This document shows, in pieces, positions 1 to 52,198 of a stretch of DNA of 52,198 nt. Origin of the DNA: Bacteroidota bacterium (GTDB lineage: Bacteria; Bacteroidota; Ignavibacteria; Kapaibacteriales; UBA2268); assembly GCA_021824625.1 (NCBI GenBank), contig JAKAKE010000003.1:1-52198 (forward strand), read 5' to 3'. Below the pieces are notes generated by a model. The model did no database searches. It had not been told where the DNA came from and saw only the letters and a program-made list of their open reading frames with translations. A program made the position numbers and the translations under genes. Numbering within the stretch: the stretch's first letter is position 1; each line of letters opens with the position of its first letter.

Positions 1-271
1 ACCAAAGTACACAAAGTGGAAAAAATGGGCACTTAAAAACCTATCCATTTCTTCCATATTTTCCATTTCTTCCACTTTTGGCTCAGTATGGCAAAAAAAA
101 AACTCTGCGTTAAAAAAAATCCTGCAATCCTTAAATCTTCCTAATCCTGTTCATTCAATTTATTATTGTTGTTTTGATTATGCGGCAGATTTATAATCTC
201 TACGAGATAGAATTGTTGTATTAGTTACTTAATTCATAAAATTACTACAAACTAATTCCCTAATTCTTAAT

Positions 272-1762
272 TCAAAGTTGATATACTTTAAGCATATTGT
301 CGGGCATGATGCTTCCAGCCGATAAACCTGCAACGAAAACAATGTAATCACCTGATTTGATGTAATCGAGATTGAGTAGGTATTCCCGCAATTTATTGAA
401 TATATCTTCGGGAGTTATGTCAGCAGGTACAAGCCGGGCTTCAATACCCCAGACAAATGAATTAAGCCGCCTCTGTGTGTGTGCAATTTCAGTTAGAGCC
501 ACAATAGGTATTTTAGGCCTGTATTTGGCAATATTTTTTGCAGTGAAACCCGAACTTGTCAGTGGTACAATCGCCGCCGCTTTAATTTGCTCTGCAATCA
601 CGCAGGATGCCCTTCCGAGAGCATCACCCACATCAATTAGTTGTAGGGGTTCAAAATTTTGAACCCCTGAAACATACGGGGTTCTAAAATTTTGAACCCC
701 TGCAACATTTGGCAGGTTTACGTTTTTATGGCTAATATCATATTTTTCTTCGATTACCCTGATGATTCTGTTCATGTAATCAACAGCCTCGAAGGGATAT
801 TTACCTGTGCTTGTTTCGCCGCTCAGCATAACGCAGTCGGTGCCGTCGAGAACTGCATTAGCCACATCACTCGCTTCGGCTCTCGTAGGCCTTGGATTTT
901 CAATCATTGACTCCAGCATTTGAGTTGCTATGATTACTGGCTTGCCGTGATAGTTGCATTTCTTGATAATTTCCTTTTGAAGCACTGGAACGGTTTCGGC
1001 AGGCAGTTCTAATCCGAGGTCACCACGTGCAACCATGATTGCATCCGATTCCATTATAATATCTTCGATGTCCTCGTATCCTTCGTACCGCTCAATTTTC
1101 GAAATGACGGGAATCACTCTTCCGAAAATTTTCATTGCGGCTTTGAGTTCAATCACATCTGCTTCGGAGCGGACGAAAGACAAACCGACGGCATCCACAC
1201 CTGCATTTAAGCCGAATTTCAAATCGTCAATATCTTTTTCGCTCATCGAAGGAGCCTTGCTGGAAACACCTGGAGCAATTATTCCCTTATTATTTTTTAA
1301 TGTTCCGCCCTTGATGACCCTTGTGATTATGTCATTCTTCGTGATTTTTTCAACGCTCAGAATAATATATCCATCATCCACAAGAATGGTGTTCCCGGGC
1401 TTGACTTCGTTAATCAAATCTTTATAAGTAGTGCCGACTTTTGAGGAATTTCCCAAAGTTAAATCGTCAATAGTGATTGTGAAAAGATTATCGTCAGTCA
1501 GTTGCACAGAGCTGTTTTCCACTTTACCTGTCCTGATTTTAGGTCCCTGCAGGTCCTGGAGAATTGCAACAGGTTTGCCGGTTGAATCAGAAGCGGCTCT
1601 TATATTTTTAATGGTTTGTAAATGCCATTCATGAGTGCCGTGTGAAAAATTTAATCTTGCGGCATCCATCCCTGTGTTTAATAATTTAATAAGACTTTCA
1701 ACCGAGTCGGTGGAAGGGCCTATCGTGCAAATTATTTTCGTTCTTCTTGGTAATGTATTCAT
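272..1762 (-). CDS. pyk: Pyruvate kinase with an in-frame palindromic insert
   Basis: Converts phosphoenolpyruvate and ADP to pyruvate and ATP in the cytosol, the last step of glycolysis. The family signature is clear: an N-terminal RTKIICTIGPS start, substrate-loop residues around ISKIE, the MVARGDLGLELP motif, and the IIATQMLESM / PTRAEASDVANAV block of the TIM barrel, followed by the C-terminal alpha/beta domain. At 496 residues it is about 20 longer than usual. The excess lies at residues about 353-373, at the junction between barrel and C-terminal domain, where two copies of the local palindromic repeat are translated and give GVQNF twice. The reading frame is intact through the insert, so the enzyme is probably functional. 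Identity is very sure; the effect of the insert is unknown. Confidence 0.97.
   Translation of the reverse strand: MNTLPRRTKIICTIGPSTDSVESLIKLLNTGMDAARLNFSHGTHEWHLQTIKNIRAASDSTGKPVAILQDLQGPKIRTGKVENSSVQLTDDNLFTITIDDLTLGNSSKVGTTYKDLINEVKPGNTILVDDGYIILSVEKITKNDIITRVIKGGTLKNNKGIIAPGVSSKAPSMSEKDIDDLKFGLNAGVDAVGLSFVRSEADVIELKAAMKIFGRVIPVISKIERYEGYEDIEDIIMESDAIMVARGDLGLELPAETVPVLQKEIIKKCNYHGKPVIIATQMLESMIENPRPTRAEASDVANAVLDGTDCVMLSGETSTGKYPFEAVDYMNRIIRVIEEKYDISHKNVNLPNVAGVQNFRTPYVSGVQNFEPLQLIDVGDALGRASCVIAEQIKAAAIVPLTSSGFTAKNIAKYRPKIPIVALTEIAHTQRRLNSFVWGIEARLVPADITPEDIFNKLREYLLNLDYIKSGDYIVFVAGLSAGSIMPDNMLKVYQL
643..705. repeat. Two palindromic repeat copies inside pyk
   Basis: Copy 1 (645-668) is a perfect 24-bp palindrome with arms AGGGGTTCAAAA and TTTTGAACCCCT. 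Copy 2 (about 677-701) has the same arms plus one extra T. A 7-8 bp spacer separates them. Both belong to the family seen in the gaps at 5.8-6.3, 8.7, 10.2 and 10.3 kb. Together they span about 63 bases, a multiple of three, and are read through by pyk. Confidence 0.9.
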
Positions 1763-1976
1763 ATATTATTTTAATAATTTTCAATTATTTTATTTTACAA
1801 TTTTGCAATTTTCAATAAATAATACAATTATCAATGTCAAAAAAGAAAAGAACTCAATAACAATTTACCAATTTATTTATTGGAGTGAAAATTTTTGTTA
1901 TTTAAAATTTGTTCATTGAAAATTCAATGAAAATTGAAAATTAGAAATTTTAAATTTTATAAATCAATTATTTATT

Positions 1977-2690
1977 TTAAAAATTGATTATTGTATTATA
2001 TACTTTTTCATAATCGCTGAAATTTGTGAATAGGGCATCAGGACTGTATTCAGTTAATTGTTTTTCTGTAAATAAACCTGTGGCAACAGCAACAACAGGA
2101 ATATTATTCGATTTTGCACATTCAATATCTTTTGGCGAATCACCGATAATGACTGTATGAGCAGATGAAAATTGTTTGCCTCTGATTAAAGTATTAGCTC
2201 TTTGGATAGCTATTCCGGCTAATCTATTTCTATCTTCTGATTCATTCCCGAATGCTCCAAAAGGGAAATATTTATCTAAGCCAAAAACACTTAATTTAAG
2301 ATAAGCATTGTCTTTGAAATTTCCGGTTAACAATCCAAGATGAGCGAATTGGTCTTCATTAAGTAAATTGATGAGTTCGGGTATTCCGGGTAAAAGTTCT
2401 ATATATTCAGGGTTGCTTATTTTTTTAAACTCAGTTAATAGTTTTTTCCATATTTCAGGAAGTGAATTATTCAGTTCATTTTCGCTAAAATCAATCTTGT
2501 TGGCTATATCTTTGAGAATTTCCAAATCGGTCATACCTGCAAAGCTTGGTAATTGAGATAAGGCAATATCTCTGTCGAATACCTCTTTAATTATCGAAAT
2601 AAATACACTTTTTGAAAGGTATTTCTTATATTTCAGAATAGTACCATCTATATCAAACAAGACAAGCAGGTGTTTCCTTTTCAACTCCAT
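1977..2690 (-). CDS. HAD-superfamily hydrolase, phosphoglycolate-phosphatase-like
   Basis: A 237-residue haloacid-dehalogenase phosphatase. Motif I is FDIDGT at residues about 12-17 (nucleophile Asp and acid/base Asp), motif II is LLTGN near residue 120, and motif III/IV is VIIGDSPKDIECA near residue 185, giving the Mg-binding acidic residues. The helical cap between motifs I and II resembles the phosphoglycolate phosphatase (Gph)/beta-phosphoglucomutase subfamily. The substrate cannot be read from the sequence; small phosphorylated metabolites are typical. A purine-rich ribosome site (GGGAGAA) lies just upstream of the ATG. It sits between pyk and ssb on the same strand with gaps of 214 and 75 bases, so co-transcription is possible but not shown. 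Confidence 0.85.
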   Translation of the reverse strand: MELKRKHLLVLFDIDGTILKYKKYLSKSVFISIIKEVFDRDIALSQLPSFAGMTDLEILKDIANKIDFSENELNNSLPEIWKKLLTEFKKISNPEYIELLPGIPELINLLNEDQFAHLGLLTGNFKDNAYLKLSVFGLDKYFPFGAFGNESEDRNRLAGIAIQRANTLIRGKQFSSAHTVIIGDSPKDIECAKSNNIPVVAVATGLFTEKQLTEYSPDALFTNFSDYEKVYNTIINF

Positions 2691-2765
2691 AATAAAATTC
2701 TCCCAATGCTAAAGGGAGATTGAAGAAGAATTATTCATTCGTAATTCGTAATCCATAATCCGTAA

Positions 2766-3206
2766 TTAGAATGGAATATCATCTTCAGCAGCAGCGGCTG
2801 TTGTGTCAGAGAAAGATGTATCATCAAACGTTTCCGGCTCTGTTGCAGCACTCTTCTGAGATGGAGAACCTTCAACTTCCTTAGAGAGCATAATCAAAGA
2901 AAGAGCATTGATTTCTGTCATATATCTTGTGATGCCGTCCTTCTCGTATTGGCGGTATTTGAGTTTTCCTTCTACGTATATTTTACTTCCTTTTTTGAGG
3001 TATTTCGATACTGTTTCTGCAAGCCTTTCCCAAAAGACAATTCTATGCCATTCGGTTGAGTCTTTAAACTCACCGCTTTTATCTTTGTATCTATCGGTCG
3101 TTGCCAAATTAATTGTGCAAACCGATACTCCCTGTGGTGTTGATTTTAATTCGGGGTCAGCCCCCAAATTTCCAATTAATGTTACCCTGTTTAAACTGAA
3201 TGCCAT
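2766..3206 (-). CDS. ssb: Single-stranded DNA-binding protein
   Basis: Coats single-stranded DNA during replication, recombination and repair as a homotetramer. The OB fold covers residues 1-110: the typical start ([19 protein letters not shown]), then [12 protein letters not shown], and [20 protein letters not shown]. After a short disordered linker rich in Ser, Thr and Ala the protein ends in the acidic tip DDIPF, which docks partner proteins in all bacterial SSBs. The 146-residue length is normal. The start is supported by a G-rich site just upstream. No ribosomal protein genes rpsF or rpsR flank it, so it is not in the common rpsF-ssb-rpsR operon. Confidence 0.96.
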
Positions 3207-3289
3207 ATAAACCCCGATGATGATTTGGAAAAAAAATAAACTTTAAGTTATTAAAATTTCTCTATTAAACAAAGAAAATATTTTATTCT

Positions 3290-4099
3290 TTAATAAACTA
3301 CCTGAAAACCTGCACCGGCATAAGATTCATTTTCATTATAAAACATACCGTGAATACTTTTACCCTTAAAATAATAGCCGCTAATCAAGATTCCAATATC
3401 ATTAACTGTAACAAATTCAATACCGGCCTGGGCTGAGTGAGCTCCGAAATAATCATTATTATAACCGGATAACTTAAAATCATAACCCAAAATAATATTC
3501 ATAAATTCATTCATTTTGTATTTATAATCGAAACCAAACTGGGGTATTATCGCATTTGTTGATTTGGGTTGTCTTGAGAAAACATATGTTATTCCTGCAT
3601 AGCACCTTAATTCATCAAAATTAATTGCTTGGGTCAACTCTGCAAATTCCCGGCTATAAACATAAGGCTTTCTTGTTAAAATCGTATCATTTGCCAATCC
3701 GTCAACAATATGAGATGAAATATGTGCCAGTCTCAGTCTTGCTGAATAATTCAGTCCCAATGCTTTACCTTTTGTAGTTCCATTTAATCCGAAGAAATAG
3801 TCTGCTGTCTCAACCGGGAATTTCATATTACCTTCTGACCTCAATCTTGATAATGTGAAAAAGTCAGTGCCAATGCGGATTTTACTATTTTCCCTTATGT
3901 CAAATTCGAATAAATCAACTGAAGTTCCAATGTCAAGCCTTAACTTTTTTTCAGTTAATTGAAAAACGCATCCAATTCTTGGTTCGAGTAAATTAGCAGT
4001 TAGTGGGGGGAATAAATGCCCTTCCAAAGAATAGGAAATATTTGACAATAAAAATAAAATTGCAATAAATTTTAAAAAGGTAACAATTAAATTTTTCAT
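3290..4099 (-). CDS. DUF1207-like outer-membrane protein
   Basis: A 269-residue exported protein with an N-terminal signal peptide (hydrophobic stretch at residues 9-22, probable cleavage near residue 25). The mature start contains LFPPLTANLLEPRIG, and further along come RLRLAHISSHIVDG and YVYSREFAEL. These fit what I know of the DUF1207 family, a predicted beta-barrel group. The C-terminus alternates polar and aromatic residues and ends VVY, as expected for a terminal outer-membrane strand. Function is unknown. It stands alone between ssb and the sugar transferase gene. The assignment rests on motif memory, not a profile search; a generic outer-membrane barrel is the fallback. Confidence 0.65.
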   Translation of the reverse strand: MKNLIVTFLKFIAILFLLSNISYSLEGHLFPPLTANLLEPRIGCVFQLTEKKLRLDIGTSVDLFEFDIRENSKIRIGTDFFTLSRLRSEGNMKFPVETADYFFGLNGTTKGKALGLNYSARLRLAHISSHIVDGLANDTILTRKPYVYSREFAELTQAINFDELRCYAGITYVFSRQPKSTNAIIPQFGFDYKYKMNEFMNIILGYDFKLSGYNNDYFGAHSAQAGIEFVTVNDIGILISGYYFKGKSIHGMFYNENESYAGAGFQVVY

Positions 4100-4252
4100 A
4101 AGACACGTTACTACTCAATACCCCCCACCAAAAAAACAATATTTGTAAAGGATATGAGAAACAGAGACCGGAGGCTGGAAATGCTAACCCCTAATCCTTT
4201 ACTCCTAATCCCTTTTTTTCCGTCAATGGCGTGGGTTTTGACTTTTCATTTG

Positions 4253-5731
4253 TTAATAAGCACCCTTACCTGAAAATACAACAGCAATAGTTCTTGCTAA
4301 GATATACAAATCGAGAAACATAGACCAGTTGCGGATGTAGTAAACATCAATTATGTTTCTTTCTTCAAAGCTGGATGCATTCCTGTCAGTAACCTGCCAA
4401 AGTCCGCTTATACCCGGTTTCACATTAAGAATCATCTCTTCATGGCCATTCATCTTGTATTTTTCCCAGGGCATGTATGCTCTTGGTCCAATCAGGCTCA
4501 TTTCGCCCTTAATAACATTGATGAATTGAGGCAGTTCATCCATACTGAATTTTCTGAGAAACTTTCCAACTCGGGTCAAACGCGGGTCATTTCTCAGTTT
4601 ATGATATACTTCGTATTCGCTTTTTAAATTTTTATCGTTTTTCAAGAGATGTGATAACCTGTCTTCTGCATCAATGTGCATTGTTCTGAATTTTACAATA
4701 TCAAACCTTCCATCGCCAATTCCCATTCTAACCTGCCTGAAAAGCACTTTCCCTTTCGAATCAATCCAAATCATTGCAGAAATAAACAAGCAAATTGGCA
4801 AAGCAATCATTCCAAGGCTTAAAGCTAATATTAAATCAAAGGTTCTTTTCTTTATCCTGGATGATGTTCTCAGAAGCCTTTGCTGTACTTCCAATCCAAG
4901 AATACCACCCAAATCTCTTGTGGATACCCATAGACTTGTCAGGCCGAACAAATCCGGGATAACCGTTGTTTGGCTGAAATATTTGGAATAATTTTCTATG
5001 ATTTCTTTTTGTCTGACTCGGGGAACTTTGGGCATTGCAATAATTGCATGGTCAACGTTTAGCCTGTGAGCCAATTCGGGAATGGTTTCTAATCCTCCTA
5101 TAACAGGAATTTTGTCAATATATCCCCATCTGTTTATATCATCATCCACGGCAACAAGAGGCCTTAATCCGATTTGCTTATGCTTCATTAATGATTTAAT
5201 TACTTTTTCGCCGGCTTCGCCTGCACCAATAACCAAAACAGGAATACCCCACCAGGATTTTGATGAGCATATTTTTCTGATGGCTGACCTGCCGATAGGC
5301 ACTAATGCAAGTGATAATAACCATGAAAGTAAAAAGGCTATCCTGGAATACTCCCATGAGCCCTTGAGCAGGAAACTCATGGCGGCTACTATAGCATATA
5401 CAATAGTGATGCTATATGTGAGGTTTTTTAATTCGTCTATGATGTCAATTCCAAAACCGGGATATAAGCCTCTAAAGTAAAAAGCCAGCGGGAAAAAGAG
5501 AATTATTACAGGGACTATATTAATATAATATCCCATATCTACTTCTCCTGCCCAGATTAAATCTCTCAGGAAAAGCGAAAGAAACATTGTTAAAGAAAGG
5601 ACGATTATATCAACCGAGAAAAGAATGATGCCGGCAGACAGCCTGCGAAAGAAAATATTCCTTCTGTTTATAGGCTCTACCTTTGGTGCTGCAAGAAGCT
5701 TAGTCAGTTCCTTTAAATCGAGTGTTTCCAT
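4253..5731 (-). CDS. WbaP-type undecaprenyl-phosphate sugar phosphotransferase
   Basis: Moves a hexose-1-phosphate from a UDP-sugar to undecaprenyl phosphate in the inner membrane, starting O-antigen or exopolysaccharide synthesis. About four transmembrane helices lie in residues 30-150. A Rossmann-like CoA-binding segment with VLVIGAGEAGEKV follows near residue 165, then a fifth helix near residue 300 and the catalytic domain of the bacterial sugar transferase family, with FRQVRMG, VKFRTMH and DELPQFINVIKGEMSLIGPR. The SLWVSTRDLGGILGLEVQQ segment is characteristic of the WbaP branch rather than WcaJ. Length (492) matches long-form family members. Whether galactose or glucose is used cannot be told. 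No glycosyltransferases sit beside it. Confidence 0.87.
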   Translation of the reverse strand: METLDLKELTKLLAAPKVEPINRRNIFFRRLSAGIILFSVDIIVLSLTMFLSLFLRDLIWAGEVDMGYYINIVPVIILFFPLAFYFRGLYPGFGIDIIDELKNLTYSITIVYAIVAAMSFLLKGSWEYSRIAFLLSWLLSLALVPIGRSAIRKICSSKSWWGIPVLVIGAGEAGEKVIKSLMKHKQIGLRPLVAVDDDINRWGYIDKIPVIGGLETIPELAHRLNVDHAIIAMPKVPRVRQKEIIENYSKYFSQTTVIPDLFGLTSLWVSTRDLGGILGLEVQQRLLRTSSRIKKRTFDLILALSLGMIALPICLFISAMIWIDSKGKVLFRQVRMGIGDGRFDIVKFRTMHIDAEDRLSHLLKNDKNLKSEYEVYHKLRNDPRLTRVGKFLRKFSMDELPQFINVIKGEMSLIGPRAYMPWEKYKMNGHEEMILNVKPGISGLWQVTDRNASSFEERNIIDVYYIRNWSMFLDLYILARTIAVVFSGKGAY

Positions 5732-5845
5732 TAATATTTTTCATAATGTTCAACAAAAACCTGCAGTACCAACCGTCAAATAATATTTCCTGCAATTTGT
5801 TTATAAATATTTTCTCACAATATCATTTTCTTCTTTTTTGTTGTT

Positions 5846-5998
5846 GCAGATGTTCAAAATTTTTTTCCCGTTTTTGTAGGGGTTCAAAAATTTTTTTCCC
5901 GTTTTTGTAAGGGTTCAAAATTTTTTTCCCGTTTTTGTAAGGGTTCAAAAATTTTTTTCCCGTTTTTGTAAGGGTTCAAAATTTTGAACCCCTACAAC
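5846..5998. repeat. Tandem half-palindromes ending in a full palindrome
   Basis: The 550-base gap between the sugar transferase start and lpxA holds four tandem copies of a 30-31 bp unit (about 5846, 5876, 5907 and 5937). Each unit has the left arm of the local palindrome (GTAAGGGTTCAAAA) followed by TTTTTTTCCCGTTTTT instead of the right arm. A fifth unit (5968-5998) is the complete palindrome with arms GGGTTCAAAA and TTTTGAACCC. The array looks like repeated copying of half an element. Positions 6000-6220 of the gap are AT-rich with no gene I can support. Confidence 0.85.
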
Positions 5999-6220
5999 AA
6001 TCTAATGCAAAACATACGCCTGAACATTGCTCATGCACAACAAAATGATATCAAGTAGAAAAATTTATATAAGAAAAAACCCGTAATATTTAATATAATA
6101 AAAAATATGTAAAAATGGTAGGGAATTAGGGCATTATTTATTTCATTAGTTAATAAATCGTTTTTTCAATTACAAATATATAATCTTTTTTGAAAAAACA
6201 AAAGAAATAAATTAATATTT

Positions 6221-6252
6221 TTGTAGGAGTTCAATGTTTTGAACCCCTGCAA
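6221..6252. repeat. Palindromic repeat copy, degenerate
   Basis: A decayed copy of the same palindrome lies about 30 bases beyond the lpxA stop codon. The left arm TTGTAGGAGTTCAA and right arm TTTTGAACCCCTGCAA still pair except at two or three positions. On the lpxA transcript it could form a stem-loop after the gene and so may influence termination, but no clean U-tract follows. Confidence 0.7.
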
Positions 6253-6281
6253 TAATTGATTTTTATCCCATTATCTCCTAC

Positions 6282-7061
6282 TTATCTATAAATTCCTCTC
6301 TGCGATTTTTCTATAAATTCAATACAATGAATTATTTCCGGTGATATAGACTTTCTTTCTTTGAATTTCTTTATACCATCAGAATTATTTAAACCAGAGT
6401 GTATAAGGATTTTATAAAATTCATCAATTTCATTTATTAATTCATTCGAGAATCCACGCCGTTTAAGTCCAATCTTATTTATACCGTCAACTTTTGGAGG
6501 ATTTTCACCGATTAATGTGAATGGAGCTACATCTTTTGCTAACTTTACATCAGCACCTATCATCGAGTGCATACCCACTCTGCAAAATTGATGTATTTTC
6601 ACAGCTCCGCCGATAAATGCCCAGTCTTCAACATGTACGTGGCCCCCAAGCTGCGAGACATTTGCCATTATAACATTGTTCCCCACTTTGCAATCATGAG
6701 CTACATGACAATAAGCCATAATGAAGCAGTCAGAACCAACTTTAGTTTCCATAGTGGATTTTGTTGCCCGGTTGACTGTACAATATTCCCTGAGAACTGT
6801 TCTATCGCCTACAAAAGCAAAAGTTTTTTCTCCGCCGAATTTCAAATCCTGAGGTTCTGTCGCAATAACAGTTCCTGTACAAATCCTACAATCATTACCA
6901 ATTCTTGCACCATCGGCAATAACAACAGATGAACGAACTTCGGTATTAAATCCAATCTCAACATCGTCGTATATTATGGAATAGGGCCCTATGCTGACAT
7001 TTGTTCCGATTCTTGCTTTTTTTGAAATTATCGCTGTCGGATGATGTAAACTTTCAATCAT
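6282..7061 (-). CDS. lpxA: UDP-N-acetylglucosamine O-acyltransferase LpxA
   Basis: First step of lipid A synthesis: transfers a 3-hydroxyacyl chain from acyl carrier protein to the 3-OH of UDP-GlcNAc in the cytosol. The first about 190 residues are hexapeptide repeats of the left-handed beta-helix (IGTNVSIGPYSIIYDDVEIG and similar). The catalytic His lies in CHVAHDCKVGNN. The PQDLKFGGE and GDRTVLREYCTVNR blocks are LpxA-specific. A C-terminal helical domain completes a 259-residue protein, the usual length. It follows lpxC/fabZ on the same strand after 56 bases, the common Bacteroidota order, so the two probably share a transcript. lpxD, often next to them, is not in the window. Confidence 0.96.
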   Translation of the reverse strand: MIESLHHPTAIISKKARIGTNVSIGPYSIIYDDVEIGFNTEVRSSVVIADGARIGNDCRICTGTVIATEPQDLKFGGEKTFAFVGDRTVLREYCTVNRATKSTMETKVGSDCFIMAYCHVAHDCKVGNNVIMANVSQLGGHVHVEDWAFIGGAVKIHQFCRVGMHSMIGADVKLAKDVAPFTLIGENPPKVDGINKIGLKRRGFSNELINEIDEFYKILIHSGLNNSDGIKKFKERKSISPEIIHCIEFIEKSQRGIYR

Positions 7062-7117
7062 ATTCTATTTTTCACTTATCATTTTACATTCTACATTAAA
7101 ACCAATTCAAATTGTAA

Positions 7118-8515
7118 TTATTTATTTACAACCGCAGTTGATAATTCTGCTTCGGCTACAACCTGTCCGTTTACGTAAGCAGTGCCTTTCAATGTATATG
7201 TATTAAATTTTTTTCCTGTCATTTTTAATTTCATAACGAGCTGGTCACCGGGTATTACGGGTTTCCTGAATTTTGCTTCCTTGATACCCATGAACAGAAC
7301 AAGCTGATTCTTAAAATCTTTCATTTCTTTAACTAACAATAAACATCCTGTTTGTGCCATTGCTTCGCAAATCAGCACTCCCGGCATTATAGGTTTTTCC
7401 GGGAAATGTCCCACAAAATATGGTTCATTTACTGTTACGTTTTTTAATCCGACCACGCTCCTGTTTTCTGCATCATACTCCACGAGTTTGTCTATCATCA
7501 GAAATGGATACCTGTGGGGCATAATTTTCAGTAAATCATAAATGTCGAGAGCAACTTCCGAAGTAACATTTACTTTGTGTTTCTTTATTTCTTGTTTCTT
7601 TAGAAATTCTTTCCTGATTTTCTTGGCAAATTCAATATTACTGGCGTGTCCGGGTCTTGCGGCAAGGATTTGTGCTTTGAACGGTACACCAACCAGTGCC
7701 AAATCACCAAGCATGTCGAGAACTTTATGCCTTGCAGGTTCATTCTTAAATCTGAGTTCTATATCGTTTAAAATTCCGGTTGTTCCGAGTGATGGTGTCT
7801 TTTTCAGATTGAATTTATTCCACATCTTCTCTAATTCAGCCTCGGTCATTTCCTTGTCCACAATCACAATCGCATTATCGAGGTTGCCGCCTTTGATTAA
7901 TCCCTGTTCAATCAGCATCTGTATTTCTGCAAGAAAGCAGAATGTTCGTGCGGGAGCAAATTCTGTAACAAATTCTTTCTCCATGTTGAACAAACCGGAG
8001 TGCTGGCTACCCAATGCCGGATTATGGTAATCTATCATCACTGTTACACGGTAATCGTCGGTAGGCAGGGCTACTATGTCAACCTGCTTTTCCTCATTAG
8101 TGTAATGAATTGAATCTTCAATCACAAAGTAATTTCTGTCTTCGGACTGCTCCTCGAATCCTGCCTGAAGAAGAACATCAACATAAGGTAAAGAACTGCC
8201 ATCTCCTACCGGTGGTTCTAATCCCGATAGTTCAATCTTGCAGTTATCAAGTTTCAAACCCGTCAATGCCGCCAGAACATGCTCCACAGTATGCACCTGG
8301 TATCCGTTCAATCCAAGCGTTGTCCCTCTCGACAAATCGACAACATAGTCCACCAGTGCAGGTATTTCCACTGGTTCCGCAAGGTCTGTTCTTATGAATC
8401 TGTATCCGTAATTTGCAGGTGCCGGGTGGAAAGTGATTGTTGATTCCTGTCCCGTATGCAACCCTACTCCGGAAAAACTCACCGGTTTCTTTATAGTTCT
8501 TTGTTTATCCGCCAT
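7118..8515 (-). CDS. lpxC-fabZ: Bifunctional LpxC deacetylase / FabZ dehydratase
   Basis: Two enzymes fused. Residues about 1-305 are UDP-3-O-acyl-GlcNAc deacetylase, the committed step of lipid A synthesis: the Zn ligand His lies in HTVEHVLAALTG, and the second His and the Asp in RHKVLDMLGDLALVG. Residues about 320-465 are 3-hydroxyacyl-ACP dehydratase: MPHRYPFLMIDKLVEY with the catalytic His in VGHFPEKPIMPG, and the catalytic Glu in CEAMAQ. The fusion (465 residues here) is typical of Bacteroidota/Chlorobi-type genomes and is a strong lineage marker. The ATG is followed by ADKQRTIKKPVSFSGVGLHTG, the standard start. Supplies LpxA-pathway intermediates and fatty acid chains from one polypeptide. 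Confidence 0.97.
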   Translation of the reverse strand: MADKQRTIKKPVSFSGVGLHTGQESTITFHPAPANYGYRFIRTDLAEPVEIPALVDYVVDLSRGTTLGLNGYQVHTVEHVLAALTGLKLDNCKIELSGLEPPVGDGSSLPYVDVLLQAGFEEQSEDRNYFVIEDSIHYTNEEKQVDIVALPTDDYRVTVMIDYHNPALGSQHSGLFNMEKEFVTEFAPARTFCFLAEIQMLIEQGLIKGGNLDNAIVIVDKEMTEAELEKMWNKFNLKKTPSLGTTGILNDIELRFKNEPARHKVLDMLGDLALVGVPFKAQILAARPGHASNIEFAKKIRKEFLKKQEIKKHKVNVTSEVALDIYDLLKIMPHRYPFLMIDKLVEYDAENRSVVGLKNVTVNEPYFVGHFPEKPIMPGVLICEAMAQTGCLLLVKEMKDFKNQLVLFMGIKEAKFRKPVIPGDQLVMKLKMTGKKFNTYTLKGTAYVNGQVVAEAELSTAVVNK

Positions 8516-8672
8516 TATTTTATCCGATTTTATTTTCAGTTTTATGAGATAATTAAATCTTCTAAATTAAGGAATTTATACGGTTTGAAAAAAATTAATT
8601 TATGTTTATTTTTCAATAAATGACTAATAATCAGCAAATTATCCACATTCTTTTGTCTTACGTAAATTTGTT

Positions 8673-8706
8673 ATTGTAGGGGTTCAAAATTTTGAACCCC
8701 TACAAT
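8673..8706. repeat. Perfect 34-bp palindrome, best copy of the family
   Basis: Arms are ATTGTAGGGGTTCAAAA and TTTTGAACCCCTACAAT with no mismatch, the longest perfect copy in the window. It lies in the 330-base gap between the FadL-type gene and lpxC/fabZ, which otherwise holds the terminator at 8790-8818 and AT-rich sequence without a gene. Confidence 0.92.
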
Positions 8707-8789
8707 GATTCTCATGATTAATTTGATTTACATTATTATTAAACTTTCATCACTATAATCATAAAAATAACACAAGTCAAATTTCAGAC

Positions 8790-8818
8790 AAAAAAAACCC
8801 ACGATTTACTTCGTGGGT
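8790..8818 (-). terminator. Rho-independent terminator of the FadL-type gene
   Basis: On the minus strand, an 8-bp stem (ACCCACGA with TCGTGGGT, 6-base loop) is followed directly by eight T residues. It begins about 30 bases after the stop codon of the FadL-type gene at 8846, so it should end that transcript before lpxC/fabZ. Confidence 0.88.
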
Positions 8819-8845
8819 CTTTTATATTAATAAGAAAAAATTCTT

Positions 8846-10108
8846 TTAATCAAGTGTCATGCACAAACCAAGGCTAACAGCGATAATATTTGTATTATGT
8901 GTACCCGGCATTGCATGGAAATTCGGGTCTCCAGTTTTAGGTGCGGCAATAACCCTTTCGGTTCCCATCAGATATTCAGCTCCGAAGTCAATGTTAAACT
9001 GACTCGTTAACTTATAACTTGCACCTAATGTTAGTGCATTATATGTTATGCTTGGGAAAAGTATATTTAATGTATTGTCTGGGGCAGGTGCCGGGTCGTA
9101 ATAATAGCCTAATCTAATTGCAAATTCATTGCTCAAATCATACTGAGCACCGAATCTGATTTGCATGGCATCCTTCCAATCCAAATGCATAACGGTATCT
9201 TTACCGATTGCACCCTTCCACTGGGGAGATTTGTAATCAGTAATCAATGAATCCTCAGTATTGCTCCACATGCTGTACTGCACATCAAATGCAAGTGTCA
9301 AATTTTCAATCGGGAAAAATGCAATACCTCCGCCAAACCACATGGGCCATGCAACATCTCTGCTGAATTCAGATTCAGGTACATTCACTGCCTGCATTGC
9401 AGGATTTTTGGCAGTGCCTTCAAATTTAATATTATTTTCGGTTTTGAATGATAAACCTATATTTAATAATTTATCTGGCTTTACCAATATTCCAAGGCTG
9501 CCTCCAATACCTATTCCTGTACTTGATTCTGTATATTGTGCGGGTTGAGCATATCTTTCCAAATCAAACATCCCATAATGAATATCTAATGAAGCCCCGA
9601 CAGAAAACATATCATTTATCTTGTAAGCGATAACAGGTGATATATCAAATACTGCAATTTTTGTTTTCCACACATAAGATTTCTGATTTGATAGTACCTT
9701 TAGTTCGTTTCCGTCCCACTCTGTTCCAAGCCCTGCGGGGACATAAGCACCTAATCCAACAACGAGGTCGCCTTTCATTAATGGTATGTAACCTGCAATA
9801 TTTGGGCTGATATAATGATTAGGCTTACTTTTAGCATCAGCAATAACAGTATTATCCGCTAATACATATTTGTAAGTTGACGATGGAATAACGTCTGTGA
9901 CAAATGCCGCAATTTGTATTTTATCCAGGTTTGTTATTCCCGCAGGATTCCAATACACAGCAGTGTAATCATCCGCCAATCCGATAAATGCTCCGCCCAT
10001 TCCGAGTGATTTGGGTCCAATACTGTTAAGGCTTAAGCCGTTTCCAAAGGTTAGTGATACCGTAGCAAAAAATAAGGCTGCCGCTAAGCAGGTAATCCTG
10101 AATTTCAT
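8846..10108 (-). CDS. OmpP1/FadL/TodX-family outer-membrane channel
   Basis: Outer-membrane beta-barrel for uptake of hydrophobic compounds such as long-chain fatty acids. A signal peptide covers residues 1-22. The mature N-terminus has the family's plug motif: SLGMGGAFIGLADDYTAVYWNPAG. The rest is a run of amphipathic strands typical of the 14-strand FadL barrel, with IGIGGSLGILVKPDKLLNIGLSFKTE and GGGIAFFPIENLTLAFDVQYSMW as recognisable strand pairs, and a C-terminal strand SLGLCMTLD. The 420-residue length is normal. It is a single-gene transcription unit: a terminator follows it and a palindromic repeat (10154-10183) precedes it. The actual substrate is not inferable; FadL-family members in this group are often several per genome. 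Confidence 0.9.
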   Translation of the reverse strand: MKFRITCLAAALFFATVSLTFGNGLSLNSIGPKSLGMGGAFIGLADDYTAVYWNPAGITNLDKIQIAAFVTDVIPSSTYKYVLADNTVIADAKSKPNHYISPNIAGYIPLMKGDLVVGLGAYVPAGLGTEWDGNELKVLSNQKSYVWKTKIAVFDISPVIAYKINDMFSVGASLDIHYGMFDLERYAQPAQYTESSTGIGIGGSLGILVKPDKLLNIGLSFKTENNIKFEGTAKNPAMQAVNVPESEFSRDVAWPMWFGGGIAFFPIENLTLAFDVQYSMWSNTEDSLITDYKSPQWKGAIGKDTVMHLDWKDAMQIRFGAQYDLSNEFAIRLGYYYDPAPAPDNTLNILFPSITYNALTLGASYKLTSQFNIDFGAEYLMGTERVIAAPKTGDPNFHAMPGTHNTNIIAVSLGLCMTLD

Positions 10109-10153
10109 TTTACCTCCAATGATTTGTTAATAATGAATTGTTTTTTTATTTAT

Positions 10154-10183
10154 AGTAGTGGTTCAAAATTTTGAACCACTACT
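10154..10183. repeat. Palindrome copy with matched changes in both arms
   Basis: A perfect 30-bp palindrome with arms AGTAGTGGTTCAAAA and TTTTGAACCACTACT. Compared with the 8673 copy, the GGGG of the left arm has become GTGG and the right arm has changed to match (CCAC). It sits 46 bases upstream of the FadL-type start codon. It is followed by TTTTTTTCCCG, the same tail seen in the half-palindromes at 5.9 kb. Confidence 0.88.
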
Positions 10184-10304
10184 GTTTTTTTCCCGATTAA
10201 CAAATGGACAGAAAATATTCTATCCCAACAAATTGTAAAATATGAAAAAAAAAATTATTAATTCAGGAAAAATTGATTTTGGATGATGTTTTTTTATTTT
10301 TTCC

Positions 10305-10333
10305 GTAGGGGGTTAAAATTTTAAACCCCTGCA
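10305..10333. repeat. Palindrome copy downstream of the PorU2-like gene
   Basis: Arms TAGGGGGTTAAAA and TTTTAAACCCCTG. The C of the canonical left arm has become T and its partner G has become A, so pairing is kept at that position; one other position is unpaired. It lies about 40 bases past the stop codon of the 10376-16198 gene, with a T-run beside it, and may add to transcript termination. Confidence 0.8.
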
Positions 10334-10375
10334 AAAACCAATACGGTGGGGGGGAATTATGTTGTTGCTTGAAAT

Positions 10376-13300
10376 TTATCTCATTATAACAAATTTACCA
10401 AACAACGGGTCAACGTAGAAATCGGATTCTATGGTAATTCTGTAGAAGAAAATACCTATTGGAAGTGAGGCACCGTTCTCATCTCTTGCTTCCCAGTCAA
10501 ATTCATTATTGCCGATAAATATTTCTTTTTTGAATGAAGAAACTTTCTGGCCGGAAACATTGTAAATGGCTATGTCGGCAATTGAACCCTGATGGGGAGC
10601 TTTGTAGTAAAAGCTAAAGGTTGTTGCATTTTCAAACGGATTCGGACTATTCTTAACATTATCAACATACCCGTTTAATGAAACAAAGACAGTAATTCTG
10701 CTGGTATCCCTGTTACCGGTAGCATCAGAGTAATAAATGGTTATATCATTTGCGCCTATGTCAAGCGAATCACTTATGAAGGATAATTTTGCTTTAACGG
10801 GTCTTTCTTTCTCTTTGGATTCAAATATCCATTTATTATCTGTCTTTTTTTTCAGGATATGAGCATTTAATCTTACTTTAATATCATCTTCTTTAACAGG
10901 TAAAATTGAGTTATCGGATAATGAAATTTCCATCGAGGGTTTAATAGAAACAAAATCACCATTTTTTACTTTGATTCCATCCAATTTTAATTCAATAGTC
11001 GGTTTTATTGTATCCTCGATGATATGGAGGAGGCGTTTTTCACTATTATTAAAAGTGTAAATATCTTTTTCGTTACTGTCTAATGATAAAGAAGCAAGTA
11101 AATTAGTGTGGGTATCGAGAAACTGAGTTTCAAATACAAATGAAGCTGCTGATTCCTCATCCATGTCAAGTTTATTCACATTTGAAGGATATGTTAATGG
11201 TGAGTTGTCTTCCGAATAAACAATTAAATCCATAGCAGATTTTTCAGAACCTGTTCTTTTGGATATATTTCTTACTGTGTAACTTGATGTAAAAAGTTCG
11301 CCGCGCATAATTGAATCCGATTTGATAATACAATTATCTTTTACAAAAGATAATTCGGGAAGAGGATTAAAACATGATGCAATTGATGTAATGTAACCTG
11401 CAGCAGTGTCATTATTCCGCTCAAGGTCAGCTTCCAATCTTAAATAAGGATATTCATCAGCATTTATTTCTGATAAATCAATTGACGTTGAAGTATCATT
11501 TTCAATTAGCTTATCATAATTATTTTTATCATAATGTATTCCAAAAACAATAATTTTATTTTTTGTATTCCCTGAATCCAGCTTGCCTTTCAATAACAAA
11601 TTCTTCCAATGCTTAGCGGGGCCAATAATTGGAGTTTTGAGATGACCTTTTCTCATTTTAATTTCTAGGTTGCCTGTGATTTGAGCAACATTACCTGTTA
11701 AGTTGAGAGACTCGGGAATCGAGCCGACAGGGGAGCCTCTTCTGCCAACCATAACAAATGAAATTGGGTCATAATTTGTTTTTGAAGTTATCGAATCAGC
11801 TAATTTTGAACCATATAGCCTGAGATAATACTTTAGTGAATCTAATGAACCAATGCTCTTTGGATTTAATTTCATACTATCCACAAAAAGCCTGAATGAT
11901 GCACCGCAGGTAGCTATTAAAACATAATCGTCAGTGTCAACTGAATCTTTTAAAAATCTTACACACTTAACTCCATTTAAGGTCTGTGAAACACTCCAAG
12001 TATCGAAATTACGTTTCATTTTGTAACTACCGTCTTTTCCTGAAGCAACAACAATATTGAATCCAATCGGTACTTTTGAGGCATCAACATAAGGTTTCCC
12101 ATCCAATCCTATTTCAACTGTTCTATCAATTATACCATCAATACCATGGACACTCACAAGATTAAATGGTAATAATTTGGTTTCAAAACTAATCCTGGCT
12201 GTATCATCAATTGATAAAATACTCAGGCTGTCAAGTTGAATAGTTGATAATTGCTCTTCGCCTTGCAAAGTATATTTTACAACTCCACTATCCTTTGAAG
12301 ATACAGTAGAAAAAGGAACCCACAGAACCCTGCTATCAATTCCACCTGGAGTACTTTTCTTATAAGCAACAAACCAGTAAGTTCTGTTAATATCACGCCT
12401 CCACTGCGGCTTCCATTCAATATGAGTCTTATAATCAGTAATTTCATCAGCCAAAGATGAATAATCAGGTTCGGTAGTTATGTTTTTTCTATCACGAATT
12501 TCAAAATTATAGACTGTATTGTTGTTACATACGGGGTCAATAACTCTAAAAACAGGACCGGAGGCTCTCATATCCCAGAAGGGCAAAGGCTCTAAAGGAA
12601 CAATCCCCTGAGAGAAAACTTCAAATGAAAAAACAGAATAATTATTATTGGGATTTGCATCCCTCAATAAAGAATATGGGTCAATTTCCAAAATAACCTT
12701 GTGTTTACCGGGCATTTCCCAAATGGGAATTTTTATTTGAAATTGAGCTTTCAAACAGATTCCGGGTAAGAAAATTACAACTGTATCAAGGTGATTTTCA
12801 TACTCCCTGATTAATCTAAATACCACAGAATCATATTGACAAATTCCCCCATTATAAATAAAACCCGAAATTGTAACAACGGAATCGCTTTCAGTAATTA
12901 CAGTTTCATTATTTCTATTTATTATTTTAATATCTTCAGGTACTGTATATAAGTCAGGCTGTGTTTTTATCTTTAGTTTTACTAAAGGGTCACCCAGAAG
13001 AGTAAATTGATAAATAGTAGTAGAATCGGAACCCTTTGAATATAACTTCGATTTACCATAATTAAGAAAATCACCTATTTGCCTGATGTTAAGATTAGTA
13101 TCGGCTAATCCGGCTACCATTTTCATCATTAATACTCTATCGGATGGAACGCTGCTTCCACTTGAAGACCCGGCGGAACAAATACTTGCACGGTCAGGTT
13201 CAAGTGTATATTCTTCATTTCTACAAACCAGGTCAGGCTCGGCAAATGCTGCTGAATTGCATCCGAAAGTAGTCAGAAAATTATATTTTGGTTTATTATT

Positions 13301-16198
13301 AAGTTTATCAGCATTCCAGCCATCCATATCAAATATAGTTGGTGAGGCATGGCCAAGAAAGCTAACCCATATAGCTCCATTGTTTATTTTTGATATTATT
13401 TCAGGACCCTCGATTACACCGCCCTGTAAGTCGTCTTTTTTCCTTACAGAACTGGTATCAGCACATAAAGGCCGTGATAAGATAGTATCTAAAACATCGT
13501 AAATCGCATCTCCAAACTCTATTCTTTCATTAGGGTCATTACCACCTGATAAAAATAAAAAATTCTTCATCCAGGGTCTTAATGGAATGGAGTCATATTC
13601 TTTTAATTTCTCAATGTATTTTAAACCGGTCTTGTTGTCAAAAATTGGAATTCTGCCTATTATCATTTCACTAAGAAAATCATTGCCGTCTAACCTTGTG
13701 TACCAGTGGTCGCTTACGGGCCAGCCATAGCTCGGGACATAATCAATATATTTAGCATTGGCACTTAGTTTTCTGTTGTCCCAACATGCATCTCCTACCA
13801 AAGTTATATATGCAGGTACAGGTTTTTCCCATGTAAAATATGCAGTCTTAAGAAAGTCTTTGATAGCATGAGGCGACTTGTTGCCATAGTTGAATTCTTT
13901 ATAAATATCATCAACATCAACAACCAATGATTTTATATTATGAGTTCTTTCCCTATAACGAGCAAGGCTGTCTGCTGTCTCCCTGAATTTATTATGTGTG
14001 ATAATCAACAAGTCAAAACGGTTTGTAGTATCTCTGAGGTTTGTAGATGTTACATTATAAATTGATGCATGCTCTATAGAGGATTCATCCCTGCACAATA
14101 ATTTGAAAGAAGAACCCTTTGGAAGTTTAATAGCACCTGAATAAGATTTACCGTCAACATGATTTATATATTTTTCAAGCTGGATAGTCCCGCTTGTTAT
14201 TCTTTTTTCAATGATAGAATTTTGTTCCCCTTTTCTGACTAAGAAGAGCCAGGACTGCCCGGCAACTCTCGTATTGATTTCTTTGCTCCCAAGGTTTTGA
14301 ATTATTGTTCTGGTATTAAACGGCAGTAATTCGTCAGAGTTATTAGCTAAACAAATAATACTGTTGTCGGGTATGTTACTCAAATAATTGTCGAGTTCGC
14401 TTTCAAATACGGTGTAAAGTGTATATTCCGGATTGTAATCGGGATAACGCAGTACTGCCACATGTAAACCTTGTCCTGTCGAATCACAAAGTATGGTATC
14501 ATTCATAACGATACTTGCAGTCGGCTTCCTTCCATTAACAATAGTTGCTCTTACAAAAGAACCTCTTTCTGTTTGAGGGAACTGGATAATTTTTTTTACG
14601 GTGTCAATTACATAAATATTTTGTGAATTAAAACCCTTGAACTTTACCTCAGAATCGAATATTAAATTGTTAATTTCAAAATCTAAAATACCATTAAACG
14701 GGTATGGTTTTATCTTGCCTTCGATATTTATAAAATCAATCCAAACATCATCAGGCTGCTGTATATTATTATTCAAATCACGGGTAAAAAATGATTTTAA
14801 CATTATCTTATTGATACCTGAATTTAATTTGTTTCGGGGATATGTTATTACAATAGTATCTGCTTCCCGGTGTTTTACCTGGTATGTACCAATTGTATCA
14901 TAGTTGGCAATTGCTTTAATAATATGATAAGGAATACTGCTGTCTTTCTTGAATTCTTTACTTCTGATATAAAGAGAGAATTTAATTGAGTCAGTTGCAT
15001 TTAAATCTGAATTTAACAAAGTCGAATAAGTGAAAGTTTCCTTTTCGTATGGATTTGGTAATTTAGAATCGGCGAAAGGAGAAACAAAATCCCAATACCA
15101 TGCTTCAGCATCAATGGTTTCAGTTCCAATTTGAAAATCGAAATAACCTCTGTAATATTCTTTATCATACTCGATGTGTTTTTTTATCAAGACTTCCTCT
15201 ATCGGTGCGGGATTTGAGCCTGCCCCGGGGAATTGAGTCATTCTCTCACCGGGTTTGGTGTCATCATAAACCAGGAAAAAAGCATTTTCATTTGTAAAAA
15301 CATCAAACCATGTCGTGTCTCCGGTTGGCCTCAATCCGATGAATAGGATTCTGTCCGTTTCATCCATTATCCCGTCTTTGTCGTCAAGAAAATATAAAGG
15401 CTGTTCTATCCCTTTATGAATGAGATGCAGGTATTTTGATTGTCTGCCAAATAATGAACTTCTTTTAAAAATGGAATCACTTCCGTTAATAAATGCTATT
15501 CCGTCTTTAGTTGTTGTGATTTTTAAGTATGTTTTGTCAGGCGAATACCAGTTATCTGCAGATAAGGTTTTATCATATATTTTTTTTCCTGATATTCTTT
15601 GCTGAAGATAATAATTCAGATGTTTTTTATTTATTATAGATGCAAAAACCCCTTTTTCAGTTTCAATTAATTTTGGTTCTGATATTGGGATTGGATTCGC
15701 GAAGTGCACAACTATTTCTGCTGATTGAAGAGCTTTAATTTCCTTGCTGTTGAAATCAAATTCAAAGGGCTGAATATTAAGAGATGCAACAGGCACACCT
15801 CTCATAATTCCCAAATTAACAAGTTCAGCAGAAACTTTAATATTAATTTCTTTTAAATTTTCAAAATCTTTTTCTTCGATTTTTCCAATACTGATTAATT
15901 TTTTCTGAGTGATTGATATATCGGAAGATTTCTGTTGAAGAGCCAAATTGAAATTTAATTCGTCAAAATCAATTTTACCTGTGTTTTGATAAATATCGTT
16001 GGAATTATCAATCTTTAAATAAATTTGATTTGTAATATTATCTATTTGGTAATGTGTTTTGAGATTGTTAATGCGAATGATAATTTTGTCGTTATAACAT
16101 TCAGCTCCAATAATATTTGCAAACGAGTTTGCAAAATCAGATACAAGGAAAAAGCCTAAAAATATAATAATACTATGTAATAATTTTTTCTCAATCAT
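10376..16198 (-). CDS. PorU2-like C25 peptidase with T9SS sorting domain
   Basis: A 1940-residue exported protein. After a signal peptide (residues 1-27) comes a long beta-rich region with pre-C25-type segments. The gingipain-like C25 caspase fold starts near residue 735 (LLIITHNKFRETADSLA); its catalytic dyad is visible as His950 in FLGHASP and Cys980 in TFGCNSAAF. Beyond about residue 1130 are Ig/CARDB-like domains (VVTISGFIYNGG, KHKVILEIDP). The last about 95 residues are a type A sorting domain (NSPNPFENATTFSF, YNVSGQKV, PIGIFFYRI). PorU itself is the T9SS sortase of about 1100-1300 residues; this longer architecture fits the paralogue group called PorU2, with a possible role in surface attachment or cargo processing. 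No other T9SS machinery gene is adjacent. PorU versus PorU2 needs a profile search. Confidence 0.82.
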   Translation of the reverse strand: MIEKKLLHSIIIFLGFFLVSDFANSFANIIGAECYNDKIIIRINNLKTHYQIDNITNQIYLKIDNSNDIYQNTGKIDFDELNFNLALQQKSSDISITQKKLISIGKIEEKDFENLKEINIKVSAELVNLGIMRGVPVASLNIQPFEFDFNSKEIKALQSAEIVVHFANPIPISEPKLIETEKGVFASIINKKHLNYYLQQRISGKKIYDKTLSADNWYSPDKTYLKITTTKDGIAFINGSDSIFKRSSLFGRQSKYLHLIHKGIEQPLYFLDDKDGIMDETDRILFIGLRPTGDTTWFDVFTNENAFFLVYDDTKPGERMTQFPGAGSNPAPIEEVLIKKHIEYDKEYYRGYFDFQIGTETIDAEAWYWDFVSPFADSKLPNPYEKETFTYSTLLNSDLNATDSIKFSLYIRSKEFKKDSSIPYHIIKAIANYDTIGTYQVKHREADTIVITYPRNKLNSGINKIMLKSFFTRDLNNNIQQPDDVWIDFINIEGKIKPYPFNGILDFEINNLIFDSEVKFKGFNSQNIYVIDTVKKIIQFPQTERGSFVRATIVNGRKPTASIVMNDTILCDSTGQGLHVAVLRYPDYNPEYTLYTVFESELDNYLSNIPDNSIICLANNSDELLPFNTRTIIQNLGSKEINTRVAGQSWLFLVRKGEQNSIIEKRITSGTIQLEKYINHVDGKSYSGAIKLPKGSSFKLLCRDESSIEHASIYNVTSTNLRDTTNRFDLLIITHNKFRETADSLARYRERTHNIKSLVVDVDDIYKEFNYGNKSPHAIKDFLKTAYFTWEKPVPAYITLVGDACWDNRKLSANAKYIDYVPSYGWPVSDHWYTRLDGNDFLSEMIIGRIPIFDNKTGLKYIEKLKEYDSIPLRPWMKNFLFLSGGNDPNERIEFGDAIYDVLDTILSRPLCADTSSVRKKDDLQGGVIEGPEIISKINNGAIWVSFLGHASPTIFDMDGWNADKLNNKPKYNFLTTFGCNSAAFAEPDLVCRNEEYTLEPDRASICSAGSSSGSSVPSDRVLMMKMVAGLADTNLNIRQIGDFLNYGKSKLYSKGSDSTTIYQFTLLGDPLVKLKIKTQPDLYTVPEDIKIINRNNETVITESDSVVTISGFIYNGGICQYDSVVFRLIREYENHLDTVVIFLPGICLKAQFQIKIPIWEMPGKHKVILEIDPYSLLRDANPNNNYSVFSFEVFSQGIVPLEPLPFWDMRASGPVFRVIDPVCNNNTVYNFEIRDRKNITTEPDYSSLADEITDYKTHIEWKPQWRRDINRTYWFVAYKKSTPGGIDSRVLWVPFSTVSSKDSGVVKYTLQGEEQLSTIQLDSLSILSIDDTARISFETKLLPFNLVSVHGIDGIIDRTVEIGLDGKPYVDASKVPIGFNIVVASGKDGSYKMKRNFDTWSVSQTLNGVKCVRFLKDSVDTDDYVLIATCGASFRLFVDSMKLNPKSIGSLDSLKYYLRLYGSKLADSITSKTNYDPISFVMVGRRGSPVGSIPESLNLTGNVAQITGNLEIKMRKGHLKTPIIGPAKHWKNLLLKGKLDSGNTKNKIIVFGIHYDKNNYDKLIENDTSTSIDLSEINADEYPYLRLEADLERNNDTAAGYITSIASCFNPLPELSFVKDNCIIKSDSIMRGELFTSSYTVRNISKRTGSEKSAMDLIVYSEDNSPLTYPSNVNKLDMDEESAASFVFETQFLDTHTNLLASLSLDSNEKDIYTFNNSEKRLLHIIEDTIKPTIELKLDGIKVKNGDFVSIKPSMEISLSDNSILPVKEDDIKVRLNAHILKKKTDNKWIFESKEKERPVKAKLSFISDSLDIGANDITIYYSDATGNRDTSRITVFVSLNGYVDNVKNSPNPFENATTFSFYYKAPHQGSIADIAIYNVSGQKVSSFKKEIFIGNNEFDWEARDENGASLPIGIFFYRITIESDFYVDPLFGKFVIMR

Positions 16199-16281
16199 TA
16201 AAAAATTAATCTCAAACAGAACATAATTTTATATTTAAGACTAATTCTTCTTAAAATCATTGTATATTCATATAAAAGGGC

Positions 16282-16317
16282 AAAAAAAAACCGCAAATGT
16301 TTTGTTCATTTGCGGTT
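16282..16317 (-). terminator. Rho-independent terminator
   Basis: An 11-bp perfect stem (AACCGCAAATG with CATTTGCGGTT, 7-base loop) is followed on the minus strand by a run of T. It lies 20 bases past the stop of the membrane-protein gene at 16337 and about 84 bases before the PorU2-like start, separating the two transcripts. Confidence 0.9.
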
Positions 16318-16336
16318 CTTTTTAATAATTTAATTA

Positions 16337-17677
16337 TTATTTTTTTTCAACAAACGATTCTTTAATTCCAATCATAATTTTCTTACTAATCTCATCAGCA
16401 ACCACTTTGTGTACATTTGAATCACTTGTCATATATTCCGAGATGGCTTTTTCCACTCTCGATTTAATTATTTCTGCTGTTTGACCGACAAGTGCATTTG
16501 TAAGCTGATGAATGTCATGCCCCTGTGCTTTCAGTGTCTCAAGCTGGCTTCTGTTGGCATCCTCCATCTTCTTCAACATCCTATCCATTCGCTCTTCTTC
16601 TTCAGTATAAAATAGTGTTACTGCCAGAAGCAAAAGCATAGAAAATTCAAGAAATATGGCAAGAAGTATGAATGAAGGCTTGGTCGGAGGAATAAATTTC
16701 AAACCCCTGATACCGATAGCAACTATAAGGAAAGCTGCGCCCCCATAAGCCATACCCGTAACATTATTTGAATACTTCTCAGTGAAGTGATGAGCCATAT
16801 AAACACGCAAACCTTTACCGATAAGAAAATGATTCTTTCTCCAAATCAAGCCGTCTTTAGTATCTTCAATCTCTTTAACGACGAAATCGGAGAAGTATTC
16901 TTTAATTCTGCCATACGCAATTTCTTTTCGATAGGTTACAATATCAGAGCCTTCATTAAAGAGGTCTTCAAATTTTACATGATGTTTTGTCGTTGTTGTG
17001 TCTTCGGTATAAGTTCTGTCCCAAACCGTCCTGAAGGTTTTTTCAATTTCAACCCAATCTCTTTCGCGAAGATGGTCGTCAGGCATAATTAATATATCTA
17101 CAATGTCATCAGTGAACCCGGTTTGAAGCCTTATCTTAGCCCTGGTGTTATCAACCTGCCTGTCGAATAAAATGGCTAATAAGCCGATATTAGTGGGCAA
17201 GACAATTGTTACCAGTGAAGCACAGAGTAGGGACATCACTAATGCAAGAATCCAAAATCCAACCCATGGTTCAAGTATGATTGGATTTTCACCTAAAGCT
17301 TCAGTTTTCGCATAGAACTCAGTAGGGGATTTCACATACCCTTGTACGTTTTCGGTCCGGGTGCTAAATGTAAAATCGAATATAAACTCTTTGTTAATAT
17401 ATTCTTTTTTGATTTCAACATCTTTACCTTTGTATAAGTATTCTTTATCTTTTGGTACTGATGCCCATACCAATCCATCGAATTTGACGAAACCTGTTTT
17501 TACCAACCTTTCGCCACTAGGCTGGAATAAAGGTACAACGAAATTTGCTACACCCCATGGAATTACTTTAAAGAAGAAAAATACATAGAAAGCTACTGCT
17601 AATATAGCCCATAAAAGATAATGTTGAATTCCTGTGTGTGAGTTCTTCCCTGTTTGTGAATAGCCTGATTTTGCCAT
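16337..17677 (-). CDS. Four-helix membrane protein of unknown function
   Basis: I do not recognise this family. The 446 residues show helices at about 20-45 and 138-165 and a close pair at about 303-352. Between helices 1 and 2 lies a roughly 90-residue soluble domain (KFDGLVWASVPKDKEYLYKG), probably periplasmic. Between helices 2 and 3 is a 130-residue probably cytosolic domain (MPDDHLRERDWVEIEKTFRTVWDRTYTE region). After helix 4 an acidic/basic heptad-like stretch (EEEERMDRMLKKMEDANRSQ) suggests a coiled coil, followed by a helical tail. A strong Shine-Dalgarno (GGAGATGAG) precedes the ATG and a terminator follows, so it is its own transcription unit. The coiled coil and paired helices would suit a scaffold or sensor, but that is speculation. 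Confidence 0.75.
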   Translation of the reverse strand: MAKSGYSQTGKNSHTGIQHYLLWAILAVAFYVFFFFKVIPWGVANFVVPLFQPSGERLVKTGFVKFDGLVWASVPKDKEYLYKGKDVEIKKEYINKEFIFDFTFSTRTENVQGYVKSPTEFYAKTEALGENPIILEPWVGFWILALVMSLLCASLVTIVLPTNIGLLAILFDRQVDNTRAKIRLQTGFTDDIVDILIMPDDHLRERDWVEIEKTFRTVWDRTYTEDTTTTKHHVKFEDLFNEGSDIVTYRKEIAYGRIKEYFSDFVVKEIEDTKDGLIWRKNHFLIGKGLRVYMAHHFTEKYSNNVTGMAYGGAAFLIVAIGIRGLKFIPPTKPSFILLAIFLEFSMLLLLAVTLFYTEEEERMDRMLKKMEDANRSQLETLKAQGHDIHQLTNALVGQTAEIIKSRVEKAISEYMTSDSNVHKVVADEISKKIMIGIKESFVEKK

Positions 17678-18197
17678 ATTTAACTCATCTCCTCAATTTG
17701 TAATATAATTTTATTTTTCATTTTTTCATTAATGTTTTAATTATAATCTATAAACTTACAAAAAAAGTTCAAAACAATTAACTAAAAAATATAATTGAAT
17801 TAATATTATGATTTTTGCTTTTATGTAACGAACTTAATTATGAGAAATTACGAAATAATACAAATATTGCCAATAAAGTTATTTATTAAGTTTTTAAATT
17901 AATAATTTATTTAGTTAATTCATATATCTTTTTGCATTTTTTTTATCTGTCCGAAAATTCTTAATTTGCTTTTATGAGAAACAGAACTTTAATAGCGAAT
18001 CTGAAATTATCGGATAAGGGTACTATCCGGGGAGGAACTTTTATTTCATGTCTCATAACTAAATCAAAAATTATTTATTTCCTATATCTTACCGGCGAAA
18101 TTCCCTGTTAATTTACTTAATTATATAAGGTTTCCCATTCAAAGGAATGGAGTTTTGTTCTTTAAGTAAAATGTAAATGTTAAATAAAGGGAATATT
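17678..18197. promoter_or_regulatory. Divergent intergenic region with two leader hairpins
   Basis: This 520-base gap separates two divergent genes and must hold both promoters, which I cannot pinpoint. On the lysine-transaminase side two short hairpins are visible: CGGATA/TATCCG (18011-18029, 7-base loop) and CCATTC/GAATGG (18135-18150, 4-base loop). The second lies about 48 bases before the start codon and could influence translation. It does not match the lysine riboswitch pattern as I know it. The remainder is AT-rich with no supported gene. Confidence 0.3.
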
Positions 18198-19559
18198 ATG
18201 AAAAATATACAATTCAAACCAAAGTATGAAGTTGAAGCCGGATCAGTTTTCCATGAATTAAGAAAGAATATGCTTGTTGATGGATTCGAGTTCGTTCTTG
18301 ACTTACGGAATAGCACGAATCCATATTTCACGGATGCTATCACCGGTAGAAAATTTAAGGACTTTTTTACTTGTTTTGCATCTCTGCCGCTTGGGCTGAA
18401 CCATCCGAAAGTTCTGGAAAAGGATTTTTTGGAATATCTAACCGAAGTAGCAATTAATAAGCCATCTAATTCGGATTTATATACTTCTGAAATGGCGACA
18501 TTTGTCAGGACTTTCAGAAAGATTGCCGCTCCTGCGGGATTCGAACATTATTTCTTTATTTCGGGTGGGGCTCTGGCTGTCGAGAATGCGATGAAATCTG
18601 CTTTTGACTGGAAAGTAAGGAAAAATTTCAGAAAGGGATACCGTGAAGAGAAGGGACAGCAGGTGATTCATTTCAGGCAGGCATTTCATGGGAGAAGCGG
18701 CTATACAATGTCTCTAACAAATACAGAAACAGTGAAGACAATGTATTATCCTAAGTTCAAATGGCCCAGAATAACCAATCCGAAAATTGAGTTTCCTATG
18801 GATGAGAAGAATCTCGCGAAGGTAGAAAAGCTCGAGGATATTTCCATATATGAAATAAAACAGGCATTCCTGAATAATCCCGATGACATTGCAGCTATTA
18901 TCATTGAACCTATTCAGGGTGAAGGTGGTGACAACCATTTTAGGCCTGAATTTCTAAGAAAATTGAAAGAACTTTCCATTGAGAATGATGCTCTGCTGAT
19001 TTTTGATGAAGTGCAAACCGGTGTGGGCATTACGGGTACTATGTGGGCTTATGAGCAGTTGGATGTCGTTCCTGATATTTTGGTTTTCGGCAAGAAAATG
19101 CAGATATGCGGTATCGTTGCTGGTTCGAGGATTGATGAGGTTCCGGATAATGTTTTCAGGGTGTCAAGCAGGATTAATTCAACATGGGGAGGCAGTCTTG
19201 TTGATATGGTGAGGGCTGGAAGATACCTGGAAATTATCGAGGAGGATAATCTTTTAACAAATGTTAAAACCACTGGGAAAGTACTTCAATCAAAAATATC
19301 CGAATTAGTGAATAAGCACCCGAATTATTTGTCTAATGCACGGGGTAGAGGCATGTTTTGTGCTTTCGACGTTTTGAACAGTGATTTGAGAAATAAATTT
19401 AAACAAAATTGTTTTGACGAAGGTTTACTTATTCTTGCATGCGGGGAGAGGTCAATCCGATTCAGGCCCCCGTTGAATCTGGATGCAGGGCATCTGGATG
19501 AGGGTTTTTCCATTATTGAATCTGCATTAGAACATACTTTTGCAAAGACTGATGTATGA
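18198..19559 (+). CDS. lat: L-lysine 6-transaminase
   Basis: PLP enzyme that moves the epsilon-amino group of L-lysine to 2-oxoglutarate, giving 2-aminoadipate 6-semialdehyde (which cyclises to piperideine-6-carboxylate) and glutamate. It is a class-III aminotransferase. Family-specific stretches include FFTCFASLPLGLNHPK, AINKPSNSDLYT, FHGRSGYTMSLTNT, the cofactor Asp region LLIFDEVQTGVGITG, the PLP lysine in ILVFGKKMQICG, and SSRINSTWGGSLVDMVRAG, all typical of LAT. I chose the ATG at 18198 because AAAGGGA lies just before it; an ATG seven codons earlier lacks one. The 453-residue length is normal. A suitable dehydrogenase for the semialdehyde could be the P5C-dehydrogenase-type enzyme at 44.7 kb, but nothing links them except pathway logic. 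Confidence 0.92.
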   Translation: MKNIQFKPKYEVEAGSVFHELRKNMLVDGFEFVLDLRNSTNPYFTDAITGRKFKDFFTCFASLPLGLNHPKVLEKDFLEYLTEVAINKPSNSDLYTSEMATFVRTFRKIAAPAGFEHYFFISGGALAVENAMKSAFDWKVRKNFRKGYREEKGQQVIHFRQAFHGRSGYTMSLTNTETVKTMYYPKFKWPRITNPKIEFPMDEKNLAKVEKLEDISIYEIKQAFLNNPDDIAAIIIEPIQGEGGDNHFRPEFLRKLKELSIENDALLIFDEVQTGVGITGTMWAYEQLDVVPDILVFGKKMQICGIVAGSRIDEVPDNVFRVSSRINSTWGGSLVDMVRAGRYLEIIEEDNLLTNVKTTGKVLQSKISELVNKHPNYLSNARGRGMFCAFDVLNSDLRNKFKQNCFDEGLLILACGERSIRFRPPLNLDAGHLDEGFSIIESALEHTFAKTDV

Positions 19560-19576
19560 CCAGCCTGTATTTTTTA

Positions 19577-20353
19577 CTATTTCATATATCTTTCGAGAAA
19601 CTCCTTTGTAACCGGGTCTTCTGACTTATAGAACTGCGCAGGTGTGCCATCAAATTGTACTCTTCCCTCATCAAGCATGGCGACGGTATTGGCAATTCTT
19701 AATACCGAGAACATATCGTGGGTAATAATGATTGAAGTAACATTCATTTTTTTTGTGAGTTCTGCTATAAGTTTGTCAATCTGTTCGGATGTAACCGGGT
19801 CGAGTCCGGTAGTGGGCTCATCGTATAAAATATAGGATGGATTGCCAACCAAAGCACGTGCAACACCTACCCTTTTCCTCATTCCACCTGATAAGTCTGA
19901 AGGTTTCTTATTTTTTAGTATTTGCCATTCTTTCTTAAATTCAGATGTCTCAGGCATTCCTCTTTCGGGAAGCAATCCGACAGATGAAATTACCCTGATT
20001 GCTTCTTCTTCGAGGTCCCTCATATTTCTCAAACCATGCTCATATAATCCGACAACAATATTCTCAAACACATTGTATGAATCGAACAAAGCAGAGCCTT
20101 GAAAAACAAAGCCGATTTTCTGTCTAAGCCTGAATAAATCCTCAAGTGATAACGTTTCAATTTCTTGTCCGTCAACCATGACTTTACCTTTATCAGGGGA
20201 AAGCAGTCCAACGATATGTTTTATGAGAACGCTTTTTCCACATCCGGATTTTCCGATAATACACTTCGATTCGCCGGTTGGTATAGTCAATGTTACACCA
20301 TTTAAAACCGACTTTTGCCCAAAAGATTTATGCAGGTCTATTATTTCAATCAT
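19577..20353 (-). CDS. MlaF-type ABC transporter ATPase
   Basis: ATP-binding subunit of an ABC system of the Mla/Ttg2 lipid-trafficking type (retrograde phospholipid transport or similar). Walker A is GKSGCGKSVLIKH, the signature is LSGGMRKRVGVARAL, Walker B is YILYDEPTTGLDP, and the switch His is in IIITHDMFS. The MRKRVGVARAL form of the signature and the THDMFSVLRIANTVAML segment are characteristic of the MlaF branch. The start is set at 20353 (MIEIIDLHKSFG), one base after the stop of the upstream cca gene; a longer reading would overlap cca by 79 bases and adds nothing conserved. The MlaE permease and MlaD substrate-binding partners are not in the window. Confidence 0.86.
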   Translation of the reverse strand: MIEIIDLHKSFGQKSVLNGVTLTIPTGESKCIIGKSGCGKSVLIKHIVGLLSPDKGKVMVDGQEIETLSLEDLFRLRQKIGFVFQGSALFDSYNVFENIVVGLYEHGLRNMRDLEEEAIRVISSVGLLPERGMPETSEFKKEWQILKNKKPSDLSGGMRKRVGVARALVGNPSYILYDEPTTGLDPVTSEQIDKLIAELTKKMNVTSIIITHDMFSVLRIANTVAMLDEGRVQFDGTPAQFYKSEDPVTKEFLERYMK

Positions 20354-20354
20354 A

Positions 20355-21830
20355 TCAATCCTCTTTCCTATTAAATTCCACCAACCACTCATCTTTATGC
20401 TGAAGAAAATATTCTTTAGCCGCTTCATATTCATTCGGAATTAAACCATCGAGAATTGCTTCCTCTATCGTTGATTTGATATATCCGACAGCGGGAGAAG
20501 GTTTGAGTTGGCATAGCTCCATTATTTCCTCGCCGCGAACAGGAGATTGAAACTCCCTCAACTTATCTTTCTCCTGAACATCAAAAACTTTTTTTGCAAC
20601 CTGAGCATAATTCTTCAGGTATTTTGCAGATAATACCGGGTTCTTTGTTGTAATATCAGCTTTGCATAGAACAAATAAGTCTTCGAGAACTTCACCCGCC
20701 TGAAAAGCCAAACGGCGAACTGCAGAATCAGTAACACCATCATCAACAAGAACCATAGGCCTCTGGTGGAGCCGAACCAACTTTTCAACATAAGGTAAGT
20801 GTTCCAGAGGGAGTTTCATTCTCCTGAAAATCTGTGTCATCCTCCTTGCACCAAGTTCTTCATGCCCATGGAATGACCAGCCTGTTCCCGGTACATATTT
20901 TTTTGTTACGGATTTTGCAATGTCGTGTGTCAAAGCGGCGAATCGCAGCCATGGATTATTGGTTACTTCACAGATATTGCCAAGTACTTGCAGTGAATGT
21001 AAAAAAACATCTTTATGCCCGTAAACCTTATCTTCTTCCTTTATAAATTCAATACCATTCAACCTGTGAAGTTCCGGAAAAATTATTTTCATAATTCCGG
21101 TATCGTTCAGGATTTTTAACCCGGTACCGGGATTATCTGATGATATTATTTTCATAAACTCATCGGTGATTCTTTCCTGAGATATGATATTTATCCTGTC
21201 TGCTGTTTTTGAAATACCTTTTAAAGTATCAGGATAAATGTTAAATCCAAGTTGTGATGCAAACCTTGCCGCCCTCATCATTCTCAACGGGTCGTCTGAA
21301 AAAGTTATGTCGGCATCGAGGGGAGTTCTCAGTATTTTGTCATCCAAATCTGATATACCGTTAAATTTATCAGTCAGTGAGCCGAAAGATTTTTCGTTGA
21401 CGGATGCCGCCATTGCATTGATAGTAAAATCCCTTCTTCTTAAATCATCTTCGAGTGTGCCTTCAGTAACAACAGGTTTTCTTGAATTGGGCTCGTATTC
21501 TTCTGTGCGGGTACCGACAAATTCTATTTTATGTTCACCGATAGGGACGAGAGCAGTCCTGAATTTCTGATAAATTACAGCTTTTGAATTAAATTTCCTT
21601 GCAACTGCATTTGCAAATGCAATTGAATCGCCGGCTACTGTGAAATCAAAATCAATTCTTTCTCTTTTCAGGAAGAAATCACGGACATAACCACCGACTA
21701 TATACACTTCAACACCCAACTTGTCGGCAAGCTGTCCAATTTGTTTAACGATTGGTTCAGTTATTTTAATTTTCTTTTTCTTTGTAAAAGCAGTATTTTT
21801 TTTTGTTCCTTTTTCCACTTTTATTTTCAT
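20355..21830 (-). CDS. cca: CCA tRNA nucleotidyltransferase with HD domain
   Basis: Adds or repairs the 3'-CCA end of tRNA. The N-terminal nucleotidyltransferase domain shows VYIVGGYVRDFFL and the metal-binding pair in RIDFDFTVAGD (residues about 40-65), then RRDFTINAMA, which recognises nucleotide, and DPLRMMRAARFASQLG. The C-terminal half contains an HD phosphohydrolase domain (DVFLHSLQVL, ALTHDIAKSVTK, FHGHEELGARR). A basic N-terminal extension of about 25 residues (KKKKIKI) precedes the domain. At 491 residues it fits the CCA-enzyme/HD form of this phylum rather than poly(A) polymerase, though the two cannot be separated with full certainty by eye. It is followed after one base by the MlaF-type gene and preceded by the Memo-AMMECR1 gene after 9 bases, so the three are probably one operon. 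Confidence 0.9.
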   Translation of the reverse strand: MKIKVEKGTKKNTAFTKKKKIKITEPIVKQIGQLADKLGVEVYIVGGYVRDFFLKRERIDFDFTVAGDSIAFANAVARKFNSKAVIYQKFRTALVPIGEHKIEFVGTRTEEYEPNSRKPVVTEGTLEDDLRRRDFTINAMAASVNEKSFGSLTDKFNGISDLDDKILRTPLDADITFSDDPLRMMRAARFASQLGFNIYPDTLKGISKTADRINIISQERITDEFMKIISSDNPGTGLKILNDTGIMKIIFPELHRLNGIEFIKEEDKVYGHKDVFLHSLQVLGNICEVTNNPWLRFAALTHDIAKSVTKKYVPGTGWSFHGHEELGARRMTQIFRRMKLPLEHLPYVEKLVRLHQRPMVLVDDGVTDSAVRRLAFQAGEVLEDLFVLCKADITTKNPVLSAKYLKNYAQVAKKVFDVQEKDKLREFQSPVRGEEIMELCQLKPSPAVGYIKSTIEEAILDGLIPNEYEAAKEYFLQHKDEWLVEFNRKED

Positions 21831-21839
21831 TTTCCCAAA

Positions 21840-23348
21840 CTAATCAATTATCAATGCCTGAAAGACGTATAACTCGGCTTTTGTTGATTTGTATGCATCT
21901 ATCGGCAATCGTGCCTTCCTGCAAAGATTCTCGAGAAGCTCTGTCCTGTCCCACTTTTGTTCGGGTGCTACCTGTGGCAAAAACAATGCTCCTGAATTTT
22001 CCATTCTGAGATATACACCATCTCTTCCAATCACAATTTCTTCCGGGTTGAGTATTTTCTTCATTCTCGAAAGAATAGTTACTTCATATTCAAGTTTATC
22101 GAGTTCCTTTTCGCTAACCGGGCTGAACCTCGGGTCACGGCTTGCGGCAAGCCTCCCTGCTTCAATAACGGAGTTCAATAATGATGATGTCGTGAAAGTT
22201 TGTCCCATACATCCTCGTAACATTCCGTCTTCCTTTAAGGTAACAAAAGATGCATACTCGTCATTCAACCTATCTGATATTTGCTTTTCGTTTATATCAA
22301 TAGAAGTATTGAGTACAGCAGACTTAACAGATTTCTTCGCATACTCCATGATGACTTTTTTATCATCTTCAGTCAATTCAGGAAGTATTTTTAATTGTCC
22401 GCTGTTGTCATTATATAATGCTCCGCTGAAATAGCCCACAACTCTCGATGTATCTGTAGAAGTGTATGGTGAAGTCGCTGAAGTTGCGTAAAGAAAAGAT
22501 TGTGCAGAATTTGCTCCGAGCTGTTCTGATGCCATCATTACTACTGTTATTGGTGCTCCTCCGCAGGCTTCCCACTTGTCCTGGTAGAGATTCATTGCTA
22601 TTTTGAAGTAATCGAGTTTCGAGAATGCTTTCACAAGAGGAGAATCAATTTTCTCGGCAGTTCTCTGGTCGTGAAAATGAGATAAATCCGAACTTGCAAC
22701 AAGCAGTACTTTTTTGTTCAGCTTTTTAACTGACTTCACAATTGCTTTAACCAAAGCATCAGTTGTCTCGAAATCCTGTGAACCCATAACAATCGGTACA
22801 ATAGGAACACCTGATTGAACAATCTGGAGAAAAGGAATCTGAACTTCGAGAGCATGTTCTGACCTTCCTTCTTTCCAGCTATGTCCATCCATAGAAAATT
22901 TCACGTCAGGAAAAACATTCGCTATTTCCTTAGATAGTTCAAGGTCAACTTTAGCTATACCAAGAGGGGTAACATAAGCATCACCTTTGAAAACAGATGC
23001 ACCGCGAAACGCTTTTGTGTGGCTTGGAGATATAACAATCACAGCATCATATTTTCTTCCCTTCAGTTCACGGTATGCTTTGCCTGCAACCCAGCCGCTG
23101 TAAACATATCCGGCATGGGGAACAACAAGCCCGATAATATCCCCCTTTACTTCCATTGGCTCATCTAAAGCAAGATATTCATTAATCCACTTCTTAAGAG
23201 TGTCGGCATTATCAGGATAGAAAGCCCCCGCAACTGTCGGCGGCCGGTGCGTGATTTTGTCAGTGTCGGGGCTGTCCTGGCAGAATGTGTTGGATAGTGC
23301 AACCATAAGAATAATCAATCCAAGATATTTCATAAGAATAGTTCTCAT
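21840..23348 (-). CDS. Exported Memo-AMMECR1 fusion (AmmeMemoRadiSam B+A)
   Basis: Two conserved families in one 502-residue chain. Residues about 35-310 are Memo (AmmeMemoRadiSam protein B): RPPTVAGAFYPDN, the likely metal ligands in VPHAGYVYSG and SPSHTKAF, VASSDLSHFHD, and the conserved Cys in EACGGAPITVVM. Residues about 330-502 are AMMECR1 (protein A), with the hallmark LRGCMGQT and DPRFSPVSEKELDKLEYEVTIL. In front is a hydrophobic N-terminus (LGLIILMVALSNTFC) that looks like a signal peptide, so the fusion is probably periplasmic or anchored; the FC junction is a poor lipobox. The radical SAM partner is not in this window. The start could also be the Met five codons in. The family is conserved from bacteria to humans without a settled biochemical role. 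Confidence 0.9.
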   Translation of the reverse strand: MRTILMKYLGLIILMVALSNTFCQDSPDTDKITHRPPTVAGAFYPDNADTLKKWINEYLALDEPMEVKGDIIGLVVPHAGYVYSGWVAGKAYRELKGRKYDAVIVISPSHTKAFRGASVFKGDAYVTPLGIAKVDLELSKEIANVFPDVKFSMDGHSWKEGRSEHALEVQIPFLQIVQSGVPIVPIVMGSQDFETTDALVKAIVKSVKKLNKKVLLVASSDLSHFHDQRTAEKIDSPLVKAFSKLDYFKIAMNLYQDKWEACGGAPITVVMMASEQLGANSAQSFLYATSATSPYTSTDTSRVVGYFSGALYNDNSGQLKILPELTEDDKKVIMEYAKKSVKSAVLNTSIDINEKQISDRLNDEYASFVTLKEDGMLRGCMGQTFTTSSLLNSVIEAGRLAASRDPRFSPVSEKELDKLEYEVTILSRMKKILNPEEIVIGRDGVYLRMENSGALFLPQVAPEQKWDRTELLENLCRKARLPIDAYKSTKAELYVFQALIID

Positions 23349-23421
23349 TTCTAAATTGAAACGGTATAAAAAATCATATTAAATTAATAAGATTTGGGAT
23401 AAAATCAATAGGATATTTATA

Positions 23422-23805
23422 TTATTTCAAAACCAATTCAATTGCTTTTAAGAAATTTTTGGTTTGTTCAAGGTAGCTTTGTAAGTCTATATTCTCGACT
23501 TCAGCGTAATCGTCATAGTCCTGTTCCATACGTTGATTAAAAATCTTTCCGTAGAATTTACCCAATTCATTTGGTATAATACCGGTATTTATAAAATGTT
23601 CATTAAATAAACTTTTTACACCTTTATGAGTCTTGGCATTTTTATCAATTGATAACAAAGCAGCTAATACTGCATAAAAGCAAGAATAATACATCCTGTT
23701 TAAGGCACTTCCTTTACGGTTTTCTTTAACTAAGAGTTCAGCATCCCCATAAGTATTCCAGGATTTTTCTAATCTGTATTTGATGAGTTCGGAAATATGT
23801 TTCAT
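23422..23805 (-). CDS. HEPN-domain protein, partner of the MNT protein
   Basis: A 127-residue all-helical HEPN protein of the UPF0332-like group: SALNRMYYSCFYAVLAALL and KTHKGVKSLFNEHFINTG are the family's typical blocks, then an acidic YDDYAEVENID segment. HEPN proteins paired with minimal nucleotidyltransferases are often RNase toxins. The usual R-x4-6-H catalytic motif is not obvious here; the only nearby His is in KTHKG. So it may be a non-nucleolytic variant or use other residues. It starts two bases after the MNT gene stop and should be translated with it. Confidence 0.85.
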   Translation of the reverse strand: MKHISELIKYRLEKSWNTYGDAELLVKENRKGSALNRMYYSCFYAVLAALLSIDKNAKTHKGVKSLFNEHFINTGIIPNELGKFYGKIFNQRMEQDYDDYAEVENIDLQSYLEQTKNFLKAIELVLK

Positions 23806-23807
23806 TT

Positions 23808-24161
23808 CTACAAAACCACTCTGTCATTTTCAACATTTTTATAAAACGGAGTTAAATGCATTAATTCATCATTTCTCCAGAAATCTTTATTTCTTATTAT
23901 CGAATTAAAAACAATTCTTCTTTCCAATTCTATGTCGAACAATTCATCAATAACTTTTTCCTGTCTTTTCCAATCCACTTTTCCATCGAGAAGAATGAGT
24001 AAATCCCAGTCTGAGTTCCGTTTGTGTGTACCTCTTGCTCTCGAACCAAACAGGTAAACCTCTGAATCCGGCTCAATTCTTGTAATCAGTTGCCTGATTT
24101 CATTCCTGATTGCCTCATCCTTACTGATTTTATTAGTACTATTTCTTTTTGATTTACCCAT
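23808..24161 (-). CDS. MNT-type minimal nucleotidyltransferase
   Basis: A 117-residue nucleotidyltransferase of the DNA polymerase beta fold. The catalytic motif GS-x10-D-x-D is exact: LFGSRARGTHKRNSDWDLLI at residues about 37-56. In known MNT-HEPN systems this protein attaches AMP to a tyrosine of the HEPN toxin and so neutralises it; that role is inferred from the family. First gene of a two-gene operon with HEPN. A basic 15-residue N-terminal extension (KSKRNSTNKIS) is present. Located between the Memo-AMMECR1 fusion and the transketolase C-subunit, with no mobile element next to it. Confidence 0.9.
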   Translation of the reverse strand: MGKSKRNSTNKISKDEAIRNEIRQLITRIEPDSEVYLFGSRARGTHKRNSDWDLLILLDGKVDWKRQEKVIDELFDIELERRIVFNSIIRNKDFWRNDELMHLTPFYKNVENDRVVL

Positions 24162-24257
24162 ATATGATTTGTACGAATCAAGGTTCCTAATATTTTCAAA
24201 TAAATTTCAAATTATATATTTTAAATTCATTTAAAATTCAAAATTCAAAATTTAAAA

Positions 24258-25265
24258 TTATTCCTTGTAGTCCTCAACATCCTTTACTTGCCTGAGACCA
24301 ACGAATCCTTTGTCCCTGCGTTCAATTACTTTCAAAGCAGAAGCATAAATCTCTTTCCAGGTCAAGCCGAATTTTACCATTAATTCTTCGGGTTCACCGC
24401 TGCAGCCGAATTTATCTCGTACTCCGACAATTTCCATTGGGACAGGGTAGTTCTTTACTACAACCTCGGCAACAGCACCACCCAAACCGCCGTGAACCTG
24501 ATGTTCTTCTGCAGTAACTATACAACCGCAATCCCTTGCAGCATTAACCAAGGTTTCAACGTCAATAGGTTTGATTGTGGAATTATTAATAACACGTGCA
24601 TTGATTCCTTTTTTATTAAGTTCCTCAGCGGCGAGTAGGGCTTCCCAGACCATAAGTCCGCAGGCAACTATTGCAACATCTTTACCCTCTCTCAATACAT
24701 TTGCTTTGCCGATTTCGAATGGAGTTTCATCTGTTGTGAACATCGGAACAGCAGACCTGCCGAACCTAATGAAGCATGGACCGAATTTTTCACCGATTGC
24801 AATTGTCGCTTTTTTTGCTTCGAGGTAATCGCATGGCACAACGAGTGTCATATTTGGAAGAGTACGTATAAATGACACTTCTTCCAAAGATTGGTGGGTA
24901 GCCCCATCGGGACCAACAGTAATACCCGAATGTCCCCCTCCGATTTTAACATTTACGTTGTTATATGCAACAGACACTCTGAGCTGGTCAGCATTACGAA
25001 AAGCCGAGAATGCACTGTAGCTGGAAAAGAATGCAATTTTCCCGGACAAGGCAAATCCTGCGGCAATTGTTGTTGCGTTCTGTTCGGCAACACCTATAGA
25101 GAAAAATCTTTCAGGAAACTTTTCCTGGAAATAGGAAGTCATCACAGAGCCTGTGATGTCTCCACCAAGAACAATAACATTATCATATTTTTCACCAAGC
25201 ACAACAAGCCCTTCGCCAAATCCGTGGCGAGTAGGCTTTTTTCCGAGTAGTTTTATTTCGCTCAT
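24258..25265 (-). CDS. Transketolase, C-terminal subunit
   Basis: Second half of a split transketolase: pyrimidine-binding domain (residues about 10-170) plus C-terminal domain. Visible are GKKPTRHGFGEGLVVLGE, the thiamine-activating Glu in GVAEQNATTIAAGFAL, GGHSGITVGPDGATHQSLEE, and the NSTIKPIDVETLV and EEHQVHGGLGGAVAEVV segments. Works with the N-terminal subunit (26143-27021) to interconvert pentose-phosphate sugars. The open frame extends upstream to 25415, but that extension only translates the structured repeat at 25.3-25.4 kb. I set the start at 25265 (MSEIKLLGKKPT), giving 335 residues, as expected. A secreted-protein gene and the repeat now separate the two halves, which are normally adjacent. 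Confidence 0.92.
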   Translation of the reverse strand: MSEIKLLGKKPTRHGFGEGLVVLGEKYDNVIVLGGDITGSVMTSYFQEKFPERFFSIGVAEQNATTIAAGFALSGKIAFFSSYSAFSAFRNADQLRVSVAYNNVNVKIGGGHSGITVGPDGATHQSLEEVSFIRTLPNMTLVVPCDYLEAKKATIAIGEKFGPCFIRFGRSAVPMFTTDETPFEIGKANVLREGKDVAIVACGLMVWEALLAAEELNKKGINARVINNSTIKPIDVETLVNAARDCGCIVTAEEHQVHGGLGGAVAEVVVKNYPVPMEIVGVRDKFGCSGEPEELMVKFGLTWKEIYASALKVIERRDKGFVGLRQVKDVEDYKE

Positions 25266-25296
25266 AAATAATAAAGTCAATAAAAAATAAATAATT

Positions 25297-25439
25297 TGAA
25301 TAGCCACGACTTTTAAGTCGTGGTGATGGTTCATTCTCACAAATAGGGATTGAACTCTGTAGAGACAGGTCTGAGACCTGTCTCTAGGTCGGAAATCTAT
25401 GGCTATAAAACCCAACTATCTAAAGATAGTGGCTATTCA
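25297..25439. repeat. Structured multi-hairpin repeat element
   Basis: Outer inverted repeat of 11 bp: TGAATAGCCAC (25297-25307) with GTGGCTATTCA (25429-25439). Inside are three further perfect hairpins: CCACGACTT/AAGTCGTGG (25304-25323), AGAGACAGGTCT/AGACCTGTCTCT with a 1-base centre (25361-25385), and ACTATCT/AGATAGT (25415-25430). The first and third overlap the outer arms, so alternative folds exist. This resembles a REP or MITE-like element; no transposase gene is nearby. It lies between the transketolase C-subunit and a secreted-protein gene. Confidence 0.75.
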
Positions 25440-25477
25440 TAATAAAAAAAGAACGTTCCTAATTAAAAAATTACTAT

Positions 25478-26122
25478 TTATTTCTTTTCTAATTCAATCT
25501 TTTTCTTCGATTCATCAACTAATTTATTCAAGTCAAAATATTTGACAAATTCTTCAAATTTAGGAAGAGATTTTTCCCAATTCATAATTTCAAACTGTAA
25601 TACAAATCTATAACAATACAGGAAACTTATTGTACCGCTGTTTGTTTTTTCGTGCCACAAATTGTAACCTTCACCACATGGCAGAGTAAATTCAACTGTG
25701 GATTTTCCAAATTCATTTGGGATAGTAATGTAATCCCGTAGTTCATTAGAGGAAATGTTATCATAAGAGCCATAGTCTGTCAGCGTAATTGTCAAGATAG
25801 TCCTTTTCGATAATTGGTATTCAACAGAACCGGATGTGATTTGATTCAATTTCCCATTTCTTCTACCTGTAGATGGTGGAGAGACTTCTGAATTTAAAAC
25901 CGAATCAGGAAAAAAATTCAACAATTCTTCTACTTTGAATGGATATATTGTTTGAATATTGATTGAACATTTTGACTTTTGTATTTTATTTTTATTCTTT
26001 TTCGACTTTTTTGTTAATGAAATTTTCTTATCTTTTTGTATAATTGTTGAAGAATAAGAATTAGTTGTTTCCGAAATAAACAGCGAATAAATCAGGAATA
26101 AAATAAAAACTTTCAATTTCAT
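25478..26122 (-). CDS. Small secreted protein of unknown function
   Basis: 214 residues with a signal peptide (KVFILFLIYSLFISETTNS), then a lysine-rich stretch (SLTKKSKKNKNKIQKSK) and a globular domain of about 130 residues with LLNFFPDSVLNSEVSPPSTGRR, VEYQLSKRTILTITLTDYG and a C-terminal helix. I do not recognise a family, though the arrangement recalls small periplasmic proteins of Bacteroidota. The start at 26122 is favoured over 26146 because AAGGA sits 7 bases before it and the signal peptide then starts cleanly (MKLKVFILF). It begins 20 bases after the stop of the transketolase N-subunit, so it is probably co-transcribed; its insertion between the two halves of one enzyme is unusual. 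Confidence 0.7.
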   Translation of the reverse strand: MKLKVFILFLIYSLFISETTNSYSSTIIQKDKKISLTKKSKKNKNKIQKSKCSINIQTIYPFKVEELLNFFPDSVLNSEVSPPSTGRRNGKLNQITSGSVEYQLSKRTILTITLTDYGSYDNISSNELRDYITIPNEFGKSTVEFTLPCGEGYNLWHEKTNSGTISFLYCYRFVLQFEIMNWEKSLPKFEEFVKYFDLNKLVDESKKKIELEKK

Positions 26123-26142
26123 TTGTACATCCTTAACAATAT

Positions 26143-27021
26143 TCAACTTAAATCTTCAAGTGCGATTTTTGCTTGTTCTTCATTAGGCGGATTGCCGTGC
26201 CATATATATTTATCTTCCATGAATGAGACCCCCTTTCCCATTAAAGTTTTAGCAATAATGACAGTCGGTTTTCCGATTTTCGATTCATGATTAGAAATAA
26301 ATTGAGCAAAAGCATTTATTATTTCAGTGTAATTATGCCCGTTAATATTAATCACATCAAATCCGAATGATTCAAATTTTTTGTCAATGGGATATATGCT
26401 CATTACATCTCTTACTCTCCCATCAATTTGACAATCGTTGTTATCAACTATCCAGCACAGATTATCCAGCTTGAAATTAGACGCTGCCATAGCCGCTTCC
26501 CAAACTGCTCCCTCTTCGATTTCCCCATCACCTGTTAAAGCGAATACTCTTCGGTTATTTTTGTCAACAAGCTTATCCGACATTGCCATTCCAACTGCTA
26601 TTGATATTCCCTGGCCGAGCGAACCTGTCGAGCTTTCGATTCCCGGAAGTTTCATGTCAAATCCGGGATGTCCCTGAAGCCTGCTTCCGTATTTTCGCAA
26701 ACGATAAAGTTCTTCGGTCGAATAATATCCCGCTCTTGAAAGTGCAGAATATAGTAAAGGGCATAAATGCCCGGCACTCAATACAAATCGGTCTCTATCG
26801 TTCCAGTCAGGTTTTTGAGGATTATACTTCATAATTCCACCAAAAAATAGGACAGAGAAAATGTCGGATGTTCCCAATGTTCCTCCGCTGTGACCTGATT
26901 TAGCAAGATAAAGACTTTTAATTATATCTCTTCTTATTTCAAGGGCTATTTCAGAAAATTCTTCGGGATTCCTTTGTCTATTTTCAAAAGTTTTGTCAGA
27001 AAATGTAACTTCAAGAGCCAT
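26143..27021 (-). CDS. Transketolase, N-terminal subunit
   Basis: First half of a split transketolase, carrying the diphosphate-binding domain for thiamine diphosphate. Visible: AKSGHSGGTLGTSDIFSVLFF, SAGHLCPLLYSAL, GHPGFDMKLPGIESSTGSLGQG, the ThDP motif GDGEIEEGAVWEAAMAASNFKLDNLCWIVDNND split over residues about 155-187 (GDG to NN), and KTLMGKGVSFME. The length (292) is that of the N-subunit alone. The first ATG (27021) is used; a GTG three codons earlier is possible and neither has a clear ribosome site. The partner C-subunit is downstream beyond the inserted secreted-protein gene. Confidence 0.92.
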   Translation of the reverse strand: MALEVTFSDKTFENRQRNPEEFSEIALEIRRDIIKSLYLAKSGHSGGTLGTSDIFSVLFFGGIMKYNPQKPDWNDRDRFVLSAGHLCPLLYSALSRAGYYSTEELYRLRKYGSRLQGHPGFDMKLPGIESSTGSLGQGISIAVGMAMSDKLVDKNNRRVFALTGDGEIEEGAVWEAAMAASNFKLDNLCWIVDNNDCQIDGRVRDVMSIYPIDKKFESFGFDVININGHNYTEIINAFAQFISNHESKIGKPTVIIAKTLMGKGVSFMEDKYIWHGNPPNEEQAKIALEDLS

Positions 27022-27153
27022 TACAGACACAATAAATATTATAAATAATTCAGTTAATAAATTTTTTCAAATTACAAAATTAAATAATTTTGACCTTACT
27101 GAAGAGTTAGTGAGTTATTAACAATTTCTGAACATTTGGAATCTAAATTAATG

Positions 27154-27185
27154 AAAAAGGGCTTATTGTTAATACAAAAGCCCTT
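27154..27185 (-). terminator. Rho-independent terminator of the DUF2892 gene
   Basis: Stem AAGGGCTT/AAGCCCTT (8 bp, 13-base loop) followed on the minus strand by a short T-run. It lies 17 bases beyond the DUF2892 stop codon and before the transketolase genes, so it should end the DUF2892 (and perhaps crp-like) transcript. Confidence 0.7.
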
Positions 27186-27201
27186 ATATTATATAATTCA
27201 A

Positions 27202-27384
27202 CTATTTATTACATGTACTTATTCTTGCGATTAGGTATATCGGGCAAAATTTAACTACTGCCGTAAGAATTGGAATTATACCAATTAGTCCGAACCAGCT
27301 TTTGAAATATACTCCTAAGGTTATAATAAAAATCCCAAGTATAATTCTAATTACTCTGTCAACTTTTCCAACATTGCACTTCAT
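27202..27384 (-). CDS. DUF2892 small membrane protein (YgaP-like)
   Basis: 60-residue protein of the DUF2892 family: CNVGKVDRVIRIILG followed by two membrane helices (IILGIFIITLGVYF and LIGIIPILTAVVKF), ending CPIYLIARIST. The family's Cys residues (KFCPIY) are present. Such proteins often accompany rhodanese or sulfur genes and Crp/Fnr-type regulators. The start at 27384 is backed by an AGGAG site 7 bases upstream; the nine codons in front of it in the longer reading are not conserved. It follows the Crp/Fnr-type gene by about 80 bases on the same strand, a frequent pairing. Confidence 0.85.
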   Translation of the reverse strand: MKCNVGKVDRVIRIILGIFIITLGVYFKSWFGLIGIIPILTAVVKFCPIYLIARISTCNK

Positions 27385-27466
27385 ATCAACTCCTGCATTT
27401 AGAAAAAACAATTTTAATTACAGTACAAAATTATGAAATGTAATTCACTGAAGTTTGTGACATAAG

Positions 27467-28108
27467 TTACATTAGCCTTAAAATTTTTATTTTTCCTCTT
27501 AAGCTTTGAATTTTTCCCTGTCGCTCAAGTTGTTTTAGGAGCCTTGAAACTACTTCCCTTGCTGTTCCAATTTCGTTAGCAAGTTGTTGATGGGTAATAT
27601 ATATTAAATCAGTATTTTGATGTGTCATTTTTTCCTTGAGCTTTTCAATTAATCTTGTATCAATATTCTTAAAAGCAATTGCCTCGAATACATTTATCAA
27701 TTCAGTAAAACGGTTATGATAAAGTTTAAAAATATAAGTCTTAAAACTATTGTATTTTTCAATCCATTTTTTCAGCTTTTCATCTGATATAATTATTGCC
27801 GTTGTTTTTTCATCAACCTGTGCTAAAGCTTTACTTCTGCTGTTTGTGAGGCAAGCAGATATGGATAAGGCGCAACTTTCACCTTTTTCAATAAAATACA
27901 TAAGTATTTCTTTTCCTGTTTCATCGGTTCTTATAACCTTTATCGAACCTTCTATAACAATAGGCAGAGCTGAAACATACTCTCCCTCTTTCAGAAGAAA
28001 ATAATTTTCATCTAAATCAACTACCGGACATGTGGATATTTCCTGTAACAATTCTTTCTCATGAAATAATTCTTTAAGAAAATTGTTCTTTTCAGTTTCA
28101 TTTAACAT
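27467..28108 (-). CDS. Crp/Fnr-family transcriptional regulator
   Basis: 213 residues: cyclic-nucleotide-binding-like beta barrel (residues about 25-120, with YFLLKEGEYVSALPIVIEGSIKV and EILMYFIEKGESCALSISACL), a dimer helix, then a Crp-type winged helix (residues about 140-213, ITHQQLANEIGTAREVVSRLLKQLERQGKI). The pocket lacks the exact phosphate-binding pattern of cAMP-binding CRP, so the signal may be different (redox, NO or none). No Fnr-type four-Cys cluster is seen, though Cys occur in ISACLT and TCPVV. Divergent from the DUF2834-like/ubiE genes and co-directional with DUF2892, so it could regulate either. Confidence 0.9.
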   Translation of the reverse strand: MLNETEKNNFLKELFHEKELLQEISTCPVVDLDENYFLLKEGEYVSALPIVIEGSIKVIRTDETGKEILMYFIEKGESCALSISACLTNSRSKALAQVDEKTTAIIISDEKLKKWIEKYNSFKTYIFKLYHNRFTELINVFEAIAFKNIDTRLIEKLKEKMTHQNTDLIYITHQQLANEIGTAREVVSRLLKQLERQGKIQSLRGKIKILRLM

Positions 28109-28186
28109 CTTTGATATACCTTTAATTCTATTTTTTATTAAATTATAATTTTATGGGATGAAATCAAATATTTTATAGTAAAAAAA

Positions 28187-28525
28187 TTGTTTACTAAAAC
28201 GAAAATAAATAAACCAATACTTTTATTAGCTGCATTATTATTGCTTATTTTTAATGCTATTATCCTGATTATATGGTTATCAGGAACAACAAATATTATT
28301 AATGATTTAAAGATGTTCATTAATTATATAATGACTAATATGTTTTCATTAGTTATTTTTGCCGACTTGATTGTGTTCTCGATTATTACAATTATCTGGA
28401 TGTATATTGATTGCACCAGAAGAAAAATGAAATTACAATTTAGGATAATAATAATTTTTTTAGCAATAATTATAGGTTCACCGGTTTTATTGATGTATAT
28501 AGCTTTCAGGAAAAAAAATGAGTGA
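28187..28525 (+). CDS. DUF2834-like three-helix membrane protein
   Basis: 112 residues with three predicted helices (ILLLAALLLLIFNAIILIIW, FSLVIFADLIVFSIITIIW, IIIIFLAIIIGSPVLLMYIAF). The topology, the acidic residue in helix 2 and the basic loop CTRRKMK, followed by GSPVLLMYIAFRKK, resemble DUF2834 proteins, an uncharacterised family of about 110 residues. There is no in-frame ATG near the beginning; a TTG at 28187 is the best start. The last 8 bases overlap the start of ubiE/menG (28518), implying translational coupling and perhaps a link to quinone or membrane metabolism. Family assignment is by topology and is not certain. Confidence 0.55.
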   Translation: MFTKTKINKPILLLAALLLLIFNAIILIIWLSGTTNIINDLKMFINYIMTNMFSLVIFADLIVFSIITIIWMYIDCTRRKMKLQFRIIIIFLAIIIGSPVLLMYIAFRKKNE

Positions 28526-29213
28526 AAAAATAAAAAATATGTTTTCGGACATTTCCCGGAAATATGATTTAATTAATGACCTTTTGTCTTTCGGAATCCA
28601 TAGAAAATGGAGAAAAAAAACCGTAAGAATGGCTGAAGTAAAAGAAGGCATGAAAATACTTGATATTGCCTGCGGCACAGGGGATTTGGCTTTTGAATTT
28701 AGAAAAGCTGCCGGGAGTACCGGTAAGGTAATTGGTGTTGATTTCAGCGAAGGAATGCTTGAATTAGCGAGATTAAAAGCCAAACAAAAAAATATTGATA
28801 TTGAATTTATTAATGCCGATGCTTTGAATTTACCTTTTGAAAATAATGTATTCGACAGGGCATCTATAGCTTTCGGAATTAGGAATGTAGATGATAAAAT
28901 AACTTGTTTAAAGGAAATGACTCGTGTTGTAATCCCGGGAGGAAAGGTTGTTGTTCTTGAGTTCGGTACTCCTACAGGAATTATTAAATACTTTTATAAA
29001 ATTTATTCAAAGTTCGTTATACCTTTAATTGGAAAATTAATATCGTATGATAAAAAATCGTATCAATATCTTGTGGATAGTATATCAGAATTTCCTTATG
29101 GTGAAAATTTTGTGTTGTTGATGAAGGAAACGGATTCATTTTATGAATACAGGCCTTACAAAATGGCTTTTGGAATTGTTTATTTGTACGTCGGTACAGT
29201 TAAAAGTGAATAG
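28518..29213 (+). CDS. ubiE: Demethylmenaquinone methyltransferase UbiE/MenG
   Basis: SAM-dependent C-methyltransferase that makes menaquinone from demethylmenaquinone, supporting a respiratory lifestyle. Signature: MFSDISRKYDLINDLLSFGIHRKWR, SAM motif I LDIACGTGDLAFEF, VIGVDFSEGMLELA, ASIAFGIRNVDDKI, and YKIYSKFVIPLIGKLIS with YLVDSISEFPY near the C-terminus. 231 residues is the family length. A purine-rich site for its ATG lies inside the end of the upstream DUF2834-like gene. The ubiquinone reaction is less likely in this phylum, so menG describes its role better than ubiE. Confidence 0.94.
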   Translation: MSEKIKNMFSDISRKYDLINDLLSFGIHRKWRKKTVRMAEVKEGMKILDIACGTGDLAFEFRKAAGSTGKVIGVDFSEGMLELARLKAKQKNIDIEFINADALNLPFENNVFDRASIAFGIRNVDDKITCLKEMTRVVIPGGKVVVLEFGTPTGIIKYFYKIYSKFVIPLIGKLISYDKKSYQYLVDSISEFPYGENFVLLMKETDSFYEYRPYKMAFGIVYLYVGTVKSE

Positions 29214-29365
29214 TGAATAATGAATAATTGTGGTTATGAAAAATTGAAATTTTTCATAGTTTTGATAATTTAATAATATGATATTAATTCAGTGAAATCG
29301 AAAAAAAAGATTTATTTCTTAATTTAGAAATAATAAATAATACAATTATCAATATTGAGGTAAAT

Positions 29366-29818
29366 ATGAATAAAGAAACTTTTAATGATGTGATAAAATT
29401 TGCAATAGCGAGGGAAATCGAAGCCGCTCAATTTTATAAAGATATGGCAAATAAAACAAAGTTCGATTCTAATATTGTCCTTTTTCTTGAACTCGAGAAA
29501 ATGGAACTCAGTCATGCAAAAACCCTTGAGGATTTCAAAAATGAAGGCTGGGATAATCCAGAAATACCAAATATTCCCGACCTGAAAATCAGCGATTATA
29601 TGGAAACACCAGACGTAAATGAAGGAATGACATACCAGGATGCAATTGTTCTTGCTATGAAAAGGGAAAAAGCTGCAGCTAAATTATATTCTGATTTGGC
29701 TAAAGAATTTACAGATGCAGAAACGAAAAATTTATTTTTGAGATTAGCAAACGAGGAATCAAACCATAAATTTCAACTCGAAACTTTATATGATGAAGAT
29801 ATTCTGACTGAAAACTAA
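29366..29818 (+). CDS. Ferritin-like diiron protein (rubrerythrin-type, no rubredoxin)
   Basis: A 150-residue four-helix ferritin-like protein. Metal-ligand motifs appear as EIEAAQFYKDMAN and ELEKMELSHAKTLEDF in the first half, and REKAAAKLYSDLAK and ANEESNHKFQLETLYD in the second: the paired E...ExxH pattern of a diiron site. There is no C-terminal rubredoxin domain, so it is an erythrin or ferritin-like form, probably in peroxide detoxification or iron handling. GAGG precedes the ATG at a good distance. It is a single gene downstream of ubiE/menG after 152 AT-rich bases. Confidence 0.87.
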   Translation: MNKETFNDVIKFAIAREIEAAQFYKDMANKTKFDSNIVLFLELEKMELSHAKTLEDFKNEGWDNPEIPNIPDLKISDYMETPDVNEGMTYQDAIVLAMKREKAAAKLYSDLAKEFTDAETKNLFLRLANEESNHKFQLETLYDEDILTEN

Positions 29819-29835
29819 TCCAAATTAACAACTCT

Positions 29836-29858
29836 TTCCCCCTTTGTTAAAGGGGGAA
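29836..29858. terminator. Strong symmetric hairpin after the ferritin-like gene
   Basis: A perfect 10-bp stem (TTCCCCCTTT/AAAGGGGGAA) with a 3-base loop begins 17 bases past the ferritin-like stop codon. It could end that transcript, but the T-tract is weak (TTTG). Hairpins of this CCCCCTTT...AAAGGGGG kind also occur as dispersed repeats in related genomes, so it may be a repeat rather than a dedicated terminator. Confidence 0.5.
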
Positions 29859-29909
29859 TTTGAAGGATTATTGATACTAACTTATTGAATAATGAATATT
29901 ATTTTACAC

Positions 29910-29960
29910 TCACAGCTCGAAAGTCAACTGCCTCACCATTCCACCGTCTATGGTTATATT
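29910..29960 (-). pseudogene. Remnant C-terminus of a short-chain dehydrogenase
   Basis: On the minus strand a 16-codon fragment reads NITIDGGMVRQLTFEL and then stops; stop codons lie immediately upstream in the same frame. I(T)xDGGM(V)R is the standard end of SDR-family oxidoreductases (FabG-like). The rest of the gene is gone, so this is a deletion scar. The call is by eye and rests on a short but characteristic motif. Confidence 0.6.
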
Positions 29961-30095
29961 TTATTAACTAATCCAAATTTATATAATAGAAATTTATTGA
30001 TGATGTTAGTGAATTCTAAAATAATGTAACAGTATTTACAAGAAAATTTTTAATTTAATATTTACATTTTTACGAAAATTTTATTGTGGTAAGAA

Positions 30096-31508
30096 ATGGA
30101 TTCTGATGAATTTAAAAGATGGGGATATGAAATCGTTGATTGGATTGCAGATTATTTTAATAATATAGAAAAATATGATGTAAAGCCGAATATAGAACCC
30201 GGGTATGTCATCAATCAATTAGCACAAAATCCTCCTGAAAATTCTGAAAAGTTTGAAAATATTCTCGAAGACTTTAAGAATATCATTGTACCCGGAATGA
30301 CTCACTGGCAGCATCCCAAATTTTTTGGATATTTTCCCGCAAATACAAGTTTCCCATCTATTGCGGCAGAATTTCTAACTTCTGCTTTGGCGGCACAGTG
30401 TATGATGTGGCAGACATCTCCCGCAGCGGCAGAGCTTGAAGAATTGACTATGGAATGGTTGAGACAAATGATTGGTTTGCCAAATGATTTTACCGGTGTA
30501 ATTCAGGACACTGCTTCAACAGCCACCCTTTGTTCCATATTAACAGCCCGCGAAAAATATTCATCATTCAATATTAATACTAAAGGTTTTTCAGGAGATG
30601 AACAATTCAGAGTTTATTGCTCAAGCGAAGCACATTCATCAATCGAGAAAGCAGTGAAAATAGCAGGTATAGGAAAAGAAAATCTTGTTAAAATTCCCGT
30701 TGATGAAAATTTTGCTATGCTCCCCGATGAACTTGAAAAAGTTTTGGAGGTTGATATAATCAATGGATATAAGCCACTATGTGTTGTTTCTGCACTCGGT
30801 ACAACCGGCTCCACAGCTATTGACCCGCTTAAGGAAATCGGTGAGATTTGCAAAGATAATAATATCTGGCTACACGTCGATGCCGCTTTTGCAGGCTCTG
30901 CATTGATTCTTCCTGAGTATAGATATTTGCTTGACGGAATTAAATATGCAGATTCTTTTGTTTTTAATCCTCACAAATGGCTTTTCACAAACTTTGACTG
31001 CTCAGCTTATTTTGTTCGTGATAAGGAAGCTCTAATAAAGACTTTCGAGATGATACCTGAATATCTCAAATCTGCAGAGTCTCATGTGAACAATTACAAA
31101 GACTGGGGAATACAGCTTGGGAGGCGGTTCCGTGCCCTCAAATTATGGTTCGTCATAAGAAGCTTTGGTGTGAGCGGATTGCAGGAAAAATTACGTTTCC
31201 ATATTCAACTCGCACAGTACCTCGTCAAGAAAATCGAATCTGAAAAAGATTTCGAAATACTTGCTCCTGTGCCATTCAATACCATTTGTTTCAGGTATAA
31301 ACCTGCCGGTGTTGTGCATGAAGAAGAAATCAATAAAATCAATGAAAATCTTTTATCAAAACTTAATGAAACAGGTAAGCTCTTCCTGACTCACACAAAG
31401 CTGAATGGAAAATATGTTATAAGATTTATGATAGGACAGACAAATGTTAATGAAAAGCATGTTTCCGAAGCTTGGGAATTGCTCAAGAGTGAATCAAGAA
31501 AAAAATAA
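30096..31508 (+). CDS. Aromatic-L-amino-acid decarboxylase family (PLP group II)
   Basis: 470-residue PLP-dependent decarboxylase. Landmarks: MTHWQHPKFFGYFPAN near residue 70, SPAAAELEELTMEW, DTASTATLCSILTARE, SSEAHSSIEKAVKIAG (His stacking on PLP), WLHVDAAFAGSALILPEYR (Asp for the pyridine N), and the Schiff-base Lys in FNPHKWLFTNFDCSA near residue 295. The layout is that of DOPA/tyrosine/tryptophan decarboxylases and the product would be an aromatic amine such as tyramine or tryptamine; the exact amino acid cannot be told. Single gene with long gaps either side. The nearby indolepyruvate oxidoreductase subunit (51.3 kb) also acts on aromatic amino-acid carbon, but there is no genetic link. 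Confidence 0.9.
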   Translation: MDSDEFKRWGYEIVDWIADYFNNIEKYDVKPNIEPGYVINQLAQNPPENSEKFENILEDFKNIIVPGMTHWQHPKFFGYFPANTSFPSIAAEFLTSALAAQCMMWQTSPAAAELEELTMEWLRQMIGLPNDFTGVIQDTASTATLCSILTAREKYSSFNINTKGFSGDEQFRVYCSSEAHSSIEKAVKIAGIGKENLVKIPVDENFAMLPDELEKVLEVDIINGYKPLCVVSALGTTGSTAIDPLKEIGEICKDNNIWLHVDAAFAGSALILPEYRYLLDGIKYADSFVFNPHKWLFTNFDCSAYFVRDKEALIKTFEMIPEYLKSAESHVNNYKDWGIQLGRRFRALKLWFVIRSFGVSGLQEKLRFHIQLAQYLVKKIESEKDFEILAPVPFNTICFRYKPAGVVHEEEINKINENLLSKLNETGKLFLTHTKLNGKYVIRFMIGQTNVNEKHVSEAWELLKSESRKK

Positions 31509-31570
31509 ATCGTTTAACAATAATAATTACAAATTATAAAACAAAATTTCCTTTGCGTAAAATCTTTTAT

Positions 31571-31598
31571 GGATTCTTCGACTACGCTCAGAATGACA
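31571..31598. repeat. Single arm of the GTCATTCTGA inverted-repeat family
   Basis: GGATTCTTCGACTACGCT plus TCAGAATGACA matches one arm of the element seen at 44519-44608. The other arm is absent. It lies in the 244-base gap between the decarboxylase and TPR-CHAT stop codons, which are convergent; the rest of that gap holds short AT-rich repeats (ATTAGTAAT, GTAATTCGTAATT) and no gene. Confidence 0.65.
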
Positions 31599-31752
31599 GC
31601 ATTCATTAGTAATTAGTAACTGAATATTTAATCCATATAGGATAAGTATGGGTGCGGGGATTTGATTTCTACTTATATATAACCGCCACACGATAGAATT
31701 GTTATATGATTTAATATTTCTTTCATTAGTAATCAGTAATTCGTAATTAATT

Positions 31753-34700
31753 TTACTCTCCCACCATCACAAACGCTCCCCAAATGTAGGGTAGTTTAAA
31801 TTTGTTGAAGATGGCGAGTTGTGCCTCGCGGAAAGCTTCCCGCTTGGTCATTCCCGATACCCAATTGTTGTAAAACATAGACATCAATTCGTTAGTAGAT
31901 TCATCTCCGACTGACCAAAGGCTCATCAATACAGTTTTTGCTCCTGCTGTCTGGAATGCTCTTTGCAGTCCGTAAACACCCTCACCATTCTTGATTTCTC
32001 CCAAGCCGGTTTCGCAAGCTGATAACACAACAAGCTCTGTATGGTCGAGGTCGAGGTCCATGGCTTCGTAAGATGTAAGCACACCGTTTTTATCTTCTGC
32101 TAAACGGGAACTTGTATCATTGATAAAGTCGGATGCACCGGCAAAGAATAAGCCTGAACGCAGGAGTGGATTTTCCAATAATCTTTTATTTTCAAAACCG
32201 AAAATATTTCCTCTTTCGGATTTAATGTCAGGTAGAAAAATACCGTGAGTGGCTATGTGCAATACACGGGGATTCGATACTGATTTAACTTCTGATTTTA
32301 ATGCGTCTTCCCTGAGATGTGTATGTACAACCCAGTTCTTGCCGTGAAGAAATTTTGCGATATTCAATATTTCATCTTCCGAAGCTGGGAGGTTCTTCAA
32401 CTTAAATCCGGAAACCGAATCAATGCTGATGAAAGAATAATCTTTGGATTGTTTTGTTTTGCTTTTTTTTGGCGATTCTTTTTTTCTATCGGATGATAAG
32501 ATAAAATCGGGATTGCCAAAAAGCTCGGCACTGTTCAGAAGGTTGCTTTCCTTCTGGGTTTTGTAATAACTTACTATAATGTCTTTGGTGCTGTTGCAAA
32601 TCTGTATGTCCTGTTCCTCGAGCAGGTATTTGTCATTAGGCCCAATGAATGTGAGTGGATTAATTTTATTATAAATTCCGTCGGTTGATAAATAAATTTT
32701 CTTAATCCCTTTTATTTTATCATAAATTTTTGACCAGAACAAATTGAATGATTCTTTATCAGGTTTGACAGATTTCAGGTTTTCACGGTAAAAGTTATAG
32801 AGCCATCCTTCAAGTTTGTTGCCGTTTTCCATTACGACTAAATCGGGATGCTCTGTGGTTTGGTCGGTAACAATCAGTGCGGCATAGATTATTGTGTCAG
32901 TCAAGTTCTTTTCACGGTATCTGAATCTAATAATTTCGATTGCGGCTTCGTCTGGTTTGAGAAATGCCTGTATAGTTCTCCAGTTGATTTTCTTTTTTTC
33001 ATACGAATCTGCAAACACCTCTGATTTCAGGCTAATCTGTTTCTCAAGGACATTAGCCACATTCTCGATTGAATCGAGGTTAATATTTTCCTTATTAAGT
33101 TTATCTTTTGTATAAGTATAGAGGCTGACCAAATATTCTTTTAATGCAACCCAATTTTTGTAATTTTCAATCAATGCGCTGTCTCTGGAGTTAAGAATCC
33201 TTCTCTTCACTTTACTGGTGGAAGTGAACAGCAATGCTTTGGTAGCAAGTTGGTTGTCATACATATTACCTGTTATTTCGGGATTTTCCTTCACTCTTTT
33301 TAATGCGAATGAATTGTAGGAATCATAATAACCCTTCATGGTATTCCAGAACTGCCCTTTTTCTTTTTCGCTAAGTGAAGGAAAGTATGCACCAATTATT
33401 TTTTGGACATTTACAAATACTTCGTTGTATAACTTTTCAGCTTCTCCGCACTTATTCATATCTTCATTAAGATTTGCAAGGCTGTAAATACTATTAAGGA
33501 GAACAGGGCTTTGGCTCGTAAATAATCTTCTGTTCATAGCGAGAGAACTATCAAGAAATGATAAAGCTAATTCAGGCTCTTTATGATTTAAGTGATGGAA
33601 AGCAAGATTATTCAAGCTATTGGCAATATCAGGGTGGTCGCCTTTATAGATCCTTCTTCTCATCTCAAGAGCTGATTTATATAAGGATTCGGCTTTATCA
33701 AAAATGTGCCGTCCGTCATAAAATGAAGCAAGATTGCTTATGCTGTAGGCAAGGTCAGGGTGGTCCTCTGTGAAAAGCCGTTTCCTCATTTCAAGAGCCT
33801 CAATATAGAGCGGTTCAGCTTTATCCGGCTTACCCTGTTCATCGTAAAATAATGCTATTTTACTGATTGTCTTGGCTAAATCAGGATGGTCGTTTTTGAA
33901 TATATTTCTCTGAATTCGCAGAGCCTCTTCATATAAGGGTTCTGCTTCTTTGGACATTCCTTTAATGTTATAAAAGGATGCTGCTTCAGAAATGAAGTTT
34001 GCTAGTTCAGGATTATCTTCGGAATAAATTTTTCGGGCCATTTGCATTGCTTCAATATAAAGCGGCTCTGCCTCTGCATATTTGCCTTGCACCCGGTAAC
34101 AACTTGCCATATTATTTATTGATTTTGCAAGATTAGGATGGTCTTCTTGGTAAAGCCTTCTGTTCATAGCGAGAGCCTCACAGCACAATGCTTCAGCTTC
34201 GGTGTATCTCCCTATTTCCTGGTAAAACGAACCGAGGTTATTCAGACTATTCGAAAGATTTGGGCTATCGGTTTTGCAATTATTTCGATATATCTGAAGG
34301 GATTCTTTATAATATGATTCTGCAAGACTGAATCTTCCGATTGATGTATAAAATTCTGCAATATTATTTAACAAAAATGCGAGGAAGGGATTGTCTTTGT
34401 CCACCATTTTCCTGTACATGGCAAGAGCCTCATTGAACAAAGTATCAGCCTGTTGGAATTTACCGGTGAGCCTGCAAATTCTTGCCATATTGTTGATGCT
34501 ATTCGCAAGTGAAGGGTGTATTGTTTTATTATATTTTTCCCTTCTGATTATCAGTGCTTCCCGGTAATAATTTTCTGCTTTATCATATTTCCCCAATCTT
34601 TCATAAAGATAAGCAAGGTTTGTTATGCAAAGAGGGATGTCTTCGTGCATTAATTTACGGTAAATACTCAATGCTTCAATTAGAAATGGCTCTGCTTCGC

Positions 34701-35334
34701 TGTATCTTCCAAGCTTTTGAAGATAATAAGCTTCATTGTTTATGCTCTCGGCCAAATCGGGATGGTCGGTTTTAAATAGTCTCCGTCTCATCTCCATAGC
34801 TTCCGTATTTAACTTTTCTGCTTCGCTGACTTTATCAATTTCATCGAGAAATTCAGCAGTTTTATTCATACACCTTGCTAGTTCAGGGTCATCTGATTTG
34901 TATATTTGCCGTCTGATATTCAAAGCATCCCTTAAGGATGTTTCAGCTTCCTTATTTCTTTGAAGCATGTTGTAGGAAACAGCTAATCTTGTAATTGAAC
35001 GGGCATGTTTCTCGCTTAATCTTTTATATTTTTCGAGTGTAAGTGTACTATCCTTTTTCGATAATTCAAGAGCCTTTTCAAAATTTTCAAGATTCAGATA
35101 AATATCTATTGTTTTTTCAAGAATATTTATGTGGTTTGTATCATTTTTTTGCGGGGAATTTTCAATAACTTTCAGAGCTTTCTCAGCAAATATTATTGCT
35201 TTGTCAAAATTATTTTTATAATAATAATATTCCAAACTATCTACATGAACACTCCAGTCCTGGCTGAAGCAATTTATATATGACAGTAAATTTAAAATAA
35301 TTAACAGAAATATTAATATTTTTGCTTTCGTCAT
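31753..35334 (-). CDS. Exported TPR-CHAT protein
   Basis: 1193 residues in three parts: a signal peptide (KILIFLLIILNLLSYINCFSQ); about 13-14 kinesin-light-chain-type tetratricopeptide repeats of 42 residues (consensus around YxEAEPLYxEALxMRRxxF...DHPDLAxSINNLAxFY; residues about 60-640); and a C-terminal CHAT caspase-like domain (about 800-1193). The CHAT dyad is intact: His1030 in IATHGIF and Cys1107 in SACETG. The QRAFQTAGAKTVLMSLWSVGDESTNELM block is typical. CHAT domains are proteases or protease-like effectors; TPRs usually bind the trigger. The signal peptide puts it outside the cytosol. It stands alone: no gRAMP/Cas7-11, gasdermin-like or obvious substrate gene is adjacent, so its partner is unknown. 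Confidence 0.92.
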   Translation of the reverse strand: MTKAKILIFLLIILNLLSYINCFSQDWSVHVDSLEYYYYKNNFDKAIIFAEKALKVIENSPQKNDTNHINILEKTIDIYLNLENFEKALELSKKDSTLTLEKYKRLSEKHARSITRLAVSYNMLQRNKEAETSLRDALNIRRQIYKSDDPELARCMNKTAEFLDEIDKVSEAEKLNTEAMEMRRRLFKTDHPDLAESINNEAYYLQKLGRYSEAEPFLIEALSIYRKLMHEDIPLCITNLAYLYERLGKYDKAENYYREALIIRREKYNKTIHPSLANSINNMARICRLTGKFQQADTLFNEALAMYRKMVDKDNPFLAFLLNNIAEFYTSIGRFSLAESYYKESLQIYRNNCKTDSPNLSNSLNNLGSFYQEIGRYTEAEALCCEALAMNRRLYQEDHPNLAKSINNMASCYRVQGKYAEAEPLYIEAMQMARKIYSEDNPELANFISEAASFYNIKGMSKEAEPLYEEALRIQRNIFKNDHPDLAKTISKIALFYDEQGKPDKAEPLYIEALEMRKRLFTEDHPDLAYSISNLASFYDGRHIFDKAESLYKSALEMRRRIYKGDHPDIANSLNNLAFHHLNHKEPELALSFLDSSLAMNRRLFTSQSPVLLNSIYSLANLNEDMNKCGEAEKLYNEVFVNVQKIIGAYFPSLSEKEKGQFWNTMKGYYDSYNSFALKRVKENPEITGNMYDNQLATKALLFTSTSKVKRRILNSRDSALIENYKNWVALKEYLVSLYTYTKDKLNKENINLDSIENVANVLEKQISLKSEVFADSYEKKKINWRTIQAFLKPDEAAIEIIRFRYREKNLTDTIIYAALIVTDQTTEHPDLVVMENGNKLEGWLYNFYRENLKSVKPDKESFNLFWSKIYDKIKGIKKIYLSTDGIYNKINPLTFIGPNDKYLLEEQDIQICNSTKDIIVSYYKTQKESNLLNSAELFGNPDFILSSDRKKESPKKSKTKQSKDYSFISIDSVSGFKLKNLPASEDEILNIAKFLHGKNWVVHTHLREDALKSEVKSVSNPRVLHIATHGIFLPDIKSERGNIFGFENKRLLENPLLRSGLFFAGASDFINDTSSRLAEDKNGVLTSYEAMDLDLDHTELVVLSACETGLGEIKNGEGVYGLQRAFQTAGAKTVLMSLWSVGDESTNELMSMFYNNWVSGMTKREAFREAQLAIFNKFKLPYIWGAFVMVGE

Positions 35335-35513
35335 CTATTAAGCCAATGAGTATTAACAACATCAACAAAAATACACAGAAAAATATTTCGGATATTATTT
35401 ATTTATGTATATATTTTGAAAGTAAAATAAAAGAATTGAATTAAATAATTCAGATACTCAGCCGCATGGGGCAGAGCAGTTCATTATTCATTGGTAAAAT
35501 CCTTAAAACAATT

Positions 35514-38500
35514 CTATTTCACAATGACCACAGGTTTAACAAAAGACTTTCCGTTTTTCATAAATTTCAAAAAGTACAAACCCTGAGAAACATTATCAAC
35601 CCTGATTTTGAAATTGTATGGATTGTTAGACAAATCATTATTTTCGACAATAATCGTTTGTCCATATAAGTTTGTCAATGAAATATCTGTTCTGCTCAAA
35701 TCAATCTCACTTTGAATTATGAAATGTCCTTCCGATGGATTGGGAAAAATACTAACCTGATTATTTATGCTTTTAATCTCATCCAAAACACCCACAGGAA
35801 TTTGTATGGACAATTCGGCATCAACATTGTGAGATTGATTATCCGGGTCAATTGTTATGTCGAAAGAATAATGCCCATAGCCTAATTTGTCAATATTGAC
35901 ATGGTAATCACCTGCTTCGAGGCTGTCGAGTTTATATACACCCTTTGAAGTTGATATATTATATTTCCTGACCTTTTCATCATTACTAACAGTAATTACA
36001 ACAGCCCCCGATACTGCTTCCTTAGCGAGTGGACTGTCGCCGGGCTTCAAAAACGCAGGAAGCTCGTCTCCGGTTATACTTCCGAAAATACTTCCATTAC
36101 CCGTGGTTGGTACTCCAAATGGCAATGAAATAATATGAGGCCCGCTTTGTTCACCTGAAACAATTTTTACCAACGTTCCATCCACCCAAGATGGAACTGC
36201 TGTAGCATCCTTCTTAAAGTAACCAGGAACGTATTTGTCCCTATCCGGTATTGCAAGCAAGAGATAATCTCCTTCTGCCAAATTCTGAAATTCATAATTA
36301 CCACTTATACCGGTTATAAAAGTTCTTGCATCAAACATAGATGCAATGTTTGAATCTGCCGGGAAGACTGTAAGATTCAGAACTATTGATTTAATTGGTT
36401 CTCCATCAACAGTTTCAACTTTTCCAAACATCCTGTTTGAAGATAAAGGGGCAATTTTCAATGCAAAATTTATATTATTGATATCACCTGTAAACTCCAC
36501 AGGTGTTGCCTCAGTTATATTTCCCGTCCCGGAGAAATATTGAATTACATACATCGGATTCTGTGGAACATTTGCCCAAGATGTATAGCTGTATTTTTCA
36601 TTCAAATCAATTGCATAATCTCCAGATTGATTTGTTGAAGTGCTGTCAATGGAATCAATGCTTTGAAAATACACGGTAGCATTTTCGATCGGATTTGAGT
36701 TTAATTCATCAATAACTTTTCCACTTACCGAATAATTCCTGAATAAATTAACTGATAAATTGACAGTAGTTGTTTCTCCACATGGTGCATCTATTATTGT
36801 GGCGGTTTGTTCGGATGTTTTATCTTCATACCATTCTCCCCTGAAAGTTGGACCTTCAACATAAACCCTGCATTTTCCTTCATCAACCAAAACCCTGTAA
36901 TTACCATTGATAATTGAACCGGTATAATAGCCAAGGGAATCCATTCCGCTCACAGAAACTATTTTTACACTTCCAGTTGGAACTGAATTATTATTTTCAT
37001 CTATGACATTACCACTGATATATGTATCAGTTGTACATGAACGGACTTTAATCCACCATTCCTGGATAACGAAAGAATTTACCGAATCGGTCAGTAAATA
37101 AGCTTTAAGTTTTACCTTATATCCTCCGACATCTTTAGGTGTCCACCTTATCTCACCTGTTTTTTCATCAATTGTCATATCTACTGGTTTATTAATCAGC
37201 AGATATCTTAATACTCTTTTTCCGTTTCCTGTAACAACCGGGTTATAGTTATAAAGACTGCCGGTAACAGTTGAATTGGATGGTGTCGATGTGATTGTCA
37301 GATTTTGTGGCGGTATTCTTTCTACAATCAAATTAATTTCAGTCGTATCTCCACAAGGGCAAGGAACGGCTATGGCACTATCATTTGAAGGTTTGTTGTC
37401 ATACCATTGGCTAATGAACCCTTCGCCATCAACAAAAACCTTACAATTACCCTCGTCAATTTTTACGAGATATGTCCCATCTTCCCCAATCCTTCCAAAA
37501 TATATCCCAAGTGAGTCAATACCGCTATCATTATAAATTTCAATATTTCCTTGTTTAATAATATTTCCGGAACCATCTTTTACATTTCCTTTTATAATAG
37601 TTTCTTCAACGCAGGACTTTACCTTTATATAAAAATTCTTGTATGCAAAGGAATTTAATGAATCGTCTAACAAATATGCTTTTAATGAAACATAAAATCT
37701 ACCGATATTTGATGGCGTCCATTTTATAAGTCCGGTTATTGGGTCAACAATCATGCCTTGCGGTGCTGTATCCAGTGTATATCTTAGTTCCCTGCCACTG
37801 CTTGACATTGCTGCTCCATTATAAACATATTCATTTCCCAGCAATTCAACAAGATTAGGTTCATAAGCAAAAGTAATGGTATCAGGTGGATTTTTTTTAA
37901 CTACCCAATTTAATCTTGTGTTAGTCCCGCATGGGCCTATTATAGAATCTGCTGCATCCATCGTTAATTTATCATTATACCATTCCTTGGTAAAACTTCC
38001 TCCTTCGATTGATAATTTATAAGCTCCTTCGAGAACTTCAACCCTGTAACTGCCGTCATTGCCAATCAAGCCATAATAGACACTGTCAATATCGAGGTTG
38101 TTAGCACTATGTGCCGTTACCAAGCCACTTCTTATAGTATCACGGTTTTCATCAACAACAATGCCCGAAAAATATGTGGGATTGCTGCATGATTTAACCA
38201 AAAGCAGCCATGATTGGTCTTTGTCACAATCTGATGTGTCAATCAGAATTTCATCAGATAATGTGCCGTCCGATTTTCCTTTATCTGCCAAACCGACAGG
38301 ATTAAAATTCAGATATGCATTTAATGTAACATTATACCTGCCGGTTGCAATAGGAATCCACTGCACTTGTCCAGTCAGCCCCACAACTGTCATTGATAAC
38401 GGTTTAACCTTTAAAAAATAGTTAACCGGAGCTGTGTCGGGTGATGTTGCATTAGCATTATACTGATACAATGTGGCTACCGAACCTATTGTCGGGGGAG

Positions 38501-38933
38501 CCGTTGTGAATGTAACATCAACATGCCCTTGTTTGAATCTTGCCTGTAACAGATTTGATGCAATACTTTCATACTCAATCAAACCGAATTTTTTTATCGC
38601 TGTAATGTAAAATGTATAATTTCCGGTATAAAGAGGGTTCGCATTAACTGTCCAGGCAGTATCCGTACCGTACCTGTTAATAGTCTGATAATATGAACAC
38701 AGCAAATAATTATTTGTAAAAATATTTGCCTTGTAAATTTTAAATTTTGTTATGTCATTTGTATCTCCTGAATTCATTGTCCAATCCAGCTTAAAATGAG
38801 TATTAGAACCCGTTCCTTCTAATGTCAGATTTCGAAATGTCGGAGGATTTGGAGGAGGCTGTGAATCGGCATTAATTTTAATAAAGACTATGCCAAGTAT
38901 TAATAACAATATTGACTTTATTGCAATTTTCAT
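35514..38933 (-). CDS. Secreted Ig-like/CarboxypepD_reg repeat protein with T9SS tail
   Basis: 1139 residues, exported by signal peptide (SILLLILGIVFIKINADSQ) and T9SS. After an Fn3-like N-terminal domain (FRNLTLEG...FKLDWTMNSGD) a composite unit occurs three times (residues about 145-345, 350-550, 555-745): a putative-Ig module (MTVVGLTGQVQWIP; MIVDPITGLIKWTPSNIGRF; MTIDEKTGEIRWTPKDVGGY) followed by a carboxypeptidase-regulatory-like module whose ends read GEGFISQWYDNKPSND and GPTFRGEWYEDKTSEQ. Then come three more regulatory-like folds (NYSVSGKVIDELNSNPIENATVYF; GKVETVDGEPIKSIVLNL; YKLDSLEAGDYHVNI). The last about 75 residues are a type A sorting domain (VSIFPNPSEGHFIIQ, VSQGLYFLKF, VKPVVIVK). 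No enzyme domain is visible; it is likely a surface or matrix adhesin-like protein, but function is open. Confidence 0.85.
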   Translation of the reverse strand: MKIAIKSILLLILGIVFIKINADSQPPPNPPTFRNLTLEGTGSNTHFKLDWTMNSGDTNDITKFKIYKANIFTNNYLLCSYYQTINRYGTDTAWTVNANPLYTGNYTFYITAIKKFGLIEYESIASNLLQARFKQGHVDVTFTTAPPTIGSVATLYQYNANATSPDTAPVNYFLKVKPLSMTVVGLTGQVQWIPIATGRYNVTLNAYLNFNPVGLADKGKSDGTLSDEILIDTSDCDKDQSWLLLVKSCSNPTYFSGIVVDENRDTIRSGLVTAHSANNLDIDSVYYGLIGNDGSYRVEVLEGAYKLSIEGGSFTKEWYNDKLTMDAADSIIGPCGTNTRLNWVVKKNPPDTITFAYEPNLVELLGNEYVYNGAAMSSSGRELRYTLDTAPQGMIVDPITGLIKWTPSNIGRFYVSLKAYLLDDSLNSFAYKNFYIKVKSCVEETIIKGNVKDGSGNIIKQGNIEIYNDSGIDSLGIYFGRIGEDGTYLVKIDEGNCKVFVDGEGFISQWYDNKPSNDSAIAVPCPCGDTTEINLIVERIPPQNLTITSTPSNSTVTGSLYNYNPVVTGNGKRVLRYLLINKPVDMTIDEKTGEIRWTPKDVGGYKVKLKAYLLTDSVNSFVIQEWWIKVRSCTTDTYISGNVIDENNNSVPTGSVKIVSVSGMDSLGYYTGSIINGNYRVLVDEGKCRVYVEGPTFRGEWYEDKTSEQTATIIDAPCGETTTVNLSVNLFRNYSVSGKVIDELNSNPIENATVYFQSIDSIDSTSTNQSGDYAIDLNEKYSYTSWANVPQNPMYVIQYFSGTGNITEATPVEFTGDINNINFALKIAPLSSNRMFGKVETVDGEPIKSIVLNLTVFPADSNIASMFDARTFITGISGNYEFQNLAEGDYLLLAIPDRDKYVPGYFKKDATAVPSWVDGTLVKIVSGEQSGPHIISLPFGVPTTGNGSIFGSITGDELPAFLKPGDSPLAKEAVSGAVVITVSNDEKVRKYNISTSKGVYKLDSLEAGDYHVNIDKLGYGHYSFDITIDPDNQSHNVDAELSIQIPVGVLDEIKSINNQVSIFPNPSEGHFIIQSEIDLSRTDISLTNLYGQTIIVENNDLSNNPYNFKIRVDNVSQGLYFLKFMKNGKSFVKPVVIVK

Positions 38934-39542
38934 TTTAAACCCCTCTTATTATGGGTTAATATTATTGTTATTTTATAATTTATGAAATTTTTTAATACAT
39001 TGTTCATTTTATAATGATCATTATTTCTTACAAATAAAAAAATTCAAGTAAATACCTAATTGCAAAAATAATTCCACAAAGTTTGCAACTCCAAATTAAA
39101 TAACTTCTTGAAAAGAAAAAAAATTGTTATATTTACTCTAAGGTTATGTTTGTATGAAAACACTATTTGCAAAAGATAATAACAGGTAACTAATCCTCAA
39201 AAAAAATTGAATTAAAATATTAGAATTGAAAAAGAAATTGCCATGCCCAAAATTTGGGCATGTGCAATTGAATATTTTATCATTATCGAAGTAAGGAAAC
39301 GATAATACTAAATATAATACCTATTTTTTTTGTCTTTGCTAATTACTTTATTATTTTATATATTTGAATGATGTTATGCCATAATAACTAATTCACAAAT
39401 CAGGGATTCAAATACTTGAATGAATTTGATCCCCAATCATGTTGCTGTTAGAGGTTATATTATTACATTATGTTGTAATTATTATAAATTTAAAGAAGAG
39501 CCATTATAATTCATTTCATTAATAATTTAAGGAGATTGTTTT
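38934..39542. other. Long divergent intergenic region
   Basis: 609 bases between two divergent T9SS-cargo genes, so both promoters should lie here. It is very AT-rich. The clearest element is the hairpin at 39236-39269. A good ribosome site (AAGGAG) ends the region before the 39543 start. I found no conserved open frame; the longest ATG-initiated short frames give 11 or so codons. Confidence 0.6.
39236..39269. repeat. Long imperfect palindrome upstream of the Cys-Cys repeat gene
   Basis: AATTGC plus CATGCCCAAA (39236-39251) faces TTTGGGCATG plus T plus GCAATT (39253-39269) around a single centre base: 16 bp of pairing with one bulge. It lies about 275 bases before the start of the 1626-residue protein gene and is in neither arm similar to the palindrome family of the first 10 kb. 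It could be an operator, a leader structure or a REP-type element. Confidence 0.6.
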
Positions 39543-42500
39543 ATGAAGAAAGTCTTCTATTTGCTAATTGCATTCATATTGGCAATAAGCATTAATACTG
39601 CATTTTCACAACAGCAATGCACAGCCAATTTAACAAATGATTGCGGCAACTGTTACAATTTTACTTTTACTAACAATTCCGGTAGTCCTGTGGATCAAAT
39701 TCAGGTATTAGTTAGTGGAGGTAGTTTTTATTTTAGCTGGGGAGGTGTTTCCTCTACAGCAGCTTCGGAGGGATGGACTTTTAGTCCGACTTCATTTAAT
39801 CCGAACGTTACTATGCTTACCTTTAATGGAGGAACCCCAATTCCAAATAATTCGACAAAGGGGAATTTCCATTTTTGTTTATCGGGGGATTTGCAGGGTG
39901 CACCTATTTTTACGTTCAGAGCTATAAGCAACAAACAGATTGTTTGTACAACCATGACAGAGCGGTCTAACATGGGAATATGTTGCGATAACCTTGTAAT
40001 GTCAGTTGTTAGCTCAGACCCAACACCTAATGACCAGGGAGATTGCTGTTATAATTTCTCATTACTTGCAAAGACAGAATTTCCGGGCCTCTTTTATGTG
40101 AGATTTAAGCCATTGCTAACCAGTGTTACTGTCGGAACTAAGATTGCTCCATCGTCCCCGGCAGGTTGGGGTACACCAAGCAACTATCAAAATGGCGCCC
40201 AGTTCCCTGCACCTGCAAATGGAATGATGCCGGGAGTTCATCAGTATTTCAGGCTTTGTGTCTTTATGCCTGCAGGAATAACAACATTCCCAATGGAAAT
40301 AACTTATGTTAGCGCAGCGGGTGGAATAATATGTACAGATACCATTCCATTAACATGTGATGTTTGTGCAGGATTGCATATTTATCCTCAATCTGTTACA
40401 AAAAATGCAAATGACCAGGGTGATTGCTGCTACACTTTCAAGTTATTAGCTGATAGAAATTATCCGGGTATTACGCATGTTCAATTTTCACCAGTCCAAT
40501 ACGGAGTAACTATCGGTACTGCTTTACCTCCATCTTCACCAACAGGATGGGGTGCTTCCACAACTGTTCCGCCAAACTCTGTAAAATTTGCTACACCGGG
40601 TATTATAGGAGCCGGACCAGGCCTGCCTGCCGGTACCCATGAATTATTTAGATTATGCTTCAATTTTGCTGCAGGCGTTACTGCATCTGATGTTGTTATT
40701 ACTTTCTTTGATGCTAATAATGACACAATATGTTGGTTTACAGAATTTATTGAATGTCAGACTGTTGACAGATGTGACAGCCTTAAGATGGAATATGAGA
40801 AAGTAACTCCAAATGCTGATGATATCGGTGATTGCTGCTATCAGTTCAGGCTTACAACAAACATTGATTTTCCAAGTGTTTCACTTGTTAAATTTACATC
40901 TTTAAGTGCTGCCGTACTGATATCATCCGCACAACCGCCTTCGAGTCCGTCGGGATGGTCATTGGCACCGCCGGCACCTCCCGGACAATCGGTTTCGTTC
41001 CAACCCCCGGGTGGCTATTTGCACGCCGGAGTACATGATGCATTCAGAATTTGTTACGATATTTCCGGTAATGCGGGTAATTTCCAATTGGAGGTTACTT
41101 ATATGAGTCCTACTGGTGGAGCTGTATGCAAGGATACTATTGATATAAAATGTGAAACTACTAACGATTGCGACACATTGAAAATGAATTATGAAAAAGT
41201 AGAGCCCACACCCAATGACCAGGGGAACTGCTGTTATCAGTTTAAACTGAACGCGGGAATGGATATGCCTGATATTTTCTACGTCAGGTTCAAATCCTTA
41301 TTAGCTTCAGTTCAAATTACATCTGCTCAGCCTCCGTCAAGCCCTGCGGGATGGGGAAGTGCAACTCCGACACCTCCGGGACAGGATGTTAGTTTTATGG
41401 CACCCGGCGGATATTTGCATCTGGGAACTCATGCTCATTTCCGTATATGCTTTGATATGCCTTCAGGTATTTCTTCACTTCCTGTGGAAATAGCTTACCT
41501 TAATCGGGATGGAAAAGAAATATGTGTTGATACAGTTCAGGTTGTGTGCCAGTCTTCAAAATGTAATGTCGAATGGAGAACCGAAAGAGTACCGGTTGAT
41601 AATAAAAATCTTAAAGGTGACTGCTGTTATATAATTGCTTTGATAGTTCCTACTGCGGTTCCGGGGGTTGCTTTTGTTAATTTCAATCCTATTAATCCGG
41701 GTGTTACAACAGCTACGGCATTACCGGCTTATTCACCTCCGGGTTGGGGTGCATCCGCTCCGTCAGGCCCAAATGGTGTGAAGTTCCATACTCCTGGTAC
41801 AGGCAACAATCTGCCAAATGGAGTACATAAGTATTTCAGGTTATGCTTCAATCTGCCTGCCGGTGTAACTACTTTCCCTGTCGAGGTGCTGTTTACAGAT
41901 GCAAACGGGCAGGTAATCTGCAAAGATACACTTATAATGGATTGCGTTAAGAAGGGATGTGAATTTGAAATTTATGGTGAAAGGTTACCAGTATCAACAC
42001 CTGCCACCACAGCAAATAATTTGGGTGATTGCTGTTATGCATATAAGCTGATAGCACACACAGATTTTCCGGGTGTTTTCTACCTAAACTTTATGCCATT
42101 GAATCCCAATGTTCAGATTACTATGGCTTCGACACCCGCAGTGCCTCCGGGATGGGGTTCATCTACACCTTATCCCCCAAATGGAGTCAGATATCTGACA
42201 CCGGGCTTGCCTTCGGGTATTCATGGAATTCCTGCAGGTATTCATGAATACTTCAGGATTTGCTTTGACCTGCCGCCAAATGTCTTTTCTTTCCAAATGC
42301 AAGTAGCTATGACAGACAGGGAAGGAAAAGTTATTTGTCTTGATACTGTTGATATAAAATGCGGTGAAGGCAATGGAACTTGTGATAACCTAAGATTGAA
42401 TTCGATTCTATACAAACCGACACCGAATGACCCGATAAGGGGAGAATGCTGTCAGTCGTTTATGTTTACTGCAACAGCCGATTTCCCGAATATTCATAGT

Positions 42501-44423
42501 GTTCATTTCGATTCACCATCTGCAACTATTGTTGGTGCAGTTGGTCCCGCAGGCTGGGTTGGTCCCAATCCTGTTCCACCATCGAATGGTGTTTCATGGA
42601 ATGTCCCGACACCTCCGGGAATGCTTACAGCCGGAAACCATGGTCCTTTCAAACTGTGCTTTGAATTGAAGGCAGGTGTAACAACCTTCCCTGTAATTAT
42701 CACATTCATTGACCAAAATGGAAATGTTGTCTGCAAATTTGAGCAAATGATTAATTGCAAGGATTGTTGTGACAAGTTTGATACAATCGAAGTTATACGC
42801 AAAAATATCAGACAGCTTCCTATAGCGCAGGGACGATTTATATGGCTTCAGAATACTTTAACAGCACTTCCTGGCCCTATCATCAGGACATCGGCAACAA
42901 TAGTTAGTGCTCAAATCCAGACACCGTCATCAACAGTTGCCTATCATACATATAGCGATATACTTGGTGCAAAAGCATTCCCTCCTTATTGGGTGCTTTC
43001 GGGTTCAATAATACCTTGTCCGCTTGGCGGACCCGGCACATCACCTTCGAATGGCCTTCAGGGTGTATATGGGACATTCAGGACTCAGCCATTTTACAGT
43101 CGTGAGCTTATTTGGGGAGATTACCGCCATGTATTGTCAAGTGTGATTCTCATTAATGCCAATATGGAAATGCTTATTATGTTCCCGCCGATTACAAGCA
43201 GGTTAGGTGACAGAATCAAGTTCATCATCAGGTATGAATTTACTGATACTAACTGCTGCACTTGCGACAGGCTTGTCGAATATGTAATTGACAGAAAGTA
43301 CTATAATGACAATCTGACTCATGGTACTGCAGAGAAGGGTAAAACCGGAGTAAAGGATATTGTTCAGGGACAGACCACTGAAAATGATGTTTATATAACA
43401 ATGACAGATTATCAAACAGGTACGTTGCATGTATCCAATACTTCAAGTGGAGATGATGCAATAACTATAACAAATGTCTGGCTTTTACCTCAATCTGTTG
43501 AAATTGATTCGATGCATGACAATTCTTCAGGCAATAATTCTGTTATTGAAGATGGAACAGCTAAAGTGAATGTCAACATTGGTGCAGGAAATTCAACTGA
43601 TATAGCATTATATTATGACAACGCACTTGAGAAAGGATTATTCACCAACACTGTAACTCTCAAGTTCGTATATGATGCAATGCCTCTTGACACGTTCACT
43701 ATACAATCTCAGGTAAATTCGAGAGTATCGGGCGGTGGCGGCGACCAGTTGGCATTAGACAACTCTGCCAATCTGCAGAATCTTCACACTTATGCTCTTT
43801 CAATAACTAATGCTAATTCATTCGAAGAAGGTATCAGGAGCATTGAGTTGAAAACACCGACAGGTGCAGATATCTTAGCTGTAGGTCCGACAATAGACCC
43901 ACAACAGATTATATTGAATGCTTACAGCATACAGGGTGGTGATAATCAGTTATTACCACAGGTGCCTGCAAGTGCTGAAGTATCGTCAATACTTCCGGGT
44001 GAAGCCGTTAAGCCAATTTACATTAGCCTGAGAGGTACAGGAACCGTTAACATTGATTTCCTTACTTATAATAATAATGGTGAGAAAGTAAGCGAGGGTT
44101 CATTCCAGCTAATAACTTCAGTTGTTGATTTGGATGATGGCGACAATCAAAACAGTGAGTTTGCTGTAATTAACTGCTATCCAAATCCTACTGCAGGAAA
44201 TGTTACATTCCAGTTCCTTGCCAAGCGAGATCTAAATAATGTATCTCTTGAAATAACTGATTTAACAGGACGTGTAGTAGCACATGTTCTGGATAATAAC
44301 TCTATTATTTCAGGCAACCATGTTGTTGTATTCAACACCAATAAACTGTCAAGCGGTGCATATTACTATACTTTAAGGAGTGGTAATAATTCTAAGTCAG
44401 GACTGCTGAATATTGTCAAATAA
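39543..44423 (+). CDS. Giant secreted protein of Cys-Cys repeats with T9SS tail
   Basis: 1626 residues: signal peptide (FYLLIAFILAISINTAFSQ), a first divergent Cys-rich module, then seven tandem modules of about 127-139 residues (residues about 150-1080). Each has an invariant GDCCYxFxL or variant near its start, then a hydrophobic FPGxxxVxF, GWG near the middle, GxHxxFRLCF near residue 95 and a closing Cys after ICxDT. The seven GDCC/GNCC/GECC codons start at about 40041, 40422, 40831, 41228, 41620, 42028 and 42445. I do not know this module from a named family. Residues about 1090-1500 form a separate beta-rich region, and the last about 85 are a type A sorting domain (VINCYPNPTAGNVTFQF, LSSGAYYYTL, GLLNIVK). 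Adhesion or a structural surface layer is plausible, not shown. Confidence 0.85.
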   Translation: MKKVFYLLIAFILAISINTAFSQQQCTANLTNDCGNCYNFTFTNNSGSPVDQIQVLVSGGSFYFSWGGVSSTAASEGWTFSPTSFNPNVTMLTFNGGTPIPNNSTKGNFHFCLSGDLQGAPIFTFRAISNKQIVCTTMTERSNMGICCDNLVMSVVSSDPTPNDQGDCCYNFSLLAKTEFPGLFYVRFKPLLTSVTVGTKIAPSSPAGWGTPSNYQNGAQFPAPANGMMPGVHQYFRLCVFMPAGITTFPMEITYVSAAGGIICTDTIPLTCDVCAGLHIYPQSVTKNANDQGDCCYTFKLLADRNYPGITHVQFSPVQYGVTIGTALPPSSPTGWGASTTVPPNSVKFATPGIIGAGPGLPAGTHELFRLCFNFAAGVTASDVVITFFDANNDTICWFTEFIECQTVDRCDSLKMEYEKVTPNADDIGDCCYQFRLTTNIDFPSVSLVKFTSLSAAVLISSAQPPSSPSGWSLAPPAPPGQSVSFQPPGGYLHAGVHDAFRICYDISGNAGNFQLEVTYMSPTGGAVCKDTIDIKCETTNDCDTLKMNYEKVEPTPNDQGNCCYQFKLNAGMDMPDIFYVRFKSLLASVQITSAQPPSSPAGWGSATPTPPGQDVSFMAPGGYLHLGTHAHFRICFDMPSGISSLPVEIAYLNRDGKEICVDTVQVVCQSSKCNVEWRTERVPVDNKNLKGDCCYIIALIVPTAVPGVAFVNFNPINPGVTTATALPAYSPPGWGASAPSGPNGVKFHTPGTGNNLPNGVHKYFRLCFNLPAGVTTFPVEVLFTDANGQVICKDTLIMDCVKKGCEFEIYGERLPVSTPATTANNLGDCCYAYKLIAHTDFPGVFYLNFMPLNPNVQITMASTPAVPPGWGSSTPYPPNGVRYLTPGLPSGIHGIPAGIHEYFRICFDLPPNVFSFQMQVAMTDREGKVICLDTVDIKCGEGNGTCDNLRLNSILYKPTPNDPIRGECCQSFMFTATADFPNIHSVHFDSPSATIVGAVGPAGWVGPNPVPPSNGVSWNVPTPPGMLTAGNHGPFKLCFELKAGVTTFPVIITFIDQNGNVVCKFEQMINCKDCCDKFDTIEVIRKNIRQLPIAQGRFIWLQNTLTALPGPIIRTSATIVSAQIQTPSSTVAYHTYSDILGAKAFPPYWVLSGSIIPCPLGGPGTSPSNGLQGVYGTFRTQPFYSRELIWGDYRHVLSSVILINANMEMLIMFPPITSRLGDRIKFIIRYEFTDTNCCTCDRLVEYVIDRKYYNDNLTHGTAEKGKTGVKDIVQGQTTENDVYITMTDYQTGTLHVSNTSSGDDAITITNVWLLPQSVEIDSMHDNSSGNNSVIEDGTAKVNVNIGAGNSTDIALYYDNALEKGLFTNTVTLKFVYDAMPLDTFTIQSQVNSRVSGGGGDQLALDNSANLQNLHTYALSITNANSFEEGIRSIELKTPTGADILAVGPTIDPQQIILNAYSIQGGDNQLLPQVPASAEVSSILPGEAVKPIYISLRGTGTVNIDFLTYNNNGEKVSEGSFQLITSVVDLDDGDNQNSEFAVINCYPNPTAGNVTFQFLAKRDLNNVSLEITDLTGRVVAHVLDNNSIISGNHVVVFNTNKLSSGAYYYTLRSGNNSKSGLLNIVK
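39990..42770 (+). repeat. Seven tandem Cys-Cys modules of about 130 codons
   Basis: In-frame protein-level tandem repeat inside the gene at 39543. Spacing between the Cys-Cys positions is 381, 409, 397, 392, 408 and 417 bases. Modules are more alike in protein than in DNA, so they are not a recent amplification. Confidence 0.85.
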
Positions 44424-44445
44424 AATTTTGACAGTTGATTAATTA

Positions 44446-44480
44446 AATGCCGGGTGCTTTCGGGTATCCGGCATTTTTTT
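44446..44480 (+). terminator. Rho-independent terminator of the giant Cys-Cys gene
   Basis: Stem AATGCCGG/CCGGCATT (8 bp, imperfectly paired 14-base interior) runs straight into seven T residues. It begins 23 bases beyond the stop codon on the plus strand. Confidence 0.85.
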
Positions 44481-44518
44481 ATTATACCAAATTGATAACA
44501 ACTAAAGTAAATTATTAT

Positions 44519-44608
44519 TTGTCATTCTGAACTAAGCGTAGCGAAGTGAAGAATCTAATTCTTTGAAAAAACATAAGGTTAGATTCTTCGCTTCGCTCAG
44601 AATGACAA
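44519..44608. repeat. 90-bp inverted repeat, family GTCATTCTGA
   Basis: Outer arms TTGTCATTCTGA and TCAGAATGACAA are perfect. Inner arms AGCGAAGTGAAGAATCTAA and TTAGATTCTTCGCTTCGCT pair over 19 bp with one mismatch, leaving a 20-base centre. Related elements lie at 31571, 48116 and 51952. This is a MITE/REP-like unit with no protein-coding content. It occupies most of the interesting part of the 329-base gap before the P5C dehydrogenase gene. Confidence 0.85.
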
Positions 44609-44752
44609 TGATTGATTTTATTCATATTATAACTCTTGTTATCGTGTTAGTATTAATTAATCATATTTAATTGTAAAAACTGAAAAGGGTTTATAATTTT
44701 GCTGTTTAAATTTTTGCAATATTGAAATTAATATTATTAAAAAGGAAAAATT

Positions 44753-46300
44753 ATGAAACCGTTTGCGAATGAAAGACCCTTGGATTTTACTAAAGAAGAA
44801 AACTTCAAAAAACAGAAGGAAGCTCTAGCTAAAGTTAATAAGCAATTAGGAAAAGAATATCCTAATATTATTGGCGGAAAAAAATTAAAGTCCGAGAAGA
44901 AAACAATTTCTATTAATCCCGCCAATATAAAAGAAATTGTTGGTGTATTTCAAAAGTCAGGACGGGACCAGGCTGAAGATGCCTTGCAGTCTGCTCTTAA
45001 AGCTTATGAAACATGGAAATACACACCTGCAAAAGACAGGGCTAACATATTGCTCAAAGCCGCTCAAATTGCAAAGAAAAGGAGATTGGAAATAAATGCA
45101 TGGATGATAAAGGAAGTTGGAAAAAACTTTGCAGAAGCTGATGCAGATACCTGCGAAGCAATAGATTTTATGGAATTTTATGCAAGGGAATCATTACGCT
45201 ATGCTCAGAATCAGCCTTTGACGACATATCCCGGCGAAAAGAATCAATATACTTATATTCCACTTGGCGTAGGGCTATGCGTTCCTCCCTGGAATTTCCC
45301 TTTTGCAATTATGGCTGGAATCAGTTCAGCGGCTATTGTATCAGGTAATACTATTATATTAAAACCTTCATCAGATTCTCCTATGATGGCATGGCTCTAT
45401 CAGGAAATCATGCACGAGGCAGGCCTCCCAAAAGGTGTTTTGAACTTTTTTGTAGCAAGCGGAGCAGAAGCAGGAGATTATCTTGTTCATCATCCTAAGA
45501 TTCGATTTATTTCATTCACAGGCTCTATGGAAGTCGGATTACATATTAATGAAGTCGCCGCTAAAGCATCCGAAGGACAAATCTGGATTAAAAGAGTTAT
45601 TGCTGAAATGGGCGGCAAGGACACAATTGTTGTGGATTCCGAAGCTGATGTTGATTCGGCAGTTCAAGGCACAGTTGCTGCCGCTTATGGTTTCCAGGGG
45701 CAGAAATGTTCGGCTTGTTCAAGAGTAGTTGTTGATAAAAAAGTATATGCACCTTTTGTGAAAAAGCTAAAGGAAGCTGTTTCTAAACTTAAAATCGGAA
45801 ATCCTGAAGAAAATATATTTAGTGGCCCTGTTGTTAATGCAGGTTCTGAGCAAAAAGTTTTAGAATATATTGAAATTGGCAAAAAAGAGGGGAAACTATT
45901 AGTCGGTGGAAATAAAGTTGCAGAATTGCCGGGTTACTATGTTGAACCTACTGTCTTCGTTGACATAAAACCAAATGCAAGATTAGCGCAGGAAGAAATA
46001 TTCGGTCCTGTTCTTGCAGTAATAAAGTCGAATAATTTTGACGATGGCTTGAAGATTGCTAATAATACTATTTATGGTTTGACAGGCAGTGTCTATTCAA
46101 AGAACAAACAGAAACTCGAAAGAGCAAGGCTTGAGTTTCATGTCGGCAATCTTTATTTCAACAGGAAATGCACAGGAGCCATAGTTGATGTTCATCCGTT
46201 TGGCGGATTCAACATGAGCGGCACTGATTCGAAAGCCGGAAGCCGTGATTACCTATTACTCTTTTTACAAGGTAAATCAGTTAGTGAAAAAGTGAAATAA
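44753..46300 (+). CDS. rocA: 1-pyrroline-5-carboxylate dehydrogenase type aldehyde dehydrogenase
   Basis: Oxidises glutamate gamma-semialdehyde (open form of P5C) to glutamate with NAD+, the second step of proline or arginine breakdown. 515 residues, the Bacillus RocA length. Landmarks: ANERPLDFTKEENF start, VCVPPWNFPFAI-like segment (GLCVPPWNFPFAIMAG), ILKPSSDSP, FTGSMEVGLHINEVA, the general base Glu in IAEMGGKDTIVVD, the catalytic Cys in GFQGQKCSACSR, and EEIFGPVLAVIKS. The C-terminal KCTGAIVDVHPFGGFNMSGTDSKAGS is characteristic of P5C dehydrogenases. A relative acting on 2-aminoadipate semialdehyde, product of the lysine transaminase at 18 kb, cannot be excluded by eye. It is not in an operon with proline dehydrogenase here. 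Confidence 0.9.
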   Translation: MKPFANERPLDFTKEENFKKQKEALAKVNKQLGKEYPNIIGGKKLKSEKKTISINPANIKEIVGVFQKSGRDQAEDALQSALKAYETWKYTPAKDRANILLKAAQIAKKRRLEINAWMIKEVGKNFAEADADTCEAIDFMEFYARESLRYAQNQPLTTYPGEKNQYTYIPLGVGLCVPPWNFPFAIMAGISSAAIVSGNTIILKPSSDSPMMAWLYQEIMHEAGLPKGVLNFFVASGAEAGDYLVHHPKIRFISFTGSMEVGLHINEVAAKASEGQIWIKRVIAEMGGKDTIVVDSEADVDSAVQGTVAAAYGFQGQKCSACSRVVVDKKVYAPFVKKLKEAVSKLKIGNPEENIFSGPVVNAGSEQKVLEYIEIGKKEGKLLVGGNKVAELPGYYVEPTVFVDIKPNARLAQEEIFGPVLAVIKSNNFDDGLKIANNTIYGLTGSVYSKNKQKLERARLEFHVGNLYFNRKCTGAIVDVHPFGGFNMSGTDSKAGSRDYLLLFLQGKSVSEKVK

Positions 46301-46408
46301 TTTTTATATTTGTTTATAATAATTTGTCAGTCATTGCAAAGCAGAAAGTTAATTGTAAAAATTATTTATTTTCAGCTTTTCTAAAAGTTTTATATGTGAT
46401 GTTATCAA

Positions 46409-47299
46409 ATGCATTATTCGGGTAATACTGAAACAAGAGATAAGAGATTTGTTGCTTTGACTTCTGTCCTTGCCGCAGTCTTACTAACAGGAATGAAACT
46501 TATCGTTGGCTTGTTAACCGGCAGTCTTGGTATTCTTTCGGAAGCTTTACATTCAGGGTTTGATTTAGTTGCCGCCGGTATGACATTTTTTGCAGTGAAG
46601 ATTGCCGATAAACCTCCCGATGATGAACATCAATTTGGACATGGTAAAATCGAGAATCTTTCTGCTCTCGGTGAGACTTTTCTTCTGTTATTAACTTGTG
46701 TCTGGATAATTTATGAAGCTTATCTAAGGTTGTCATCAGGCAGAACACACATTGAAGTTACATTCTGGAGCTTTGCTGTAATTATCGTTTCAATCATCAT
46801 TGATATATCCAGGTCACGCGCATTGATGAAAACAGCGAAGAAGTATAACAGCCAGGCACTTGAAGCCGATGCTTTGCATTTTTCGACAGATATTCTAAGC
46901 TCGGTTGTTGTATTAATCGGATTGATTAGTGCTTCATTCTTCAATTATCATTCTGCCGACTCGATTGCCGCATTAATTGTAGCTCTAATAGTTATTTGGA
47001 TTTCCTTCAGAATCGGTAAAAGGTCAATTGATGCCTTGCTTGACCGTTCGTCTGTAGATATGAAACTTAGGATTGCAGAGGTTGTTTCTCTGATTCCCGA
47101 AGTTACTCATTATCATAACATCAAGCTCAGAACTGCCGGTTCAATAACTTTCGTTGAACTGAATATTCATGTTGATTCTTTACTTTCTATTGAGCAGGCA
47201 CATGAAATATCTCATTTGGTAGAGAAAAATATACAAAGCAAATTCAAGAAATGTGAAGTGCACATACATACAGAACCTGAGAGTGACACTGAAAGATAA
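46409..47299 (+). CDS. Cation diffusion facilitator metal exporter
   Basis: Divalent metal/H+ antiporter of the CDF family in the inner membrane, 296 residues. Six helices precede a cytosolic C-terminal domain (about 205-296: RIAEVVSLIPEVTHYHNIKLRTAG...VHIHTEPES). The transport-site motifs are HSGFD in helix 2 (ALHSGFDLVAAGM) and HFSTD in helix 5 (DALHFSTDILSS), an HxxxD/HxxxD site as in zinc-selective members, where FieF has DxxxD. The histidine-rich loop DDEHQFGHGKIEN is typical. The start is the ATG at 46409; no strong ribosome site is visible. It precedes the TrmH-type gene by about 20 bases and is probably co-transcribed with it. Confidence 0.93.
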   Translation: MHYSGNTETRDKRFVALTSVLAAVLLTGMKLIVGLLTGSLGILSEALHSGFDLVAAGMTFFAVKIADKPPDDEHQFGHGKIENLSALGETFLLLLTCVWIIYEAYLRLSSGRTHIEVTFWSFAVIIVSIIIDISRSRALMKTAKKYNSQALEADALHFSTDILSSVVVLIGLISASFFNYHSADSIAALIVALIVIWISFRIGKRSIDALLDRSSVDMKLRIAEVVSLIPEVTHYHNIKLRTAGSITFVELNIHVDSLLSIEQAHEISHLVEKNIQSKFKKCEVHIHTEPESDTER

Positions 47300-47320
47300 T
47301 TTTATATATTGAATATAGAA

Positions 47321-48109
47321 ATGATAAAAATCACAGATATTGAGGACTCAAGGATAGCGAATTACAAAAGCCTGCGATTTACTCCTCAAACACATACTAA
47401 CAAAAAACTTTTTATAACAGAAGGAGAGAAGGTTACACTTCAATTGTTAAAATCCGATTATGAAATCGAATCAATTTTTGCCTTACATGACTTTTATCAA
47501 AATTATAATGAATTTATAAAAAAAAAATCTATCCCTGAAGAAAAACAATATTATGCAGATATATCAATAATGAATCAGATTGTTGGTTATAAGCTCCACT
47601 CAGGTATAATGGCTATTGCTAAGCAGCCTGAACCAACATCTCTTAACAATTTAACCTCCCCGATTGTTGTATTAAACGGGATTATCAATTCGGAAAATGT
47701 TGGTTCCATAATCAGAAATTGTGCGGCATTTGGCATTGATTCTGTTATTGTTGATAAAGAGACGAGCAGTCCGTTTCTCAGAAGGGCAGTCAGGGTTTCA
47801 ATGGGAGCAGTATTGAATTTGAACATACACTTTTCTGAGAATTTATCGAAAGACTTGCATAAATTAAAGGATTTATCTTACAAAATTATCTCTGCAGAAA
47901 TAACAGGTAAGTCAGTGCCAATTTCTCAGGTAATATTTCCTAAAAAATACGTTATTATCTTAGGCAGTGAAGGCAAAGGTATAAATGATAAAATATTGGA
48001 TTTAAGTGATTTCATTATTCATATACCAATCACCGGTTGCCTAAATTCCATAAATGTTGCATCGAGCAGTGCAGTGATTTTATCAAAAATATTTGAACGT
48101 AAGATATAG
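47321..48109 (+). CDS. TrmH-family (SPOUT) RNA 2'-O-methyltransferase
   Basis: Methylates a ribose in tRNA or 23S rRNA. An N-terminal substrate-binding domain (RFTPQTHTNKKLFITEGEKVTLQLL) is followed by the SpoU methyltransferase knot: VLNGIINSENVGSIIRNCAAFG, the motif 2 region YVIILGSEGKGIND, and motif 3 IPITGCLNSINVASSSAVIL, with the catalytic Arg in IIRNC and Asn in NSINV. 262 residues from ATG 47321; a TTG twelve bases earlier is an alternative start. The exact RNA target cannot be told. Follows the CDF gene. Confidence 0.9.
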   Translation: MIKITDIEDSRIANYKSLRFTPQTHTNKKLFITEGEKVTLQLLKSDYEIESIFALHDFYQNYNEFIKKKSIPEEKQYYADISIMNQIVGYKLHSGIMAIAKQPEPTSLNNLTSPIVVLNGIINSENVGSIIRNCAAFGIDSVIVDKETSSPFLRRAVRVSMGAVLNLNIHFSENLSKDLHKLKDLSYKIISAEITGKSVPISQVIFPKKYVIILGSEGKGINDKILDLSDFIIHIPITGCLNSINVASSSAVILSKIFERKI

Positions 48110-48115
48110 ATTTAG

Positions 48116-48218
48116 TGTCATGCTGAGCATAGCGAAGAATTTATTTTGAATGTTGATATTGTTATGCGAGATTCTTCACGGAGTTTATCCTGAACTTGAT
48201 TCGGGATTCAGAATGACA
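48116..48218. repeat. Diverged copy of the GTCATTCTGA inverted repeat
   Basis: TGTCATGCTGA and ATAGCGAAGAAT on the left, GATTCTTCAC and TTCAGAATGACA on the right, with an extra about 25-base stretch (TTATCCTGAACTTGATTCGG) inside the right arm. It lies in the 159-base gap between the TrmH-type gene and dprA, starting seven bases after the stop. Confidence 0.75.
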
Positions 48219-48268
48219 ATTCAATATTCTTTTGTAAATTAATTTTTTTCAAAATTGAAATAAACAAA

Positions 48269-49387
48269 ATGTCTTATCCCGGTAATTGGAATCTTGAAGA
48301 TATTCTGACCTTTTCTTATATCAAAGGTGTCAATTCTTCATTGCTCAGAAAGGCTGTCGAAAATTTCGATGATTTGCAGAAACTTTCTGAGTCTGATGAT
48401 AAAATGTTTGCTGATAAAATTAATCAGTACGAGATATTCAGTGATAACAATTCATCAGTATGGGCTTCGGCAAGGGAAGAAGCAAAAAGACAGATAGATT
48501 ATGCTGAAGATAATAATTGTAGTATTATAACAATTTGGGACGAGGATTATCCCGAGCTTCTGAAAGATATTGTTCTGCCGCCTATTATTTTGTATGTTAA
48601 AGGCAAGCTCCAAACTAAAAGCTCAATCTCGATTTCTATGGTTGGCACCAGAAAATGTACTACTTATGGCCAGCTTGCCGCAGAGAAATTTGCAGAGTAT
48701 TTTGCAACTCATGGTATAATTGTAACGAGCGGCTTGGCTTATGGCATTGATACCATTTCTCATTTATCAGCTATAAAAGCGAAAGGAACGAGCTATGCGA
48801 TTGTTGCGGCAGGACTTGATAAAATAACTCCGGTTGAAGCCGTTCGCAATTCCCAAAAAATAGTGGAAAAAGGCGGAACTATTATTTCGGAATATAAATT
48901 CGGTACTGTAACATTGATTGGTTACTTCCCCCAAAGAAACAGGATTATCAGTGGAATATCATTAGCGACTATAATAGTTGAATGTGGTATAAAAAGCGGT
49001 GCATTAATTACTGCAAAGTTTGCTCTCGACCAGCAAAGAGAAGTATTTGCCGTCCCCGGTCGAATTGATTCCGAGAAAAGCAAGGGGACAAATCTTCTTA
49101 TCAAAAACAATTCAGCTTCTCCGGCACTTAGTCCCGAGCAGGTGCTTATTGACCTGGGATTAGCCAAGCCGGACTCCATGCTTATCGAAGGGAATAAACC
49201 CATGCTTAAACTCAATGTGATTGAAAAAGCAATTTATGATTTATTAGATAATGAGCCTCTTCATATTGATGAAATTGCTACAAGCACAGATTATGAGATT
49301 AATGAAATTCTTGTTGCCATGCTTGAAATGGAATTCAGGGATATTATACGAAAGTTACCGGGCAATTATTATATCAGAAAATATTAG
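48269..49387 (+). CDS. dprA: DNA-processing protein DprA
   Basis: Loads RecA on incoming single-stranded DNA during natural transformation. 372 residues: N-terminal SAM-like helices (SYIKGVNSSLLRKAVENFDDL), then the Rossmann-like core with VGTRKCTTYGQLAAEKFA, VTSGLAYGIDTISHLSA, FPQRNRIISGISLATIIVE, SGALITAKFALDQQREVFAVPG, and a C-terminal winged helix (EKAIYDLLDNEPLHIDEIA). Two normally strong motifs are altered: the segment after GLD reads KITPVEAVRN where YPxxN is usual, and the end of the core has NNSASPALSPEQVL where GA...D is usual. So this is a divergent member. Eighteen bases separate it from the prenyl synthase gene, so the two are probably co-transcribed. Confidence 0.88.
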   Translation: MSYPGNWNLEDILTFSYIKGVNSSLLRKAVENFDDLQKLSESDDKMFADKINQYEIFSDNNSSVWASAREEAKRQIDYAEDNNCSIITIWDEDYPELLKDIVLPPIILYVKGKLQTKSSISISMVGTRKCTTYGQLAAEKFAEYFATHGIIVTSGLAYGIDTISHLSAIKAKGTSYAIVAAGLDKITPVEAVRNSQKIVEKGGTIISEYKFGTVTLIGYFPQRNRIISGISLATIIVECGIKSGALITAKFALDQQREVFAVPGRIDSEKSKGTNLLIKNNSASPALSPEQVLIDLGLAKPDSMLIEGNKPMLKLNVIEKAIYDLLDNEPLHIDEIATSTDYEINEILVAMLEMEFRDIIRKLPGNYYIRKY

Positions 49388-49405
49388 TTAATCAGATGGT
49401 GAAAT

Positions 49406-50404
49406 ATGACTGCCGGTGAGGATTTTAAAGAATTATACGATGATTATCTCAGAAAAGTTGAAACTCAACTTGAATGTATTGTAAAAGATAAACATCCTGA
49501 ATCCATGTATGCTCCATTCCATTATTTAATTACAGGCGGAGGCAAACGAATCAGGCCCGTACTGGCTATGATTTGTGCAGGTGCGGTTGGCGGAAATCCT
49601 GATGATGCTCTCGACTGCGGAGTTGCAATCGAACTACTTCATAACTTCACTCTCGTTCATGATGATATTATGGACAGGTCTCCTCTGCGAAGAAACCGTC
49701 AGACAGTCCATGAAAAATGGAATGAGGCATCAGCTATTCTAACTGGAGATGTAATGATTGGCTTTGCTTATAATCTGCTTCCAAATTCAAAGCAGCATGC
49801 GCGTTCTGATGAGATTTATAAAACATTCACAAGAGGCTTAATTGAAGTGTGCGAGGGACAAGCTTATGATATGGACTTCAATGAAAAGAAAGATGTATCT
49901 CTCATTGATTATCTCAATATGATTGATAAAAAAACAGCAAAGCTACTTGAAACTGCGGCTATGATTGGAGGAACCATCGGAATGGGTAGTAACGAGGAAC
50001 TCAATTCATTGCAAACTTATGCGAATTGTCTGGGTATTGCATTCCAGGTTCAGGATGACTTGCTCGACCTCACAGCCGAACAGGCTGAGTTAGGCAAAAG
50101 AATAGGGCAGGACTTGTTCGAAGGGAAAAAAACTTTTCTGATTATTAAAGCAATCGAAAAAGCAAAAGATGAAAATGATAAAAATTTGCTGAATGAATTT
50201 GTCAATAATAATGGTTTAATGAATGAAAACCAATTGCCTCAGATGATTGATTTATTCACAAGATTAAATGTATTTGATGATGCCGTTTCTTTTGCCGATT
50301 CTTATTTCAATAAAGCAAAAAATTCATTAGCAAATCTCAAAGAAAATCAATATACACAAATGCTGCATTGGTTAGTTGATACATTGGATAAGAGGAAAAA
50401 GTAA
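49406..50404 (+). CDS. Polyprenyl diphosphate synthase
   Basis: Trans-isoprenyl diphosphate synthase that lengthens allylic diphosphates with isopentenyl diphosphate. Both Asp-rich motifs are present: LVHDDIMDRSPLRRNRQTVH (first) and FQVQDDLLDLTAE (second). GGGKRIRPVLAMI binds the incoming substrate, and DLFEGKKTFLIIKAI follows the second motif. 332 residues fit long-chain (octaprenyl/heptaprenyl) or geranylgeranyl forms; product length cannot be read reliably. It would feed the menaquinone side chain finished by the UbiE/MenG enzyme at 28.5 kb. Start by ATG preceded by GGTGAAAT. Confidence 0.93.
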   Translation: MTAGEDFKELYDDYLRKVETQLECIVKDKHPESMYAPFHYLITGGGKRIRPVLAMICAGAVGGNPDDALDCGVAIELLHNFTLVHDDIMDRSPLRRNRQTVHEKWNEASAILTGDVMIGFAYNLLPNSKQHARSDEIYKTFTRGLIEVCEGQAYDMDFNEKKDVSLIDYLNMIDKKTAKLLETAAMIGGTIGMGSNEELNSLQTYANCLGIAFQVQDDLLDLTAEQAELGKRIGQDLFEGKKTFLIIKAIEKAKDENDKNLLNEFVNNNGLMNENQLPQMIDLFTRLNVFDDAVSFADSYFNKAKNSLANLKENQYTQMLHWLVDTLDKRKK

Positions 50405-50443
50405 AGTGGAAAAATTTCTAGAATTATTAATTAATTAATAATG

Positions 50444-50770
50444 TTACTCAAGTTTATAAATGCTTGTATCAGCTATTTCTGTATTTCGGGATATTTTTAT
50501 AAATCCTACATGTTCTGAATCTAAGCGAATCATTTTAAATGCAAAATCATTAAAATTAAACTGAAATATTTTTTTATAATTTCCATTTCTATAATCTATA
50601 TAAACTTCACCATAATCTGGAGCAAAGACACCACTTTTATCTCTGTAAAATGAAATATCATACTTTTTATCATATAATTTTATTTTTTTAGCTAATTCAT
50701 CTTTTTCAGGAGTATTTGTGCATCCACAAATTTTTAAACCTACAATGATTATTAATAATATTTTATTCAT
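50444..50770 (-). CDS. Small lipoprotein coupled to the toxin gene
   Basis: 108 residues with a lipoprotein signal peptide: KILLIIIVGLKICGC, lipobox I-C-G-C with the lipidated Cys17. The rest is a small beta-rich domain (YDISFYRDKSGVFAPDYGEVYIDYRNGNYKK). I recognise no family. Its ATG overlaps the toxin stop codon by 8 bases (ATGAATAA), which implies translational coupling, so it belongs to the YefM-YoeB transcription unit. A 40-base convergent gap separates it from the prenyl synthase gene. Confidence 0.75.
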   Translation of the reverse strand: MNKILLIIIVGLKICGCTNTPEKDELAKKIKLYDKKYDISFYRDKSGVFAPDYGEVYIDYRNGNYKKIFQFNFNDFAFKMIRLDSEHVGFIKISRNTEIADTSIYKLE

Positions 50771-51023
50771 AATGAGTCCACATTCTGATTATCTTAATTA
50801 TTTTTTCCTTGTCATTAATTTGATATATAAGACGGTGAATAATATTTATTCTTCTTGAATAATCATTTTTTAAATCTCCTATTAGTTTCTCAAATGATGG
50901 TGGGCTTGTGTATGGATTTTTTTCCATTAATTTGAGTAGTTTTTCAACTTTAGGTTGTAAACCTGAAGCTAAAATTTTCTTTGCATCTTTTCTTGATTGC
51001 TTTGTGAATTTAATCTTCCACAT
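50763..51023 (-). CDS. YoeB/Txe-type RNase toxin
   Basis: 86-residue ribosome-dependent mRNA interferase of the RelE superfamily, YoeB/Txe branch: WKIKFTKQSRKDAKKI at the start, PPSFEKLIGDLKNDYSRRINIIHRLIYQI in the middle, and the catalytic C-terminal pair in MWTHYE. The start is the ATG at 51023 overlapping the antitoxin stop (TGATG); an ATG two codons earlier is possible. The middle gene of a three-gene operon: antitoxin, toxin, lipoprotein. Confidence 0.92.
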   Translation of the reverse strand: MWKIKFTKQSRKDAKKILASGLQPKVEKLLKLMEKNPYTSPPSFEKLIGDLKNDYSRRINIIHRLIYQINDKEKIIKIIRMWTHYE

Positions 51024-51265
51024 CACCATCCAGGGTCATCGAAACATTCTTCAATTGGTGTGTTATTTCCTTCTATAATTGATTCGCGCATACCCGGGAT
51101 AGATAGCAGGTACAATGTTTCTTCTATTGCTTTCCAGTCTTTATCGGAAATAAGCACTGCATTATTCCGCTTTCCTGTAATTTGAATTGGTTCACTCGTT
51201 TCGGATGCCAAGTCTATTAAATTGTATAAATCTGCTCGTGCAGAAGTTATGCTTATTGTTCTCAT
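51023..51265 (-). CDS. YefM/Phd-type antitoxin
   Basis: 80-residue antitoxin of the Phd/YefM family: N-terminal DNA-binding part (MRTISITSARADLYNLIDLASETSEPIQITGKRNNAVLISDKDW in pieces, the family's fold), then a flexible acidic tail (NNTPIEECFDDPGW) expected to wrap and neutralise the toxin. First gene of the operon; its stop overlaps the toxin start. The DNA-binding domain should repress its own promoter just upstream. Confidence 0.92.
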   Translation of the reverse strand: MRTISITSARADLYNLIDLASETSEPIQITGKRNNAVLISDKDWKAIEETLYLLSIPGMRESIIEGNNTPIEECFDDPGW

Positions 51266-51288
51266 AAATACCTCATACGCACTTAATA

Positions 51289-51296
51289 ACGTACGT
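51289..51296. promoter_or_regulatory. Candidate operator palindrome for the antitoxin
   Basis: An 8-bp palindrome ACGTACGT with a GTAC core lies 24 bases upstream of the antitoxin start, in the only non-coding stretch before it. YefM/Phd proteins commonly bind palindromes at this place and often with a GTAC core, but this short match could be chance. Confidence 0.3.
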
Positions 51297-51335
51297 AATT
51301 TAAGAATATTTTATTTAACACAAAAATACTTTGTT

Positions 51336-51917
51336 CTAACTAATTTTACTCGCGAAATTTCTGCCTGCTTTCAAAGCATTAAGATTTGCATTCACAACAT
51401 CATCTCCTTTTCTTCCAAAGAGAAGTTTTATTGCATTTTCAAGTTTTTCATAATCAAATGAAAGGAATTGGGAAGCGGCTCCCAGCAAAACAATATTAGC
51501 TGACTTTGGTGATTTTAGTTCTTTTGCAATTTTATCTGCATCCACTGTAATATTTCTTGGATGCTTTTTAATATCGGCAAGAATGCTATTTATGTTGGGA
51601 TAATTCAGAATATTTATAAATGGAGTTGTATTTGTTATAATCCAGCCCTCAGAATTAAGCATATTTAAGTATCTCAATGCTTCCATAGGTTCTACTGAAA
51701 TAATCAAGTCAGCTTTGCCCTGCGGAATGAGGTCTGATGCTATTTCTTTGTCGGACAGACGGAAATGCGAATATACTTCTCCGCCTCTCTGGCTCATTCC
51801 GTGAACTTCACTCTGTTTAAGAAATAATCCTGCTTCAACAGAAGCGTAGCCGATTACTGAAGCAATTGAAACAATTCCCTGTCCGCCGACACCGGCGATA
51901 ATAATATCCTTTTTCAT
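51336..51917 (-). CDS. iorB: Indolepyruvate oxidoreductase, beta subunit
   Basis: 193-residue gamma-type subunit of a ferredoxin-dependent 2-oxoacid oxidoreductase, which oxidises indolepyruvate and other aryl-pyruvates to acyl-CoA. Landmarks: IIIAGVGGQGIVSIASVIGYA (GGQG motif), SEVHGMSQRGGEVYSHFRLSD, and DLIISVEPMEALRYLNML. The C-terminal segment (ANIVLLGAASQFLSFDYEKLENAI) is normal. The alpha subunit, usually upstream, would be beyond the right edge on the same strand. The intergenic repeats at 51952-52198 separate it from whatever is there. Confidence 0.93.
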   Translation of the reverse strand: MKKDIIIAGVGGQGIVSIASVIGYASVEAGLFLKQSEVHGMSQRGGEVYSHFRLSDKEIASDLIPQGKADLIISVEPMEALRYLNMLNSEGWIITNTTPFINILNYPNINSILADIKKHPRNITVDADKIAKELKSPKSANIVLLGAASQFLSFDYEKLENAIKLLFGRKGDDVVNANLNALKAGRNFASKIS

Positions 51918-51951
51918 ACGGTCAAATTCTCTTTTTTTATTAAAATTCTTT

Positions 51952-52022
51952 TGTCATTCTGAATGAAACGAAGGAACTTTGTACATATCAATCTTAGATT
52001 CTTCACTACGTTCAGAATGACA
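51952..52022. repeat. GTCATTCTGA inverted repeat at the right end
   Basis: TGTCATTCTGAA (51952-51963) pairs with TTCAGAATGACA (52011-52022). The centre contains ATTCTTCACTACG, so it is one more member of the family at 44519. Its right arm is part of the tandem array below. Confidence 0.8.
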
Positions 52023-52198
52023 TTTTCTATTTACTATATTCTATTTTCAATTTTCTATTTACTTTAATTTAGATTCTTCACTAAGTTCAGAATGACATTT
52101 TCTATTTACTATATTCTATTTTCAATTTTCTATTTACTTAAATTTAGATTCTTCACTACGTTCAGAATGACATTTTCTATTTACTATATTCTATTTTC
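51995..52198. repeat. 75-bp direct tandem repeat, at least 2.7 copies
   Basis: Units start at 51995, 52070 and 52145 with exact 75-base period. Each begins TAGATTCTTCACTACGTTCA (the arm of the inverted repeat) and then AGAATGACATTTTCTATTTA, followed by an AT-rich tail with repeated CTATTT. Only a few bases differ between copies. It is cut by the window edge, so total length is unknown. Upstream (51918-51950) is short and holds no gene. Confidence 0.92.

Follow-up and report, generated by a model that had tools for sequence, protein, structure and literature searches.

A cysteine-rich module, repeated in tandem in a protein encoded in the 52,198-nucleotide stretch of DNA analysed here (the window), from a member of the Kapabacteria, is a widespread but uncatalogued Ig-like repeat of Bacteroidota T9SS proteins. 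Its definition as a domain of surface proteins in this phylum brings with it a disulfide map that can be tested, deduced from the paired loss of cysteines among its relatives.

The gene is intact and opens with ATG (Table 1). By eye, the N-terminus of its product resembles a signal peptide (MKKVFYLLIAFILAISINTAFS followed by QQQC), and the C-terminal tail exceeds the cut-offs of both type A sorting-domain models (PF18962, E 7e-10; TIGR04183, E 7e-8). We thus retain the signal peptide and the type A sorting domain named in a first-pass annotation of this DNA, the former on a reading by eye and the latter on the Pfam and NCBIfam cut-offs. The core domain that follows the modules is common to single-module relatives and to paralogues bearing DUF11.

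Table 1. Features of the module protein and its divergent neighbour (window coordinates; cysteines as residue numbers)
Feature	Position	Strand	Basis
T9SS surface protein, tandem six-Cys modules, 1626 aa	39543..44423	+	ORF reading; syntenic orthologues
Ribosome-binding site AAGGAG, 8 nt before ATG	39529..39534	+	sequence
Signal peptide, probable cleavage ahead of QQQC	39543..39608	+	read by eye
M0, diverged eighth module; Cys 26, 34, 37, 112, 135, 147; G015 orthologue without M0	39618..39983	+	
M1; Cys 148, 168, 169, 239, 264, 272	39984..40358	+	
M2; Cys 275, 295, 296, 372, 397, 405	40365..40757	+	
M3; Cys 411, 431, 432, 504, 529, 537	40773..41153	+	
M4; Cys 543, 563, 564, 636, 661, 669	41169..41549	+	AlphaFold pLDDT 94.8
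M5; Cys 674, 694, 695, 768, 793, 801	41562..41945	+	
M6; Cys 806, 830, 831, 907, 932, 940	41958..42362	+	
M7; Cys 947, 969, 970, 1039, 1064, 1072	42381..42758	+	
Conserved core domain, aa 1073-1256 (CCDxF ... SREL/VIWG ... FTDTNCCTCD)	42759..43310	+	
Two more all-beta regions, core to tail, conserved in relatives	43311..44162	+	moderate-confidence model
T9SS type A sorting domain, aa 1546-1618	44178..44396	+	PF18962, TIGR04183
Divergent neighbour, T9SS type A cargo, carboxypeptidase-regulatory-like repeats	35514..38933	-	synteny in 3 genomes

Modules M1-M7, of about 130 residues each, stand in tandem from aa 148 to aa 1072. When each was withheld in turn, the profile of the other six recovered it at E 2e-28 to 4e-48, which bears out the seven modules with a common motif described in the first-pass annotation. 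That description had overlooked an eighth, M0 (aa 26-147), matched at E 7e-5 by a profile from which it had been left out, and had counted four cysteines per module, where we observed six in each. The pattern is C-x(19-23)-CC-x(~70)-C-x24-C-x7-C; M0 keeps all six cysteines, with CGNC in place of CC. The eight modules hold 48 of the 55 cysteines of the protein, and the apparent CC at aa 147-148 arises where the last cysteine of M0 meets the first of M1. Most of the invariant columns are Cys, Trp, Gly, Pro or Phe, and GW and GxH are invariant throughout M1-M7.

The module has no sequence match in Pfam, NCBIfam or the PDB, and the literature searched, with partial coverage, yielded no description of the repeat. 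Scanning genome contigs with a single sequence gave nothing; an alignment used as the query gave relatives. In the class, a broader profile matched 59 of 391 genomes, as many as 11 modules occurring in some; at the level of the phylum, a narrower one matched 11 of 296. Named relatives include Ignavibacteria RIFOXYC2_FULL_35_21, Bacteroidetes FW215_bin.12, Ignavibacteriae NC_groundwater_1893 and Candidatus Kapabacteria MAGs. The profile search proposed earlier as a check thus returned relatives in the class and no named domain in Pfam or NCBIfam. The module had been called unassignable; this holds for the three databases, but it does not stand alone, being widespread in Bacteroidota T9SS proteins and of an ordinary predicted Ig-like fold.

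Some relatives in the class are also tandem arrays in T9SS surface proteins, and others combine one Cys module with Laminin_G_3 or with unassigned N-termini. Domains found beside the module include SdrD_B, Laminin_G_3, PKD, Kelch and Kazal, and a T9SS tail is nearly always present. Within the family, a search with the core as query placed the core in 21 of 54 genomes and 13 of 27 genera; the multi-module form is limited to one genus and one related genome. The module protein is encoded by one gene per genome. We found no phage or plasmid relatives and no Rfam match in the window.

Full-length orthologues with the gene order kept are present in three genomes of the same genus (76-82% identity), and a genome of another genus in the family has an orthologue at 59% identity that lacks M0. 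In a tree of 35 modules from five genomes, each of M1-M7 forms one clade, so the array predates the split of these genera, and its positions have since escaped being overwritten by neighbouring ones. We therefore read the array as old, with its module order kept. At the DNA level the modules have diverged, their best-matching short stretches being 60-81% identical, and Tandem Repeats Finder detects no array of ~400 nt. Between same-genus orthologues, dN/dS is ~0.04-0.15 per module where dS is measurable, a rough figure, as many dS values are near saturation. Together, the clades and the low dN/dS mark the divergence as age under constraint. This agrees with the earlier view of a motif selected in diverging DNA, the selection being purifying.

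Four matches to the PorV family exceed the cut-off in the genome. The divergent neighbour carries a type A tail by Pfam and NCBIfam and is indeed, as first annotated, another T9SS cargo. Beside this cargo pair lies a gene for a TPR-rich protein with a C-terminal CHAT domain (window:31753-35334), in synteny in three same-genus genomes; in genome G058, the module protein stands between two TPR-LuxR proteins (L037:2704-4605 and 8786-10555), without CHAT. The divergent intergenic region contains a strong inverted repeat (CATGCCCAAATTTTGGGCATG, window:39242-39262) that is terminator-like on the minus strand. Elsewhere in the window, a 1940-aa Peptidase_C25 protein with ILEI domains and a weak T9SS tail (window:10376-16198) is PorU/PorU2-like but below the NCBIfam cut-offs; it adjoins a FadL/PorV-like outer-membrane barrel (window:8846-10108), below the PorV cut-off.

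Prediction of the structure of one module had also been suggested. AlphaFold, with 41 aligned modules, gave for M4 an eight-strand Ig-like sandwich with a mean pLDDT of 94.8, in which the cysteines lie at the starts and ends of strands. The best PDB matches in Foldseek were TTHA1873, CLIPPER 9IFR, pilins, cohesins and integrin sandwiches, at E no better than 2e-4, with identities of ~9-17% and Z below 9 in a second aligner. CLIPPER 9IFR ranked second (E 3.7e-4, TM 0.55, Z 8.2), level with unrelated sandwiches. As modelled, the module is an Ig-like beta-sandwich, and no nearer kinship is readable from its fold. Pore-forming toxins (second-aligner Z ~8-9) and the copper protein YcnI (Z 8.6) were rejected as functional leads, what they have in common with the module being the sandwich arrangement. 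From M7 to the protein end the model is moderate (pLDDT 67.6), and for this reason the Foldseek list for the C-terminal half was not taken as kinship.

The disulfide map comes from the co-occurrence of cysteines in 181 usable modules of the collected loci, with C2 and C3 denoting the first and second cysteine of CC. C3 and C4 are both present in 132 modules, both absent in 46 and discordant in 3 (concordant 178/181; phi 0.96). C1 and C5 are both present in 152, both absent in 21 and discordant in 8 (concordant 173/181; raw phi 0.82). The remaining pairs are uncorrelated or weakly correlated (phi -0.08 to 0.31), the loss of C1/C5 is independent of that of C3/C4, and C2 and C6 are conserved at 99-100% where aligned. 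When the manually reviewed set was restricted to 97 modules less than 50% identical, Fisher's test gave p 2.1e-21 for C3/C4 and 1.9e-16 for C1/C5. With the cysteines masked in tree building, the joint losses of C3/C4 require a minimum of 9 changes and those of C1/C5 a minimum of 11; well-supported branches alone force 3 and 2, respectively.

In four of the eight raw C1/C5 discordances, the cysteine counted belonged to the signal peptide or to the module before; two others were end-truncated or misplaced. In the last two, C1 is missing and C5 is a single cysteine, with an extra cysteine in the preceding strand (WC). With the outliers checked, phi for C1/C5 is near 1. The C3/C4 discordances are modules h126, h166 and h167; because two of them were later removed in review for truncated ends, the raw counts are safer than the reviewed ones.

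The paired losses strongly support the predicted disulfides C1-C5, C3-C4 and C2-C6 in each module, C2-C6 being assigned by elimination, as both cysteines are near invariant. Neighbouring residues in a strand face opposite sides, as would be expected if C2 and C3 bond to separate partners.

In one module subtype (L143, L153, L144-L150), WC is added in the penultimate strand, C5 is CC and C3/C4 are lacking; C5 is down to one cysteine when C1 is absent. This subtype probably forms an additional disulfide.

DsbB and VKOR families were not found at E 0.001 in 13 lineage genomes (G000-G003, G011, G015, G021, G035, G058, G059, G070, G194 and G308), nor was DsbA in six, and the controls were positive in other species. 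The uniformity of this absence means that incomplete assemblies do not explain it; an oxidase that has diverged, or an unrelated one, can. According to PMC4597128, Helicobacter pylori lacks the classical DsbA/DsbB and uses other proteins instead. T9SS cargo of the lineage genomes is rich in paired cysteines although no DsbA/DsbB/VKOR was detected. The module protein makes a question concrete, namely how tens of cysteine residues within a single exported protein come to be oxidised in Kapabacteria without detected DsbA/DsbB/VKOR.

Most carriers of the core in the family have a paralogue of ~1450-1590 aa with the same C-terminal half (core and tail) and with DUF11 (CLIPPER) type repeats in place of the Cys modules. 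One of these, L081, matches PF01345 at 1.8e-13, and the window protein gives no match to it even at E 5. A paralogue DUF11-type repeat (alignment A11) has invariant K6, D38 and N96, with spacings of 32 and 58; in the solved CLIPPER domain 9IFR, the residues are Lys715, Asp748 and Asn806, with spacings of 33 and 58 (PMC12617251). This Lys-Asp-Asn isopeptide triad is absent from the Cys modules, which have no conserved Lys at all. Profile-profile comparison detected no similarity of the Cys module to the paralogue DUF11 repeats and a weak one (66%), not used as proof, to the paralogue pre-core repeat. Judged by its sequence, the Cys module is not a member of DUF11.

The paralogues at L081:3446-7840 and in its relatives are conserved T9SS proteins of ~1450 aa, in which the DUF11/CLIPPER-type repeats are accompanied by a pre-core repeat that recurs (CIDSVKIEVKC...CRDSLMLDLPPC) and bears a weak similarity to the Cys module. 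No DUF11-bearing paralogue was found in the genome of the window itself.

With moderate confidence, we regard the protein as a T9SS-exported, disulfide-braced surface stalk, and not as an enzyme or metal site. We infer the stalk role from the predicted Ig-like sandwich, the paired cysteine loss, the kept array order, the DUF11 repeats of the paralogues and the PorV family in the genome. Each module would be a sandwich held by three disulfides (C1-C5, C2-C6, C3-C4), with each thiol of the vicinal CC bonded to a partner of its own. Lined up, eight of these domains may form a stiff rod resistant to proteases and stress, followed by the core domain, the two beta regions and the type A signal, which the T9SS would use for export and, presumably, attachment to the cell. 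Against this reading stand the failure to detect DsbA, DsbB or VKOR in the genome and its near relatives, the lack of an adhesive tip domain recognised by Pfam and NCBIfam in the window protein, and the single-module relatives, which imply that a long array is not required for the basic role of the family.

It seems rather unlikely that the modules are ligand-binding, adhesive or carbohydrate-binding, instead of a passive stalk, with disulfides that hold the fold only. Such binding would suit the invariance of GW and GxH, the fact that every module is a distinct evolving lineage, and the relatives that join the module with Laminin_G_3, Kelch, PKD and Kazal, domains typical of interaction proteins. 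However, the His of GxH is not retained outside the seven-module proteins, the conserved Trp may be buried, and long arrays of varied length elsewhere suit a stalk.

We hold it very improbable that the cysteines of each module bind a metal ion or cluster, which the first-pass annotation had offered beside disulfides. The vicinal CC with its additional cysteines, the failure to find canonical disulfide enzymes and the groundwater MAGs among the relatives, where conditions may be anoxic, would all agree with metal. A four- or six-cysteine site, however, should be lost whole, whereas C1/C5 and C3/C4 go independently as pairs, which argues against one common metal site; a conserved His to complete a site is also absent across the family. 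Of the two proposals, the two independent losses favour disulfides. No more credible is a protein that belongs to a coat or an S-layer-like structure instead of protruding as a stalk: S-layer and biofilm proteins occur among the many Ig-like chains that Foldseek lists for the C-terminal half (weak, TM ~0.1-0.2), but there is one gene per genome, no sign of abundance, and a multi-module form confined within the family as described above.

As a putative stalk protein, the product can be compared with several known systems. It resembles T9SS type A cargo (TIGR04183/PF18962) in its C-terminal sorting domain above the cut-off and in the PorV family of its genome; the export signal is identical in kind, whereas the passenger modules are uncatalogued. 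Fibrillar adhesins (PMC8286594, PMC9210967) have in common with it tandem Ig-like domains and export to the cell surface. Their trait of tandem stalk-type Ig-like domains is found here in eight modules, with M4 predicted to be Ig-like, but in the module protein a known adhesive domain was not found. Cohesins, Spa-type pilins and TTHA1873 have a general beta-sandwich arrangement like that of the module, but at such identities and Z values (above) they offer no evidence of kinship.

The closest parallel in architecture is with CLIPPER (DUF11, PF01345; 9IFR), which occurs in the stalks of fibrillar adhesins (PMC12617251). It is a CnaA-like sandwich and, like the Cys module as predicted, Ig-like, arranged in tandem in elongated surface proteins and covalently cross-linked, and CLIPPER-type repeats hold the same N-terminal part of the paralogues as the Cys modules do here. 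In CLIPPER, Lys and Asn are joined by an isopeptide bond, with Asp as the catalytic residue (PMC12617251), whereas the Cys module has neither the conserved triad nor a sequence match. We infer that one C-terminal scaffold bears stalks braced by either isopeptide or disulfide chemistry. A more tentative idea, which we think doubtful, is that the two chemistries are interchangeable, with the CLIPPER isopeptide in many genera and the triple disulfide, made by an unknown thiol oxidase, elsewhere.
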